From IMG/VR virus record IMGVR_UViG_3300035698_012682, positions 1-38,887 of that record: a stretch of 38,887 nucleotides of DNA; one strand, 5' to 3'. The notes under the pieces are model-generated. The model was not told where the DNA came from, made no database searches, and saw nothing but the letters and a program-made list of their open reading frames with translations. Numbering within the stretch: the stretch's first letter is position 1; each line of letters opens with the position of its first letter. This stretch comes from a virus. Position numbers and translations under genes: made by a program. Of the stretch, positions 1-38,887 are shown piece after piece.

Positions 1-228
1 AATGCAGTTGATTTAGTATTGGATGATGCGGTAGTAAATACAACTTGCACAATATCAACAAACACAGTAATATCTACTGACTTAGATTGTAGCGGGGATA
101 CATTCCTAGTAAACACGAATGCAGTTGCAACAATAGAATCAGGAGTTACAGTTAAATGCTTAACGGCAGCAATAGAAAGCGGTTCTAAAATCGCTTCAAA
201 AGGAACATTATTAACCGGAGAATCTTAA
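1..228 (+). CDS. C-terminal end of a beta-rich structural protein (5' partial)
   Basis: The frame is open from the first base, so the gene begins outside the window and only its last 75 codons are seen. The visible part is rich in Thr, Val, Ser and Asn with alternating hydrophobic residues, as in repetitive beta-helix fibre segments, and has three Cys residues. It lies directly upstream of the head-tail adaptor gene, with a one-base gap. It could be the end of the fibre-like gene that runs off the other edge of the window, since both are rightward and beta-rich, but the two edges do not join in frame. Product class is inferred only. Confidence 0.6.
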   Translation, partial: NAVDLVLDDAVVNTTCTISTNTVISTDLDCSGDTFLVNTNAVATIESGVTVKCLTAAIESGSKIASKGTLLTGES

Positions 229-229
229 A

Positions 230-1600
230 ATGGCAGACTTACCAAAATTTGAATCAATAACAGGAACTAGCTTGTCTGGTTCTGATGGAGATGCTAACAG
301 ACAATATAGTTTAACTCATGCAAATGCAGTTGCTGCAGGTATGGATGTTAGAGTGGCTGGAGCTGCTTGGCAATATGGAGTTCAATATACTCTGGCAACA
401 AACGTCATAACTTTTGTTGATCGTGTATGGGATAACCAAACAGTAACAATTAACTATTTCATAACGAGTCCTTATGCAACATCAAGTGCAGATACAGAAT
501 ATGCAACCACAGAACAATTGAATGAATTCATGCACATGTTAAGTGAAGTGCCTAATCCAGATACTTCTGGGGAAGATAGATTACTTGAAGTTGTTGGAAC
601 TGGTGATGATTCTGTAACAAGATTCTACACAGACAGAGCTTTCGTTATAGCTGCAACTTACACATTTTATTATGGTTCAACAGAGACTGAAGCTTTGACA
701 CAACCATTAACTGAAGTTACACACTACACATTAAATAAAGATAGAGGGATTATAACTTTGACGACTGCAGGAGTTAACTTAATTTCAACAGATAAAATTT
801 ATTTAGACTACTCCTTCAACGATTTAGGATTTAAAGATAGTTTTTTGCAAGAGACACTTAATCGTAGTGCAGATTGGTTTGATGATGAAACAAACAATCA
901 CTTCACTCTAGGTTCTGAAGCAACACCAAATTACAATCAAGTATCTAACGAGAAACATACTGGTCAAGGGAGGTTCCATCGTGATTACTACACAGACAAT
1001 TTTCCTTTACCAGTTGTTTCTACATTATTGAACGGAGCTGCAGCAATAGGTGATGTTGCTTTAACAGTTGATAGTACAAATGGATTTGCAGAAACAGGAG
1101 TCTTATTGGTTGATGGTGAGAAAATAACTTACTCAGCAAAAGCTTCCACAACAGAATTTACCATAACAGCTTTAACAGTGGCACATGATGATAATTCCAC
1201 AGTAGGTTCAACAGTTGTTGAAGTATCTACAACATACAGTGGGACTTTACCAGTATGGACTGTTCTTAGAAAAGATGTAGATGTTGACATGGATTTAGTA
1301 AGTGGAAGAATGATGGTGCTTAGAGATGATATTGAACTAAGTGTTGTTAATCAACAATCAGCACCCTTTGGAATACCTAATCGAGTTAGATTCAGTTACT
1401 TATGGGGTAATGGAACAATTCCTTCAAACGTAACGAGAGCAACTCTAATGATTGCGGCAATGGATATACTTCACTTAGCTGTAAGAAAAGCACACACTGC
1501 AGGACGTAATGATTACAATCCAGACCTTATCAATATTGATGAAGCTTGGTTGAAAAGAATCATTGGTGAATATTACATGATGAGGACTGCAAATATTTAG
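230..1600 (+). CDS. Head-tail adaptor / connector-like virion protein
   Basis: A 456-residue protein. The first ~230 residues contain two similar beta modules of the kind found in virion proteins (an F/Y-x-T... then a hydrophobic strand, then D-K-I-Y-L-D-Y at about residue 188). A further module at about residues 265-335 has the pattern D-V-A-L-T-V-D-S-T-N-G-F, a small beta domain common in tail and connector proteins. The last ~75 residues are helical (I-P-x-x-V-R... then A-T-L-M-I-A-A-M-D-I-L), like HK97 gp6-type adaptors. Position just before tail-terminator and gp10-like genes supports a neck role. The function comes from context and fold resemblance, not from a diagnostic motif. Confidence 0.55.
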   Translation: MADLPKFESITGTSLSGSDGDANRQYSLTHANAVAAGMDVRVAGAAWQYGVQYTLATNVITFVDRVWDNQTVTINYFITSPYATSSADTEYATTEQLNEFMHMLSEVPNPDTSGEDRLLEVVGTGDDSVTRFYTDRAFVIAATYTFYYGSTETEALTQPLTEVTHYTLNKDRGIITLTTAGVNLISTDKIYLDYSFNDLGFKDSFLQETLNRSADWFDDETNNHFTLGSEATPNYNQVSNEKHTGQGRFHRDYYTDNFPLPVVSTLLNGAAAIGDVALTVDSTNGFAETGVLLVDGEKITYSAKASTTEFTITALTVAHDDNSTVGSTVVEVSTTYSGTLPVWTVLRKDVDVDMDLVSGRMMVLRDDIELSVVNQQSAPFGIPNRVRFSYLWGNGTIPSNVTRATLMIAAMDILHLAVRKAHTAGRNDYNPDLINIDEAWLKRIIGEYYMMRTANI

Positions 1601-1603
1601 AAC

Positions 1604-1613
1604 CATTTAAATA
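1604..1613 (+). promoter_or_regulatory. TATA-like box upstream of tail-terminator gene
   Basis: The ten bases CATTTAAATA occur here and again at 34212-34221 upstream of the capsid gene. The distance to the next start codon (1673) allows a leader of about 40 nt containing a ribosome-binding site (GAGGTC). The spacing fits an archaeal TATA box, but AT-rich DNA makes chance matches likely. A third copy (32424) lies inside a gene. Confidence 0.35.
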
Positions 1614-1672
1614 AACTTACATTAATAAAATAGTGTTTGTGTCTGCGGATGCAAATACCGACTGAGGTCAAG

Positions 1673-2188
1673 ATGACAAGTGTAATAACTAAAACAACAT
1701 TAGAATCAAACGCATACGATAATGTTATTTCTTTTTTAGATGATAGAAGCATAGTTACAGACCCACGTGATCCCGCAGGTTATCAAAAACGAACATTCAT
1801 TTATGACACAGACCCTTTAGCCAAAGGAGTTAACTTTGGAGAGTTCCCATATATCATTGCAGAATTTCCCATGCTTGAATACAGTAATACATCTACAGAT
1901 GGCAAAACGAAAGAGATTGCTTGGAAAATGAATATTACTGTGCGAACTTCTCGAAATGGTTCAAGTCAAGGCACTACAGGAGTAGGTAAAAAAGATATGT
2001 TCACAATCTGTGATTCCCTCCAAGTTCTATTCAACACATTAACTTACAGACAACAATTTGCAGACTTGAGAATGTTCTTTATGAAATTAACTAAGCTTGG
2101 TGTCGACAGCATAACGAGCAATCAAGAATACATTTATGAATCTAGTTATGAACTTACATTCTTAGAAAGAATACAGGTGAGTGATTAA
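1673..2188 (+). CDS. Putative tail terminator / tail completion protein
   Basis: A 171-residue protein beginning at the ATG that follows GAGGTCAAG. Earlier in-frame starts (TTG at 1637, ATG at 1649) have no ribosome-binding site. It has no signature motif, but size, mixed alpha/beta composition and position between the adaptor and a gp10-like protein match the tail-terminator slot of siphoviruses (lambda gpU-like). Its stop overlaps the next start (TAATG), so the two are probably translationally coupled. Confidence 0.5.
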   Translation: MTSVITKTTLESNAYDNVISFLDDRSIVTDPRDPAGYQKRTFIYDTDPLAKGVNFGEFPYIIAEFPMLEYSNTSTDGKTKEIAWKMNITVRTSRNGSSQGTTGVGKKDMFTICDSLQVLFNTLTYRQQFADLRMFFMKLTKLGVDSITSNQEYIYESSYELTFLERIQVSD

Positions 2189-2730
2189 TGACTATTGGAG
2201 TTACGATGTCAATTACTGGCGATAAACAATTAGCAAGACTCACAAAAAATATAACTACTAGAGGTGCAGCTGATTTGAATGATGCAGTGTTTAGTTATGC
2301 AAAAATAGTTAGGCAAGGCTTATTTAAGGGAGCCATAACAGACACAAGACCCTTAACATCGAATAGAGTTGCGGCAGCAACAAAAATAAAGGCCAAGAGA
2401 TTAAGTAAATTTCGTAGTGTAATTACTATGCCTAGTTCATTAATATCTTTAGATAGTATGACTCCTCATTTTGTTCCATTAAAGCGAGGACGTAACATAA
2501 CTAAATGGGCTAGGCAAAACTTCAAAGGAGTTCGTGTTGGTGGAAGGAGTAGAGTTATATTTCGTAAAGGAGTTATAGGAAATAATATAATTTATAAAGA
2601 TGGGCAAAAAAGTAATTTGTTTGTTACACCACACCCATTCATACAAAAAGCATTAACCAAAGAAAGAAACAAATTACCAAATGAATTGAGGAAAGGATTA
2701 AAGAAAGCCGTTAGCGGTTCAAGGAGATAA
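2188..2730 (+). CDS. HK97 gp10-like neck / tail-component protein
   Basis: A 180-residue basic protein. Near the C-terminus it has T-P-H-P-F-I-Q-K-A-L, the kind of 'PF...AL' signature seen at the end of HK97 gp10-like proteins, followed by a lysine-rich helix. The N-terminal half is helical. Members of this family sit at the head-tail junction. Neighbours are a tail-terminator candidate upstream and the tail tube protein downstream, the usual order. The call rests on the C-terminal signature plus gene order. Confidence 0.65.
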   Translation: MTIGVTMSITGDKQLARLTKNITTRGAADLNDAVFSYAKIVRQGLFKGAITDTRPLTSNRVAAATKIKAKRLSKFRSVITMPSSLISLDSMTPHFVPLKRGRNITKWARQNFKGVRVGGRSRVIFRKGVIGNNIIYKDGQKSNLFVTPHPFIQKALTKERNKLPNELRKGLKKAVSGSRR

Positions 2731-2732
2731 AA

Positions 2733-2894
2733 ATGAAATATAAATATAAAAATCTTAAACATGTAGTGCTTCATGGAATACCTCCAGGAGAGACACGTGA
2801 ATTTGATAATCCCATCTTAGGTGGTGGAATTGAATTAGTTGAAGAACATAAAGAAAAGTTGACGATTAAGAAAACACATAAGGAGATGATATAA
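2733..2894 (+). CDS. Small conserved-type virion-module protein, 53 aa
   Basis: The start lies just after the gp10-like stop, and AAGGAG precedes it by a short spacer. The middle carries P-P-G-E-T-R-E-F-D-N-P, followed by a Gly-rich turn and an acidic/lysine tail. Short proteins with such a Pro-Gly-Glu turn occur in tail modules between neck and tube genes, but no function is assigned. The stop is one base before the tube gene start. Confidence 0.65.
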   Translation: MKYKYKNLKHVVLHGIPPGETREFDNPILGGGIELVEEHKEKLTIKKTHKEMI

Positions 2895-2895
2895 C

Positions 2896-3525
2896 ATGAC
2901 AGCAGCAAGTACAACAGATATTGATGCCTGGAAAGAGTTTTGTTTGATTGGTATAATTCCACAAGCTTATCCTACTGGTGCAGGTGGCGGAGCAGAAATT
3001 GCATTCGCAGGAATGACTGAAGATATTACGGCAATGGACTGGGGAGAAAGAGACATTGAAGGAATGCCATTAGTAAATGGTGGTAGAGTAGTTAAAGTAA
3101 GCTCTATGGGTGATGAGAGTATGACTCTTAAAATGTATCCTACTGATGCATTACTAGACACTGCAGATGTAGCTGAAGGAGTGGCACAATTGTTCCACCC
3201 GCAAGCAGAAGAAGATATTACACAACCAGTCGTTGTAATCAACAGTATTTACAGACGTAAGTTTGGAATAATTATGCTTTGGTCTGAAACACTTCCAGCA
3301 ACAGCAGGAGCAATTCCAGCAGAGGGCAAGAAAGCTTATCGTATTCAAGTAGTTAATGCATACATGACAGCATATAAACTGAACTATGATGACAAAATGT
3401 TAAGTGCAGAAGTTACGTTTAAGTGGGCTCCGTTCACTAAAGCAGCAGTTGGTAATAAGAAAGAAGAATCTACAGATGGTTCTGTTCAATTACTTGCAGC
3501 AATAACAAGCTCAACAGCCTTTTAG
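2896..3525 (+). CDS. Putative major tail (tube) protein
   Basis: A 209-residue, beta-rich acidic protein with many Gly/Ala/Thr turns, preceded by a good ribosome-binding site (AAGGAGATGAT). The position after the gp10-like gene and before two chaperone-sized genes and a tape measure is the major tail protein slot. A hairpin followed by a T-run lies right after the stop, as expected for an abundantly expressed gene. No catalytic motif is seen. Assignment is by order, size and composition. Confidence 0.65.
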   Translation: MTAASTTDIDAWKEFCLIGIIPQAYPTGAGGGAEIAFAGMTEDITAMDWGERDIEGMPLVNGGRVVKVSSMGDESMTLKMYPTDALLDTADVAEGVAQLFHPQAEEDITQPVVVINSIYRRKFGIIMLWSETLPATAGAIPAEGKKAYRIQVVNAYMTAYKLNYDDKMLSAEVTFKWAPFTKAAVGNKKEESTDGSVQLLAAITSSTAF

Positions 3526-3551
3526 TTAAGGCTACTTTTTTATTTTTATTA
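3516..3551 (+). terminator. Hairpin plus T-run after the tail tube gene
   Basis: AGCCTT, a six-base loop (TTAGTT) and AAGGCT form a perfect 6-bp stem overlapping the stop codon. TTTTTT, TTTTT and TT runs follow. It would act as an intrinsic terminator or attenuator, setting tail tube expression above the downstream genes. The next gene's ribosome-binding site (AGGAGA) lies immediately after. Confidence 0.65.
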
Positions 3552-3565
3552 GGAGAACTGAAAAG

Positions 3566-3886
3566 ATGAATGAAGAAAATCCAGGAAAGGAAATAAGGGA
3601 AAGAATAGTAAATGGTTTCGCCATTAACAGAATTCCACCCAAAGCAAAGCAAAGGTTCCTACAACTTGCAACAGAAGAGTTCTGTGACGATAGGGGAATG
3701 TGTTTGAAGTATCTTATTGATGTTCACGATGGTTTAGTTACCAACGGACTAGAACACTTTGAATGGGCTTTAAATGAGTTTAACGAAAGGTTGTTGAAAG
3801 TAGAAAAACAACCAGAACAAAAAGAAGAACCAACCACCAGGAAGATGATGGATGGAACACGAATAGAGGAAAATGAAAATGAGTAG
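3566..3886 (+). CDS. Unknown tail-module protein, 106 aa
   Basis: Starts 10 bases after AGGAGAACTG. The N-terminal half is helical and contains I-P-P-K-A-K-Q-R-F followed by an acidic E-E-F-C-D-D-R-G-M turn. The C-terminal third is a charged Glu/Lys/Gln tail. It lies between the tail tube and chaperone-like genes. Its 3' end overlaps the next gene by 8 bases. It could be a small assembly factor, but nothing diagnostic is seen. Confidence 0.6.
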   Translation: MNEENPGKEIRERIVNGFAINRIPPKAKQRFLQLATEEFCDDRGMCLKYLIDVHDGLVTNGLEHFEWALNEFNERLLKVEKQPEQKEEPTTRKMMDGTRIEENENE

Positions 3887-4244
3887 ATTTAAAAAACATT
3901 TAGGCGAAGGAAAAACAATAACTATCAATGAGGAAGACTTCCTTATTAAACCATTAACAACAAATGAAGCACCGTTATTTTTCAAAGTTATGGCTGCATC
4001 AGGAGATGATGGATTTGACGTAAGTAAACTTAACGATTCATCAAGAGATGCAATCAGAGAATTGCTTGAAAAAACACTACAGAAAAGTTTTCCAAGTGAA
4101 TGGGATAATGAACGGGAAGAATTGAAAACGTTCGGTATGAAGTACATGATGACTTTATTGCCATTAATTATAGAAATAAACATGCCTGAACATGATGAGA
4201 AAGAAAACAAAGTAGATGAGCTTAAAGCAAGATTGAACAAATGA
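3879..4244 (+). CDS. Putative tail assembly chaperone (first of pair)
   Basis: About 121 residues. Two in-frame ATGs (3873 and 3879) follow GAGG, and the second has the better spacing. Acidic and mostly helical after a short beta start (I-T-I-N-E-E-D-F), a common pattern for gpG-like tail assembly chaperones, which bind the tape measure. The following 79-codon gene begins inside its stop (ATGA) and leads straight into the tape measure gene. That pair layout is typical of tail chaperones. No clear slippery heptamer for a frameshift fusion was found. Confidence 0.55.
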   Translation: MSRFKKHLGEGKTITINEEDFLIKPLTTNEAPLFFKVMAASGDDGFDVSKLNDSSRDAIRELLEKTLQKSFPSEWDNEREELKTFGMKYMMTLLPLIIEINMPEHDEKENKVDELKARLNK

Positions 4245-4480
4245 TAGGTTCACCCTTACAACCAACATCGAAGAAGGGAAAACCATTTGAAGAAAAAGAT
4301 TTGGAAGTTATGCACCATCAATTTATGAAAATTTATGGGTGGATTCCTTTCGATGAGTTCAAGAATATACCTTTAGCGACTTTATTTACCTTACACAAGA
4401 TGGTTTTTGAAGAAATAAATAAACAAGAAGAACTGAGAATAATACTATTGAAGTTCTGCGGAGTGAAAAACCCCACATAA
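4241..4480 (+). CDS. Putative tail assembly chaperone (second of pair)
   Basis: A 79-residue protein overlapping the previous gene by 4 bases (ATGA) and ending one base before the tape measure start. The core (about residues 15-70) is helical with an aromatic cluster (I-Y-G-W-I-P-F-D-E-F). Size and position match the gpT-like partner that in many siphoviruses is produced by frameshifting. Here it has its own start codon. Confidence 0.5.
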   Translation: MIGSPLQPTSKKGKPFEEKDLEVMHHQFMKIYGWIPFDEFKNIPLATLFTLHKMVFEEINKQEELRIILLKFCGVKNPT

Positions 4481-4481
4481 A

Positions 4482-5819
4482 ATGGTAATCGTAACAGAAG
4501 AAAAAGTAAAAATCATATTCGAAGTAGTTAAGAAAGGATTCACTAAAGGAGTATCACAAATAAAAGAAAACTTGCAAGGCTTTAACAAAGTACAAAATGC
4601 AAGCAACGAAAAGTTCAAAGAGATGCGAACATCAACAGGTGGCGTCAATAAACGTATGAAGGGATTAAACAATATGGGTGCTAGAGTTGGTAATCGTCTA
4701 AGAATGATGACTGCAGGACTTAAAGGTTTCCGTATGGAAATGCTTGGTGTGATGTTCTTCGGTATGGCTATGCAACGTATGTTCAGTAGTATGCTTAAAC
4801 CTGCACTCCAATTAACAGGATTCTTCGACTTACTAAAATCAACCCTAGAAATATTATTTTTACCAATGGCGTTGTTCATATTCAAGGCGTTGTTGCCATT
4901 GTTCACTTGGTTAATGAACCTTGATGAAGCCACCAAATTATTTATAGGAAAATTAGTTTTATTTGGTGTAGCGATGGGTTTTGTTCTTTTCGTAGTTGGG
5001 ACTTTAGCATTAGGTATAGGTTCAATGATTGTAGCATTTGGTAGCGTGTTCACAATAATTAAAGGATTAATTCCTGAAGTTAGTTTATTCGGAATTAATT
5101 TAAGTAGTATTGTAGAGATGGGTGTTGGAGTGACACTTTTAGCTACAGCACTGAAATTAATAAAAACTGTGCTTGGTGGAATTTTAGATTTCTTATTAAA
5201 CACTTCTGTTGTTGGTGAGTTCTTTGATAGAATGGGTATTGAAATAGATGAAAATAAAACATCATGGGAAAACTTAAAGACATTAATAATTGAAGCATGG
5301 GATAAAATTAAAGCTAAGATTGGTATTGAGGAAGAAGCTGCAGGTATGGGGTTCTCAATTTCAGGAATAATAGCTGACTTCAAATCAATGAAAGACAAAA
5401 TAACTGAAAGTCTTGATAAGATAGATTTTGATAAAGTTCAAGAAGATTTTTCATCACTACTAACTATAATGGGTGACGCAACACCTACACTAGAATCGTT
5501 AGCAGACTCATTAAGTATTATAGCTGATGTTCTTGAGAAAATAGTTAAATTTGGAACTAAAGTAAATAATATTTTTGGTGGAAATGGAGTAAATCCGTTT
5601 GAAGGTGGAGGATTATCACCAGGTTCACCAGGAACATTTGGTGGTTTTCAAAATGAGTTTTTAGGTAGAGAAGGAAGAACTTTTAACGAAGGTGGAGCTG
5701 GCGGAACATTCACAATAACTAATAATTTCAGTGAAGTATTTGATCCTGAAACTATTGCAAGATTAATTGATACAAGTATAAGTGCTTCAATATTCCAAAC
5801 AATAAACAATACTAATTAA
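4482..5819 (+). CDS. Tape measure protein (short)
   Basis: 445 residues. The N-terminal ~80 residues are basic and helical. Several strongly hydrophobic, membrane-like helices follow at about residues 85-105, 115-150 and 155-235, then an amphipathic helical region (about 265-360) and a Gly-rich linker near 375-410. Hydrophobic helices in a long helical protein after the chaperone pair are typical of tape measures, which set tail length and help DNA entry. At about 1.5 A per residue it predicts a tail near 65-70 nm. It is the longest tail gene apart from the hub, which supports the role. Confidence 0.75.
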   Translation: MVIVTEEKVKIIFEVVKKGFTKGVSQIKENLQGFNKVQNASNEKFKEMRTSTGGVNKRMKGLNNMGARVGNRLRMMTAGLKGFRMEMLGVMFFGMAMQRMFSSMLKPALQLTGFFDLLKSTLEILFLPMALFIFKALLPLFTWLMNLDEATKLFIGKLVLFGVAMGFVLFVVGTLALGIGSMIVAFGSVFTIIKGLIPEVSLFGINLSSIVEMGVGVTLLATALKLIKTVLGGILDFLLNTSVVGEFFDRMGIEIDENKTSWENLKTLIIEAWDKIKAKIGIEEEAAGMGFSISGIIADFKSMKDKITESLDKIDFDKVQEDFSSLLTIMGDATPTLESLADSLSIIADVLEKIVKFGTKVNNIFGGNGVNPFEGGGLSPGSPGTFGGFQNEFLGREGRTFNEGGAGGTFTITNNFSEVFDPETIARLIDTSISASIFQTINNTN

Positions 5820-5836
5820 AGAAATAAGAGATAAAA

Positions 5837-6268
5837 ATGGCAAGAGACAATATAAAATTTGTTGGTGATGGTGTGACTGTATTTGTTGCAACTACAGGTG
5901 TTAAAGAGAATTATTTGAATGCCATAAAACCAATAAGTATCCCTACAACAGAATCAACACCAAACACTGTAAATATAATAAATTTGAACAAAATAGAGGA
6001 TAGGTTTACAATAAATGGTTCATTGAATAATGGCAAATTACATGCTAGCGAAACACACACAACAGCAATCAACAAGAAAGACGCCTTAAAGGTAATGTTC
6101 GCTTTAGGTAGCGTTGTTTCAATGACTTGGGAAACCACAACGTACAGTGTCGCAGTAGATAAATATGAGATAGATTATAAAGCTCAAGATGATAAAGATA
6201 ATGAACAAGATGGGGTTGCCATTTATACAGTAACAATATCTTGTGTAGAGGGGACTGATTTAGTATGA
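5837..6268 (+). CDS. Tail protein downstream of tape measure
   Basis: 143 residues, beta-rich. It has a repeated beta pattern, with F-T-I-N-G-S-L near residue 60 and a K-Y-E-I-D-Y...Y-T-V-T-I-S-C strand region at the end. The position between tape measure and hub is that of distal-tail or baseplate adaptor proteins. A small overlapping ATG (6265) would encode only 11 residues and probably just carries the next gene's ribosome-binding site. Role is inferred from position. Confidence 0.5.
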   Translation: MARDNIKFVGDGVTVFVATTGVKENYLNAIKPISIPTTESTPNTVNIINLNKIEDRFTINGSLNNGKLHASETHTTAINKKDALKVMFALGSVVSMTWETTTYSVAVDKYEIDYKAQDDKDNEQDGVAIYTVTISCVEGTDLV

Positions 6269-6299
6269 CTGAATCATTAAATCCTGAAGGAGAATTATA

Positions 6300-6662
6300 A
6301 TGACCAACACACAAACATTTTTGGATGCAGTAAAATCTGATGTTAAAACATTCACATTAACAAAAAGCACATACATTGCAGCAGGAACAGGAACATCAGC
6401 AACAACTGCAGCAGATACTACATTAGAAACTGAAACTATACGTAAGGCCAGACAAGAAAGTACAACAGGAACAAGTGATGTTGTGGTTAGTTTATTCTTA
6501 GGAACTGCAGATGCAAATGGAGATACCCTTACTGAAGTTGGAGCATTAGATGCTGCTTCAACAGGAAACTTAATGAATCATAGTTTAATCACTGCAATAA
6601 CTAAGGCAGCAGATACCGACATATGGATTGACATTGAAGAACAAATAGATGTGATACAATAA
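6300..6662 (+). CDS. Putative baseplate / tail-tip structural protein
   Basis: 120 residues with a strong ribosome-binding site (GAAGGAGAAT). The first half is Thr/Ala-rich. From about residue 40 it carries T-L-E-T-E-T-I-R-K-A-R and later D-A-N-G-D-T-L-T-E-V-G, a pattern of tail-fibre-attachment and baseplate proteins. It is probably a small tail-tip component. The stop is one base before the hub gene. Confidence 0.5.
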   Translation: MTNTQTFLDAVKSDVKTFTLTKSTYIAAGTGTSATTAADTTLETETIRKARQESTTGTSDVVVSLFLGTADANGDTLTEVGALDAASTGNLMNHSLITAITKAADTDIWIDIEEQIDVIQ

Positions 6663-6663
6663 A

Positions 6664-8454
6664 ATGGTAACAATAGCTCAATACTTCGTCAGAAAAAGTG
6701 GAGTTAATTATAATTTAGTTAGTTTTAATTTTAGTAGGGAAGGTAGTTCTGCTATTGACCAAACTCCTTTCGAAGTGAGTAAGGCTAATGCTACAAACTT
6801 AAACATTGGTGATGATGTTAGTATAGGTTATATGGATGGAATAACGTTTGTTGCAGACTTCAGTGGAGATATAATTAGTAAAGAGGTTAATGAAACATCA
6901 ACATATATTCTTGAGAGTTATGGTGGAAGATTGAACAGGTCTAAACATTTCAGTCAAATATTTGATGGTCAAGCTCCAGAAACAATTGCAGAAAATATTA
7001 TAGATAATCAAGTTACATCTTTGACATATTCAAGTGTTGCAACATCAGGAGTAACTATTGAAAGATTTGTTGTACAAAATGAAACTCCTGCAAATGCATT
7101 AGGAAGATTACTCAGTCTTTTAAATTGGCAAATGAGAACTGACAATGATAAATTATTTTACTTTGAACCAACTGGAACAACAATAAATTCAACAGCAATA
7201 GTTGTGGGAACTAATGCAAGTCTTCTAGGGAAATGGAGTGATTCACCAAATAGTTTGATTAATTATGTTACATTTTTAGGTGGTAATGCAGTATTTAACA
7301 CAGCAAAAACATTCACATCCACCGCAGCTCAAACAGTATTCACTGTAACTAATAAGATAATTGGTAATGTTAAAGTAACAGATAATGGAACTGAATTAAT
7401 TGGTGGAACTTCATCAAGCACCACAACATACGATTATGAAGTTGACTTTGATAACTCAACAATAACATTTACAGTTGGAAGAACAAACGGACATACAATA
7501 ATAGTTAATTATGATTATGGAATACCTGTAAAGATAAGTTCAGGAAATGATACATCAATAACAGACAATACTATATTCCCTAGAATATTCACTGATGAAT
7601 CTGTTAAGACTATGAGTGATGCAAGAAAGAGAGTTAAAACAATCTTAGCATCAGGATCAGCCACAAAAAATGCAATTATTTTAGTTAATTATGATGGTGT
7701 TTATTCTGTTGGTGAAACTGTGCAAGTTACTGATGACTTCAATTCAATAGATACTCAATTAGTTATTAATAAGTTATCTTTTAAATATCCTAATGGTGCT
7801 AAAATGTTGGAATTAGGACCTTCCAGAATAAGTTCTCTTGATTGGAATAAAGATATTGATTCTCGTTTGAAGAACTTAGAAAGCAGACAAGATAATAATG
7901 ATAGAATTCAAAAATATATTCAAGTTCAAGAAGCAATCAATATGACTCAAAGAGTTGGAAGACTTCGTGTTCGTTCCCAACCGTTAGGCAATGCTTGGAT
8001 AGTTGGAAGTTCAACAAACGGATTAGTGGGAACAAACACTGCAACACAAGGTGGCGGTCAACAAGTAGTTGGATCAGGTGGAAGAAGTGCAATAGCTGTA
8101 GTCTCAGTTCAGAATTACAATAGCACATTCTATGAACGATTCAACTTTGTAAACTTTATAGATACTGCAACAACAGATGCGACACCAGATTATACTAATG
8201 AGGACTGCGACTTCTTAAACACTGAAGTATTACAAAGTTTAGCTGCACAAAAAGGAGTTACAATAACAAAAGCCACACTCACAAGCGACAGCACAACAAA
8301 CTTAACATTTGAGATGACTGCGAATAATTCAGACTGGGAATCAGTTACGTCAGGAACACAACATACGTTTGCAGATACAGGAAGCGATCTTAGGTATCGT
8401 GCAACAGCTAGTGGTGCAGCAACGATAAGTTTAATAACTATAACATACGAATGA
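6664..8454 (+). CDS. Tail hub / baseplate protein with C-terminal binding domain
   Basis: 596 residues. The first ~400 residues have the layout of gp27/Gp37-type tail hub proteins: alternating beta strands, an S-Y-G-G-R-L-N-R turn near residue 88, and a conserved-looking region around residues 130-175. A long charged helical segment (about 405-420) follows, then a Gly-rich stretch. The last ~120 residues form a beta module ending in a dyad of alternating strands, as in carbohydrate-binding tail domains. It is probably the tail-tip hub carrying the first adhesion domain. Confidence 0.6.
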   Translation: MVTIAQYFVRKSGVNYNLVSFNFSREGSSAIDQTPFEVSKANATNLNIGDDVSIGYMDGITFVADFSGDIISKEVNETSTYILESYGGRLNRSKHFSQIFDGQAPETIAENIIDNQVTSLTYSSVATSGVTIERFVVQNETPANALGRLLSLLNWQMRTDNDKLFYFEPTGTTINSTAIVVGTNASLLGKWSDSPNSLINYVTFLGGNAVFNTAKTFTSTAAQTVFTVTNKIIGNVKVTDNGTELIGGTSSSTTTYDYEVDFDNSTITFTVGRTNGHTIIVNYDYGIPVKISSGNDTSITDNTIFPRIFTDESVKTMSDARKRVKTILASGSATKNAIILVNYDGVYSVGETVQVTDDFNSIDTQLVINKLSFKYPNGAKMLELGPSRISSLDWNKDIDSRLKNLESRQDNNDRIQKYIQVQEAINMTQRVGRLRVRSQPLGNAWIVGSSTNGLVGTNTATQGGGQQVVGSGGRSAIAVVSVQNYNSTFYERFNFVNFIDTATTDATPDYTNEDCDFLNTEVLQSLAAQKGVTITKATLTSDSTTNLTFEMTANNSDWESVTSGTQHTFADTGSDLRYRATASGAATISLITITYE

Positions 8455-8464
8455 GGAATATAAA

Positions 8465-8875
8465 ATGAGAGATTCAAAAGGGAGATTTTTAAAAGGACAC
8501 ATTCCTTGGGTAGTGGGATTAACAAAAGAAACAGATGAAAGAGTATTAGCCATCGCCAAATCTAAAACTGGAGAAAACTATCATAATTGGAACGGTGGAA
8601 AATCGAAACATCCATCAGGTGCAATAAAAATAAGTTATAATGGAAAACAATATTGGGAACATCATCATGTTTGGTGTATCACTAATAAATTTCCTTATAT
8701 TCCTAAAGGTATGGAAATACACCACATAAATAATAATCCTTCAGATAACAGACCAGAAAATTTAGCAATGCTTCCTGGAAAAATTCATAGAAAACTTCAC
8801 GCAAAATTACAATTACAAGATAATCCAGATAGAAAATACTGGGGGAAAAATATACATTTAAGAGGTAAAATATAA
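8465..8875 (+). CDS. HNH homing endonuclease
   Basis: 136 residues. The N-terminus has the K-G-R-F-L-K-G-H...P-W motif common before HNH nucleases. The HNH core is clear: H-H-H near 66-68, E-I-H-H-I-N at 84-89, N-P-S-D-N-R-P-E-N-L at 91-100, and further His residues near 108 and 112. It sits as an extra gene between two tail genes. It has its own GAGGAA site, and its stop overlaps the next start (TAATG). This is the usual placement of a free-standing homing endonuclease invading a structural operon. Confidence 0.85.
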   Translation: MRDSKGRFLKGHIPWVVGLTKETDERVLAIAKSKTGENYHNWNGGKSKHPSGAIKISYNGKQYWEHHHVWCITNKFPYIPKGMEIHHINNNPSDNRPENLAMLPGKIHRKLHAKLQLQDNPDRKYWGKNIHLRGKI

Positions 8876-9480
8876 TGACAATACGAAATACATGGCCCGT
8901 CCAAGTTGCAGATGGTGATGAGTTAGCTGAGGGATTCTTCAATGGGAATACTGATAATTCAGGAATTAGGCGTAACGCATCCAGTGAAGATACTACAGAA
9001 TACTCTGCTATAGGTGCGACTTCTTATACAGATATAGGGTATAGCAAAACTTTCACACCTCCCGCAGGAGTTAATTCTTGTATTAAGGCAGTAAAAGTAG
9101 TTCTGGACGCTAAATATGTTACACAGAATGGATTTATTAGAGGGACTTTAACTAATGATACAAACAGTGCAACAATTAATTTAACTTCTGCAGTTTTAAC
9201 CACTGTTAATGGTAACGATGACACCTATTGGTTATCTGTTGGTGATGTTGCATATACTGAAGCAACACTATATGCAGAAACATTAGGCGTAACTGGCCTC
9301 TCAGGGGGAAAATCCAGTTTGACATCCCCAAAAGCAATATGTGGAGGGGCGACATATACTTTAACTTTTAGAGCTGCAAGATCAGGAAGTTCTACTGCAG
9401 CCGATATTTACATAAAAGATATAACTGTCACTATATATTGGGAATATCTTCACGATGTTGTTGTGAGTGGGTGGGCTTAA
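8875..9480 (+). CDS. Putative receptor-binding / tail-fibre protein
   Basis: 201 residues, almost wholly beta (Thr, Ser, Val and Gly rich), with no membrane segment. It has a jelly-roll-like strand spacing and ends with an aromatic strand (I-T-V-T-I-Y-W-E-Y). It follows the tail hub gene, separated only by the HNH gene. Position and composition fit a receptor-binding or tip protein. Host receptor is unknown. Confidence 0.5.
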   Translation: MTIRNTWPVQVADGDELAEGFFNGNTDNSGIRRNASSEDTTEYSAIGATSYTDIGYSKTFTPPAGVNSCIKAVKVVLDAKYVTQNGFIRGTLTNDTNSATINLTSAVLTTVNGNDDTYWLSVGDVAYTEATLYAETLGVTGLSGGKSSLTSPKAICGGATYTLTFRAARSGSSTAADIYIKDITVTIYWEYLHDVVVSGWA

Positions 9481-9485
9481 AAAAA

Positions 9486-11303
9486 ATGAATTGGTTTGAA
9501 AGAATCCATAAAAAAATTCAAGAGAGTAACGATAAACAGTATAAGCTAAGAATTGAGGAATTAGAAACTAAGTTAGTTAAAGAAATAAGCAATCATTCAA
9601 TGTGTGGACGAGAACTAACTGAGCAGTTAGGCACTATGGAATTGTTAGACATTACTTTATTACACCGGGAAATAACTATTTCTAAACTTCAAAAACAACT
9701 AACTCCAGAACCAATTAATGTTCTCGCTCTCGCCAAAAAATATGAATCTAAGATGGAAGCTGAACCTTTCAAATATAACTTCAGAGGGAAAGGAGATGAA
9801 GATATTAAGTTATTTCTTAAGGTTCCTAATAAGCTAAAAGAATTAGTTAGAAGTTTCTCAGTAAAAATTAATAATAAGTATAATCCTCAATCTCCACAAG
9901 AAGCAGTAGGGTATGTTCAAAGATACTTTGCTTATGATGAAAAGAATAAGTTTACTAGAGAATCTGTTGATTTTTGGGATTGGGAGAACTTCTTATTAAC
10001 ATTCAAAGACGATTGCGTTGACGGTGAAATGGAAATAATCACTATAGACGGAATTAAAAAAGTTAAAGATATACAAAATGGAGATCGAGTCTTAAGTTAT
10101 AATTTTGAAACAAAAACTCAAGAATATAAACTGGTTAAAAACTTTGTTGATAAAGGAATGCAAAAGGGTAAAAAAATAAGATTTAAAAATGCTACGTATA
10201 TTAAAGTAACTGAGAATCATCCGTTATGGACTAGGACTGATGAAAAAGGAATTTCTAAATATTCTAAAACTTTAACTTCTGATGTTGATGAAACTCATTG
10301 GTATAAAAATAAAGTTCCCATATCCAAAGGATTAAACATTAATGTTGTAGATGTTCCTTCTTTAACTGAAGATATAATGTTTATAATAGGGCATTATCTT
10401 GCTGAAGGATGGAGTGATGCAAGTCATGTTTGTACTTCAGGAAGAGATATTGAATACAATATAGAACCTTTACTTAAAAAACTAAATATTCCTTACTCTA
10501 TTGGACAAAATGGTGATGGTGTTCCTATACTTAATTTTTTACAAGGTTGGTTTAAAGATTTACTAAAACCTTTAATTAATAATAGTTTTGACATAAATAT
10601 TCCTCCTGAATGGTTGTTTCTTCCAAATAGTAAAATAGAAAGTCTTCTATTGGGTTATTTCCTTGGTGATGGTCATTATGAAAATGAAGGTAAGTCTAAA
10701 ACTTACAGTACTAGTTCTGATAAGTTCGCTAGCGATTTAGTATTTATGAGTGCTCGTTTAGGTAATAATATTTATATGTATCATCAGTTAAAACATGGTG
10801 GTGTCGGGACTAAACCTATTTGGCGCTTAAAATATAATCCTACTGGAGAGAATAATCGTTATCATGGTAATGATGGTCTTGCAGAAACAAGTATAAGGGA
10901 TATTACTGATTGTGAGGATATTCACGTTTTTGATTTTGAGGTTGAAGATAATCATTCATATTTTAACAAGCATGGGCATTTACTTCATAATTGCGATGCG
11001 GTGGCTGGTGCTATGTATGTGATAATTGTTGATTTATTAACGATGAAGGGATGGAGTGTTCATAAAGAACGCTTATGGTTCCATGTTAACAGAAATTATA
11101 AGGAAAGACACGCAAACAACATCTGGTTAGCGGACGATGGCCTATTCTACACTGTTGAATCTACAATAGATATAAAGGGCACCCTAAATAGAAAATGGAC
11201 TCATGTCCCTTTAAAGTATGATAGTTTCTATACACACCACGATGCATTCGCAAAAGCAAACAAAAGCCACAGAGGCAATAACTCAATAAGGCACGAACTA
11301 TGA
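9486..11303 (+). CDS. Transglutaminase-like cysteine peptidase, interrupted by an intein
   Basis: 605-residue precursor. The mature protein after splicing would be about 279 residues. The first ~90 residues are coiled-coil. The C-terminal domain shows the transglutaminase-like catalytic pattern: D-C-D-A-V-A (Cys 503 in the precursor), His 542 in H-A-N-N-I-W-L, and Glu 558 in V-E-S-T, in place of the usual Asp. Such domains are cysteine peptidase/amidase-like and could serve tail penetration or lysis. The next gene starts in its stop (ATGA). The intein sits immediately before the catalytic Cys. The ATG at 9486 is preferred to an upstream non-ATG start at 9438 lying within the previous gene. 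Confidence 0.75.
   Translation: MNWFERIHKKIQESNDKQYKLRIEELETKLVKEISNHSMCGRELTEQLGTMELLDITLLHREITISKLQKQLTPEPINVLALAKKYESKMEAEPFKYNFRGKGDEDIKLFLKVPNKLKELVRSFSVKINNKYNPQSPQEAVGYVQRYFAYDEKNKFTRESVDFWDWENFLLTFKDDCVDGEMEIITIDGIKKVKDIQNGDRVLSYNFETKTQEYKLVKNFVDKGMQKGKKIRFKNATYIKVTENHPLWTRTDEKGISKYSKTLTSDVDETHWYKNKVPISKGLNINVVDVPSLTEDIMFIIGHYLAEGWSDASHVCTSGRDIEYNIEPLLKKLNIPYSIGQNGDGVPILNFLQGWFKDLLKPLINNSFDINIPPEWLFLPNSKIESLLLGYFLGDGHYENEGKSKTYSTSSDKFASDLVFMSARLGNNIYMYHQLKHGGVGTKPIWRLKYNPTGENNRYHGNDGLAETSIRDITDCEDIHVFDFEVEDNHSYFNKHGHLLHNCDAVAGAMYVIIVDLLTMKGWSVHKERLWFHVNRNYKERHANNIWLADDGLFYTVESTIDIKGTLNRKWTHVPLKYDSFYTHHDAFAKANKSHRGNNSIRHEL
10014..10991 (+). other. Intein with LAGLIDADG homing endonuclease (326 aa)
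   Basis: Block A begins at Cys (C-V-D-G-E-M-E-I-I-T). Block B contains V-T-E-N-H-P-L-W-T. Two LAGLIDADG-type motifs are visible: I-I-G-H-Y-L-A-E-G and L-L-G-Y-F-L-G-D-G. The C-terminal blocks are V-F-D-F-E-V-E-D-N-H-S-Y-F and finally L-L-H-N, followed by the Cys +1 residue. All residues needed for standard class 1 splicing (Cys1, block B His, terminal His-Asn, Cys+1) are present. It is in frame with both exteins, so it is probably active. Confidence 0.93.
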
Positions 11304-11416
11304 ACGAAGCATTTGTAGAACACTACGCAAGAATAGTTAGAGATATTAAACTAGTAATTGATGATGAAAGACTTAGTGATGAAGAAAAGATAAAATTACT
11401 AGGAGTAATATTATAA
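11300..11416 (+). CDS. Small acidic protein, 38 aa
   Basis: Starts within the stop codon of the transglutaminase-like gene (ATGA). The whole peptide looks helical and highly charged (D-D-E-R-L-S-D-E-E-K). The tight overlap supports it as a coupled gene. No function is suggested. It precedes the holin-like gene by about 20 bases. Confidence 0.55.
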   Translation: MNEAFVEHYARIVRDIKLVIDDERLSDEEKIKLLGVIL

Positions 11417-11437
11417 AAATAATGGAGGAAGACTAAA

Positions 11438-11629
11438 ATGGTAAATGAAGTATTTATCCCAAAAAAAGATTGGTGGAAGTCAAAAACAATCTGGGCAGGA
11501 GTGGCAACAGTAATCATTGCAGCTCTAACAGCAATGTATGGTGAAACGAGCACAATAACTGCAGTAGCAGTATCTATACTTGGAGCACTAGGAGTATATG
11601 GACGTTCAGTAGCAACATCAACAATTTAA
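11438..11629 (+). CDS. Holin-like small membrane protein
   Basis: 63 residues with a good ribosome-binding site (GGAGGAAG). A short polar N-terminus ending in W-W-K-S-K-T-I-W is followed by two hydrophobic segments (about 19-33 and 40-52), and the end is L-G-V-Y-G-R-S-V-A-T. This is the typical layout of small phage holins, with a W-x-S-K-T-x-W start and a G-R near the C-terminus. In an archaeal virus it would permeabilise the host membrane. It sits at the end of the tail module next to the transglutaminase-like enzyme, as expected for a lysis pair. Confidence 0.65.
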   Translation: MVNEVFIPKKDWWKSKTIWAGVATVIIAALTAMYGETSTITAVAVSILGALGVYGRSVATSTI

Positions 11630-11643
11630 TTTTATTTTTTTTT
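11627..11643 (+). terminator. T-tract between holin-like and A1-like genes
   Basis: The holin-like stop runs into a T-rich tract ending in ten or more consecutive T. AGGATAGGAGGATAG follows as a strong ribosome-binding site for the next gene. No stem-loop is visible. T-tracts alone can terminate archaeal RNA polymerase, so this may be a partial terminator. Confidence 0.45.
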
Positions 11644-11662
11644 AGGATAGGAGGATAGAAAC

Positions 11663-13024
11663 ATGAACGGAAAATACTTTATTACTTCTGCACAAGCACA
11701 TGCAAAAGTAAACACAGAATTCTTAAAAAACATAGAAACATATTGCAACATGAATGATTTTGAATTAATGATTCTTCCAATGATAGGTCAAGCTGCAGCA
11801 GAAGATTATTATCCAGAAACAATGAATCCATTATTACCAAAAGATGCTATTGTTTATAATGAATTAAAACTAAACACTAACTTAGGAATAAATCAATTTA
11901 ACATTAGACCGTATCAAATAGACCCAATAACTGGATTGAGTAGATTCGCACAACACGAAACAAGTAAAATCTTTGCGAGTCCAAAACAACGAATCAAATA
12001 TATGAGTCACAGTAAATATAAAATACCTAAAGGATTATTTACACCAGGAGCAGTAACACATCCAAACTATGCGACAGGAAGAGATGTTAGTGCAGAACGA
12101 AGAAGACTAGGAAATATAGCCACACTAGATCATGTTTATGGTGGACTAGTTGTAGAAATAGAAAACAATAAAGTGTTTCACATAAGAAATATTCGTGCAG
12201 CAAAGAATGGAAAGTTTGTAGATTTAGGAAAACAATATACAAATGGTAAAGTTTATCATGCACCAATTGAAGCTATGGTTTGTGGAGATTGGCATAATGG
12301 ATATACTGATAAGATTGTGCGAAAAGAAACCCTTAATATGATGGGAGAATATCATCCTAAACGAATTATATTACATGACTTCGTAAACATACACAGTGTC
12401 AGTCATCACATGCAAAAAGATTTAATATTCCAAATGATAAGAGAGGGTGTCGATAAAAACCAACTGTCTTTGGAAAGAGAATTGAAACTTGCAGGAAAAG
12501 AATTGTTAGTTATTAATGAAGCAGCTAACGGTGCAGACATTGTATTAGTTCCAAGCAACCATCACTCATTCCTTGACAGATATTTAGATGAGGGTAGATT
12601 TGTTAAAGACCCTATGAATGCAAAATTGGCGTTTAAACTAGCAATAGAATATGCAAATCATAAGATACCTGTCGAAGCAGGAATCAAAATGTTTACTGAT
12701 TTACCAGACAACATTAAGTTCTTAGGTATCTGGGATGATTACAAAGTACAAGGCTATCAATTAGGAAGTCATGGTCACATGGGTCCTGCAGGTGGAAGAG
12801 GAAGTATGGGTAGTAAAGAAAACGATTTTGGTAAAAGTATTACTGGGCACGTTCATAGTGCAGAAGCTTTAAGATTTTCATACACAGTAGGTATGATGTT
12901 GCCTTACAAAACATTTTATATGAGAGGTAGTCCGAACAGATGCACACATACACATGCAATGTTGTATAATACATCTGCAGTTCAATTGGTGAATATAATT
13001 AATGGTAAACATAAACTCAGTTAA
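11663..13024 (+). CDS. T5 A1-like metallophosphoesterase
   Basis: 453 residues. The C-terminal two-thirds carries the calcineurin-like metallophosphoesterase motif series: G-D-W-H-N-G (208-213), H-D-F (238-240), S-N-H-H-S-F-L-D-R (298-306), G-S-H-G-H-M-G-P (368-375) and G-H-V-H-S (395-399). The combination S-N-H-x-x-F-L-D-R plus G-x-R-G-S plus G-H-x-H-S is that of phage T5 A1-type proteins, which are tied to host DNA degradation and second-step DNA transfer. The usual S-N-H-D is S-N-H-H here. It has a very strong ribosome-binding site and is the last gene of the rightward block, unlike T5 where A1 is pre-early. Confidence 0.75.
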   Translation: MNGKYFITSAQAHAKVNTEFLKNIETYCNMNDFELMILPMIGQAAAEDYYPETMNPLLPKDAIVYNELKLNTNLGINQFNIRPYQIDPITGLSRFAQHETSKIFASPKQRIKYMSHSKYKIPKGLFTPGAVTHPNYATGRDVSAERRRLGNIATLDHVYGGLVVEIENNKVFHIRNIRAAKNGKFVDLGKQYTNGKVYHAPIEAMVCGDWHNGYTDKIVRKETLNMMGEYHPKRIILHDFVNIHSVSHHMQKDLIFQMIREGVDKNQLSLERELKLAGKELLVINEAANGADIVLVPSNHHSFLDRYLDEGRFVKDPMNAKLAFKLAIEYANHKIPVEAGIKMFTDLPDNIKFLGIWDDYKVQGYQLGSHGHMGPAGGRGSMGSKENDFGKSITGHVHSAEALRFSYTVGMMLPYKTFYMRGSPNRCTHTHAMLYNTSAVQLVNIINGKHKLS

Positions 13025-13040
13025 TCTTCTTGGTGGTCTT

Positions 13041-13110
13041 GGGTTAACTAACCCCTCCTAGATTCTCACCCATCTTGTATGCGATCCAGGATCACCATTA
13101 TTTTCTTTTC
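13041..13110. terminator. Convergent terminator region
   Basis: This gap separates the end of the rightward block from the end of the leftward one. It holds two small hairpins: GGGTTA-AC-TAACCC (13041-13054) and GATCC-A-GGATC (13083-13093). The second is followed on the + strand by a T-rich run (TTATTTTCTTTTCC). It is probably a bidirectional terminator. Stems are short with tiny loops, so the exact structures are uncertain. Confidence 0.5.
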
Positions 13111-13123
13111 CATTAACGAAGAA

Positions 13124-13528
13124 TTACTTTCTCCGTCTTAACCGAACATTAATGATCTCATTAAAAGACTTCTTATCGAACAAAACATTACGTTCAATCT
13201 GCGCCTTCAATTCATAATAAGCACAATCAAACTTATCAACACACAACAACAATATCCTGCGTTCAAAATTCTTAACACCATACAACTCAACATCTGCAAG
13301 TAAGTTAGGACTACTCCCCCAATAAAATTTCCAATCAGACTCAACAAGATAATGTCGCTTATTCTTACGACCCTTTAAAGGTTTGCGAACTCTCTTGCTA
13401 TGAAAGAATTTTTTACCAATATAATAGCGATCTGTAACCTTGTTCAAAATAATATACACATAACCTTGATACTTACTAATATCTTCAGGTGCTCCAATCC
13501 ATTCATTATCTTCAGTCATACAAATCAA
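13124..13528 (-). CDS. GIY-YIG family endonuclease
   Basis: 134 residues. The GIY-YIG core is visible at about residues 22-40: G-Y-V-Y-I-I-L-N...Y-Y-I-G-K-K. A basic patch (K-G-R-K-N-K-R-H-Y) and Y-W-G-S-S-P follow, then N-F-E-R-R-I-L, a layout seen in free-standing phage GIY-YIG homing endonucleases of the Seg type. The start overlaps the end of the upstream gene by 17 bases. The C-terminus is very basic, consistent with DNA binding. It is the last gene of the leftward block. Confidence 0.8.
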   Translation of the reverse strand: MICMTEDNEWIGAPEDISKYQGYVYIILNKVTDRYYIGKKFFHSKRVRKPLKGRKNKRHYLVESDWKFYWGSSPNLLADVELYGVKNFERRILLLCVDKFDCAYYELKAQIERNVLFDKKSFNEIINVRLRRRK

Positions 13529-13895
13529 TCCCTTTCTTCTTCAACAATAATTCATAACGCTTCTTGAGATCATAATTAACAACCAACACAGGAGACTCCC
13601 CTTGCTCAGTAACCAAACCACCCCACTCACCAACATAATAATTTCTGAAATAAATCTTGCTACGAACAATACTTCTTAACTTAGTCTTGAACAACTTCCC
13701 GGGAGAATCTCCAGGAATTATGCAACTAGGTAAACAATTAACAGGAGCAGGAATATTATTTTTTATGAACAACTCTCTAACTTGAAAATATAGTTTGTTG
13801 AATTCTAGTTTTTCTTCCCACCACGCATTGAATTCAGACTCTTCTATTGCAAATGGATTCTGCATCACTATATCATCTTTACTTATTGTTATCAT
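13512..13895 (-). CDS. Unknown protein, 127 aa
   Basis: No recognised domain. The N-terminal third is helical and aromatic (F-N-A-W-W-E-E-K). The middle has two Cys (N-C-L-P-S-C) and P-G-D-S-P-G-K-L-F, then a basic stretch R-S-I-V-R-S-K-I-Y-F-R-N. The 3' end overlaps the GIY-YIG nuclease gene. A hairpin-type terminator lies upstream, so it may have its own promoter: an AT-rich T-T-A-T-A-T-T-T-T run lies close before the start. Confidence 0.6.
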   Translation of the reverse strand: MITISKDDIVMQNPFAIEESEFNAWWEEKLEFNKLYFQVRELFIKNNIPAPVNCLPSCIIPGDSPGKLFKTKLRSIVRSKIYFRNYYVGEWGGLVTEQGESPVLVVNYDLKKRYELLLKKKGIDLYD

Positions 13896-13942
13896 TTTGT
13901 AAAATATAAGCAGTTTAGACTCATACGTAGGGAGCTAAAGGA

Positions 13943-13959
13943 AAGGACTATCAGTCCTT
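13943..13959 (-). terminator. Hairpin downstream of the DNA methyltransferase
   Basis: AAGGACT, a three-base loop (ATC) and AGTCCTT form a perfect 7-bp stem in the otherwise empty 104-base gap after the methyltransferase stop. It separates the methyltransferase from the following leftward gene and could act as a terminator or RNA-processing site. There is no strong T-run directly after it on the - strand, so termination is uncertain. Confidence 0.5.
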
Positions 13960-13988
13960 ATTGCTTGATGTAGCGATTGTAAAGTTTA

Positions 13989-14002
13989 CTATTTTGCGAT
14001 TA
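13989..14002 (-). repeat. Degenerate third copy of the TAATCGCAA repeat
   Basis: CTATTTTGCGATTA on the + strand matches the last 14 bases of the two perfect 17-bp repeats (14777-14793, 15805-15821) at 12 positions. It overlaps the methyltransferase stop, with the TAA being part of the repeat. So all three consecutive genes end at or next to a copy. Confidence 0.5.
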
Positions 14003-14764
14003 GGTTAAACGCTTCTTTATTATTTTAATATATTCTTCTTCTTTCTCAATCAAAATAAAACCTCTATTGAGATTCTTACAAGCAACACCAGTAGTACCGC
14101 TACCAGCAACATTATCAAGAACAATATCACCCTCATCAGAATAAGTCTCAATCAAATACTCAAACAATTTAACAGGCTTCTGGGTAGGATGTAATTTAAT
14201 ATCAACATCATCAGAATACGTTTTAGATATTGAAGGATTATGAGGAACTCTAAAAGCCAATATAGATAGCGGATAACGAGTACCATCATCCTTTTTACGA
14301 GTCATATTTAAAGACGAGTAAATAGTATTATTTTCACCATACATACTTAAAGTCTTCCTCTGTGTAAGAAACTCTTTATCTTCAACACCCCATTTTTGAG
14401 GGTTATATTTATATTTGCCTTTTTTAGAGAATATAATAACTGCTTCATGCACTTTAATATGTTTTTGTTTCGCACTTAGCCCAGAACCGCTTTTATTTTT
14501 AAGCCAACATAATTCCTCTCTAAATAATGCAATATTACTTAATATCAATTTACTAGTAAAAGGTTGACTCGCAGTTAATACTATAACCCCATCATCTTTA
14601 ATTATTCGTTCATACTGTCCCCATAATAATTCTAAATTAATGATAGAATCCCAAGAACAAGCAGTAGTTCCATAAGGTAGGTCAGCTAAAATCATATCAA
14701 CAGATTTATTAGCTATATCTTTCATCACTTCAAGACAATCTCCATGTATTATTTCTTGTTTCAT
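14000..14764 (-). CDS. DNA methyltransferase (DLPYG type, N6-adenine or N4-cytosine)
   Basis: 254 residues. The amino-methyltransferase motif IV is A-D-L-P-Y-G-T-T-A-C-S-W-D near residue 27. The SAM-binding motif I lies near the C-terminus (D-N-V-A-G-S-G-T-T-G, about residue 217), so the order is catalytic then SAM-binding, as in the beta class. K-L-H-P-T-Q-K-P (about residue 190) precedes it. This is a common phage solitary methyltransferase used to protect viral DNA from restriction. No cognate restriction gene is seen nearby. The preceding gene is a PAPS-reductase-like protein and the two are linked by a shared repeat. Confidence 0.88.
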   Translation of the reverse strand: MKQEIIHGDCLEVMKDIANKSVDMILADLPYGTTACSWDSIINLELLWGQYERIIKDDGVIVLTASQPFTSKLILSNIALFREELCWLKNKSGSGLSAKQKHIKVHEAVIIFSKKGKYKYNPQKWGVEDKEFLTQRKTLSMYGENNTIYSSLNMTRKKDDGTRYPLSILAFRVPHNPSISKTYSDDVDIKLHPTQKPVKLFEYLIETYSDEGDIVLDNVAGSGTTGVACKNLNRGFILIEKEEEYIKIIKKRLT

Positions 14765-14776
14765 TTTACCTTTTTT

Positions 14777-14793
14777 TAACTTTGTTGCGATTA
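14777..14793. repeat. 17-bp direct repeat, left copy
   Basis: TAACTTTGTTGCGATTA, identical to 15805-15821. The pair brackets the PAPS-reductase-like gene (unit 1,028 bp). On the coding strand it reads TAATCGCAACAAAGTTA just after that gene's stop codon. Confidence 0.85.
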
Positions 14794-14796
14794 TGA

Positions 14797-15747
14797 CTAG
14801 TCAAATATGTTACTACAACTATGACATTCATACTTTAAGTTCTTATCAGGAATATGTCCTAATCTAAAATTTTCTTCTAACTCAAAGATTTTAATTTCTT
14901 CTTTAGTCTTACGATCAATAAAACCACCTTGACCTCTTAACCTTCTGCCCTCATTATCCCAGTGTTTAGTTTGCTCCCATAATTCAGGGCTATTCTTCCA
15001 CTGCATATACAATCCCCATTGATTCTGCTTAGGACATTGAAAACAACCACTACGATTATATCTATCATAAATAGGATTATGAAGTTTCTTACCTTGAAGA
15101 AACTTAGCACATTCAAGTTCAGTCATACCAATCTCAGTAAGATAATGCCTTAATCTATGGTCTTTCTCTGTTGCTTTCTGTCTTTTAGTTTCATCACTCG
15201 CTATACCTACAAAAATATTACTTGCATCTTCCATCTTCTTTTGTAATGGATTAACTTTAGCTTCTCTTGAATACCAACAATGACCTGCAATAGTAATAGG
15301 ATAAGACCTTATTGTCCCACCATTAGCACCTTTAGACACTATTCCATAAAACCAATAATCCCATAAACTAATTATTGTATTCTTAGTCCATTCACTAGGG
15401 TAAAAATCTAAATCAACAACTTCAACACCTTTAGCTTCAAGCTTGGCTTTAACTTCTTTATTCTTATTAAATAATTCTTCTGCTCTAAAAGTCTTAGGTT
15501 TTAGAGTTGTAAGTTTCAGATCATAGTTTTTTTCTAAATACTCAATATAAGCGTATAACTCAGGATACTCAAACCCTGTATCAGCAAAAACTATTTCATC
15601 ATAAAATACTTTATTCTCTTGAATTTTAAGAAGCATAGCTGTTGAATCTTTCCCTGCACTAAAAGAAACATAGTTTTTGCCCTTGATTAAGCCTTGTTTA
15701 ATTAGCTTGATCCTGTTCTTCTTTCCGTTCTCAAAATCGTTACACAT
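14797..15747 (-). CDS. PAPS-reductase / DndC-like ATP pyrophosphatase family protein
   Basis: 316 residues. The N-terminus has the PP-loop S-F-S-A-G-K-D-S-T-A (about 28-37), typical of N-type ATP pyrophosphatases (PAPS reductases, DndC). Downstream are D-T-G-F-E-Y-P-E and a cysteine motif S-G-C-F-Q-C-P-K (about residue 233), usual for phage-encoded members. An extra C-terminal C-H-S-C pair may bind metal. Substrate is unknown: adenylyl-activated sulfur chemistry on DNA or RNA is possible but not shown. It lies in a unit bounded by perfect direct repeats, next to a DNA methyltransferase. It could be a mobile cassette. Confidence 0.8.
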   Translation of the reverse strand: MCNDFENGKKNRIKLIKQGLIKGKNYVSFSAGKDSTAMLLKIQENKVFYDEIVFADTGFEYPELYAYIEYLEKNYDLKLTTLKPKTFRAEELFNKNKEVKAKLEAKGVEVVDLDFYPSEWTKNTIISLWDYWFYGIVSKGANGGTIRSYPITIAGHCWYSREAKVNPLQKKMEDASNIFVGIASDETKRQKATEKDHRLRHYLTEIGMTELECAKFLQGKKLHNPIYDRYNRSGCFQCPKQNQWGLYMQWKNSPELWEQTKHWDNEGRRLRGQGGFIDRKTKEEIKIFELEENFRLGHIPDKNLKYECHSCSNIFD

Positions 15748-15780
15748 TTTCTTTTCCTTTACCTTTTTTCTTGTGCCAAA

Positions 15781-15798
15781 GAAGGTTTTTTAACCTTC
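15781..15798 (-). terminator. Hairpin upstream of the PAPS-reductase-like gene
   Basis: GAAGGTT, TTTT loop, AACCTTC: a perfect 7-bp stem between the 71-aa gene and the PAPS-reductase-like gene. On the - strand A-rich sequence follows, so it may be a terminator or a processing site. It is next to the right copy of the 17-bp repeat. Confidence 0.5.
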
Positions 15799-15804
15799 GT
15801 GGTA

Positions 15805-15821
15805 TAACTTTGTTGCGATTA
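15805..15821. repeat. 17-bp direct repeat, right copy
   Basis: Identical to 14777-14793. It overlaps the stop codon of the 71-aa gene by three bases, its TAA being the first bases of the repeat on the coding strand. Confidence 0.85.
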
Positions 15822-16034
15822 AGTAAACCTATCCAATAATTCAGTAGCCCAGACCCACTTCATAGGTTCTCCTCTATGATCGTCATGACAATCTACGACA
15901 TGTTCCATGAATCTATCGTGATTATCATCCAAAAAAGTAGCTAATAACATTGAATAGTTAGTTTTAAAAAAGTTATCCATAGATACCTCATAAGCAATAT
16001 GCTCTTTCGCTCCTTCACTTAATTCTTGTTCCAT
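15819..16034 (-). CDS. Unknown acidic protein, 71 aa
   Basis: The ATG at 16034 follows AGGTGA with good spacing. The GTG nine bases earlier lies inside that site and is less likely. Acidic, with several His (D-D-N-H-D-R... then V-D-C-H-D-D-H-R) that might bind a metal. No family is recognised. Its stop lies within the 17-bp repeat. Confidence 0.6.
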   Translation of the reverse strand: MEQELSEGAKEHIAYEVSMDNFFKTNYSMLLATFLDDNHDRFMEHVVDCHDDHRGEPMKWVWATELLDRFT

Positions 16035-16072
16035 TTGTTTCACCTTTTATTTAAATACTAATTGTGCGAACT

Positions 16073-16321
16073 TTATGTAAAGAACGCCCATGAGTCTTCT
16101 TCTTCAAAGAATCCATAACGAGCCATCAATGTTACTTCTGTTTCAGTCATTTTTTTTACAACAGATTCAAAATCACAACAATAAATAATGTCATGTCCCG
16201 CTGCAAAGTCTAATTCATCTACAAAAGTATTTAGTAATGTTATACCGCTGTATTTTCTGTGCTTTATATCGAGATCAGAATCTACTTCATCAATTATCTT
16301 TTGTGCTTCTTCTAAATTCAT
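16073..16321 (-). CDS. Unknown acidic protein, 82 aa
   Basis: Ribosome-binding site AGGTGA precedes the start. Very acidic, mostly helical, ending E-E-E-D-S-W-A-F-F-T. It contains a C-C pair near the middle. No family is recognised. Small acidic early proteins of viruses often act as inhibitors or DNA mimics, but nothing specific shows that here. Confidence 0.6.
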   Translation of the reverse strand: MNLEEAQKIIDEVDSDLDIKHRKYSGITLLNTFVDELDFAAGHDIIYCCDFESVVKKMTETEVTLMARYGFFEEEDSWAFFT

Positions 16322-16337
16322 ATTTTCACCTACTTAT

Positions 16338-16778
16338 TTAATCAATCTGTTCATGCCGTAGCACAAAAGTCCCATCCTTACGTTTATCAACTCCAAAACA
16401 ATACAAACAATCAACAAACTGATACGGAGTATAATTAGTTATCATGTGCTTACTCTTCTTCAACTGCTTAAGAGCCTTACTATGATTACCATCATTATCC
16501 ATACTCTTCATCTCATGCAACAACAAAGTAGCATTAGCAAAAGGAACTTCCTGCCAATAAGCAACATCCTGCAAAGCCTCATAATCATAAAGCATTTGCA
16601 ACAAATCAATATCACCCTCTAAACAACCACGTCCTTTTCTTATTTTATAATAAGCACTCTCAAACATAGGCAAAACATTTGGACTGACTTCGTTGTGAGC
16701 TTTAACTCTACGAATAACACTGTCGTGAGTTCCCCTATTCAGAGTTCCTTGTTTTAGTAATGTTTCCAACTGATTCAT
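16338..16778 (-). CDS. Unknown protein, 146 aa
   Basis: AGGTGA lies before the start. Helical throughout. Contains L-N-R-G-T-H-D-S-V-I-R-R-V near residue 13, which looks like a DNA-binding helix pair, and Y-Q-F-V-D-C-L-Y-C-F-G-V near the end. No family is recognised. Part of the leftward accessory operon. Confidence 0.6.
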   Translation of the reverse strand: MNQLETLLKQGTLNRGTHDSVIRRVKAHNEVSPNVLPMFESAYYKIRKGRGCLEGDIDLLQMLYDYEALQDVAYWQEVPFANATLLLHEMKSMDNDGNHSKALKQLKKSKHMITNYTPYQFVDCLYCFGVDKRKDGTFVLRHEQID

Positions 16779-16786
16779 AAATTCAC

Positions 16787-17008
16787 CTATTTATCATAAT
16801 AACAATCTTTAGTGCAATACTCATCATCCTCACCAGTCAACTTACTACCACACTTCTTGCAACGATTCTTATAATCAAAAAACCTATACGCTTCACGCAA
16901 ACCAACAAACAAAAAGATTATCGGGGCAAAAAAAACTAATAAAATAAAACCCCCCAACAAAATAAGTATTGGCGCATCAAATTCTCTTTCTTTAATCAAT
17001 GCATTCAT
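16787..17008 (-). CDS. Membrane protein with C-terminal zinc finger, 73 aa
   Basis: One long hydrophobic span (about residues 13-38) is followed by a basic segment and a Cys cluster: C-K-K-C (about 53-56) then Y-C-T-K-D-C-Y. This is a membrane-anchored zinc ribbon exposed on the side with the Lys/Arg-rich flank, likely the cytoplasm. It starts right after the preceding gene's stop (TGAATG), with GGAGGATG as ribosome-binding site. Function unknown. Confidence 0.65.
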   Translation of the reverse strand: MNALIKEREFDAPILILLGGFILLVFFAPIIFLFVGLREAYRFFDYKNRCKKCGSKLTGEDDEYCTKDCYYDK

Positions 17009-17338
17009 TCAATCATCCTCCCGAATCAAACCAGCCAATAAACAACAACCACCCACAGTCAAAAATCCCAACAAGTAAAGAAACCCATGAAGATTATAAG
17101 ACACAATATCATTAATGCTGTGAAGCAAGTATTCATTATCACTAAACACTTGATCCCCCAAATCCAAACACTTAGTGTGTCCAGTAAGTAATCCTGCTCG
17201 CAACTCAACCTCATTGCAACCATGATAAATCATTATTTGTTTGTGTGCACTCTCATGCATATATGTTTGTGACGAGATAGTTACTACAACCCCCCCACAA
17301 ATTAATAGTAATCCTATCGCAATTAATAATTTATTCAT
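17009..17338 (-). CDS. Membrane protein with HExxH motif
   Basis: 109 residues from the second ATG (M-N-K-L-L-I). An earlier ATG at 17356, immediately after the previous stop, would add six residues (M-G-F-G-R-R), and both are possible. Two membrane spans (about 2-22 and 82-103) flank an external or internal loop carrying Y-M-H-E-S-A-H-K-Q, a perfect HExxH zinc-peptidase signature, plus two Cys (H-G-C-N-E...T-K-C-L-D) that could form a disulfide. A third metal ligand is not obvious. It might be a small membrane metalloprotease or a protein that only keeps the fold. Confidence 0.6.
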   Translation of the reverse strand: MNKLLIAIGLLLICGGVVVTISSQTYMHESAHKQIMIYHGCNEVELRAGLLTGHTKCLDLGDQVFSDNEYLLHSINDIVSYNLHGFLYLLGFLTVGGCCLLAGLIREDD

Positions 17339-17356
17339 TCTTCTTCCAAACCCCAT

Positions 17357-17512
17357 TCATTTTATAGTCACCATCCCCTCAGAATCCTCATAATCAAAAA
17401 TTATTTTAGTCTGATCTTCCAGAACAAAAGTGTGATGATTATCACAATTGTGCTGTGTGTAGTAATGGCCTATTATTCGTTTTCCCAATACTTTTTTAAC
17501 ATCAAGACTCAC
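17357..17512 (-). CDS. Unknown His-rich protein, 51 aa (GTG start)
   Basis: The GTG start overlaps the stop of the upstream gene (GTGA), and the stop is directly followed by the ATG of the HExxH gene. The middle is rich in His (G-H-Y-Y-T-Q-H-N-C-D-N-H-H-T-F), suggesting metal binding. The rest is a small beta-like acidic region. The tight fit on both sides is the main support. Confidence 0.6.
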   Translation of the reverse strand: MSLDVKKVLGKRIIGHYYTQHNCDNHHTFVLEDQTKIIFDYEDSEGMVTIK

Positions 17513-17856
17513 TTTAAGTCTCCAAATCTCTTGTTAATTGTTTTTATTGAGAACGCATCATTCTGCCAACCAAATTTGTCTTGAATATCTTTAATTATTA
17601 AATCCCTACACTTCTTTAGCTCTTCAACACCTGGACTGAAACATTCCCCATTAAAAGAAGCATAGGCTAAGTTCCAATCTTTCTCGTCTTTAACAACTTC
17701 CCAAGTGGAAGTAAATAAATCTACATCAGCATGTTGAGGAACTCCCTTATCAGAATAAACTTTACCTTCACCAAAATATAAATAACCACAATTATCATAC
17801 TCGGCCAAATTAAACTTTGTGCCTTCTTCCATTTTACTAGCTTCAAATATGTTCAT
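17509..17856 (-). CDS. Unknown protein, 115 aa
   Basis: AGAGGT precedes the start. Mixed alpha/beta, with an aromatic N-terminal half (N-C-G-Y-L-Y-F-G-E-G) and a basic helical end (I-K-T-I-N-K-R-F-G-D-L-K). No family is recognised. It sits within the leftward accessory operon. Confidence 0.6.
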   Translation of the reverse strand: MNIFEASKMEEGTKFNLAEYDNCGYLYFGEGKVYSDKGVPQHADVDLFTSTWEVVKDEKDWNLAYASFNGECFSPGVEELKKCRDLIIKDIQDKFGWQNDAFSIKTINKRFGDLK

Positions 17857-17877
17857 TTTAATAACCTCTGAGTATTC

Positions 17878-18114
17878 TCATTCAATCCAACTCTCACAAT
17901 AATCATAATTCTTAACAACATACTTAGTCATCACAGCAATAGCTCGCAGACCATAAACCCCCTGAACATCAAAGGCACTAACAGGCTTATGATTCTTCAA
18001 GTCTCTGGAAATATAATCAGTCTGTTTGTTGCTGTAAGTATCTACCAGTGATGTTAGTTCAATATTGCAACAGTCACTTATATCTTTTAACTTCATCATG
18101 TGTTCTTTATTCAT
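17878..18114 (-). CDS. Unknown protein, 78 aa
   Basis: The start overlaps the previous stop (ATGA). Contains a C-C pair near residue 15 and Y-D-Y-C-E-S-W near the end. It looks like a small globular helical protein. Function not recognised. Confidence 0.6.
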   Translation of the reverse strand: MNKEHMMKLKDISDCCNIELTSLVDTYSNKQTDYISRDLKNHKPVSAFDVQGVYGLRAIAVMTKYVVKNYDYCESWIE

Positions 18115-18299
18115 TTTCTAACTCCGTAATTAATACCCATATAACGCTGATAAACATCAGCCTTAAAAGAATCATCAGAATGCTTCTTGGCCCACAAAGA
18201 ATTAAAACTCTTCCTAGCATAAGTAGTTACTAAAATACCCACCTTATAGTTAGCCAAGTCATCAACAAACTGCCTCAACCTCAAATCTTTAATCTTCAT
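18111..18299 (-). CDS. Unknown basic protein, 62 aa
   Basis: The ATG at 18299 overlaps the stop of the preceding zinc ribbon (ATGA) and is preceded by TTGGAGAG. An upstream in-frame start at 18359 would lie inside that gene and is rejected. Basic and helical. It starts M-K-I-K-D-L-R-L-R-Q and may bind nucleic acid, but this is only a composition hint. Confidence 0.6.
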   Translation of the reverse strand: MKIKDLRLRQFVDDLANYKVGILVTTYARKSFNSLWAKKHSDDSFKADVYQRYMGINYGVRK

Positions 18300-18451
18300 T
18301 TTATTTTCTCTCCAATCATAATTTGTTTCATGCGAAACATCTTCTTGCAATGATCGCACTCCTCAGTCTCACCCCAAACACTAGCATAATAATAATTAGT
18401 TATTCGTTTGCAGTGGGGACATTTCAAAGTTCCTTTCTGTTGAATATTCAT
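18296..18451 (-). CDS. Small zinc-ribbon protein, 51 aa
   Basis: Two Cys pairs, C-P-H-C (about residue 11) and C-D-H-C (about residue 32), separated by ~18 residues. This is a typical rubredoxin-type zinc ribbon, with a basic methionine-rich tail. Starts within the stop of the preceding zinc ribbon (ATGA) and ends within the start of the next gene (ATGA). Confidence 0.72.
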   Translation of the reverse strand: MNIQQKGTLKCPHCKRITNYYYASVWGETEECDHCKKMFRMKQIMIGEKIK

Positions 18452-18558
18452 TGTTCACCTATACATTCATAACAATATACTTTTGCAAAACTCTTAGCCA
18501 TGAACCATTTCTTACATCGTTTGCATTTAGTTCTAGCTACAGGTTCTTTGTTTATCAT
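18448..18558 (-). CDS. Minimal zinc-ribbon protein, 36 aa
   Basis: C-K-R-C (about residue 12) and C-Y-E-C (about residue 29) make a minimal zinc ribbon. It overlaps both neighbours by ATGA. It is very short but fits perfectly in the chain of overlaps. Confidence 0.7.
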   Translation of the reverse strand: MINKEPVARTKCKRCKKWFMAKSFAKVYCYECIGEQ

Positions 18559-18719
18559 TTTTCCATAGCTCCAAATTGTTTTAGTCTAGCAACTTCATGT
18601 TCTAATTTAACAATACGTTCTTGCATCTCACAAAAGTCTTTGTAATATTTCAGATTCATATCACCAACACTTGTTGCGAATATTTCAAACTGTTTTTTAA
18701 TAACATATTCATCATTCAT
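18555..18719 (-). CDS. Small coiled-coil protein, 54 aa
   Basis: The ATG at 18719 lies inside the 3' end of the ATPase gene. An earlier start at 18797 would overlap that gene by 86 bases and is less likely. The second half (about residues 20-50) has heptad-like spacing: E-M-Q-E-R-I-V-K-L-E-H-E-V-A-R-L. It may be a partner of the ATPase. Confidence 0.6.
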   Translation of the reverse strand: MNDEYVIKKQFEIFATSVGDMNLKYYKDFCEMQERIVKLEHEVARLKQFGAMEK

Positions 18720-19938
18720 ATTTTCCAAACACGCCTTTATCTCTCGGTGCAACAATATCGTTCTTAAAATCAGACAATAAAGCAACATCCTCATCATAAG
18801 CCAAAATCATACTGTTAAGGAAACGAATCCACTCATCAAACTCAGACTGAGTCTGACTGAAAGCATCCATCGTATCAATAAGACCCTCCATAGCAGCCTG
18901 ATGTCGTTCTGTAGCAATAATATCATTAACCTTCCAACCATGCATAGACTCATCAAGATGTTGAGCATGATAACTAGTAGTATCCGCCCAATCCTTCATA
19001 TCAGGAAAATATTCTTCAGCCAAAGCAAAAGACTTACGCTTAGAAATATTCTTGAAAACAGTCCTAACCTTTCCTTCAGGAAGTTTAATGCAAGGAATAC
19101 GATCTTTAACAGCAGGCATATTTCTCCACAACTCATCAAAGAAAGGATTAGAATTATCATTAAACTTAACCTCTTGCAAAGTGTTAAAAGTAAACAACAA
19201 ACTAGTCTCCTCAATATCCATATTGTTCATATTCTTATGTTGAGCAATACTATGCTTCTCCATATCAGTGCTACCATCACCAAGACTCATAACAATATCT
19301 TCAATAACTCTAACCAATTGTTTATCAGGATTGGAAGTTATCTCATCAATAATAATTTTCTTGTAATAATAAATAAGTTGTTGGAACTTAGCTTTAGTAG
19401 GAGTTTTAACAACAACCAAATCTCTGAATATTTGTCGATAAATAGTAAGATTTGCATTCTTCATAGCACCACGCTTCCCACTAATTGCCATCTTCAAAGG
19501 CTTCCAATACATACTGAAGGCAACCATATTAAGGAATATTCTAACTTGCTCATTGTCATGCTCCAAATGATTCCACATTAAAATAAATTCTTTGAAAGGG
19601 AGACTTTTCTTTGCTCGAATCTTCACACTCTTAGGATGAGTAACTAACTTCATCAAAGTCTTATCAGCCTCTTTAATGTAACCTTCTTTACAATCACCAA
19701 CATTAAAAGGTAAATCCTCAATAAACTTTTCATTGATTAAAAATATTTCATCTCCTTTTTCAAAACGATACATTGGAGCATTGACAGGTAAATACATAGT
19801 TTCTTTTCCTTCAATAACCATGATCCTATCAAGGAAGAACTTCCTTCCCTTCTGGTCTTGGAATGTTAAGGTGTGTTTGTATAACTTTTCAGAGAAAGCT
19901 TTCCACACCCTATTATCCCAAAATCCTTCCTTACTCAT
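18712..19938 (-). CDS. AAA+-like ATPase, candidate replication helicase or loader
   Basis: 408 residues. A P-loop-like segment A-I-S-G-K-R-G-A-M-K-N (151-161) aligns with GxxGxGKT but with Met for Gly and Asn for Ser/Thr. A typical Walker B follows (I-I-I-D-E-I, 195-200), and a sensor-like L-L-F-T-F-N (about 247-252). The order and spacing are those of AAA+ or superfamily 3-like viral helicases/loaders, but the Walker A is degenerate, so ATPase activity is uncertain. The N-terminal ~140 residues are beta-rich, possibly a nucleic-acid-binding domain. The start overlaps the YopX stop (ATGA). Confidence 0.6.
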   Translation of the reverse strand: MSKEGFWDNRVWKAFSEKLYKHTLTFQDQKGRKFFLDRIMVIEGKETMYLPVNAPMYRFEKGDEIFLINEKFIEDLPFNVGDCKEGYIKEADKTLMKLVTHPKSVKIRAKKSLPFKEFILMWNHLEHDNEQVRIFLNMVAFSMYWKPLKMAISGKRGAMKNANLTIYRQIFRDLVVVKTPTKAKFQQLIYYYKKIIIDEITSNPDKQLVRVIEDIVMSLGDGSTDMEKHSIAQHKNMNNMDIEETSLLFTFNTLQEVKFNDNSNPFFDELWRNMPAVKDRIPCIKLPEGKVRTVFKNISKRKSFALAEEYFPDMKDWADTTSYHAQHLDESMHGWKVNDIIATERHQAAMEGLIDTMDAFSQTQSEFDEWIRFLNSMILAYDEDVALLSDFKNDIVAPRDKGVFGKYE

Positions 19939-20267
19939 TTTATCAGCTCTGGATTTTCATAAATATTACCAACAACTTCATTCCAATTAAGATTAGACCC
20001 ACTCATCCACCCGTAAGGGTCTATATTTCTTATGTCTTCAATTATTGTTTTAAATTTGTCATCAGCATCATATCTTGAAGAGATAACTATGTCTCCTTCG
20101 TAGATTTCTTTATTATTCTTATCTTTTAGCCCAGTGAATTGCATGATGCTACGTTTATCAGATTCAAAAAAAGAATTTATAATGTGGTGTTTTAAATCAT
20201 CCCAATGTATCATCCAACCAGAAGAAATAGTGTTGGTGTCCCATGCCCTAAATTTTATCTCTCTCAT
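19935..20267 (-). CDS. YopX family protein
   Basis: 110 residues with the hallmark ends of the YopX family: M-R-E-I-K-F-R-A-W-D at the start, M-Q-F-T-G-L-K-D-K-N-N-K-E-I-Y-E-G-D-I-V in the middle, and V-G-N-I-Y-E-N-P-E-L at the end. Known mainly from phages of Firmicutes and Bacteroidetes, function not established. ATGA overlaps occur at both ends of the gene. Confidence 0.9.
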   Translation of the reverse strand: MREIKFRAWDTNTISSGWMIHWDDLKHHIINSFFESDKRSIMQFTGLKDKNNKEIYEGDIVISSRYDADDKFKTIIEDIRNIDPYGWMSGSNLNWNEVVGNIYENPELIK

Positions 20268-20485
20268 AAATCATCAACCCCGTCTTCTTTAGCAAAATCA
20301 ATCTGATCGCCAACATTTTTCTTCTTAGCATACCCCGCAGTCGCACCCCTAGTAGGAAATACTTTCTGAACAACCTTACCACCAGGATAAATCCTAGTCT
20401 CAACAATCCATCGAACAATAGCAATGGGTTTCACTGCAGTAGTTGGAGGCATTTGCACTTCTTGCTTTATTACTTCATAAACCAT
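20264..20485 (-). CDS. Unknown protein, 73 aa
   Basis: Small beta-rich protein (I-A-I-V-R-W-I-V-E-T-R-I-Y-P-G-G-K-V-V) ending in an acidic tail. Its 3' end overlaps YopX. Upstream gap 20486-20614 carries a GGAGGTG-like site (- strand, near 20542-20550) but no convincing longer gene. Confidence 0.6.
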   Translation of the reverse strand: MVYEVIKQEVQMPPTTAVKPIAIVRWIVETRIYPGGKVVQKVFPTRGATAGYAKKKNVGDQIDFAKEDGVDDL

Positions 20486-20614
20486 TTTATCTCTTCGATG
20501 ATGAACAGTTCAGGGAGTGTTATCCATCTCGACAACAAATTCCCACCTCCACTGAAAGGTTTTCAATACTGACAATACATTCATTTTTCTTTAACGTCAG
20601 ATGCATTTGGATAT

Positions 20615-21286
20615 TTATTTAGTTGGTTCCTCTTTAATCTCTTCAGCAACTTTAGGTTCTTCAACAGGGTCAGTCATTCGTTTAACTTCTTGCTGAACCT
20701 CAAAAAACTTAATCACAGCATTAGCTTCAAACTCTCGCAAGTAAACATAAGCACTACTAACAAACTGTTCCTTAGTATAATCACTCATCTTACCAAGTTC
20801 TTGAAGCTTCTCTTTGAAAGCATCATTAAACACACTGAGCTTAACATATAATTTGTCAACTTCAGACTGTGAAAGAGGAGTAGTCCCAGAAGAAACTTGG
20901 GTTTTATTAGAGGTGTTATCGCTTCCAGAACTACTACTTGATTGTGTTTTAGGCTTGATCTCGCCCTCGTCATTAATTATTTGAATGGTTTTAGATACCC
21001 ATTCTTTTCCTTCCCAAGATTCATCCTTCTCAGTCCACAAAATATGATATATCTTGAATTGTTCCAACTCATCAAGAGTTTTATACTTACTCTTCTCACT
21101 GTTTAAAGGACTCCAGATAGTGAAATTCCATTCGTTGTCTCTTCCAACTGCCTTGAATTTAACCTTGCTCTTTGTCCAAGTCTTACCGTCCTTCTCACCA
21201 GTTAATGGTTTTGATGCCAACCCAATAAACTCTGCGTTAACTTCTTGAAAGCCTTCTCTCGCTGTAAACTTCTTTTCTTCAGTCAT
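20615..21286 (-). CDS. Putative single-stranded DNA-binding protein (OB-fold-like)
   Basis: 223 residues from the ATG at 21286, with GGGGGA upstream. An earlier start at 21343 lies inside the preceding zinc-ribbon gene and is rejected. The first ~105 residues have alternating beta strands with aromatics (W-T-K-S-K-V-K-F-K...W-N-F-T-I-W-S), compatible with an OB fold. A Ser/Thr-rich linker (about 115-140), a helical region and an acidic Glu/Lys/Pro tail follow. The acidic tail is typical of SSB-like proteins that recruit partners. Its neighbour is a lambda-type exonuclease, which usually travels with a DNA-binding annealing or SSB protein. Confidence 0.5.
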   Translation of the reverse strand: MTEEKKFTAREGFQEVNAEFIGLASKPLTGEKDGKTWTKSKVKFKAVGRDNEWNFTIWSPLNSEKSKYKTLDELEQFKIYHILWTEKDESWEGKEWVSKTIQIINDEGEIKPKTQSSSSSGSDNTSNKTQVSSGTTPLSQSEVDKLYVKLSVFNDAFKEKLQELGKMSDYTKEQFVSSAYVYLREFEANAVIKFFEVQQEVKRMTDPVEEPKVAEEIKEEPTK

Positions 21287-21429
21287 TTTGTTTTCCCCCG
21301 TATATTTAAAACTCGAAATATGTGCATACTTGAAGTCAAACAATCTCCACAGATTGCTCTTTTCCCTAGTCTAGAACCCTTGATAATAAATATTGCTTCA
21401 TTATTCTCACATTCTTGACAAGTAATCAT
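21283..21429 (-). CDS. Small zinc-ribbon protein, 48 aa
   Basis: C-Q-E-C (about residue 4) and C-G-D-C (about residue 27) form a zinc ribbon. The stop overlaps the SSB-like gene start (ATGA). The GGGGGA before that next start is within its coding end. A 12-codon ORF (21431-21469) lies immediately upstream. Confidence 0.68.
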   Translation of the reverse strand: MITCQECENNEAIFIIKGSRLGKRAICGDCLTSSMHIFRVLNIRGKTK

Positions 21430-21470
21430 TTTAACATTTATCCTCATGTTTTTGCCATTTATCAGTCATT

Positions 21471-22106
21471 TTATTTTACCTCGAATAGTTTAGTATCTTT
21501 AACAAAACTAATAGCTTCTTGTATTCTACCCAACAACTCAATTATAAAGTCTTCGTCACGTGGAACTCTTACAACAACAATCTTGTGCGAGTCATCAATC
21601 ATACGAGGATCAAAAGAAATAAAATCACAATATTGAGTATCAGTGCAAATCATATTCATCTGCATTTGAGCAAAATACTTATCCTTATAATACTCAGGAA
21701 CTGCCTTTGTGGTTAATGATTCAACATGCATCTTGCTTGTGTATGGGCATTTAATTTCGCAAATACCAATACCATCAGCTAATAATCCGTCAGGGCTACC
21801 ACCAGCCCACTTCTCGAAGCCTACCAATGGATGGAAGCCTGTCTCTGTAACCTTTTTACCCGTCAAAGCTTCATAAGCCTTAATAGCGAAAGGTTCTTGC
21901 TCAACTCCCCAATCCATAGCTGTGCTTGAGAACTCTTCTCTTTGTCCCGTTAATCGTTCAGCAATCTTTGTACGCAAATAACTAATAGCTGTCTTGCTGA
22001 ATGTTTCACTCTTTCCTCTTCCTTTCTTCATAATTTCAGAAATTTGAGATGCTGTAAAAAGACCTAATCTTTGCTTAAACCATGCATCACTTTTTTGTTC
22101 TATCAT
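21471..22106 (-). CDS. Lambda-exonuclease / YqaJ-like recombination nuclease
   Basis: 211 residues. The PD-(D/E)xK core is complete: an acidic residue in G-V-E-Q-E-P (about 67-72), G-S-P-D-G (103-107), G-I-C-E-I-K-C-P (114-121), and a downstream Q-M-Q-M-N-M helix. W-F-K-Q-R-L-G-x-x-T-A-S near the N-terminus is also typical of the family. It is a 5' to 3' exonuclease used in viral recombination and genome maturation, normally with a single-strand annealing or binding partner. Start overlaps the preceding stop (ATGA). Confidence 0.88.
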   Translation of the reverse strand: MIEQKSDAWFKQRLGLFTASQISEIMKKGRGKSETFSKTAISYLRTKIAERLTGQREEFSSTAMDWGVEQEPFAIKAYEALTGKKVTETGFHPLVGFEKWAGGSPDGLLADGIGICEIKCPYTSKMHVESLTTKAVPEYYKDKYFAQMQMNMICTDTQYCDFISFDPRMIDDSHKIVVVRVPRDEDFIIELLGRIQEAISFVKDTKLFEVK

Positions 22107-22252
22107 TTTTCCACCTTTTGTTTAGCATAAACTTTACGCTTACCCTCATTCTCTTTAAGCTCATCCTCATAATACTTGAGATCATCACCATACTTATCAA
22201 GACGCCTTAATGTACTTGCTATCTTACGTTTATAAAAACATTCATCAGTCAT
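22103..22252 (-). CDS. Small charged protein, 49 aa
   Basis: Highly charged and helical (L-R-R-L-D-K-Y-G-D-D-L-K-Y-Y-E-D-E-L). It overlaps the exonuclease start by 4 bases (ATGA). No family is recognised. It might be a small accessory protein of the exonuclease. Confidence 0.6.
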   Translation of the reverse strand: MTDECFYKRKIASTLRRLDKYGDDLKYYEDELKENEGKRKVYAKQKVEK

Positions 22253-22258
22253 ATTGAA

Positions 22259-22651
22259 TCACCCAAACAAAGCACCTAACGCTTGAGGTCTATGTACTTC
22301 TCTAACAATTATGCTTGCTTTCTTAACTTCATTACCTTCTTTGTCATTAATAAATACTTCAGCTTCAGGATTTTCACCAGCTAATAAGTTCATTACTTCT
22401 TTGACTGTAACAGGACCTTCTTTAACAATTTCCCAATCAGTAGCTTCAAAATCTCGTAATTTACCAATATAAGTTCTAAAACTTGAAGGGCTGTACTTTT
22501 TGTTCACTCTCACTTCATCGTTTCCATCATCATAAGTTAGATAAATAACTGCATTGAAAAACTCACGTCTCACTTTCTTCCCTTCTTTCATAGCCTGTAC
22601 AGCTTCTATAAAATTTAATCCTTTAATTTTTTTATCTACAATGAAATCCAT
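22259..22651 (-). CDS. Tad2/DUF2829-like candidate anti-defence protein
   Basis: 130 residues with a short N-terminal extension. Residues ~14-80 have the pattern F-x-E-A-V-Q-A-M-K-E-G-K-K-V-R-R...Y-L-x-Y-D-D-G, ending D-F-x-A-T-D-W-E-I-V. This matches the small DUF2829 fold that includes Tad2, which traps the Thoeris defence signal nucleotide. The last ~50 residues form a second small domain (T-V-K-E-V-M-N-L-L...P-E-A-E-V-F-I-N-D-K-E-G). No binding residues can be verified by eye. The fold match is moderate, and the ligand is unknown. Confidence 0.55.
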   Translation of the reverse strand: MDFIVDKKIKGLNFIEAVQAMKEGKKVRREFFNAVIYLTYDDGNDEVRVNKKYSPSSFRTYIGKLRDFEATDWEIVKEGPVTVKEVMNLLAGENPEAEVFINDKEGNEVKKASIIVREVHRPQALGALFG

Positions 22652-22652
22652 C

Positions 22653-22844
22653 TTAAAGCAACTCCACTTCTACATCATTGATGTGTTCTGCTTCATACTT
22701 AGCCAACTTGTTAAGCTTCTTTGTCTCACTAGCTCGTAGCGAATCAATGTCGTCCCCTTCTTCTATTGTTATTAAAGAAGAGTACTTAACAGTTTGGTAA
22801 TTAATACTCCTACTAACTTCGATAGTGATTTCTTTAATCTTCAT
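22653..22844 (-). CDS. Small protein, copy B of duplicated cassette (63 aa)
   Basis: The ATG at 22844 follows AGGTGG and overlaps the previous stop. Begins M-K-I-K-E-I-T-I-E-V and has R-S-I-N-Y-Q-T-V-K-Y-S-S-L-I-T-I-E-E-G-D. It is clearly paralogous to the 23172-23396 protein (R-S-R-N-F-Q-T-V-K-Y-N-S-T-I-T-I-E-E-G-D). The first ~35 residues look beta, the rest helical and charged. Function unknown. Confidence 0.7.
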   Translation of the reverse strand: MKIKEITIEVSRSINYQTVKYSSLITIEEGDDIDSLRASETKKLNKLAKYEAEHINDVEVELL

Positions 22845-22993
22845 TAGTCCCACCTGAACTTAGTAAACAACACAAAGAACACCCAGAAAGGTGCAGTTAA
22901 TAAAACTTTTTGAATCCATTGATCCGCATCAATTTGTATTATTGCTAGAGAGAACGCAATCAATAATATAGCTACTGGTGTTTCCCATTTCAT
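22844..22993 (-). CDS. Small two-span membrane protein, copy B (49 aa)
   Basis: Two hydrophobic stretches (about 5-20 and 28-44) with the end P-F-W-V-F-F-V-L-F-T-K-F-R-W. The end resembles that of the 23386 protein (P-F-W-V-V-L-F-V-F-M-R-F-K). The stop overlaps the next start. Together with the following gene it forms the second copy of a membrane-protein/small-protein pair. Confidence 0.65.
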   Translation of the reverse strand: MKWETPVAILLIAFSLAIIQIDADQWIQKVLLTAPFWVFFVLFTKFRWD

Positions 22994-22994
22994 T

Positions 22995-23171
22995 TTATTC
23001 CACACCATTTAATAGTAGAGAATCATATTGATCCATCTCTGTTTTTAATGCTCTAATTGTTTTGTTAATTAAAGACCGTTCATATATTTTGGTTTTTAAT
23101 TCTATTAAATTCTTCTTTCTCAAGGTAATGTATTTCTTATCGAAAGAAGTTTTGCTTCGTTTTTCCATCAT
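22995..23171 (-). CDS. Small basic helical protein, 58 aa
   Basis: Begins M-M-E-K-R-S-K-T-S. Highly basic helical peptide with leucine spacing (L-R-K-K-N-L-I-E-L-K-T-K-I-Y-E-R). It lies between the two copies of the duplicated pair. It starts right after the preceding stop. The first or second Met could be the start. Function unknown. Confidence 0.6.
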   Translation of the reverse strand: MMEKRSKTSFDKKYITLRKKNLIELKTKIYERSLINKTIRALKTEMDQYDSLLLNGVE

Positions 23172-23396
23172 TCACACCAACTTAATTTTATCCTTAACAG
23201 CAACAACCATCGCACGCTTCTCAAGCTCTTCAAAAGCCTTTAATGCAGCAAGACATCGCTTGTTAAGATTAACAGTCTCATCATTACGAACTGCATTAAT
23301 ATTATCTCCTTCTTCAATCGTTATAGTTGAATTATATTTTACAGTCTGAAAGTTTCTACTTCTAACAACTTCAACACCAATAGTTTCAATTTTCAT
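23172..23396 (-). CDS. Small protein, copy A of duplicated cassette (74 aa)
   Basis: Paralogue of the 22653-22844 gene: same R-S-x-N-x-Q-T-V-K-Y core and I-T-I-E-E-G-D segment, with a longer helical C-terminus. It overlaps the membrane-protein gene upstream by 11 bases. The beta-strand-rich first half is conserved between copies, so that part is probably the functional unit. Confidence 0.7.
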   Translation of the reverse strand: MKIETIGVEVVRSRNFQTVKYNSTITIEEGDNINAVRNDETVNLNKRCLAALKAFEELEKRAMVVAVKDKIKLV

Positions 23397-23562
23397 CGTG
23401 TTTAAACCTCATAAATACAAACAATACAACCCAAAAAGGGAAGCTGTAAATTAATTGTGGTAAGAACGATCTCGGGGCTAATGGGATAATCACTATTGTT
23501 AAGGCAATGAGAACTACAACCCCTAAATCTTTGAATAGTCTACGTTTATTTTCCAATTTCAA
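23386..23562 (-). CDS. Small two-span membrane protein, copy A (58 aa)
   Basis: Only non-ATG starts are available: TTG at 23562 (M-K-L-E-N-K-R-R) or TTG at 23574. A basic N-terminus is followed by two hydrophobic spans (about 14-31 and 38-51). The end P-F-W-V-V-L-F-V-F-M-R-F resembles the copy B protein at 22844. First gene of its leftward operon, starting a few bases after the predicted transcription start from the TATA box at 23592-23599. The weak start may limit expression. Confidence 0.6.
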   Translation of the reverse strand: MKLENKRRLFKDLGVVVLIALTIVIIPLAPRSFLPQLIYSFPFWVVLFVFMRFKHDEN

Positions 23563-23591
23563 ACACCATACCAATAGTTAAACACATCTAG

Positions 23592-23599
23592 TTTATAAA
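23592..23599 (-). promoter_or_regulatory. TATA box for the leftward operon
   Basis: TTTATAAA on the - strand, centred about 34 bases upstream of the TTG start at 23562, so the predicted start of transcription leaves only a few leader bases. A second TATA-like run (TTATATAC on the - strand, 23613-23620) lies just upstream. It faces away from the rightward TATA box at 23646. Confidence 0.5.
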
Positions 23600-23645
23600 C
23601 ATTATTGTTATAGAGTATATAATTACCACCTAATGTTGGGGAAGA

Positions 23646-23653
23646 TTTATATA
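23646..23653 (+). promoter_or_regulatory. TATA box for the two-gene rightward island
   Basis: TTTATATA followed about 30 bases later by GAGGAG (23683-23688) and the ATG at 23700. Spacing fits an archaeal promoter with a short leader. The 125-base gap to the leftward operon is thus a divergent promoter region, a typical site for a regulatory switch. Confidence 0.5.
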
Positions 23654-23699
23654 CGTGTTGGTTTTGTATTATTACATTAATTGAGGAGATGATGAAAAG

Positions 23700-23864
23700 A
23701 TGACAGAAATAAACATAAATTATAATGACCAATTAAAGGTCAGAGCTGGTTCTCTAACAACAAAAATACCTTTGAACGAAGTCCTTTTTCACAAATTTAA
23801 AAGCGACATGAAAGTTAAAGTTAATCTGACAATTATAGTTAATGATCTAAAAGAAGAAGAATAA
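23700..23864 (+). CDS. Small unknown protein of the rightward island, 54 aa
   Basis: Good ribosome-binding site (GAGGAGATGATG). Mostly beta then helical, ending N-D-L-K-E-E-E. It starts M-T-E-I-N-I-N-Y-N-D. It is small enough to be a DNA-binding regulator, and its position at a divergent promoter makes that plausible, but no fold is recognised. Confidence 0.65.
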   Translation: MTEININYNDQLKVRAGSLTTKIPLNEVLFHKFKSDMKVKVNLTIIVNDLKEEE

Positions 23865-23873
23865 AGGTAAAGA

Positions 23874-24245
23874 ATGTTTGAAGAATTTAGACAATCTAAC
23901 CTTTATAGGATTCAATGGGATGAAGTAGTTTTTCCTGAAACATACGAAGTAGTTATAACAAATTGGAGCTCATCAAAAATAACTAAACATTCTAATTGGT
24001 ATTATATCGAAACAACATGCCTTGCAGTGAACAATATAAACGCCTTATCAGTCAAAAAAGGTGATTGGTTCAGGCTACAAATAAGTAGCAATACATTAGG
24101 TTACAAACTCGATAGACACATTCAATTTCTAAATTGTGAAACAAAGGAAGTGTATTTAAGATTCACAAGATCGGGAAAAGGAAAAGTGCGAATTGATGAA
24201 TGCAAACTTTACACTGAATACAAAAAAGAAAATAAAATAAAATAA
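23874..24245 (+). CDS. Unknown protein of the rightward island, 123 aa
   Basis: Beta-rich protein with many Trp/Tyr (W-D-E-V-V-F...N-W-Y-Y-I-E-T-T), ending in a basic tail (K-K-E-N-K-I-K). The strand pattern is compatible with a beta-sandwich. Its stop is four bases from the convergent 68-aa gene. No family is recognised. Confidence 0.65.
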   Translation: MFEEFRQSNLYRIQWDEVVFPETYEVVITNWSSSKITKHSNWYYIETTCLAVNNINALSVKKGDWFRLQISSNTLGYKLDRHIQFLNCETKEVYLRFTRSGKGKVRIDECKLYTEYKKENKIK

Positions 24246-24248
24246 AAA

Positions 24249-24455
24249 CTAATTCTTAATAGCAAAATCGCCTTTAACAGTAAGATAAACTCTCTCATCA
24301 TCATCAAAAATTCTCTCTTGATTTTCCAGAAAAGAATCAATCCACTGCATGACAAAATCTCTCGGAATATTATCGTATTCTAATTGTTTAACATAGTCGT
24401 TAAAGATGTTCTCTGACTGTGCTTCCTCAATTTCTAACATCATGTTTCCATTCAT
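24249..24455 (-). CDS. Unknown acidic protein, 68 aa
   Basis: Acidic, mostly helical (E-I-E-E-A-Q-S-E-N-I-F-N-D-Y), with GGGTGA before the start. Last gene of the leftward unit that starts at 27.64 kb, convergent with the rightward island. No family is recognised. Confidence 0.6.
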   Translation of the reverse strand: MNGNMMLEIEEAQSENIFNDYVKQLEYDNIPRDFVMQWIDSFLENQERIFDDDERVYLTVKGDFAIKN

Positions 24456-24656
24456 TTATTCACCCTGTAGTTTTTCAATTTCTAATTCTGCAAAACTATT
24501 ATGCTTCCAAAAACAAGCACGAATAGTTGTTAAATCTTCATAACAATCAATACTAAAATAATTTATTAAGCGTTCAATAGCTTCAGTTTTAGTATTAAAT
24601 ATTTCACCCTCTCCAACGTATTCACCTAATTGATAATCATATATTTTACATTTCAT
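24456..24656 (-). CDS. Unknown protein, 66 aa
   Basis: The ATG at 24656 has GGAGAGG upstream. A TTG at 24671 lies inside that site. Begins M-K-C-K-I-Y-D-Y-Q-L-G-E-Y-V-G-E-G. A near-copy of this start (M-K-Y-K-I-F-D-Y-E-L) is found in a 15-codon ORF at 24987-25034. The start overlaps the zinc-ribbon gene upstream by 11 bases. Confidence 0.65.
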   Translation of the reverse strand: MKCKIYDYQLGEYVGEGEIFNTKTEAIERLINYFSIDCYEDLTTIRACFWKHNSFAELEIEKLQGE

Positions 24657-24789
24657 TTTCAACCTCTCCAAAATCTATTTTATAATCGCAAGACTCACAA
24701 TAAAAAAACTTAATGATCTCAGTTCCGAACTGATGAGAAAAACTATCGTCTTGAAGTATTAATTTTTTATCAATGCAATTAGGACACAT
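24646..24789 (-). CDS. Small zinc-ribbon protein, 47 aa
   Basis: C-P-N-C (about residue 2) and C-E-S-C (about residue 31) with a hydrophobic-acidic tail. Start and upstream stop overlap as TGATG. This is one of several zinc ribbons in the accessory operons. Confidence 0.68.
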   Translation of the reverse strand: MCPNCIDKKLILQDDSFSHQFGTEIIKFFYCESCDYKIDFGEVENEM

Positions 24790-24986
24790 CACTTTAACAA
24801 CCCCTTTAATGCTTCAATTGTTTTAAGCTCCGCACGAAAATCTATGATCTCCCCACTCAACAAAGTGTGTTTTATTTTTAGTTCTTCAATCTCTTTTAAT
24901 GCAACCTTTTCAAGTTTAATAAGTTGAGATTTAGAAGGGAGAAAATCCCCCAACTCTTGCTTATAATCTTCGTATGATTTAGTCAT
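24789..24986 (-). CDS. Coiled-coil protein, 65 aa
   Basis: Lys/Glu/Leu-rich with clear heptads (L-I-K-L-E-K-V-A-L-K-E-I-E-E-L-K). GGAGAG lies upstream of the start, inside the end of the 15-codon remnant. No function is recognised. Confidence 0.6.
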   Translation of the reverse strand: MTKSYEDYKQELGDFLPSKSQLIKLEKVALKEIEELKIKHTLLSGEIIDFRAELKTIEALKGLLK

Positions 24987-25034
24987 TCAAAACACTCTCC
25001 GTTTTAATTCGTAATCAAATATTTTATATTTCAT
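24987..25034 (-). pseudogene. 15-codon remnant of a duplicated gene
   Basis: Encodes M-K-Y-K-I-F-D-Y-E-L followed by K-R-R-V-F and a stop. The first ten residues match the start of the 66-aa protein at 24656 (M-K-C-K-I-Y-D-Y-Q-L) at seven positions. It is probably a truncated copy left after duplication and deletion. The stop abuts the next gene's start (TGAATG). Confidence 0.5.
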
Positions 25035-25035
25035 C

Positions 25036-25155
25036 TTAATACCTCGTAGTTAGAGCATTATTTAAGCCCGTTAAAATATCTTCTGCTCTTTGTAGTTCGT
25101 CTTTTTCTAAGTGGTTGCCGTTCATTAACTGTTTAATTATGTCTAAATCTTCCAT
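25036..25155 (-). CDS. Small acidic protein, 39 aa
   Basis: Strong ribosome-binding site (GGAGGTG) that lies in the end of the upstream gene. Helical acidic peptide (E-D-L-D-I-I-K-Q-L-M-N-G). The quality of the start supports a real gene. Function unknown. Confidence 0.6.
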   Translation of the reverse strand: MEDLDIIKQLMNGNHLEKDELQRAEDILTGLNNALTTRY

Positions 25156-25156
25156 T

Positions 25157-25795
25157 TTATTGCACCTCCAAAAGTTCAAGAATTAAATTATTTTCTTCTT
25201 CAGTCATAGCGTAATGTTTAACACTGCCACCATAAAACTTTGTTGTAGTCAAGCCTTTAAAAATAGGTCTGTCTATCATTATGTCTGCATGTCTTTGATT
25301 GTATTCTCTTGCATTATTAGTTTCGAAAACGTCTTTTATAGTTTCCTTAAAATATTTACCCTCAAACAAATTTAAAGGAACGTCCAACCAAATTGAAAAA
25401 TATTTTTCACTCCTTAAAGGCATTCTTTCAATGAAGAAAACTATTTTAAATTCCTGTTCTGAGTTGTAGCGGTCTGTTTTAGTTTCTAACATATACTTAC
25501 TTTTTAACTCTGTTTGATGGTCTTTTAAAACCTCTGTTGCAAGTATAGGTTTATATCCTGTGCAACCGCTTTTATTTTCATAAACTCGCATTGTCAAAGG
25601 ATTGAGAGCAGACAATATTTTATTTAATTCTGTTCTGTTTTTCGCCTTAAATGTAACTGTTGGGTTTTTATCTTTAGGGCTTATTATGTGTCTAACTTCC
25701 TCCCCTAAACCAAGAGCAACAAAGAAGTTTAAAACTTCCTCGGTGGCGTTTAGTTCTTCGATTTTTTCCTTTAATATTTCTTTTGTCTTAATCAT
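25157..25795 (-). CDS. Unknown protein, 212 aa
   Basis: Mixed alpha/beta. A Cys-containing S-G-C-T-G-Y-K-P turn near residue 76, and a region Y-F-S-I-W-L-D-V-P-L-N-L-F near 132. No motif of a known enzyme was found. It is preceded by the 182-aa gene, with which it may form a functional pair. Confidence 0.6.
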   Translation of the reverse strand: MIKTKEILKEKIEELNATEEVLNFFVALGLGEEVRHIISPKDKNPTVTFKAKNRTELNKILSALNPLTMRVYENKSGCTGYKPILATEVLKDHQTELKSKYMLETKTDRYNSEQEFKIVFFIERMPLRSEKYFSIWLDVPLNLFEGKYFKETIKDVFETNNAREYNQRHADIMIDRPIFKGLTTTKFYGGSVKHYAMTEEENNLILELLEVQ

Positions 25796-25796
25796 T

Positions 25797-26345
25797 TTAT
25801 ACTACCACCTCGTTTAAAATTTGGTTTGCTGTTTTAATTGGTTCGCCAACATCTAAAGATAAGTTTATTTCTATGAATTCTTTTTCTTTAAGATAATTAT
25901 TTATTTCTTTTATTGGTTGCAATTGTGTTTTAAGTGGTTCTGGTAGAATGTTTAAACTTGCTTGAATAAATGCTTTTTCTGCAAGTCTTAAAATAGGTCT
26001 ACTTTCACAGTCTGCGGTTAAGTTCCAAGGTTCTTTTTTTGAATGTTCATATTTATCATATGGTAAAATTAAACCTTTAGATTTTCGCTTTAAATGTGAT
26101 AGTTTGCAATATTTAATAAAATCTTTATCGCTCATGTTATAATCTAGTTTAGTATTTGTTATTCTTCGCCCTACATCTTGGCAAATCGAATCCCTACCAA
26201 ACTTAAAAATATTTTCGTTTAATACTTCTTGTTTACATTCACCATCTAAACTTATATTAGTTTCATTCATTGCCAAAGCGATTAAATAGTTTTCTCTCGC
26301 TTTAATGAATTGAGGTATATTTTCTTTAATTAATTTTGTTGTCAT
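25797..26345 (-). CDS. Unknown protein, 182 aa
   Basis: The ATG at 26345 is preferred. The TTG 15 bases earlier is weaker. Helical protein with K-L-S-H-L-K-R-K-S-K-G-L basic stretch near residue 83 and one E-S-R-P-I-L-R-L-A-E-K helix. May bind nucleic acid. No family is recognised. Upstream sequence to 26421 holds no further gene longer than about ten codons. Confidence 0.6.
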   Translation of the reverse strand: MTTKLIKENIPQFIKARENYLIALAMNETNISLDGECKQEVLNENIFKFGRDSICQDVGRRITNTKLDYNMSDKDFIKYCKLSHLKRKSKGLILPYDKYEHSKKEPWNLTADCESRPILRLAEKAFIQASLNILPEPLKTQLQPIKEINNYLKEKEFIEINLSLDVGEPIKTANQILNEVVV

Positions 26346-26420
26346 TTTTATCTTTTCCAAGTGTTTAAAGTCTCACTCATAGACTATTTTTATAATTGTA
26401 AATTCGCCTTTAAGGCAAAC

Positions 26421-26594
26421 TCAAATCTCGAAGTCTTTATACTTCTCAAGGAACTTAAAATATTCTTTGTTGTTAGGGTATGACTTACTACATTGTGGAC
26501 AAAATCCAAGCGGCAAAACTTCCCATACTTTGGAAGTGAAACGAGCCGAGCAAGTCAGACATTCAACAACCCAAAAAGATTTAAGATCAGTCAT
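26421..26594 (-). CDS. Zinc-ribbon protein, 57 aa
   Basis: C-L-T-C (about residue 12) and C-P-Q-C (about residue 32) form a zinc ribbon, with a helical lysine/aromatic C-terminus (Y-F-K-F-L-E-K-Y-K-D-F). It starts immediately after the preceding stop (TAAATG). Function unknown. Confidence 0.7.
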   Translation of the reverse strand: MTDLKSFWVVECLTCSARFTSKVWEVLPLGFCPQCSKSYPNNKEYFKFLEKYKDFEI

Positions 26595-26717
26595 TTAAAC
26601 ACCTTCAAATTTCGCCTTTAATAGAGATTTCCAAACTATGAAATCATCAGAGACTTTTTTATTTCCTTTCAGTTCTTTAATTAAATCTCTTGTCGTGTCG
26701 TCTATTTTAATCATCAT
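26595..26717 (-). CDS. Small protein, 40 aa
   Basis: Begins M-M-I-K-I-D-D-T-T-R-D-L-I-K-E-L. The initial beta strand followed by helices is like a ribbon-helix-helix DNA-binding monomer, but the protein is short. Part of the overlapping leftward chain. Confidence 0.55.
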   Translation of the reverse strand: MMIKIDDTTRDLIKELKGNKKVSDDFIVWKSLLKAKFEGV

Positions 26718-26718
26718 T

Positions 26719-26862
26719 TTAAATCATCTGCAAAAGTATAAATAACATAAAGCAACAAACGATCACAAGAACCGCACCACCAAACATTATTATTAAACTA
26801 ACACCCATTAAAGTTTTACCGTATGTTTCATTTTCTTTCATTTGTTTATGCATTGTTTTCAT
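26719..26862 (-). CDS. Small single-span membrane protein, 47 aa
   Basis: AGAGGT before the start. A charged N-terminus (K-Q-M-K-E-N-E) is followed by one long hydrophobic span (about 19-46) containing two Cys. It probably inserts with N-terminus inside. Function unknown. Confidence 0.65.
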   Translation of the reverse strand: MKTMHKQMKENETYGKTLMGVSLIIMFGGAVLVIVCCFMLFILLQMI

Positions 26863-26865
26863 TTT

Positions 26866-27024
26866 TTATACCTCTTTAAAAGTTATTTTAAAACTTTTAT
26901 TATCATTGCAAGATTTTATAATAGTAGAAAAATCATAGCTCTTGATTAATTGAATATATTCTATTACCATCTTGGTTTCTTGATATGTTAAAAAGTTTGT
27001 CGATATGAATTTATCTTCTTTCAT
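26866..27024 (-). CDS. Small protein, 52 aa
   Basis: Helical, with a basic C-terminus, starting M-K-E-D-K-F-I-S-T-N-F. The ATG overlaps the stop of the upstream 27-codon ORF. No family is recognised. Confidence 0.6.
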   Translation of the reverse strand: MKEDKFISTNFLTYQETKMVIEYIQLIKSYDFSTIIKSCNDNKSFKITFKEV

Positions 27025-27104
27025 TGTTTCACCACACCATCATATTTTAAATTGAATTGTTGCTCTTGTTCTTTCGTTATTTTAAAGTTTAATATTATCC
27101 TCAT
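27021..27104 (-). CDS. Very small protein, 27 aa
   Basis: GAGGGG before the start. It overlaps neighbours by ATGA on both sides. It begins M-R-I-I-L-N-F-K-I-T-K-E-Q. Accepted only because of the chain of overlaps. Confidence 0.45.
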   Translation of the reverse strand: MRIILNFKITKEQEQQFNLKYDGVVKQ

Positions 27105-27262
27105 TTGTTCAACCCCTCAATAAGACTTAAAGCAGACTTATAAGCTTCTTTTTGTCCTTCAAAATAGTTTTGTAAATCTACGTTCTTAATGAAATGCTTT
27201 TCTTTAGTTGTTGATTGTGTGATCCAGTGGTTTAATAGTTCAATAATGTTTTCTTGATTCAT
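27101..27262 (-). CDS. Small helical protein, 53 aa
   Basis: ATGA overlap with the neighbour on each side. Helical, with W-I-T-Q-S-T-T-K-E-K-H-F near residue 13. No function seen. Confidence 0.6.
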   Translation of the reverse strand: MNQENIIELLNHWITQSTTKEKHFIKNVDLQNYFEGQKEAYKSALSLIEGLNK

Positions 27263-27417
27263 TTTAATAATTCCTCCTGCATTAAATCTTTATAATATTT
27301 AACGTCTTCCAGTGTTTCATTTATATCTTCTTGCGAAGCCTTGCCAAGTTCCCCTTTAATGAATCTGTAACAAAGGTTTAATTTTTCGTTATAGCTGTTA
27401 TAATTGTTTAAATTCAT
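27259..27417 (-). CDS. Small acidic protein, 52 aa
   Basis: Asn-rich N-terminus (N-L-N-N-Y-N-S-Y-N-E) then an acidic helix. CAGGAGGAA lies near its own 3' end and serves the next gene. ATGA overlap follows. No function seen. Confidence 0.6.
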   Translation of the reverse strand: MNLNNYNSYNEKLNLCYRFIKGELGKASQEDINETLEDVKYYKDLMQEELLK

Positions 27418-27418
27418 T

Positions 27419-27526
27419 TTAACACCCTGATAGGTGGAATAAATTTCCGTCTTGGTATATTGCGTATTTTTGAGTTATTGGTTTATCACAAATGCAACAA
27501 ATCCCATTATTAGCTTTTATAATCAT
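27419..27526 (-). CDS. Minimal zinc-finger protein, 35 aa
   Basis: C-C-I-C-D-K-P-I, then D-G-N-L-F-H-L-S-G-C at the end: a CxxC...HxxxC treble-clef-like finger, of the kind seen in very small phage zinc proteins. ATGA overlap with the preceding gene. Confidence 0.68.
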   Translation of the reverse strand: MIIKANNGICCICDKPITQKYAIYQDGNLFHLSGC

Positions 27527-27642
27527 TTTAATAAAACCTCACTTCGTTCCCTAGATCTTGCAAGTTTTAAACTTACTAAATCAAAACCTTCTTTCTTTGT
27601 AATCATTCTTAAAAATAAACTTTTCTTTCCGTATGTAATCAT
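27523..27642 (-). CDS. Small basic protein, 39 aa (first gene of leftward unit)
   Basis: AGGTGA about 10 bases upstream. Basic, helical, containing L-K-L-A-R-S-R-E-R-S-E. It could be a DNA- or RNA-binding peptide. The TATA box at 27679-27686 precedes it. Confidence 0.6.
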   Translation of the reverse strand: MITYGKKSLFLRMITKKEGFDLVSLKLARSRERSEVLLK

Positions 27643-27678
27643 TTTCTTAATCACCTACTATACTTAAACTATATCTAC

Positions 27679-27686
27679 TATATAAA
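27679..27686 (-). promoter_or_regulatory. TATA box for the leftward early unit
   Basis: TTTATATA on the - strand, centred about 40 bases upstream of the start at 27642. This leaves a leader of about 15 bases that carries AGGTGA. It is the outward-facing promoter of the leftward gene chain. Confidence 0.6.
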
Positions 27687-27861
27687 CCTTTGGCGTGGGT
27701 GACCAGTGTGTCCAGTGCTCATGATCTTAAGGAGTGTGTGAGACACACATAAAGGGGTTGTGAGAGACTCTCTTGGGGGGGTAGGCTAGACACACACACC
27801 AAGAGATAAGATAAGATAGACTACTCTTAGTAAGTATAAGAGTAATAGTAAGTGCAAGAAC

Positions 27862-27888
27862 AAGTATAAGTATAAGTATAAGTATAAG
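27862..27888. repeat. AAGTAT tandem repeat (4.5 copies)
   Basis: Four perfect AAGTAT units plus AAG. More degenerate AAGTA/GTAA units precede it (27829-27861). Such iterons are possible binding sites for a replication protein. Confidence 0.85.
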
Positions 27889-27897
27889 GTCGCTAGC

Positions 27898-27925
27898 GGT
27901 TATTTCCTTAGGGTTATTTCCTTAG
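27898..27925. repeat. Two 14-bp tandem repeats GGTTATTTCCTTAG
   Basis: Two identical adjacent copies followed by GGT of a third. Immediately after the CGCTAGCG palindrome (27891-27898). Confidence 0.85.
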
Positions 27926-28193
27926 GGTGAGTTTAAGTTACTACTTAGTTATGGGAATGCACGCACACAAGCTGTATCATTGTTTAATTTATTTCAATAG
28001 TCTACAGTATATAGGTTTCCTAGTGCCTAACTAATTGAGAGGAACAAAACATAAATAATTGAATTGCCTAAAGAAACTAAGCAAAACCTAAAAGAAGCGG
28101 GGGGGAAGCAAAAAAAGAAAAAGAAAAAGAAGTAAGTGAGTGTCTCGCTAAATTTTTTCGCATTTTCATTCCAACCTCTTTTACAACCGACAA

Positions 28194-28202
28194 CTATATA
28201 AG
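28194..28202 (+). promoter_or_regulatory. TATA box for the rightward late operon
   Basis: CTATATAAG centred about 27 bases upstream of the ATG at 28225. In archaea transcription starts about 25-27 bases after the box, so the transcript would begin at or next to the ATG (leaderless). No ribosome-binding site precedes this ATG, which agrees. Confidence 0.65.
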
Positions 28203-28224
28203 TAACCTATGTTTGTAAAATAAC

Positions 28225-28482
28225 ATGTCAATCATAACAGGTTCAATTTCCTTGAATTCTCATTACCAGAAACTATTAAACGAATACATGAATGAAGTAA
28301 AACTCAAGACTATGTTGGGTAAGAAATACTCACAACGACAAATGTGCCAACTAATCATCATGGACTTTTTAGATGAAGTAAGCTCCAACAAAGAACTCTT
28401 GCAAGCAGAATTAGACAAAGAATTACTTGAAGACTCACTTAAACTCTTAAACTCCCAGTCTTCCATTAACACAGAAAAATGA
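28225..28482 (+). CDS. Small helical protein at the head of the late operon, 85 aa
   Basis: Mostly helical and acidic, with K-Y-S-Q-R-Q-M-C-Q-L-I-I-M-D-F-L-D-E-V near residue 34, which resembles a DNA-binding or oligomerisation helix. The first gene after the TATA box, apparently leaderless. It overlaps the small-terminase candidate (ATGA). Could be a regulator or part of the packaging complex. Confidence 0.6.
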   Translation: MSIITGSISLNSHYQKLLNEYMNEVKLKTMLGKKYSQRQMCQLIIMDFLDEVSSNKELLQAELDKELLEDSLKLLNSQSSINTEK

Positions 28483-29033
28483 CAAACGAAATTATCTTAA
28501 CAGAGAAAACAGGACAAGAACTAGCAATCACATCAGGCTACAAACTACCGAGAGGAGTATGGGCTAGCATAGAATCACTAAATCCAGAAGAACAAGAAAA
28601 ATACATTCTAGCATACCCCAGTCAAAACCCAAACCCATCATACCAAGAATGGGTGGAAGGAGTAACACAAACAATACTCTTCAAACACAAAAACGACAGC
28701 AAAGAACGAATGGGAAGAATACAAAAAGCATTGGACCAACACGAAACAAAACTAAAAAAGCTAGAAGCAAACCCAAGGACGGACCCTGAAGAACTCAAAA
28801 CAGCACGCAAAGAACTCAAAAGACTATCCAACATGGCAGGAACCTCACAAGATCACTGGAACGATACTTTGGACCGTTTAACTCGCAGCGTGCAAAAAAC
28901 CCTAGACAGAGAAAAACCAAAGACTGTAAACCTGAACCAAAACGTCCTATCAGTCAGTGACTTCCAAAACATGATACAAGGTATTGACGAAGATAAGATA
29001 GTTGATGCAGAATTCGAAGAGGTGGATTTGTAA
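28479..29033 (+). CDS. Putative small terminase subunit
   Basis: 184 residues. A region near 23-62 is helical with aromatics. A long coiled-coil follows (about 75-145: H-E-T-K-L-K-K-L-E, E-L-K-R-L), then an acidic C-terminus (D-E-D-K-I-V-D-A-E-F-E-E-V). This helix-rich layout with an acidic tail, three genes before the large terminase, matches small terminases that bind pac/cos DNA. No helix-turn-helix can be confirmed by eye. Confidence 0.5.
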   Translation: MTNEIILTEKTGQELAITSGYKLPRGVWASIESLNPEEQEKYILAYPSQNPNPSYQEWVEGVTQTILFKHKNDSKERMGRIQKALDQHETKLKKLEANPRTDPEELKTARKELKRLSNMAGTSQDHWNDTLDRLTRSVQKTLDREKPKTVNLNQNVLSVSDFQNMIQGIDEDKIVDAEFEEVDL

Positions 29034-29146
29034 TGCCAGCAGAATGTGATGTGTGTGGGGAAGAAGTAAGTTATTCAGAGAAAGTATTAACTCTAAGGAA
29101 TAATGCAGAAATTGTAGTATGTAAGAAATGTTGGAGAAAAGCTTAA
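29033..29146 (+). CDS. Small zinc-ribbon protein, 37 aa
   Basis: C-D-V-C-G (about residue 5) and C-K-K-C-W (about residue 30) form a zinc ribbon. TAATG overlaps both neighbours. Placed between the two terminase genes. Confidence 0.7.
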   Translation: MPAECDVCGEEVSYSEKVLTLRNNAEIVVCKKCWRKA

Positions 29147-29379
29147 TGACATTTAAGAAACTACATGAAGATATTGATTATAACGCACACAACATGGGTG
29201 AGATGGGGATATTCATAAGAACAGAATATGCTCACAATAAAATCAACGACTGTGAAAAAAAAGTAAAAGATGCATTAATGTTAGTATTATTTATTACAAT
29301 GATGGGAGAATCTTACCATGATGATACTTTAAGAGAAAAGTGTTATTGGCAATTAATTAATGAATTAGGGTTAGAATGA
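29146..29379 (+). CDS. Unknown protein, 77 aa
   Basis: ATG overlaps the zinc-ribbon stop (TAATG). The TTG 18 bases earlier is less likely. Helical, with H-N-M-G-E-M-G-I-F-I-R-T-E-Y near residue 15. Overlaps the large terminase start by ATGA. Function unknown. Confidence 0.6.
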   Translation: MTFKKLHEDIDYNAHNMGEMGIFIRTEYAHNKINDCEKKVKDALMLVLFITMMGESYHDDTLREKCYWQLINELGLE

Positions 29380-30977
29380 AGAAACTAAGCATGCAAGAAA
29401 GAATGATAACGATGAAGTTAGCATATGATTACTCCAAGCTAGACTTCACAAAACCAATCAACAGAGAAAACATTGACTGGGACATCTACGAAAACAAATT
29501 CAAGTTCGTAGACCAAGTAAAAGCCATGAAGAACCCAAATCCACTCTACATGAAAATGATAGACAGCGACTACACCATGAGAAGCTACTACTTCCTAAGA
29601 ATCAACAACGAACCACTAAAACTATTCTCATACCAAGACATAATCATCAACGACACCTACAGATTCAAATACTTCGAAGCAGCAAACCAAATAGGAAAAA
29701 GCATAGAACTAGACGTTGAAGCAGTAAACGACTTCACAAAGGATCACGACAAAGAATACAACATAGCAATCATATCAAAAACACTACCCCAGTCAACACA
29801 CCAAATGAGAAGAATAAAACAATTACTGAACTCAATGAGTCATCTCGACTGGAGAGAAGACAAAGGAGACAGTGACTCGATGAGTGTATTGGAACTAGCA
29901 TGGAAGGACGAAAAAAGAACAGACACTAAAGGAAACCCCGTAACCAAATACGTTAATCGAATAATCTGTGCGCCAGCAACAGAAGCAGCACTAGGATACG
30001 ACCTCCACAAAGTATTCCTTGATGAATTCGAATTCTGGGATGATGACGTCTACATGCATGACCAAATATTAGAACCACGAACATACGGAACAAAAGGAGG
30101 AATGACAGTAACAACAAACCCTAACGGAACAGAAACCAAAGGAGCAGAACTAACAAGACTAATACTTCCAGACGGAACAAAGAAATATCACGTTTACAAC
30201 TTCAACTTCCTAGACCGACCAAGCAACACACAAGAAGAACTAGAAGCAGCAAGTGCAGGAAAAACAAGACAAGTAGTAGAATCAACATTATTAGCAATAA
30301 GAAGCATAAGTGACAAAAACTACTTCACACCAGATGAGATAGATCGAAGCAGAGACAAAACACTAACAGAACTCAAAATGGTAAACAAACAACCATTCTT
30401 CTTCCTGGACGTGGGAGCAAAAAAAGATGCATCAGTCCTAGTAGGGGGATTTATTGAACCAGATGATAAAATTGAAAACTTAATGCACATATACATCCCA
30501 ATAATAAAACCATATCCAGTAGGATATCCCTTATCCAGAGTAGTTGGTTTAACAGATGAAAAACAAGATAGTGATGGATGGGAACACCACAAAAGCGTAA
30601 AAGAACATATTGAAGAATGGAGTATAGATGGAACAATACCAACACTCGGAGTGGATGCAACAGGAAACAGTGGAATCATACCATTGATGGAAGCAGCAAA
30701 ACTACAACCGATAGACGTCCAATTCTCAGGACCAGTAAAGAGTGGAATGTACCAAAGATTCAAATACTTCATGGAAAAAGGATTATTACACAGAATACCA
30801 AACAAACAATTCGATTATGAAGCAAGTCACCTCGAAGTAAGAAAAAGTATGAGAGGATACTTGATGATTCACCACGAACATGAAGATGACCACGATGACG
30901 TAATGGATGCAATTGCAGGACTAATCTACATCGCAGACAATCCAGACATAGTCCCAGCCACACTCTCTTTTTTTTAA
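29376..30977 (+). CDS. terL: Large terminase subunit (packaging ATPase-nuclease)
   Basis: 533 residues. ATPase motor: Walker A-like A-A-N-Q-I-G-K-S (102-109), Walker B V-F-L-D-E (213-217), coupling motif T-T-N-P-N-G (246-251). RNase H-like nuclease: F-L-D-V-G (D345), G-V-D-A-T-G (D427) and D-D-H-D-D-V-M-D (acid residues around 504-511), the three conserved acid positions. Both domains are complete and typical of tailed-virus terminases, so headful or site-specific packaging is expected. ATGA overlap with the upstream gene. Confidence 0.95.
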   Translation: MKKLSMQERMITMKLAYDYSKLDFTKPINRENIDWDIYENKFKFVDQVKAMKNPNPLYMKMIDSDYTMRSYYFLRINNEPLKLFSYQDIIINDTYRFKYFEAANQIGKSIELDVEAVNDFTKDHDKEYNIAIISKTLPQSTHQMRRIKQLLNSMSHLDWREDKGDSDSMSVLELAWKDEKRTDTKGNPVTKYVNRIICAPATEAALGYDLHKVFLDEFEFWDDDVYMHDQILEPRTYGTKGGMTVTTNPNGTETKGAELTRLILPDGTKKYHVYNFNFLDRPSNTQEELEAASAGKTRQVVESTLLAIRSISDKNYFTPDEIDRSRDKTLTELKMVNKQPFFFLDVGAKKDASVLVGGFIEPDDKIENLMHIYIPIIKPYPVGYPLSRVVGLTDEKQDSDGWEHHKSVKEHIEEWSIDGTIPTLGVDATGNSGIIPLMEAAKLQPIDVQFSGPVKSGMYQRFKYFMEKGLLHRIPNKQFDYEASHLEVRKSMRGYLMIHHEHEDDHDDVMDAIAGLIYIADNPDIVPATLSFF

Positions 30978-30986
30978 CCAAACAAA

Positions 30987-31646
30987 ATGATACGACAATT
31001 ATTCAAAAGAACAGACTCGGTGTTTGAACAACACAAAAAGTCCAACCTAAAAAGCGATATAGAGATTGAAACAGTTTACGGGAAAGAAAAAGTTAAAACA
31101 CAAACCAACAGATTCCACTTCGCACACTTCATACTGAAATACAAAATAATGCTTCCACTATTCTGGGTATTCCACAAAATATTCGGAAAAAAGATGATTA
31201 AGACAACACCAGACCTAGTCCAGTTCAAATATATAAAAATGTTCGAGAGAGTGTTTGACAAAACAGTAATTGATTGGATTCACACCTACTTAGACATTGG
31301 AAGCAAAAAAAACAGGACACGTGAAGAAATACAAAAATACTACGAAACAAACATCGGAAGCACAGGACACTGCCTAAGACTGATGAAAGAAACAATGCTA
31401 ACAATAACCACCAATGATGATGCATACATGGAGTTCCTCCCATTCTTTTTCCATAACATATATTTTGAAATGGAGAAAGACCTAAAAGAAAACAAACCAC
31501 ACCTACTCCACACAATGGGAACGTCAATGACGACTCAAATGGAGAAACTATACTTATCAATAACACAACAAATCAAAGAAGGTAAACTGAAATATGAAAT
31601 CAAACCCTGTGGAATCCAAACTAAAAACGGAATCAAAAAACTGTAG
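30987..31646 (+). CDS. Unknown protein, 219 aa
   Basis: Basic, helical, with hydrophobic stretch L-P-L-F-W-V-F near residue 56 and N-x-x-S-T-G-H-C near residue 124. No catalytic motif. Its 3' end overlaps the Cys-rich protein gene by 53 bases. It lies between terminase and portal, a place for accessory head proteins. Confidence 0.6.
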   Translation: MIRQLFKRTDSVFEQHKKSNLKSDIEIETVYGKEKVKTQTNRFHFAHFILKYKIMLPLFWVFHKIFGKKMIKTTPDLVQFKYIKMFERVFDKTVIDWIHTYLDIGSKKNRTREEIQKYYETNIGSTGHCLRLMKETMLTITTNDDAYMEFLPFFFHNIYFEMEKDLKENKPHLLHTMGTSMTTQMEKLYLSITQQIKEGKLKYEIKPCGIQTKNGIKKL

Positions 31647-32037
31647 CTCTTGCACTCAATGGATTCATAATTGCAAAGCAGCGTGTTGCAGAGTATTCAG
31701 AGCGGAATCAAGACACATGCACAAAGGTAGAGTTAACTCATTCTGGTTCCACTTCGATAAGAATCCAGACATGGCAGAATACTACAGGCTACACAACTGC
31801 TTAGTATTCAGTGGAAAAGTCTTTGTTCCATTAGGAAAACTAAGATTGGAGATTAAAGACGGATACCACTATTTTTATGGTGATTGTAAAAACCTAGAAG
31901 GAAATTCTTGCAAGGAACACACTTCAGGAAACAGACCAAGTGTTTGCAAAGACTTTGATGAAACGAGTGGTGAAGAAACAAATAAATGGTTTGTAGTTCC
32001 AGAATGTCTCGCAAACTACAAGAGGGAAAATAAATGA
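31594..32037 (+). CDS. YkgJ-like cysteine-cluster metal-binding protein
   Basis: 147 residues. C-S-S-C (17-20), then C-K-A-A-C-C (27-32), then further Cys within G-D-C-K-N-L-E-G-N-S-C-K-E-H and R-P-S-V-C-K-D-F. The pattern resembles the CxxCxxCC-type YkgJ/UPF0153 proteins, which bind zinc or an iron-sulfur cluster. AAGGT precedes the ATG. Its role in a head module is unclear. Confidence 0.7.
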   Translation: MKSNPVESKLKTESKNCSSCTQWIHNCKAACCRVFRAESRHMHKGRVNSFWFHFDKNPDMAEYYRLHNCLVFSGKVFVPLGKLRLEIKDGYHYFYGDCKNLEGNSCKEHTSGNRPSVCKDFDETSGEETNKWFVVPECLANYKRENK

Positions 32038-32408
32038 AAAAACAAGATGCAAATAAAGTAAAGTTAGGTGCTGCACTATCTGCGGCACAAATTGAAGAAC
32101 GAAGAAGTTATATTCAAAACCAACATGAATACTTGAAAACAATCTTTAGCAGATTATACATTCAAGAAGAGTTAAGTGAAATGGATCGACAATTAGCTAA
32201 AGGTGCAGAAATAACAATGCAATGGTTCGGAATACCCTTCCCTCACGAAATATTGAAGATGGAACGAAACATAAAACTATTTGCTTACAAAGACTTAATT
32301 CGTGACGAAGAAGGATTGAAAAGGGATTTAATCGCTGACGGATTAACTATTGGCGACTTGAAGACACTCATTCAAACCCAAAAGATAATTGAATTGAAGG
32401 TAAAATGA
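32034..32408 (+). CDS. Unknown helical protein, 124 aa
   Basis: Overlaps the preceding and following genes by ATGA. All-helical, with A-L-S-A-A-Q-I-E-E-R-R-S-Y and an I-P-F-P-H-E-I-L turn near residue 68. No family is recognised. It may be a head-assembly accessory. Confidence 0.6.
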   Translation: MKKQDANKVKLGAALSAAQIEERRSYIQNQHEYLKTIFSRLYIQEELSEMDRQLAKGAEITMQWFGIPFPHEILKMERNIKLFAYKDLIRDEEGLKRDLIADGLTIGDLKTLIQTQKIIELKVK

Positions 32409-32680
32409 ATAAGATAATCAAAACATTTAAATACTTGAACCCTAAGAGACTCTTCGTTAGATTAAAAACCTTCAATGAGAAGGCGAAGCAACTGGATGAA
32501 AACCCCTACAGTTTGTTTCTTGATTGGATACTTGATATAATCCAATATGGGTTTGTAGCAACAGCAATAGCTCTGCTTGTTATTTGGCAAGGTTGGCTTG
32601 GAGTTGGAATATCATTCGGAATGATGTTTTGGTTGTATAAAACTGTATTGAGAGAAACTAAGGAAATAATTAAGGAATAA
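32405..32680 (+). CDS. Membrane protein, 91 aa
   Basis: A basic N-terminal ~40 residues is followed by two hydrophobic spans (about 44-62 and 65-79, the second rich in Gly and Met) and a charged end (E-T-K-E-I-I-K-E). Membrane proteins between terminase and portal genes are unusual. It could be an assembly factor at the host membrane. Confidence 0.65.
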   Translation: MNKIIKTFKYLNPKRLFVRLKTFNEKAKQLDENPYSLFLDWILDIIQYGFVATAIALLVIWQGWLGVGISFGMMFWLYKTVLRETKEIIKE

Positions 32681-32684
32681 AAAA

Positions 32685-34178
32685 ATGGGACAACTATCAA
32701 GAGTTTTTAGGGAATTGAATAGTAGTCCTGACAGAACAAATCAACAGCATATACCCATGCTTAACGTGATTAGTAATTCTTTGTCAGGATATATTAATGC
32801 GTATGGGCAGACTGCAAAGAAGAAGAATCTAGTTTCGTGGTATAAAGCAATACCTGAATTAACTGCACTCATAAATAAAGTCGCTAAAGACGTTGTTTAC
32901 AAATACAAATTTGTTCCAGTTCTCCCTAATCAAACTGGTAGAAACAAAATTCTTGTTGCAAACAAATTCTCCACAGAAATCAAACTAGGAAAGATGATGA
33001 GGGCACAAATGTCAGACATCTTAGGAACTGGAGAAGGATACGGTTGGATTGGCAAAATAACTGAAAAGCAAATAACTGCTGAAGTCACTAAGGTTTTGAA
33101 AGAAAGAGGCTTTAAAGAAACCAAATCTAAGAAACAAATGACTCAAAGGATTGTTGAAGAGTTCAAAGCCACAGACCGATTAGCAGATACTATGTTCATT
33201 GACGAACACGTATTAAAACCTAGAAAATATCGTTATATCGCGTCATCAACAATGGAGATTATTCACAATCAATACGATGTAGAAAGCTACATGCAAAGAG
33301 TGGGAACCACTCAAGAAAGTTTCACACCAAAAGAAATAATTCACTTCACACAATTAGAATTCGATGGAAGGGTATCAGGATTTACTCCAGTAGAATCTAT
33401 CGTTGTTCAGCTAGAATTGTTACGTCAAATGTGGCAAAACATGCTTGCAATGCAAAGAAATGGTGGTGCTCCTGATAAAATCATAACTCTCGAAAATGAG
33501 AAAGTTGGATCAGCCTCATTCAAACGAATCGAAGAACAATTAAGAAAATACAAGCTTGTTGAGAATAGTCATGGTAACATGTTGTTCACTGGAAAAGTTA
33601 CAGTTAGTGATTTGCAACAATTAGATAAAATGCAGTTCATGGACATGGGACTTTACATCACAGGACTTGTGGCTATGCAGTGGAATATTCCTCGGTCTTC
33701 CATACCCTACATTGTGGGTGGAACAAACACGAAAGACGATACTGGTGGAAACTCAGAGAGAGATTATTGGAGAACTATTGAGTTCTTACAAGAAGACTTT
33801 GCTGAAACTATGAACACCCAATTATGGATTCCTTACTTCGGAGTCAAACTTGTTTTTGAAAACCCATTCGTTGTTCAAGACATTCAACTAGAAAGTGCCA
33901 AGATGCAAAAGCTAAACAACATATTGACCGTTGATAAAATACTTTACAAATCTGGAAAACAACTTAACGAAGAGAAAGTTCTTGAGTTATTGGAACTGTC
34001 AATTGACGATTTGACTGAAGCACAAGAAATGGAAATGGATGGTGCTGCAGAAGGAATGGATAATCAAATGTCTAAGCAAGATTCAGAAAGCACAGAAGGT
34101 GACAAGAATGTTGCTAATTCAAAACGTGAAGAACAAGCTCAAACTGCAAGAAGCACAGGAAAACCCACTGGAAGGTAA
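32685..34178 (+). CDS. Portal protein
   Basis: 497 residues. The N-terminal region contains S-W-Y-K-A-I-P-E-L-T-A-L-I-N-K-V-A (about 49-65), the classic start of the portal core (a 'P-x-L-x-x-x-I-x-x-I-A' helix). A Q-R-N-G-G-A-P-D-K-I-I-T-L segment lies near 257. The body is mixed alpha/beta. The C-terminal ~60 residues are acidic and polar. Position between terminase and protease-capsid genes is invariant in HK97-like viruses. Gene length fits typical portal size. Confidence 0.85.
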   Translation: MGQLSRVFRELNSSPDRTNQQHIPMLNVISNSLSGYINAYGQTAKKKNLVSWYKAIPELTALINKVAKDVVYKYKFVPVLPNQTGRNKILVANKFSTEIKLGKMMRAQMSDILGTGEGYGWIGKITEKQITAEVTKVLKERGFKETKSKKQMTQRIVEEFKATDRLADTMFIDEHVLKPRKYRYIASSTMEIIHNQYDVESYMQRVGTTQESFTPKEIIHFTQLEFDGRVSGFTPVESIVVQLELLRQMWQNMLAMQRNGGAPDKIITLENEKVGSASFKRIEEQLRKYKLVENSHGNMLFTGKVTVSDLQQLDKMQFMDMGLYITGLVAMQWNIPRSSIPYIVGGTNTKDDTGGNSERDYWRTIEFLQEDFAETMNTQLWIPYFGVKLVFENPFVVQDIQLESAKMQKLNNILTVDKILYKSGKQLNEEKVLELLELSIDDLTEAQEMEMDGAAEGMDNQMSKQDSESTEGDKNVANSKREEQAQTARSTGKPTGR

Positions 34179-34211
34179 TTATTTATCCAAAAAAGTAGCA
34201 ATTAATACAAA

Positions 34212-34221
34212 CATTTAAATA
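34212..34221 (+). promoter_or_regulatory. TATA-like box upstream of the capsid gene
   Basis: CATTTAAATA, the same ten bases as at 1604-1613. The predicted transcript start is about 17 bases before the ATG at 34260. No ribosome-binding site precedes that ATG (it follows CCCCCCAACATA), unlike the internal start at 34905. Confidence 0.4.
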
Positions 34222-34259
34222 GTTACTAAATTCAGAACTTAAACAGACCCCCCAACATA

Positions 34260-36371
34260 ATGCCTGACGAGATCGAAACAAATACTTCTAAAAATTCTCA
34301 AGATAAGGTGACTGCTACAAAAAACATAATCTATTCTAAAGTCCATGGTTATGAAAAAAAGGAAACAGAAGATTTAATTATTGGTGGATATATTGCAACA
34401 ACACACTTAGATTCAGGATTTTTCGATTCTGACAGGGAAGTGTTTGTTAGGGATAGAATTGCAAAAGAAACGCTAGATTCTTGGCAAGTGGAGATCAATG
34501 AAGGTGTTCCACGTGCAAACAAAGCAAGCGTTAATCACAACAGAGAACCTCACGTTTCAGGAGTTGGAATTAAAGGAACTGCACAAGTTCACCAACTAAA
34601 AGATGGAGAATACGGACTTTACGTTGACACATTAGTTGACAAAACAAAAGATAACTTTGAAGACACAAAATATCGAATAGATCACGATTTACTAGACTCA
34701 TTCTCAATAGAATTCGCTACAAAAGACATTATGACTGGAGAATATATTCCTGGCGCAGTAACAGAACAAGATATTGGCGGAGGAATAATTCGTTCCTTAA
34801 TGCCAAACACAGTATTGAGGGGATATACCTTGGCCAGCCAACCAATGAATGAATTTGCAGTAAGACTAAAAGAAATACAAAATACAACATCGGAGGAAAA
34901 CCACATGACTAAAGAAGTTAAAGAAGCGGCTCCTGAAGAAGTAGTTGCGGAAAAACCAAAAGAGACTATTGAAACTCCAGAAGTTATTGAAGAACCAAAA
35001 GAAGCTCCCGCTCCTGAACCAGTTCAAGAAGAACCAGTTGAGGAAAAGAAAGAAACTCTATCAAAAGAAGATGCGAATATTCTTAAAGAAGCAAAAGAAA
35101 GAATTGTTTCAGAACAGAAAGAGGAAGAAAAGGAGAAAATTGTTTCAGAAGTAAAGGCTGAAGTAAAAGAAGCTCTTAAAACAGTTGAGGTTAAAAATAA
35201 AACAATGGTAAATACAAAAGAAGAACTACCTGAGTTTGTAGAGTTCAAAGAAACTCTTGAAAAGAAACACATTGATGCACAATTCGCTGCAGCTGGAAAA
35301 TTAGCAGATTCGCTAAAATTAACAGTTGGTGAAATAAAAACTACATCAAGAGCAGAATCAAGAGAATTCAAGAATTTCCGAGTAAACGGATCTAAACTAG
35401 AATTTAAATCTCTTGGTATCACTACAAACCAAAATACAGACACAGATTATCTACTCTCAGCAGCAGAATTATCTGATGTGTTTGATCCAGTAATATACAA
35501 TTACTTAAATCAATTAACAACTACCTGGAATACGTTGATGAAAGACGATAAGTCTATGAAAGGCAACAACCAAGTTCAGTTCACAATTAAAACTGCACGA
35601 AACACAACCGCAGCAGCTTACACTGGTAATGCAGTATCGCTAGGTAATGTGAGCCGTCAAAAATACATGACTAAGTTTAAGAAATACCAAGTGGGTGTTG
35701 AAGTAGATGGTGACATGATTGCCGCAGCACGTGGTGGACCGTTAGGAGATGTTTTCTCACAAGAAGTAAGAGATTCTACAGAAGACCTTATGGAAGTTAT
35801 GAATGCAGCTCTTTATGCAGAAGTTGGTCTGGAAACAGCAGCTGGCGTAATTGGTTTTGAATATCTTGCAGACAGTGCAGGTAACACAACTCTTTACAAC
35901 GTATCTCGAAGTGCAGCTAATCAGTTAGCACCAGATAGTGCAGGAAATACCTACATTAATGGAGCTAGTGCAAAAGTTTCTAAAACAAACTTGAGAGCAG
36001 CAATCAGAAATGCAAGAGAAGAAGGAGCTAAAGATGCAAACTTAGTATTTTACGTTAGTCCTATCCAATACGATATGATTAAATCATTATACGATGATGC
36101 ACAAAGATTAGTCCCAGTGTCTAGTAGATTTGGTTTCGCTGGAATGATGAGTTTCGATGAAATTCCTGTATTCTTTGACAAAGACTGTAATGATGATGAT
36201 ATATTCCTTGTGGACTTAGAAACACATAGAATTGCAATTTGGGTTCCACCAACTCTGGAAAGACTAGGTAAAGACTCAGATAGTGAGAAAGGATTCATCA
36301 AATCATATTGGTGTTCATACAACAAAGCACCACGTAGAATCTGTATGATCTACGGGAACGCAACATCTTAA
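34260..36371 (+). CDS. Fused prohead protease, scaffold and major capsid protein
   Basis: 703 residues, three parts in one frame. Residues 1-~205: HK97-type protease with V-N-H-N-R-E-P-H-V-S-G-V-G (catalytic His about 93) and L-L-D-S-F-S-I-E-F (catalytic Ser about 149). Residues ~215-315: Glu/Lys/Pro-rich scaffold-like coil. Residues ~316-703: capsid protein of HK97 fold, with late strand D-D-I-F-L-V-D-L-E-T-H. An in-frame ATG at 34905 (residue 216) has a strong CGGAGG site 8 bases upstream, and ATG 35205 (residue 316) has a weaker GAGG. Both could give scaffold-capsid or capsid alone. Autocatalytic cleavage is also expected. Confidence 0.88.
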   Translation: MPDEIETNTSKNSQDKVTATKNIIYSKVHGYEKKETEDLIIGGYIATTHLDSGFFDSDREVFVRDRIAKETLDSWQVEINEGVPRANKASVNHNREPHVSGVGIKGTAQVHQLKDGEYGLYVDTLVDKTKDNFEDTKYRIDHDLLDSFSIEFATKDIMTGEYIPGAVTEQDIGGGIIRSLMPNTVLRGYTLASQPMNEFAVRLKEIQNTTSEENHMTKEVKEAAPEEVVAEKPKETIETPEVIEEPKEAPAPEPVQEEPVEEKKETLSKEDANILKEAKERIVSEQKEEEKEKIVSEVKAEVKEALKTVEVKNKTMVNTKEELPEFVEFKETLEKKHIDAQFAAAGKLADSLKLTVGEIKTTSRAESREFKNFRVNGSKLEFKSLGITTNQNTDTDYLLSAAELSDVFDPVIYNYLNQLTTTWNTLMKDDKSMKGNNQVQFTIKTARNTTAAAYTGNAVSLGNVSRQKYMTKFKKYQVGVEVDGDMIAAARGGPLGDVFSQEVRDSTEDLMEVMNAALYAEVGLETAAGVIGFEYLADSAGNTTLYNVSRSAANQLAPDSAGNTYINGASAKVSKTNLRAAIRNAREEGAKDANLVFYVSPIQYDMIKSLYDDAQRLVPVSSRFGFAGMMSFDEIPVFFDKDCNDDDIFLVDLETHRIAIWVPPTLERLGKDSDSEKGFIKSYWCSYNKAPRRICMIYGNATS
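34891..34907 (+). promoter_or_regulatory. Internal ribosome-binding site and start in the capsid gene
   Basis: CGGAGG then 8 bases then ATG, in frame with the enclosing gene (residue 216). This is one of the best start signals in the window and lies exactly at the protease-scaffold boundary, so a second product lacking the protease is likely. Confidence 0.7.
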
Positions 36372-36385
36372 GGAGGTAATGAAAA

Positions 36386-36685
36386 ATGACAGCAGTAACA
36401 ATAACTGAAATATCATCCGTAGATGCCCCTTGCACACTAGCTACAGGAACTGCAAAAAGACGAGCAATAGTTTATGTTCGTTGCACTTCTGCATCGACTG
36501 GAGATACGTTAAATTTAGCAACGTATGTTCCTAATATCGCAGACGTTGAAGGTATCTCTTACGAGACACTTGATGGTGCAGATGCAATTACATCAGCTAA
36601 TACTTGGGCAGCAGGAGTAATAACTTACGCAGGCCACGCAGGTAGTGGAGTTTGGGAAACTGCATACATAGTCAATTTTACATAA
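36386..36685 (+). CDS. Decoration-like virion protein, 99 aa
   Basis: Very strong ribosome-binding site (AAGGAGGTAATG). Ser/Thr/Ala-rich beta protein beginning M-T-A-V-T-I-T-E-I. It follows the capsid gene directly and is followed by a T-tract. Similar starts occur in the proteins at 36738 and 37287. A capsid decoration or head-stabilising role is suggested by position, strong translation signals and composition. Confidence 0.6.
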   Translation: MTAVTITEISSVDAPCTLATGTAKRRAIVYVRCTSASTGDTLNLATYVPNIADVEGISYETLDGADAITSANTWAAGVITYAGHAGSGVWETAYIVNFT

Positions 36686-36690
36686 ATTGA

Positions 36691-36714
36691 TTATTTTTTT
36701 TATTTTTTTTATTT
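36691..36714 (+). terminator. T-tract after decoration-like gene 1
   Basis: Runs of seven and eight T separated by single A. No hairpin. Likely archaeal-type termination or attenuation. Confidence 0.5.
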
Positions 36715-36737
36715 GAAAAAAGATAAGGATATAAAAT

Positions 36738-36998
36738 ATGACCGCAGCAACCGTAACTGAAGTGCCAGGCGCATACTTACCAGGATTTAAAATTGGAACT
36801 ATTAGTGCAGCAGACTCTTACACAACAACTTTTGGATTTGCAGAAGTTGAATGGGTGATGGTTTCAGCAAATGGTGACAACGATGGAATCGTAAGTGCAG
36901 CAATATCTTCTGGAGATGTAACAATTGGATTAATTGATGATGGAGGGTCTGCAATTGCAACTCCTACAGCAATTAATTTTATTGCAAAAGGAAGATAA
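36738..36998 (+). CDS. Decoration-like virion protein, 86 aa
   Basis: Begins M-T-A-A-T-V-T-E-V, like its upstream neighbour. Beta-rich, with G-D-N-D-G-I-V and D-D-G-G-S-A-I turns. AAGGATAT lies before the start. A T-tract follows the stop. Probably another small virion surface protein. Confidence 0.6.
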   Translation: MTAATVTEVPGAYLPGFKIGTISAADSYTTTFGFAEVEWVMVSANGDNDGIVSAAISSGDVTIGLIDDGGSAIATPTAINFIAKGR

Positions 36999-37002
36999 AT
37001 AC

Positions 37003-37025
37003 TTTTTTATTTTTTTTTTAATTTT
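37003..37025 (+). terminator. T-tract after decoration-like gene 2
   Basis: Runs of six and nine T, then TAATTTT. No hairpin. Second such tract within 300 bases, separating small virion genes. Confidence 0.5.
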
Positions 37026-37045
37026 GATTAACTGAGGTAATAAAG

Positions 37046-37276
37046 ATGACATTCAAATGTATTAATTGTTCGTGGGAAGGAACCGTTCTTAGCGAGAAAC
37101 CACTTAGGGGAAAATGTCCTACTTGTGGTGATGAAGTTAAAGGTAATGCTCCTGTGATTTTAGAAAAGAAAATAGATGCCTTGCCAGAAAAAAGCAAAGG
37201 GCGAATAAAAGATTTTGTTGCGGATATTATGGATGATGGAAAACGTAATAGAAGTAATAGAAAGAAGAAGAAATAG
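37046..37276 (+). CDS. Zinc-ribbon protein with basic tail, 76 aa
   Basis: GAGGTAATAAAG precedes the start. C-I-N-C (about 5-8) and C-P-T-C-G-D (about 24-29) form a rubredoxin-like zinc ribbon. The tail is strongly basic (R-N-R-S-N-R-K-K-K-K), compatible with nucleic-acid binding. It lies in the head module, so it may be packaged or help packaging. Confidence 0.7.
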   Translation: MTFKCINCSWEGTVLSEKPLRGKCPTCGDEVKGNAPVILEKKIDALPEKSKGRIKDFVADIMDDGKRNRSNRKKKK

Positions 37277-37286
37277 GTGAAATGAA

Positions 37287-37439
37287 ATGACTGCAACCGT
37301 AACAGGAACAATAGTTGACGCATCAAGCGAGACTCTCATAGAAGCACAATTACTATCTCTAGCTGTAACAAGTAGCGAAGTTATTGTAATACCAATAACC
37401 TCCAGCAGAGTATATCTTGGCAAAGTAGTAATAACTTAG
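37287..37439 (+). CDS. Small virion-type protein, 50 aa
   Basis: Begins M-T-A-T-V-T-G-T-I and has V-T-S-S-E-V-I-V-I-P-I-T-S-S-R-V-Y, a small beta sheet like the decoration-like proteins upstream. AGGTGA lies about 8 bases before the start. It may be a third member of that set. Confidence 0.6.
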   Translation: MTATVTGTIVDASSETLIEAQLLSLAVTSSEVIVIPITSSRVYLGKVVIT

Positions 37440-37446
37440 ATTCAAA

Positions 37447-37716
37447 ATGCCAAAGCGACTGACTCAGGGTGAACGCCTAGTGAAAATAGAGACTGACATA
37501 GAATATATTAAAAGGCAGAACGAATCACAAAGTATCAAACTAGACAAATTCATAACTTGTGCAGATGATAAATACGCCCACAAAGAAGAACTTGAGGGGT
37601 TTAAAGCTGAAGTTATACAATACAGAAAAGAACAAAACACAAGCACACGTTCTTGGATTCAATGGGTTCCAGGAACTTTAATTGCTATTGTAGCATTGAT
37701 AATAGCGTTGGTATAA
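37447..37716 (+). CDS. Coiled-coil protein with C-terminal membrane span, 89 aa
   Basis: The first ~65 residues form a charged coiled coil (L-V-K-I-E-T-D-I-E-Y-I-K-R). A hydrophobic span follows (about 70-89, ending A-I-V-A-L-I-I-A-L-V). This is like XhlA-type proteins that anchor a cytoplasmic coil in the membrane and assist lysis. Here it is far from the holin-like gene, so the role could instead be anchoring or assembly. Confidence 0.55.
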   Translation: MPKRLTQGERLVKIETDIEYIKRQNESQSIKLDKFITCADDKYAHKEELEGFKAEVIQYRKEQNTSTRSWIQWVPGTLIAIVALIIALV

Positions 37717-37718
37717 AA

Positions 37719-38887
37719 ATGAAAACTAAACTATTTGCAATAATTCTCCCACTCATATTAATCATATCATTATCATTAGTTAGTGCCGCCGACTTCACTC
37801 CGACTGGAGATATTAATGGTCGATCAGTTTATGGCATTTACAACATGACTTTCTTCAATGTTTCAATACTGAATTATTTAGGAACTTGCTCAAACGGTCA
37901 AAGTTTATCTTTTAACTCAACATCAGGTTCAATGTATTGTAGTGATGCTAGCGCAGGAACAGTATATTCAGTAGGAACGGATAACACTTATTTAACAGGG
38001 GGCGCAATTACATCAACTGGAACAATCACATTTAACACAACTCTCGCAGGAACTAGTCTTGCAGTTAATAGTTCAGACTATTGGGATGACTTAAATTCAC
38101 CTACAGACATAACAGCGTTAGGCACTATTGGAAGTGCTACAAGTATAACTTCAACAGTGTTTGTTGGACCTTTAACTGGTAATGCTGACACAGTAACAAA
38201 CGGAGTTTATACAACCGACTTCCCACTTAATCAAGATACAACCGGTAATGCTGCAACGGCAACCGCACTCGCAGCAAACCCTTCAGATTGTAGTGCAGGC
38301 CAAGCACCTTATTTAATAGCTGCCAATGGAGACTTTGGAGGGTGCACAGATTATTATCAAACAGTCACTGATTCTTTTGTTTACAATACAGGCGACACTA
38401 TAACTGGTGCTTTAAATGTTTCAGGACAAGTTCATGCAGATACAAATATTCTTATTGGTCCTGAAGTTGGAGAATATGCATTTTATAATACGGATGGAGA
38501 TTTATATTTAGGTAACGGAAGTTTAGGAATATACAATGGTCAAGCAGGAATATGGGCTTTACCTTATGGAGCTGCGTTAATAGTTAATGAGAATAGTGCT
38601 GGTTTGAACTTCTCAAGTCTTACTGGTGTAGCTACATTAAATGGTACAACTAAAATTATTTGTGATTCAACAAATCCTTTCAATAGTTATAATGAAAATA
38701 TGTTCTTGGAAGTGTTAAGCGGAACACCTAATTTTGCAGGAGCTACTGGCGAGATAGATATGTACATTAACAGTACATGTATAGGCGTTAGTTTTGGCAG
38801 TGCAGGTAGCGATATTATTCCTGATGGTTCTGGATTAAGTTATATTGTTTATCCTCAACCAATATTTAGTGTATTGGATAATGGAGA
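37719..38887 (+). CDS. Secreted or surface fibre-like protein (3' partial)
   Basis: 389 complete codons with no stop before the window ends. A clear signal peptide (basic start, hydrophobic core of ~16 residues, V-S-A-A-D cleavage-like site near residue 23) is followed by a Ser/Thr/Asn/Gly-rich region with repeats. One has N-S-S-D-Y-W-D-D-L-N-S-P-T-D-I, a motif known from DPANN-type archaeal surface or tail-fibre-like proteins. Cys pairs appear in C-S-N-G-Q-S and D-C-S-A-G-Q. The mature form is beta-rich and could be a tail-tip or head fibre or an exported binding protein. Confidence 0.7.
   Translation, partial: MKTKLFAIILPLILIISLSLVSAADFTPTGDINGRSVYGIYNMTFFNVSILNYLGTCSNGQSLSFNSTSGSMYCSDASAGTVYSVGTDNTYLTGGAITSTGTITFNTTLAGTSLAVNSSDYWDDLNSPTDITALGTIGSATSITSTVFVGPLTGNADTVTNGVYTTDFPLNQDTTGNAATATALAANPSDCSAGQAPYLIAANGDFGGCTDYYQTVTDSFVYNTGDTITGALNVSGQVHADTNILIGPEVGEYAFYNTDGDLYLGNGSLGIYNGQAGIWALPYGAALIVNENSAGLNFSSLTGVATLNGTTKIICDSTNPFNSYNENMFLEVLSGTPNFAGATGEIDMYINSTCIGVSFGSAGSDIIPDGSGLSYIVYPQPIFSVLDNG

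Follow-up and report, generated by a model that had tools for sequence, protein, structure and literature searches.

Tailed viruses need many capsid subunits and few proteases, and a gene that joins a maturation protease and a capsid protein in one polypeptide raises the question of how this unequal need is met. In the literature searched, no explanation came to light of how genes with such a fusion do so. Such a gene lies in IMG/VR virus record IMGVR_UViG_3300035698_012682, the whole 38,887-nucleotide stretch of which was analysed and is referred to here as the window.

Architecture of the fused gene

The open reading frame at 34260-36371 (+) comprises 703 open codons, in which a prohead protease is followed by a scaffold and then by a capsid domain in a single frame (Table 1). 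A sequence-only reading had described it as a protease with His ~93 and Ser ~149, a Glu/Lys/Pro-rich scaffold stretch and an HK97-type capsid; Pfam matches, predicted fold and alignment agree, and as judged from these models the three-part reading is right. The capsid domain matches Pfam SU10_MCP (PF17236) at residues 480-698 (E=7.4e-9; 36 bits against a curated cut-off of 24.1), as do 7 of the 8 family members tested at E<=1, and Foldseek, at probability 1.00, pairs the capsid part with the capsids of SU10 and HK97 (E~1e-7 to 1e-6). Its mature form is predicted to be ~35 kDa.

The protease was assigned from its fold, from His93 and Ser149, which are unchanged across 18 aligned sequences, and from a weak match to Pfam Peptidase_S78 in a single relative (E=0.026), the window protein itself having no match to this family. 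For the protease part the top Foldseek match, obtained with an earlier, shallower structure model, is gp21, the capsid protease of T4 (E=0.02, probability 0.93), and no ClpP-like fold is among the 50 protease-domain matches listed. In the AlphaFold model, built from 18 sequences, the N-terminal domain is mostly confident (pLDDT mostly 80-94 over residues 41-200), the middle is disordered and then helical, with a long helix at 269-306 in the scaffold region, and the C-terminal capsid domain is modelled at lower confidence. The fused gene is preceded by the portal gene (Pfam Phage_portal, 32685-34178) and, further upstream, by a probable terminase with a weak Pfam match (29376-30977), and the next gene downstream begins at 36386.

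Table 1. Positions of the fused gene, its parts and its putative expression signals in the window
Feature	Position	Strand	Remarks
TATA-like box, archaeal type, TTTAAATA	34214..34221	+	38 nt before main ATG; putative promoter
Full-length protease-scaffold-capsid gene	34260..36371	+	703 aa, 78.5 kDa; start codon without Shine-Dalgarno sequence
Prohead protease domain	34335..34877	+	residues ~26-206; His93 and Ser149 invariant; T4 gp21-like fold
Internal Shine-Dalgarno sequence, CGGAGG	34891..34896	+	8 nt before ATG 34905; kept in 19 contigs, synonymous constraint
Scaffold region	34905..35411	+	residues ~216-384; Glu/Lys/Pro-rich; putative role
Predicted nested product, scaffold-capsid	34905..36371	+	488 aa, 54.3 kDa, from Met216
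HK97-fold major capsid domain	35412..36368	+	residues ~385-703; SU10_MCP family

Elsewhere in the window, the open reading frame at 9438-11303 is interrupted by an intein-like element with Hint/intein splicing and LAGLIDADG_3 domains, and an open reading frame between tail-region genes (8465-8875) is, by eye only, a candidate HNH homing endonuclease. At 14000-14764 and 14797-15747, two adjoining genes on the minus strand encode an N6/N4 DNA methylase and a member of the PAPS-reductase family; they are possibly a DNA-modification pair.

A putative internal start at the protease/scaffold junction

The sequence-only reading had singled out an in-frame ATG at the protease/scaffold boundary with CGGAGG 8 bases upstream, and had found no Shine-Dalgarno sequence (SD) at the main ATG; coordinates and anti-SD energies agree on both points. 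GGAGG at 34892-34896 is separated by a spacer of exactly 8 nt from ATG 34905 (Met216), which is placed at the junction and has the best anti-SD match among all in-frame ATGs of the gene (-9.5 kcal/mol; next -6.8), the value for the main ATG at 34260 being +0.1 kcal/mol. The + strand of the 38.9-kb window has GGAGG-N5-10-ATG at four places only, and one of the other three precedes the gene at 36386. The start region of ATG 34905 does not stand out as poorly structured (45th percentile). In any single gene, an SD is not very improbable once the encoded residues are taken as fixed (synonymous P=0.01 in the window; 0.002-0.54 across single genes), which counts against a nested start. An internal promoter, as opposed to an internal ribosome-binding site, was considered and rejected, visual inspection of the 80 nt upstream of ATG 34905 having shown no evident TATA-like box.

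Scans of IMG/VR used the protein as well as profiles built from each of its ends. About 20 contigs carry this capsid, and it is fused in every one; a tblastn search against 50,697 phage records returned no match. The IMG/VR search for fused protease-capsid proteins with a conserved internal ribosome-binding site, which had been proposed along with the internal start, yielded 19 distinct contigs with pairwise protein identities of 40-93%. An SD-preceded Met is found at the protease/scaffold junction in 19/19, so that the internal SD-ATG is lost in none of these relatives. Across the 19 contigs the anti-SD energy averages -10.3 kcal/mol at the internal start versus -2.5 kcal/mol at the main start, and in 14 of them the internal start region is within the lowest 7% of the gene for structure. 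In contig L025 the homologous Met (4909) follows AAGGCGGGTGA, which at -11.4 is the top value in that gene. The anti-SD match at the internal start is weak in L004, where an inserted region that includes a DUF6582 domain lies between protease and scaffold; one SD-like ATG stands at the protease end (6589) and a second, weaker one at the scaffold start (6880). The extra DUF6582 domain is found at the same place in the fused gene of L010, likewise with an SD-like start on either side.

A third start, from which the capsid alone would be made, had also been suggested, at an in-frame ATG (35205) at the scaffold/capsid boundary with a weaker GAGG. This ATG is indeed present in the window, with GAGGT 13 nt upstream, but the spacing is too long, and neither the Met nor the SD is kept at that position in the aligned relatives. 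ATG 35205 was therefore rejected as a start, and an output of three nested products is highly improbable.

TATA-like boxes similar to that before the main start occur upstream of the fused gene in L002, L003, L004, L013 and L026. In a branch comprising L007-L009, L015 and L028 the main ATG follows a few bases after the upstream stop codon and has no SD; in L021 the main-start SD is as good as the internal one. The assignment of the main start codon is uncertain in L002, where no AUG stands out as the start of the full-length gene at ~5980-6016: AGGTGAT precedes ATC/ATA codons, and GTG 6016, the earliest of the usual start codons, lacks an SD; a non-AUG start is possible. In L007, L008, L009, L015, L019, L027 and L028 a conserved extension of ~50 residues (KIHARFVKQYG...) precedes the protease N-terminally. 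The archaeal-like TATA boxes are the one feature that suggests an archaeal host for the window virus; two scans of genome contigs gave no relative from which a host could be identified, and no tRNA genes were found.

Selection on the internal start and competing explanations

The residues at the SD site are often K-E-V, and the amino acids alone thus already favour an SD-like sequence; for this reason, codon choice was examined. All 18 genes with a Glu at the SD encode it by GAG, where gene-wide GAG use would predict 5.3 (P=8e-11), and so do 14/14 after thinning (P=1e-8). Among 15 representatives, 13 have G as the third base before this codon, against an expectation of 5.7 (P=2e-6). Independence of lineages is assumed in these P values, and thinning secures it only in part. 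The excess of GAG over expectation indicates selection on the SD over and above that on the encoded residues, as far as codon comparison can tell. In the protease region of close pairs, dN is well below dS (ratio about 0.14-0.28). By this measure the protease is under purifying selection in the relatives, which argues that the long product is also made and kept, despite its weak start.

A short scaffold-capsid protein could also arise if only the full-length protein were translated and the protease cut itself off at the junction, the internal SD-ATG being incidental. The fused protease does lie immediately before the junction, and prohead proteases commonly self-cleave. Self-cleavage leaves unexplained, however, why GGAGG is conserved at the codon level and at a fixed spacing from the Met while neighbouring residues vary. 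In addition, a procapsid made of about 415 full-length subunits would be crowded: by a rough estimate that assumes T=7 and a 19-nm inner radius, their protease and scaffold parts would take up ~21,800 of 28,700 cubic nm. We consider this explanation unlikely.

The internal SD could instead be an unused relic of a once-separate scaffold-capsid gene that became fused to a protease gene. A distant relative, L038, encodes a protease-scaffold fusion (3141-4684) and, directly downstream, a separate gene that is possibly its capsid gene. The separation of this capsid-like gene fits such a history and makes it plausible that the fusion is derived; but a relic would decay, whereas synonymous constraint holds the SD in relatives down to 40% identity, and an unused signal is less likely still than self-cleavage. 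In the L038 fusion, internal ATGs at 3648, 4131 and 4227 each follow an SD; the strong internal SD-ATG there, together with the gene layout, suggests that the nested start may be older than the capsid fusion.

Known fusions and a proposed two-product scheme

The nearest precedents each share part of this arrangement. In lambda, the scaffold Nu3 is made from an internal in-frame start inside the protease gene C. The window has a comparable start at its scaffold, a likeness at the sequence level only, and differs in that its capsid domain lies in the same frame, whereas the lambda capsid protein is encoded by a separate gene. In phage Gifsy-2, a protease, a central putative scaffold region and the major capsid protein (MCP) are reportedly encoded in one gene, in the order found here; the Gifsy-2 protease is ClpP-like, whereas the fold of the window protease matches T4 gp21. 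The description of Gifsy-2 as having a 'tripartite capsid gene' comes from the title of Effantin et al. 2010, which PMC7762592 and PMC8538268 cite. Thaumarchaeal proviruses, too, encode a capsid maturation protease fused to an HK97-type MCP in one gene, with an S78-type protease in NCAV2-Pro1 and NitIsl-Pro1 and a chymotrypsin-like one in Nvie-Pro1; the passage describing them mentions no internal start or nested product (PMC6563490). In HK97 and T5 the scaffold (delta domain) is fused to the MCP (PMC10275583), and the predicted short product shares the layout of HK97, with an N-terminal scaffold before the MCP; the protease is a separate gene in HK97 and an upstream in-frame extension in the window. 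ES18 was dropped as a tripartite comparison, its annotation having separate head genes. The nested three-part layout had been put forward as unusual: the fusions themselves are known, from thaumarchaeal proviruses and Gifsy-2, but searches of the open-access literature found no protease-capsid or tripartite fusion for which a conserved internal start is reported. The conserved built-in start is apparently a novel addition to the known protease-capsid fusions.

A mechanism is proposed in which the weak, SD-less start at 34260 would yield few 78-kDa protease-scaffold-capsid subunits, and the strong internal SD with ATG 34905 would yield many 54-kDa scaffold-capsid subunits without protease. As the scaffold and capsid domains are common to both isoforms, the two could co-assemble through them; the minority of full-length subunits would bring the protease inside the procapsid, where it would remove both scaffold and protease by cleavage ahead of DNA packaging. 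That one gene gives a scarce full-length and an abundant scaffold-capsid protein, which co-assemble so that protease is carried into the procapsid, is very probable on the comparative evidence. The original proposal of excess scaffold-capsid from one gene thereby survives in its junction start, which comparison, including the synonymous constraint on the SD, strongly supports, and loses its start at 35205.

We lean, with less assurance, towards a broader reading, in which a probably archaeal family of tailed viruses sets its protease:capsid ratio entirely by alternative initiation in a tripartite gene, every procapsid being built of two isoforms. If true, this would be a previously undescribed and evolutionarily stable scheme of mosaic-subunit assembly. 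Annotation pipelines predict one long protein here and therefore probably miss the main capsid product. For this family of uncultured tailed viruses, two starts in one gene offer a conserved and testable answer to the unequal need for enzyme and shell, and suggest a simple route by which an enzyme may be placed on a minority of shell subunits.
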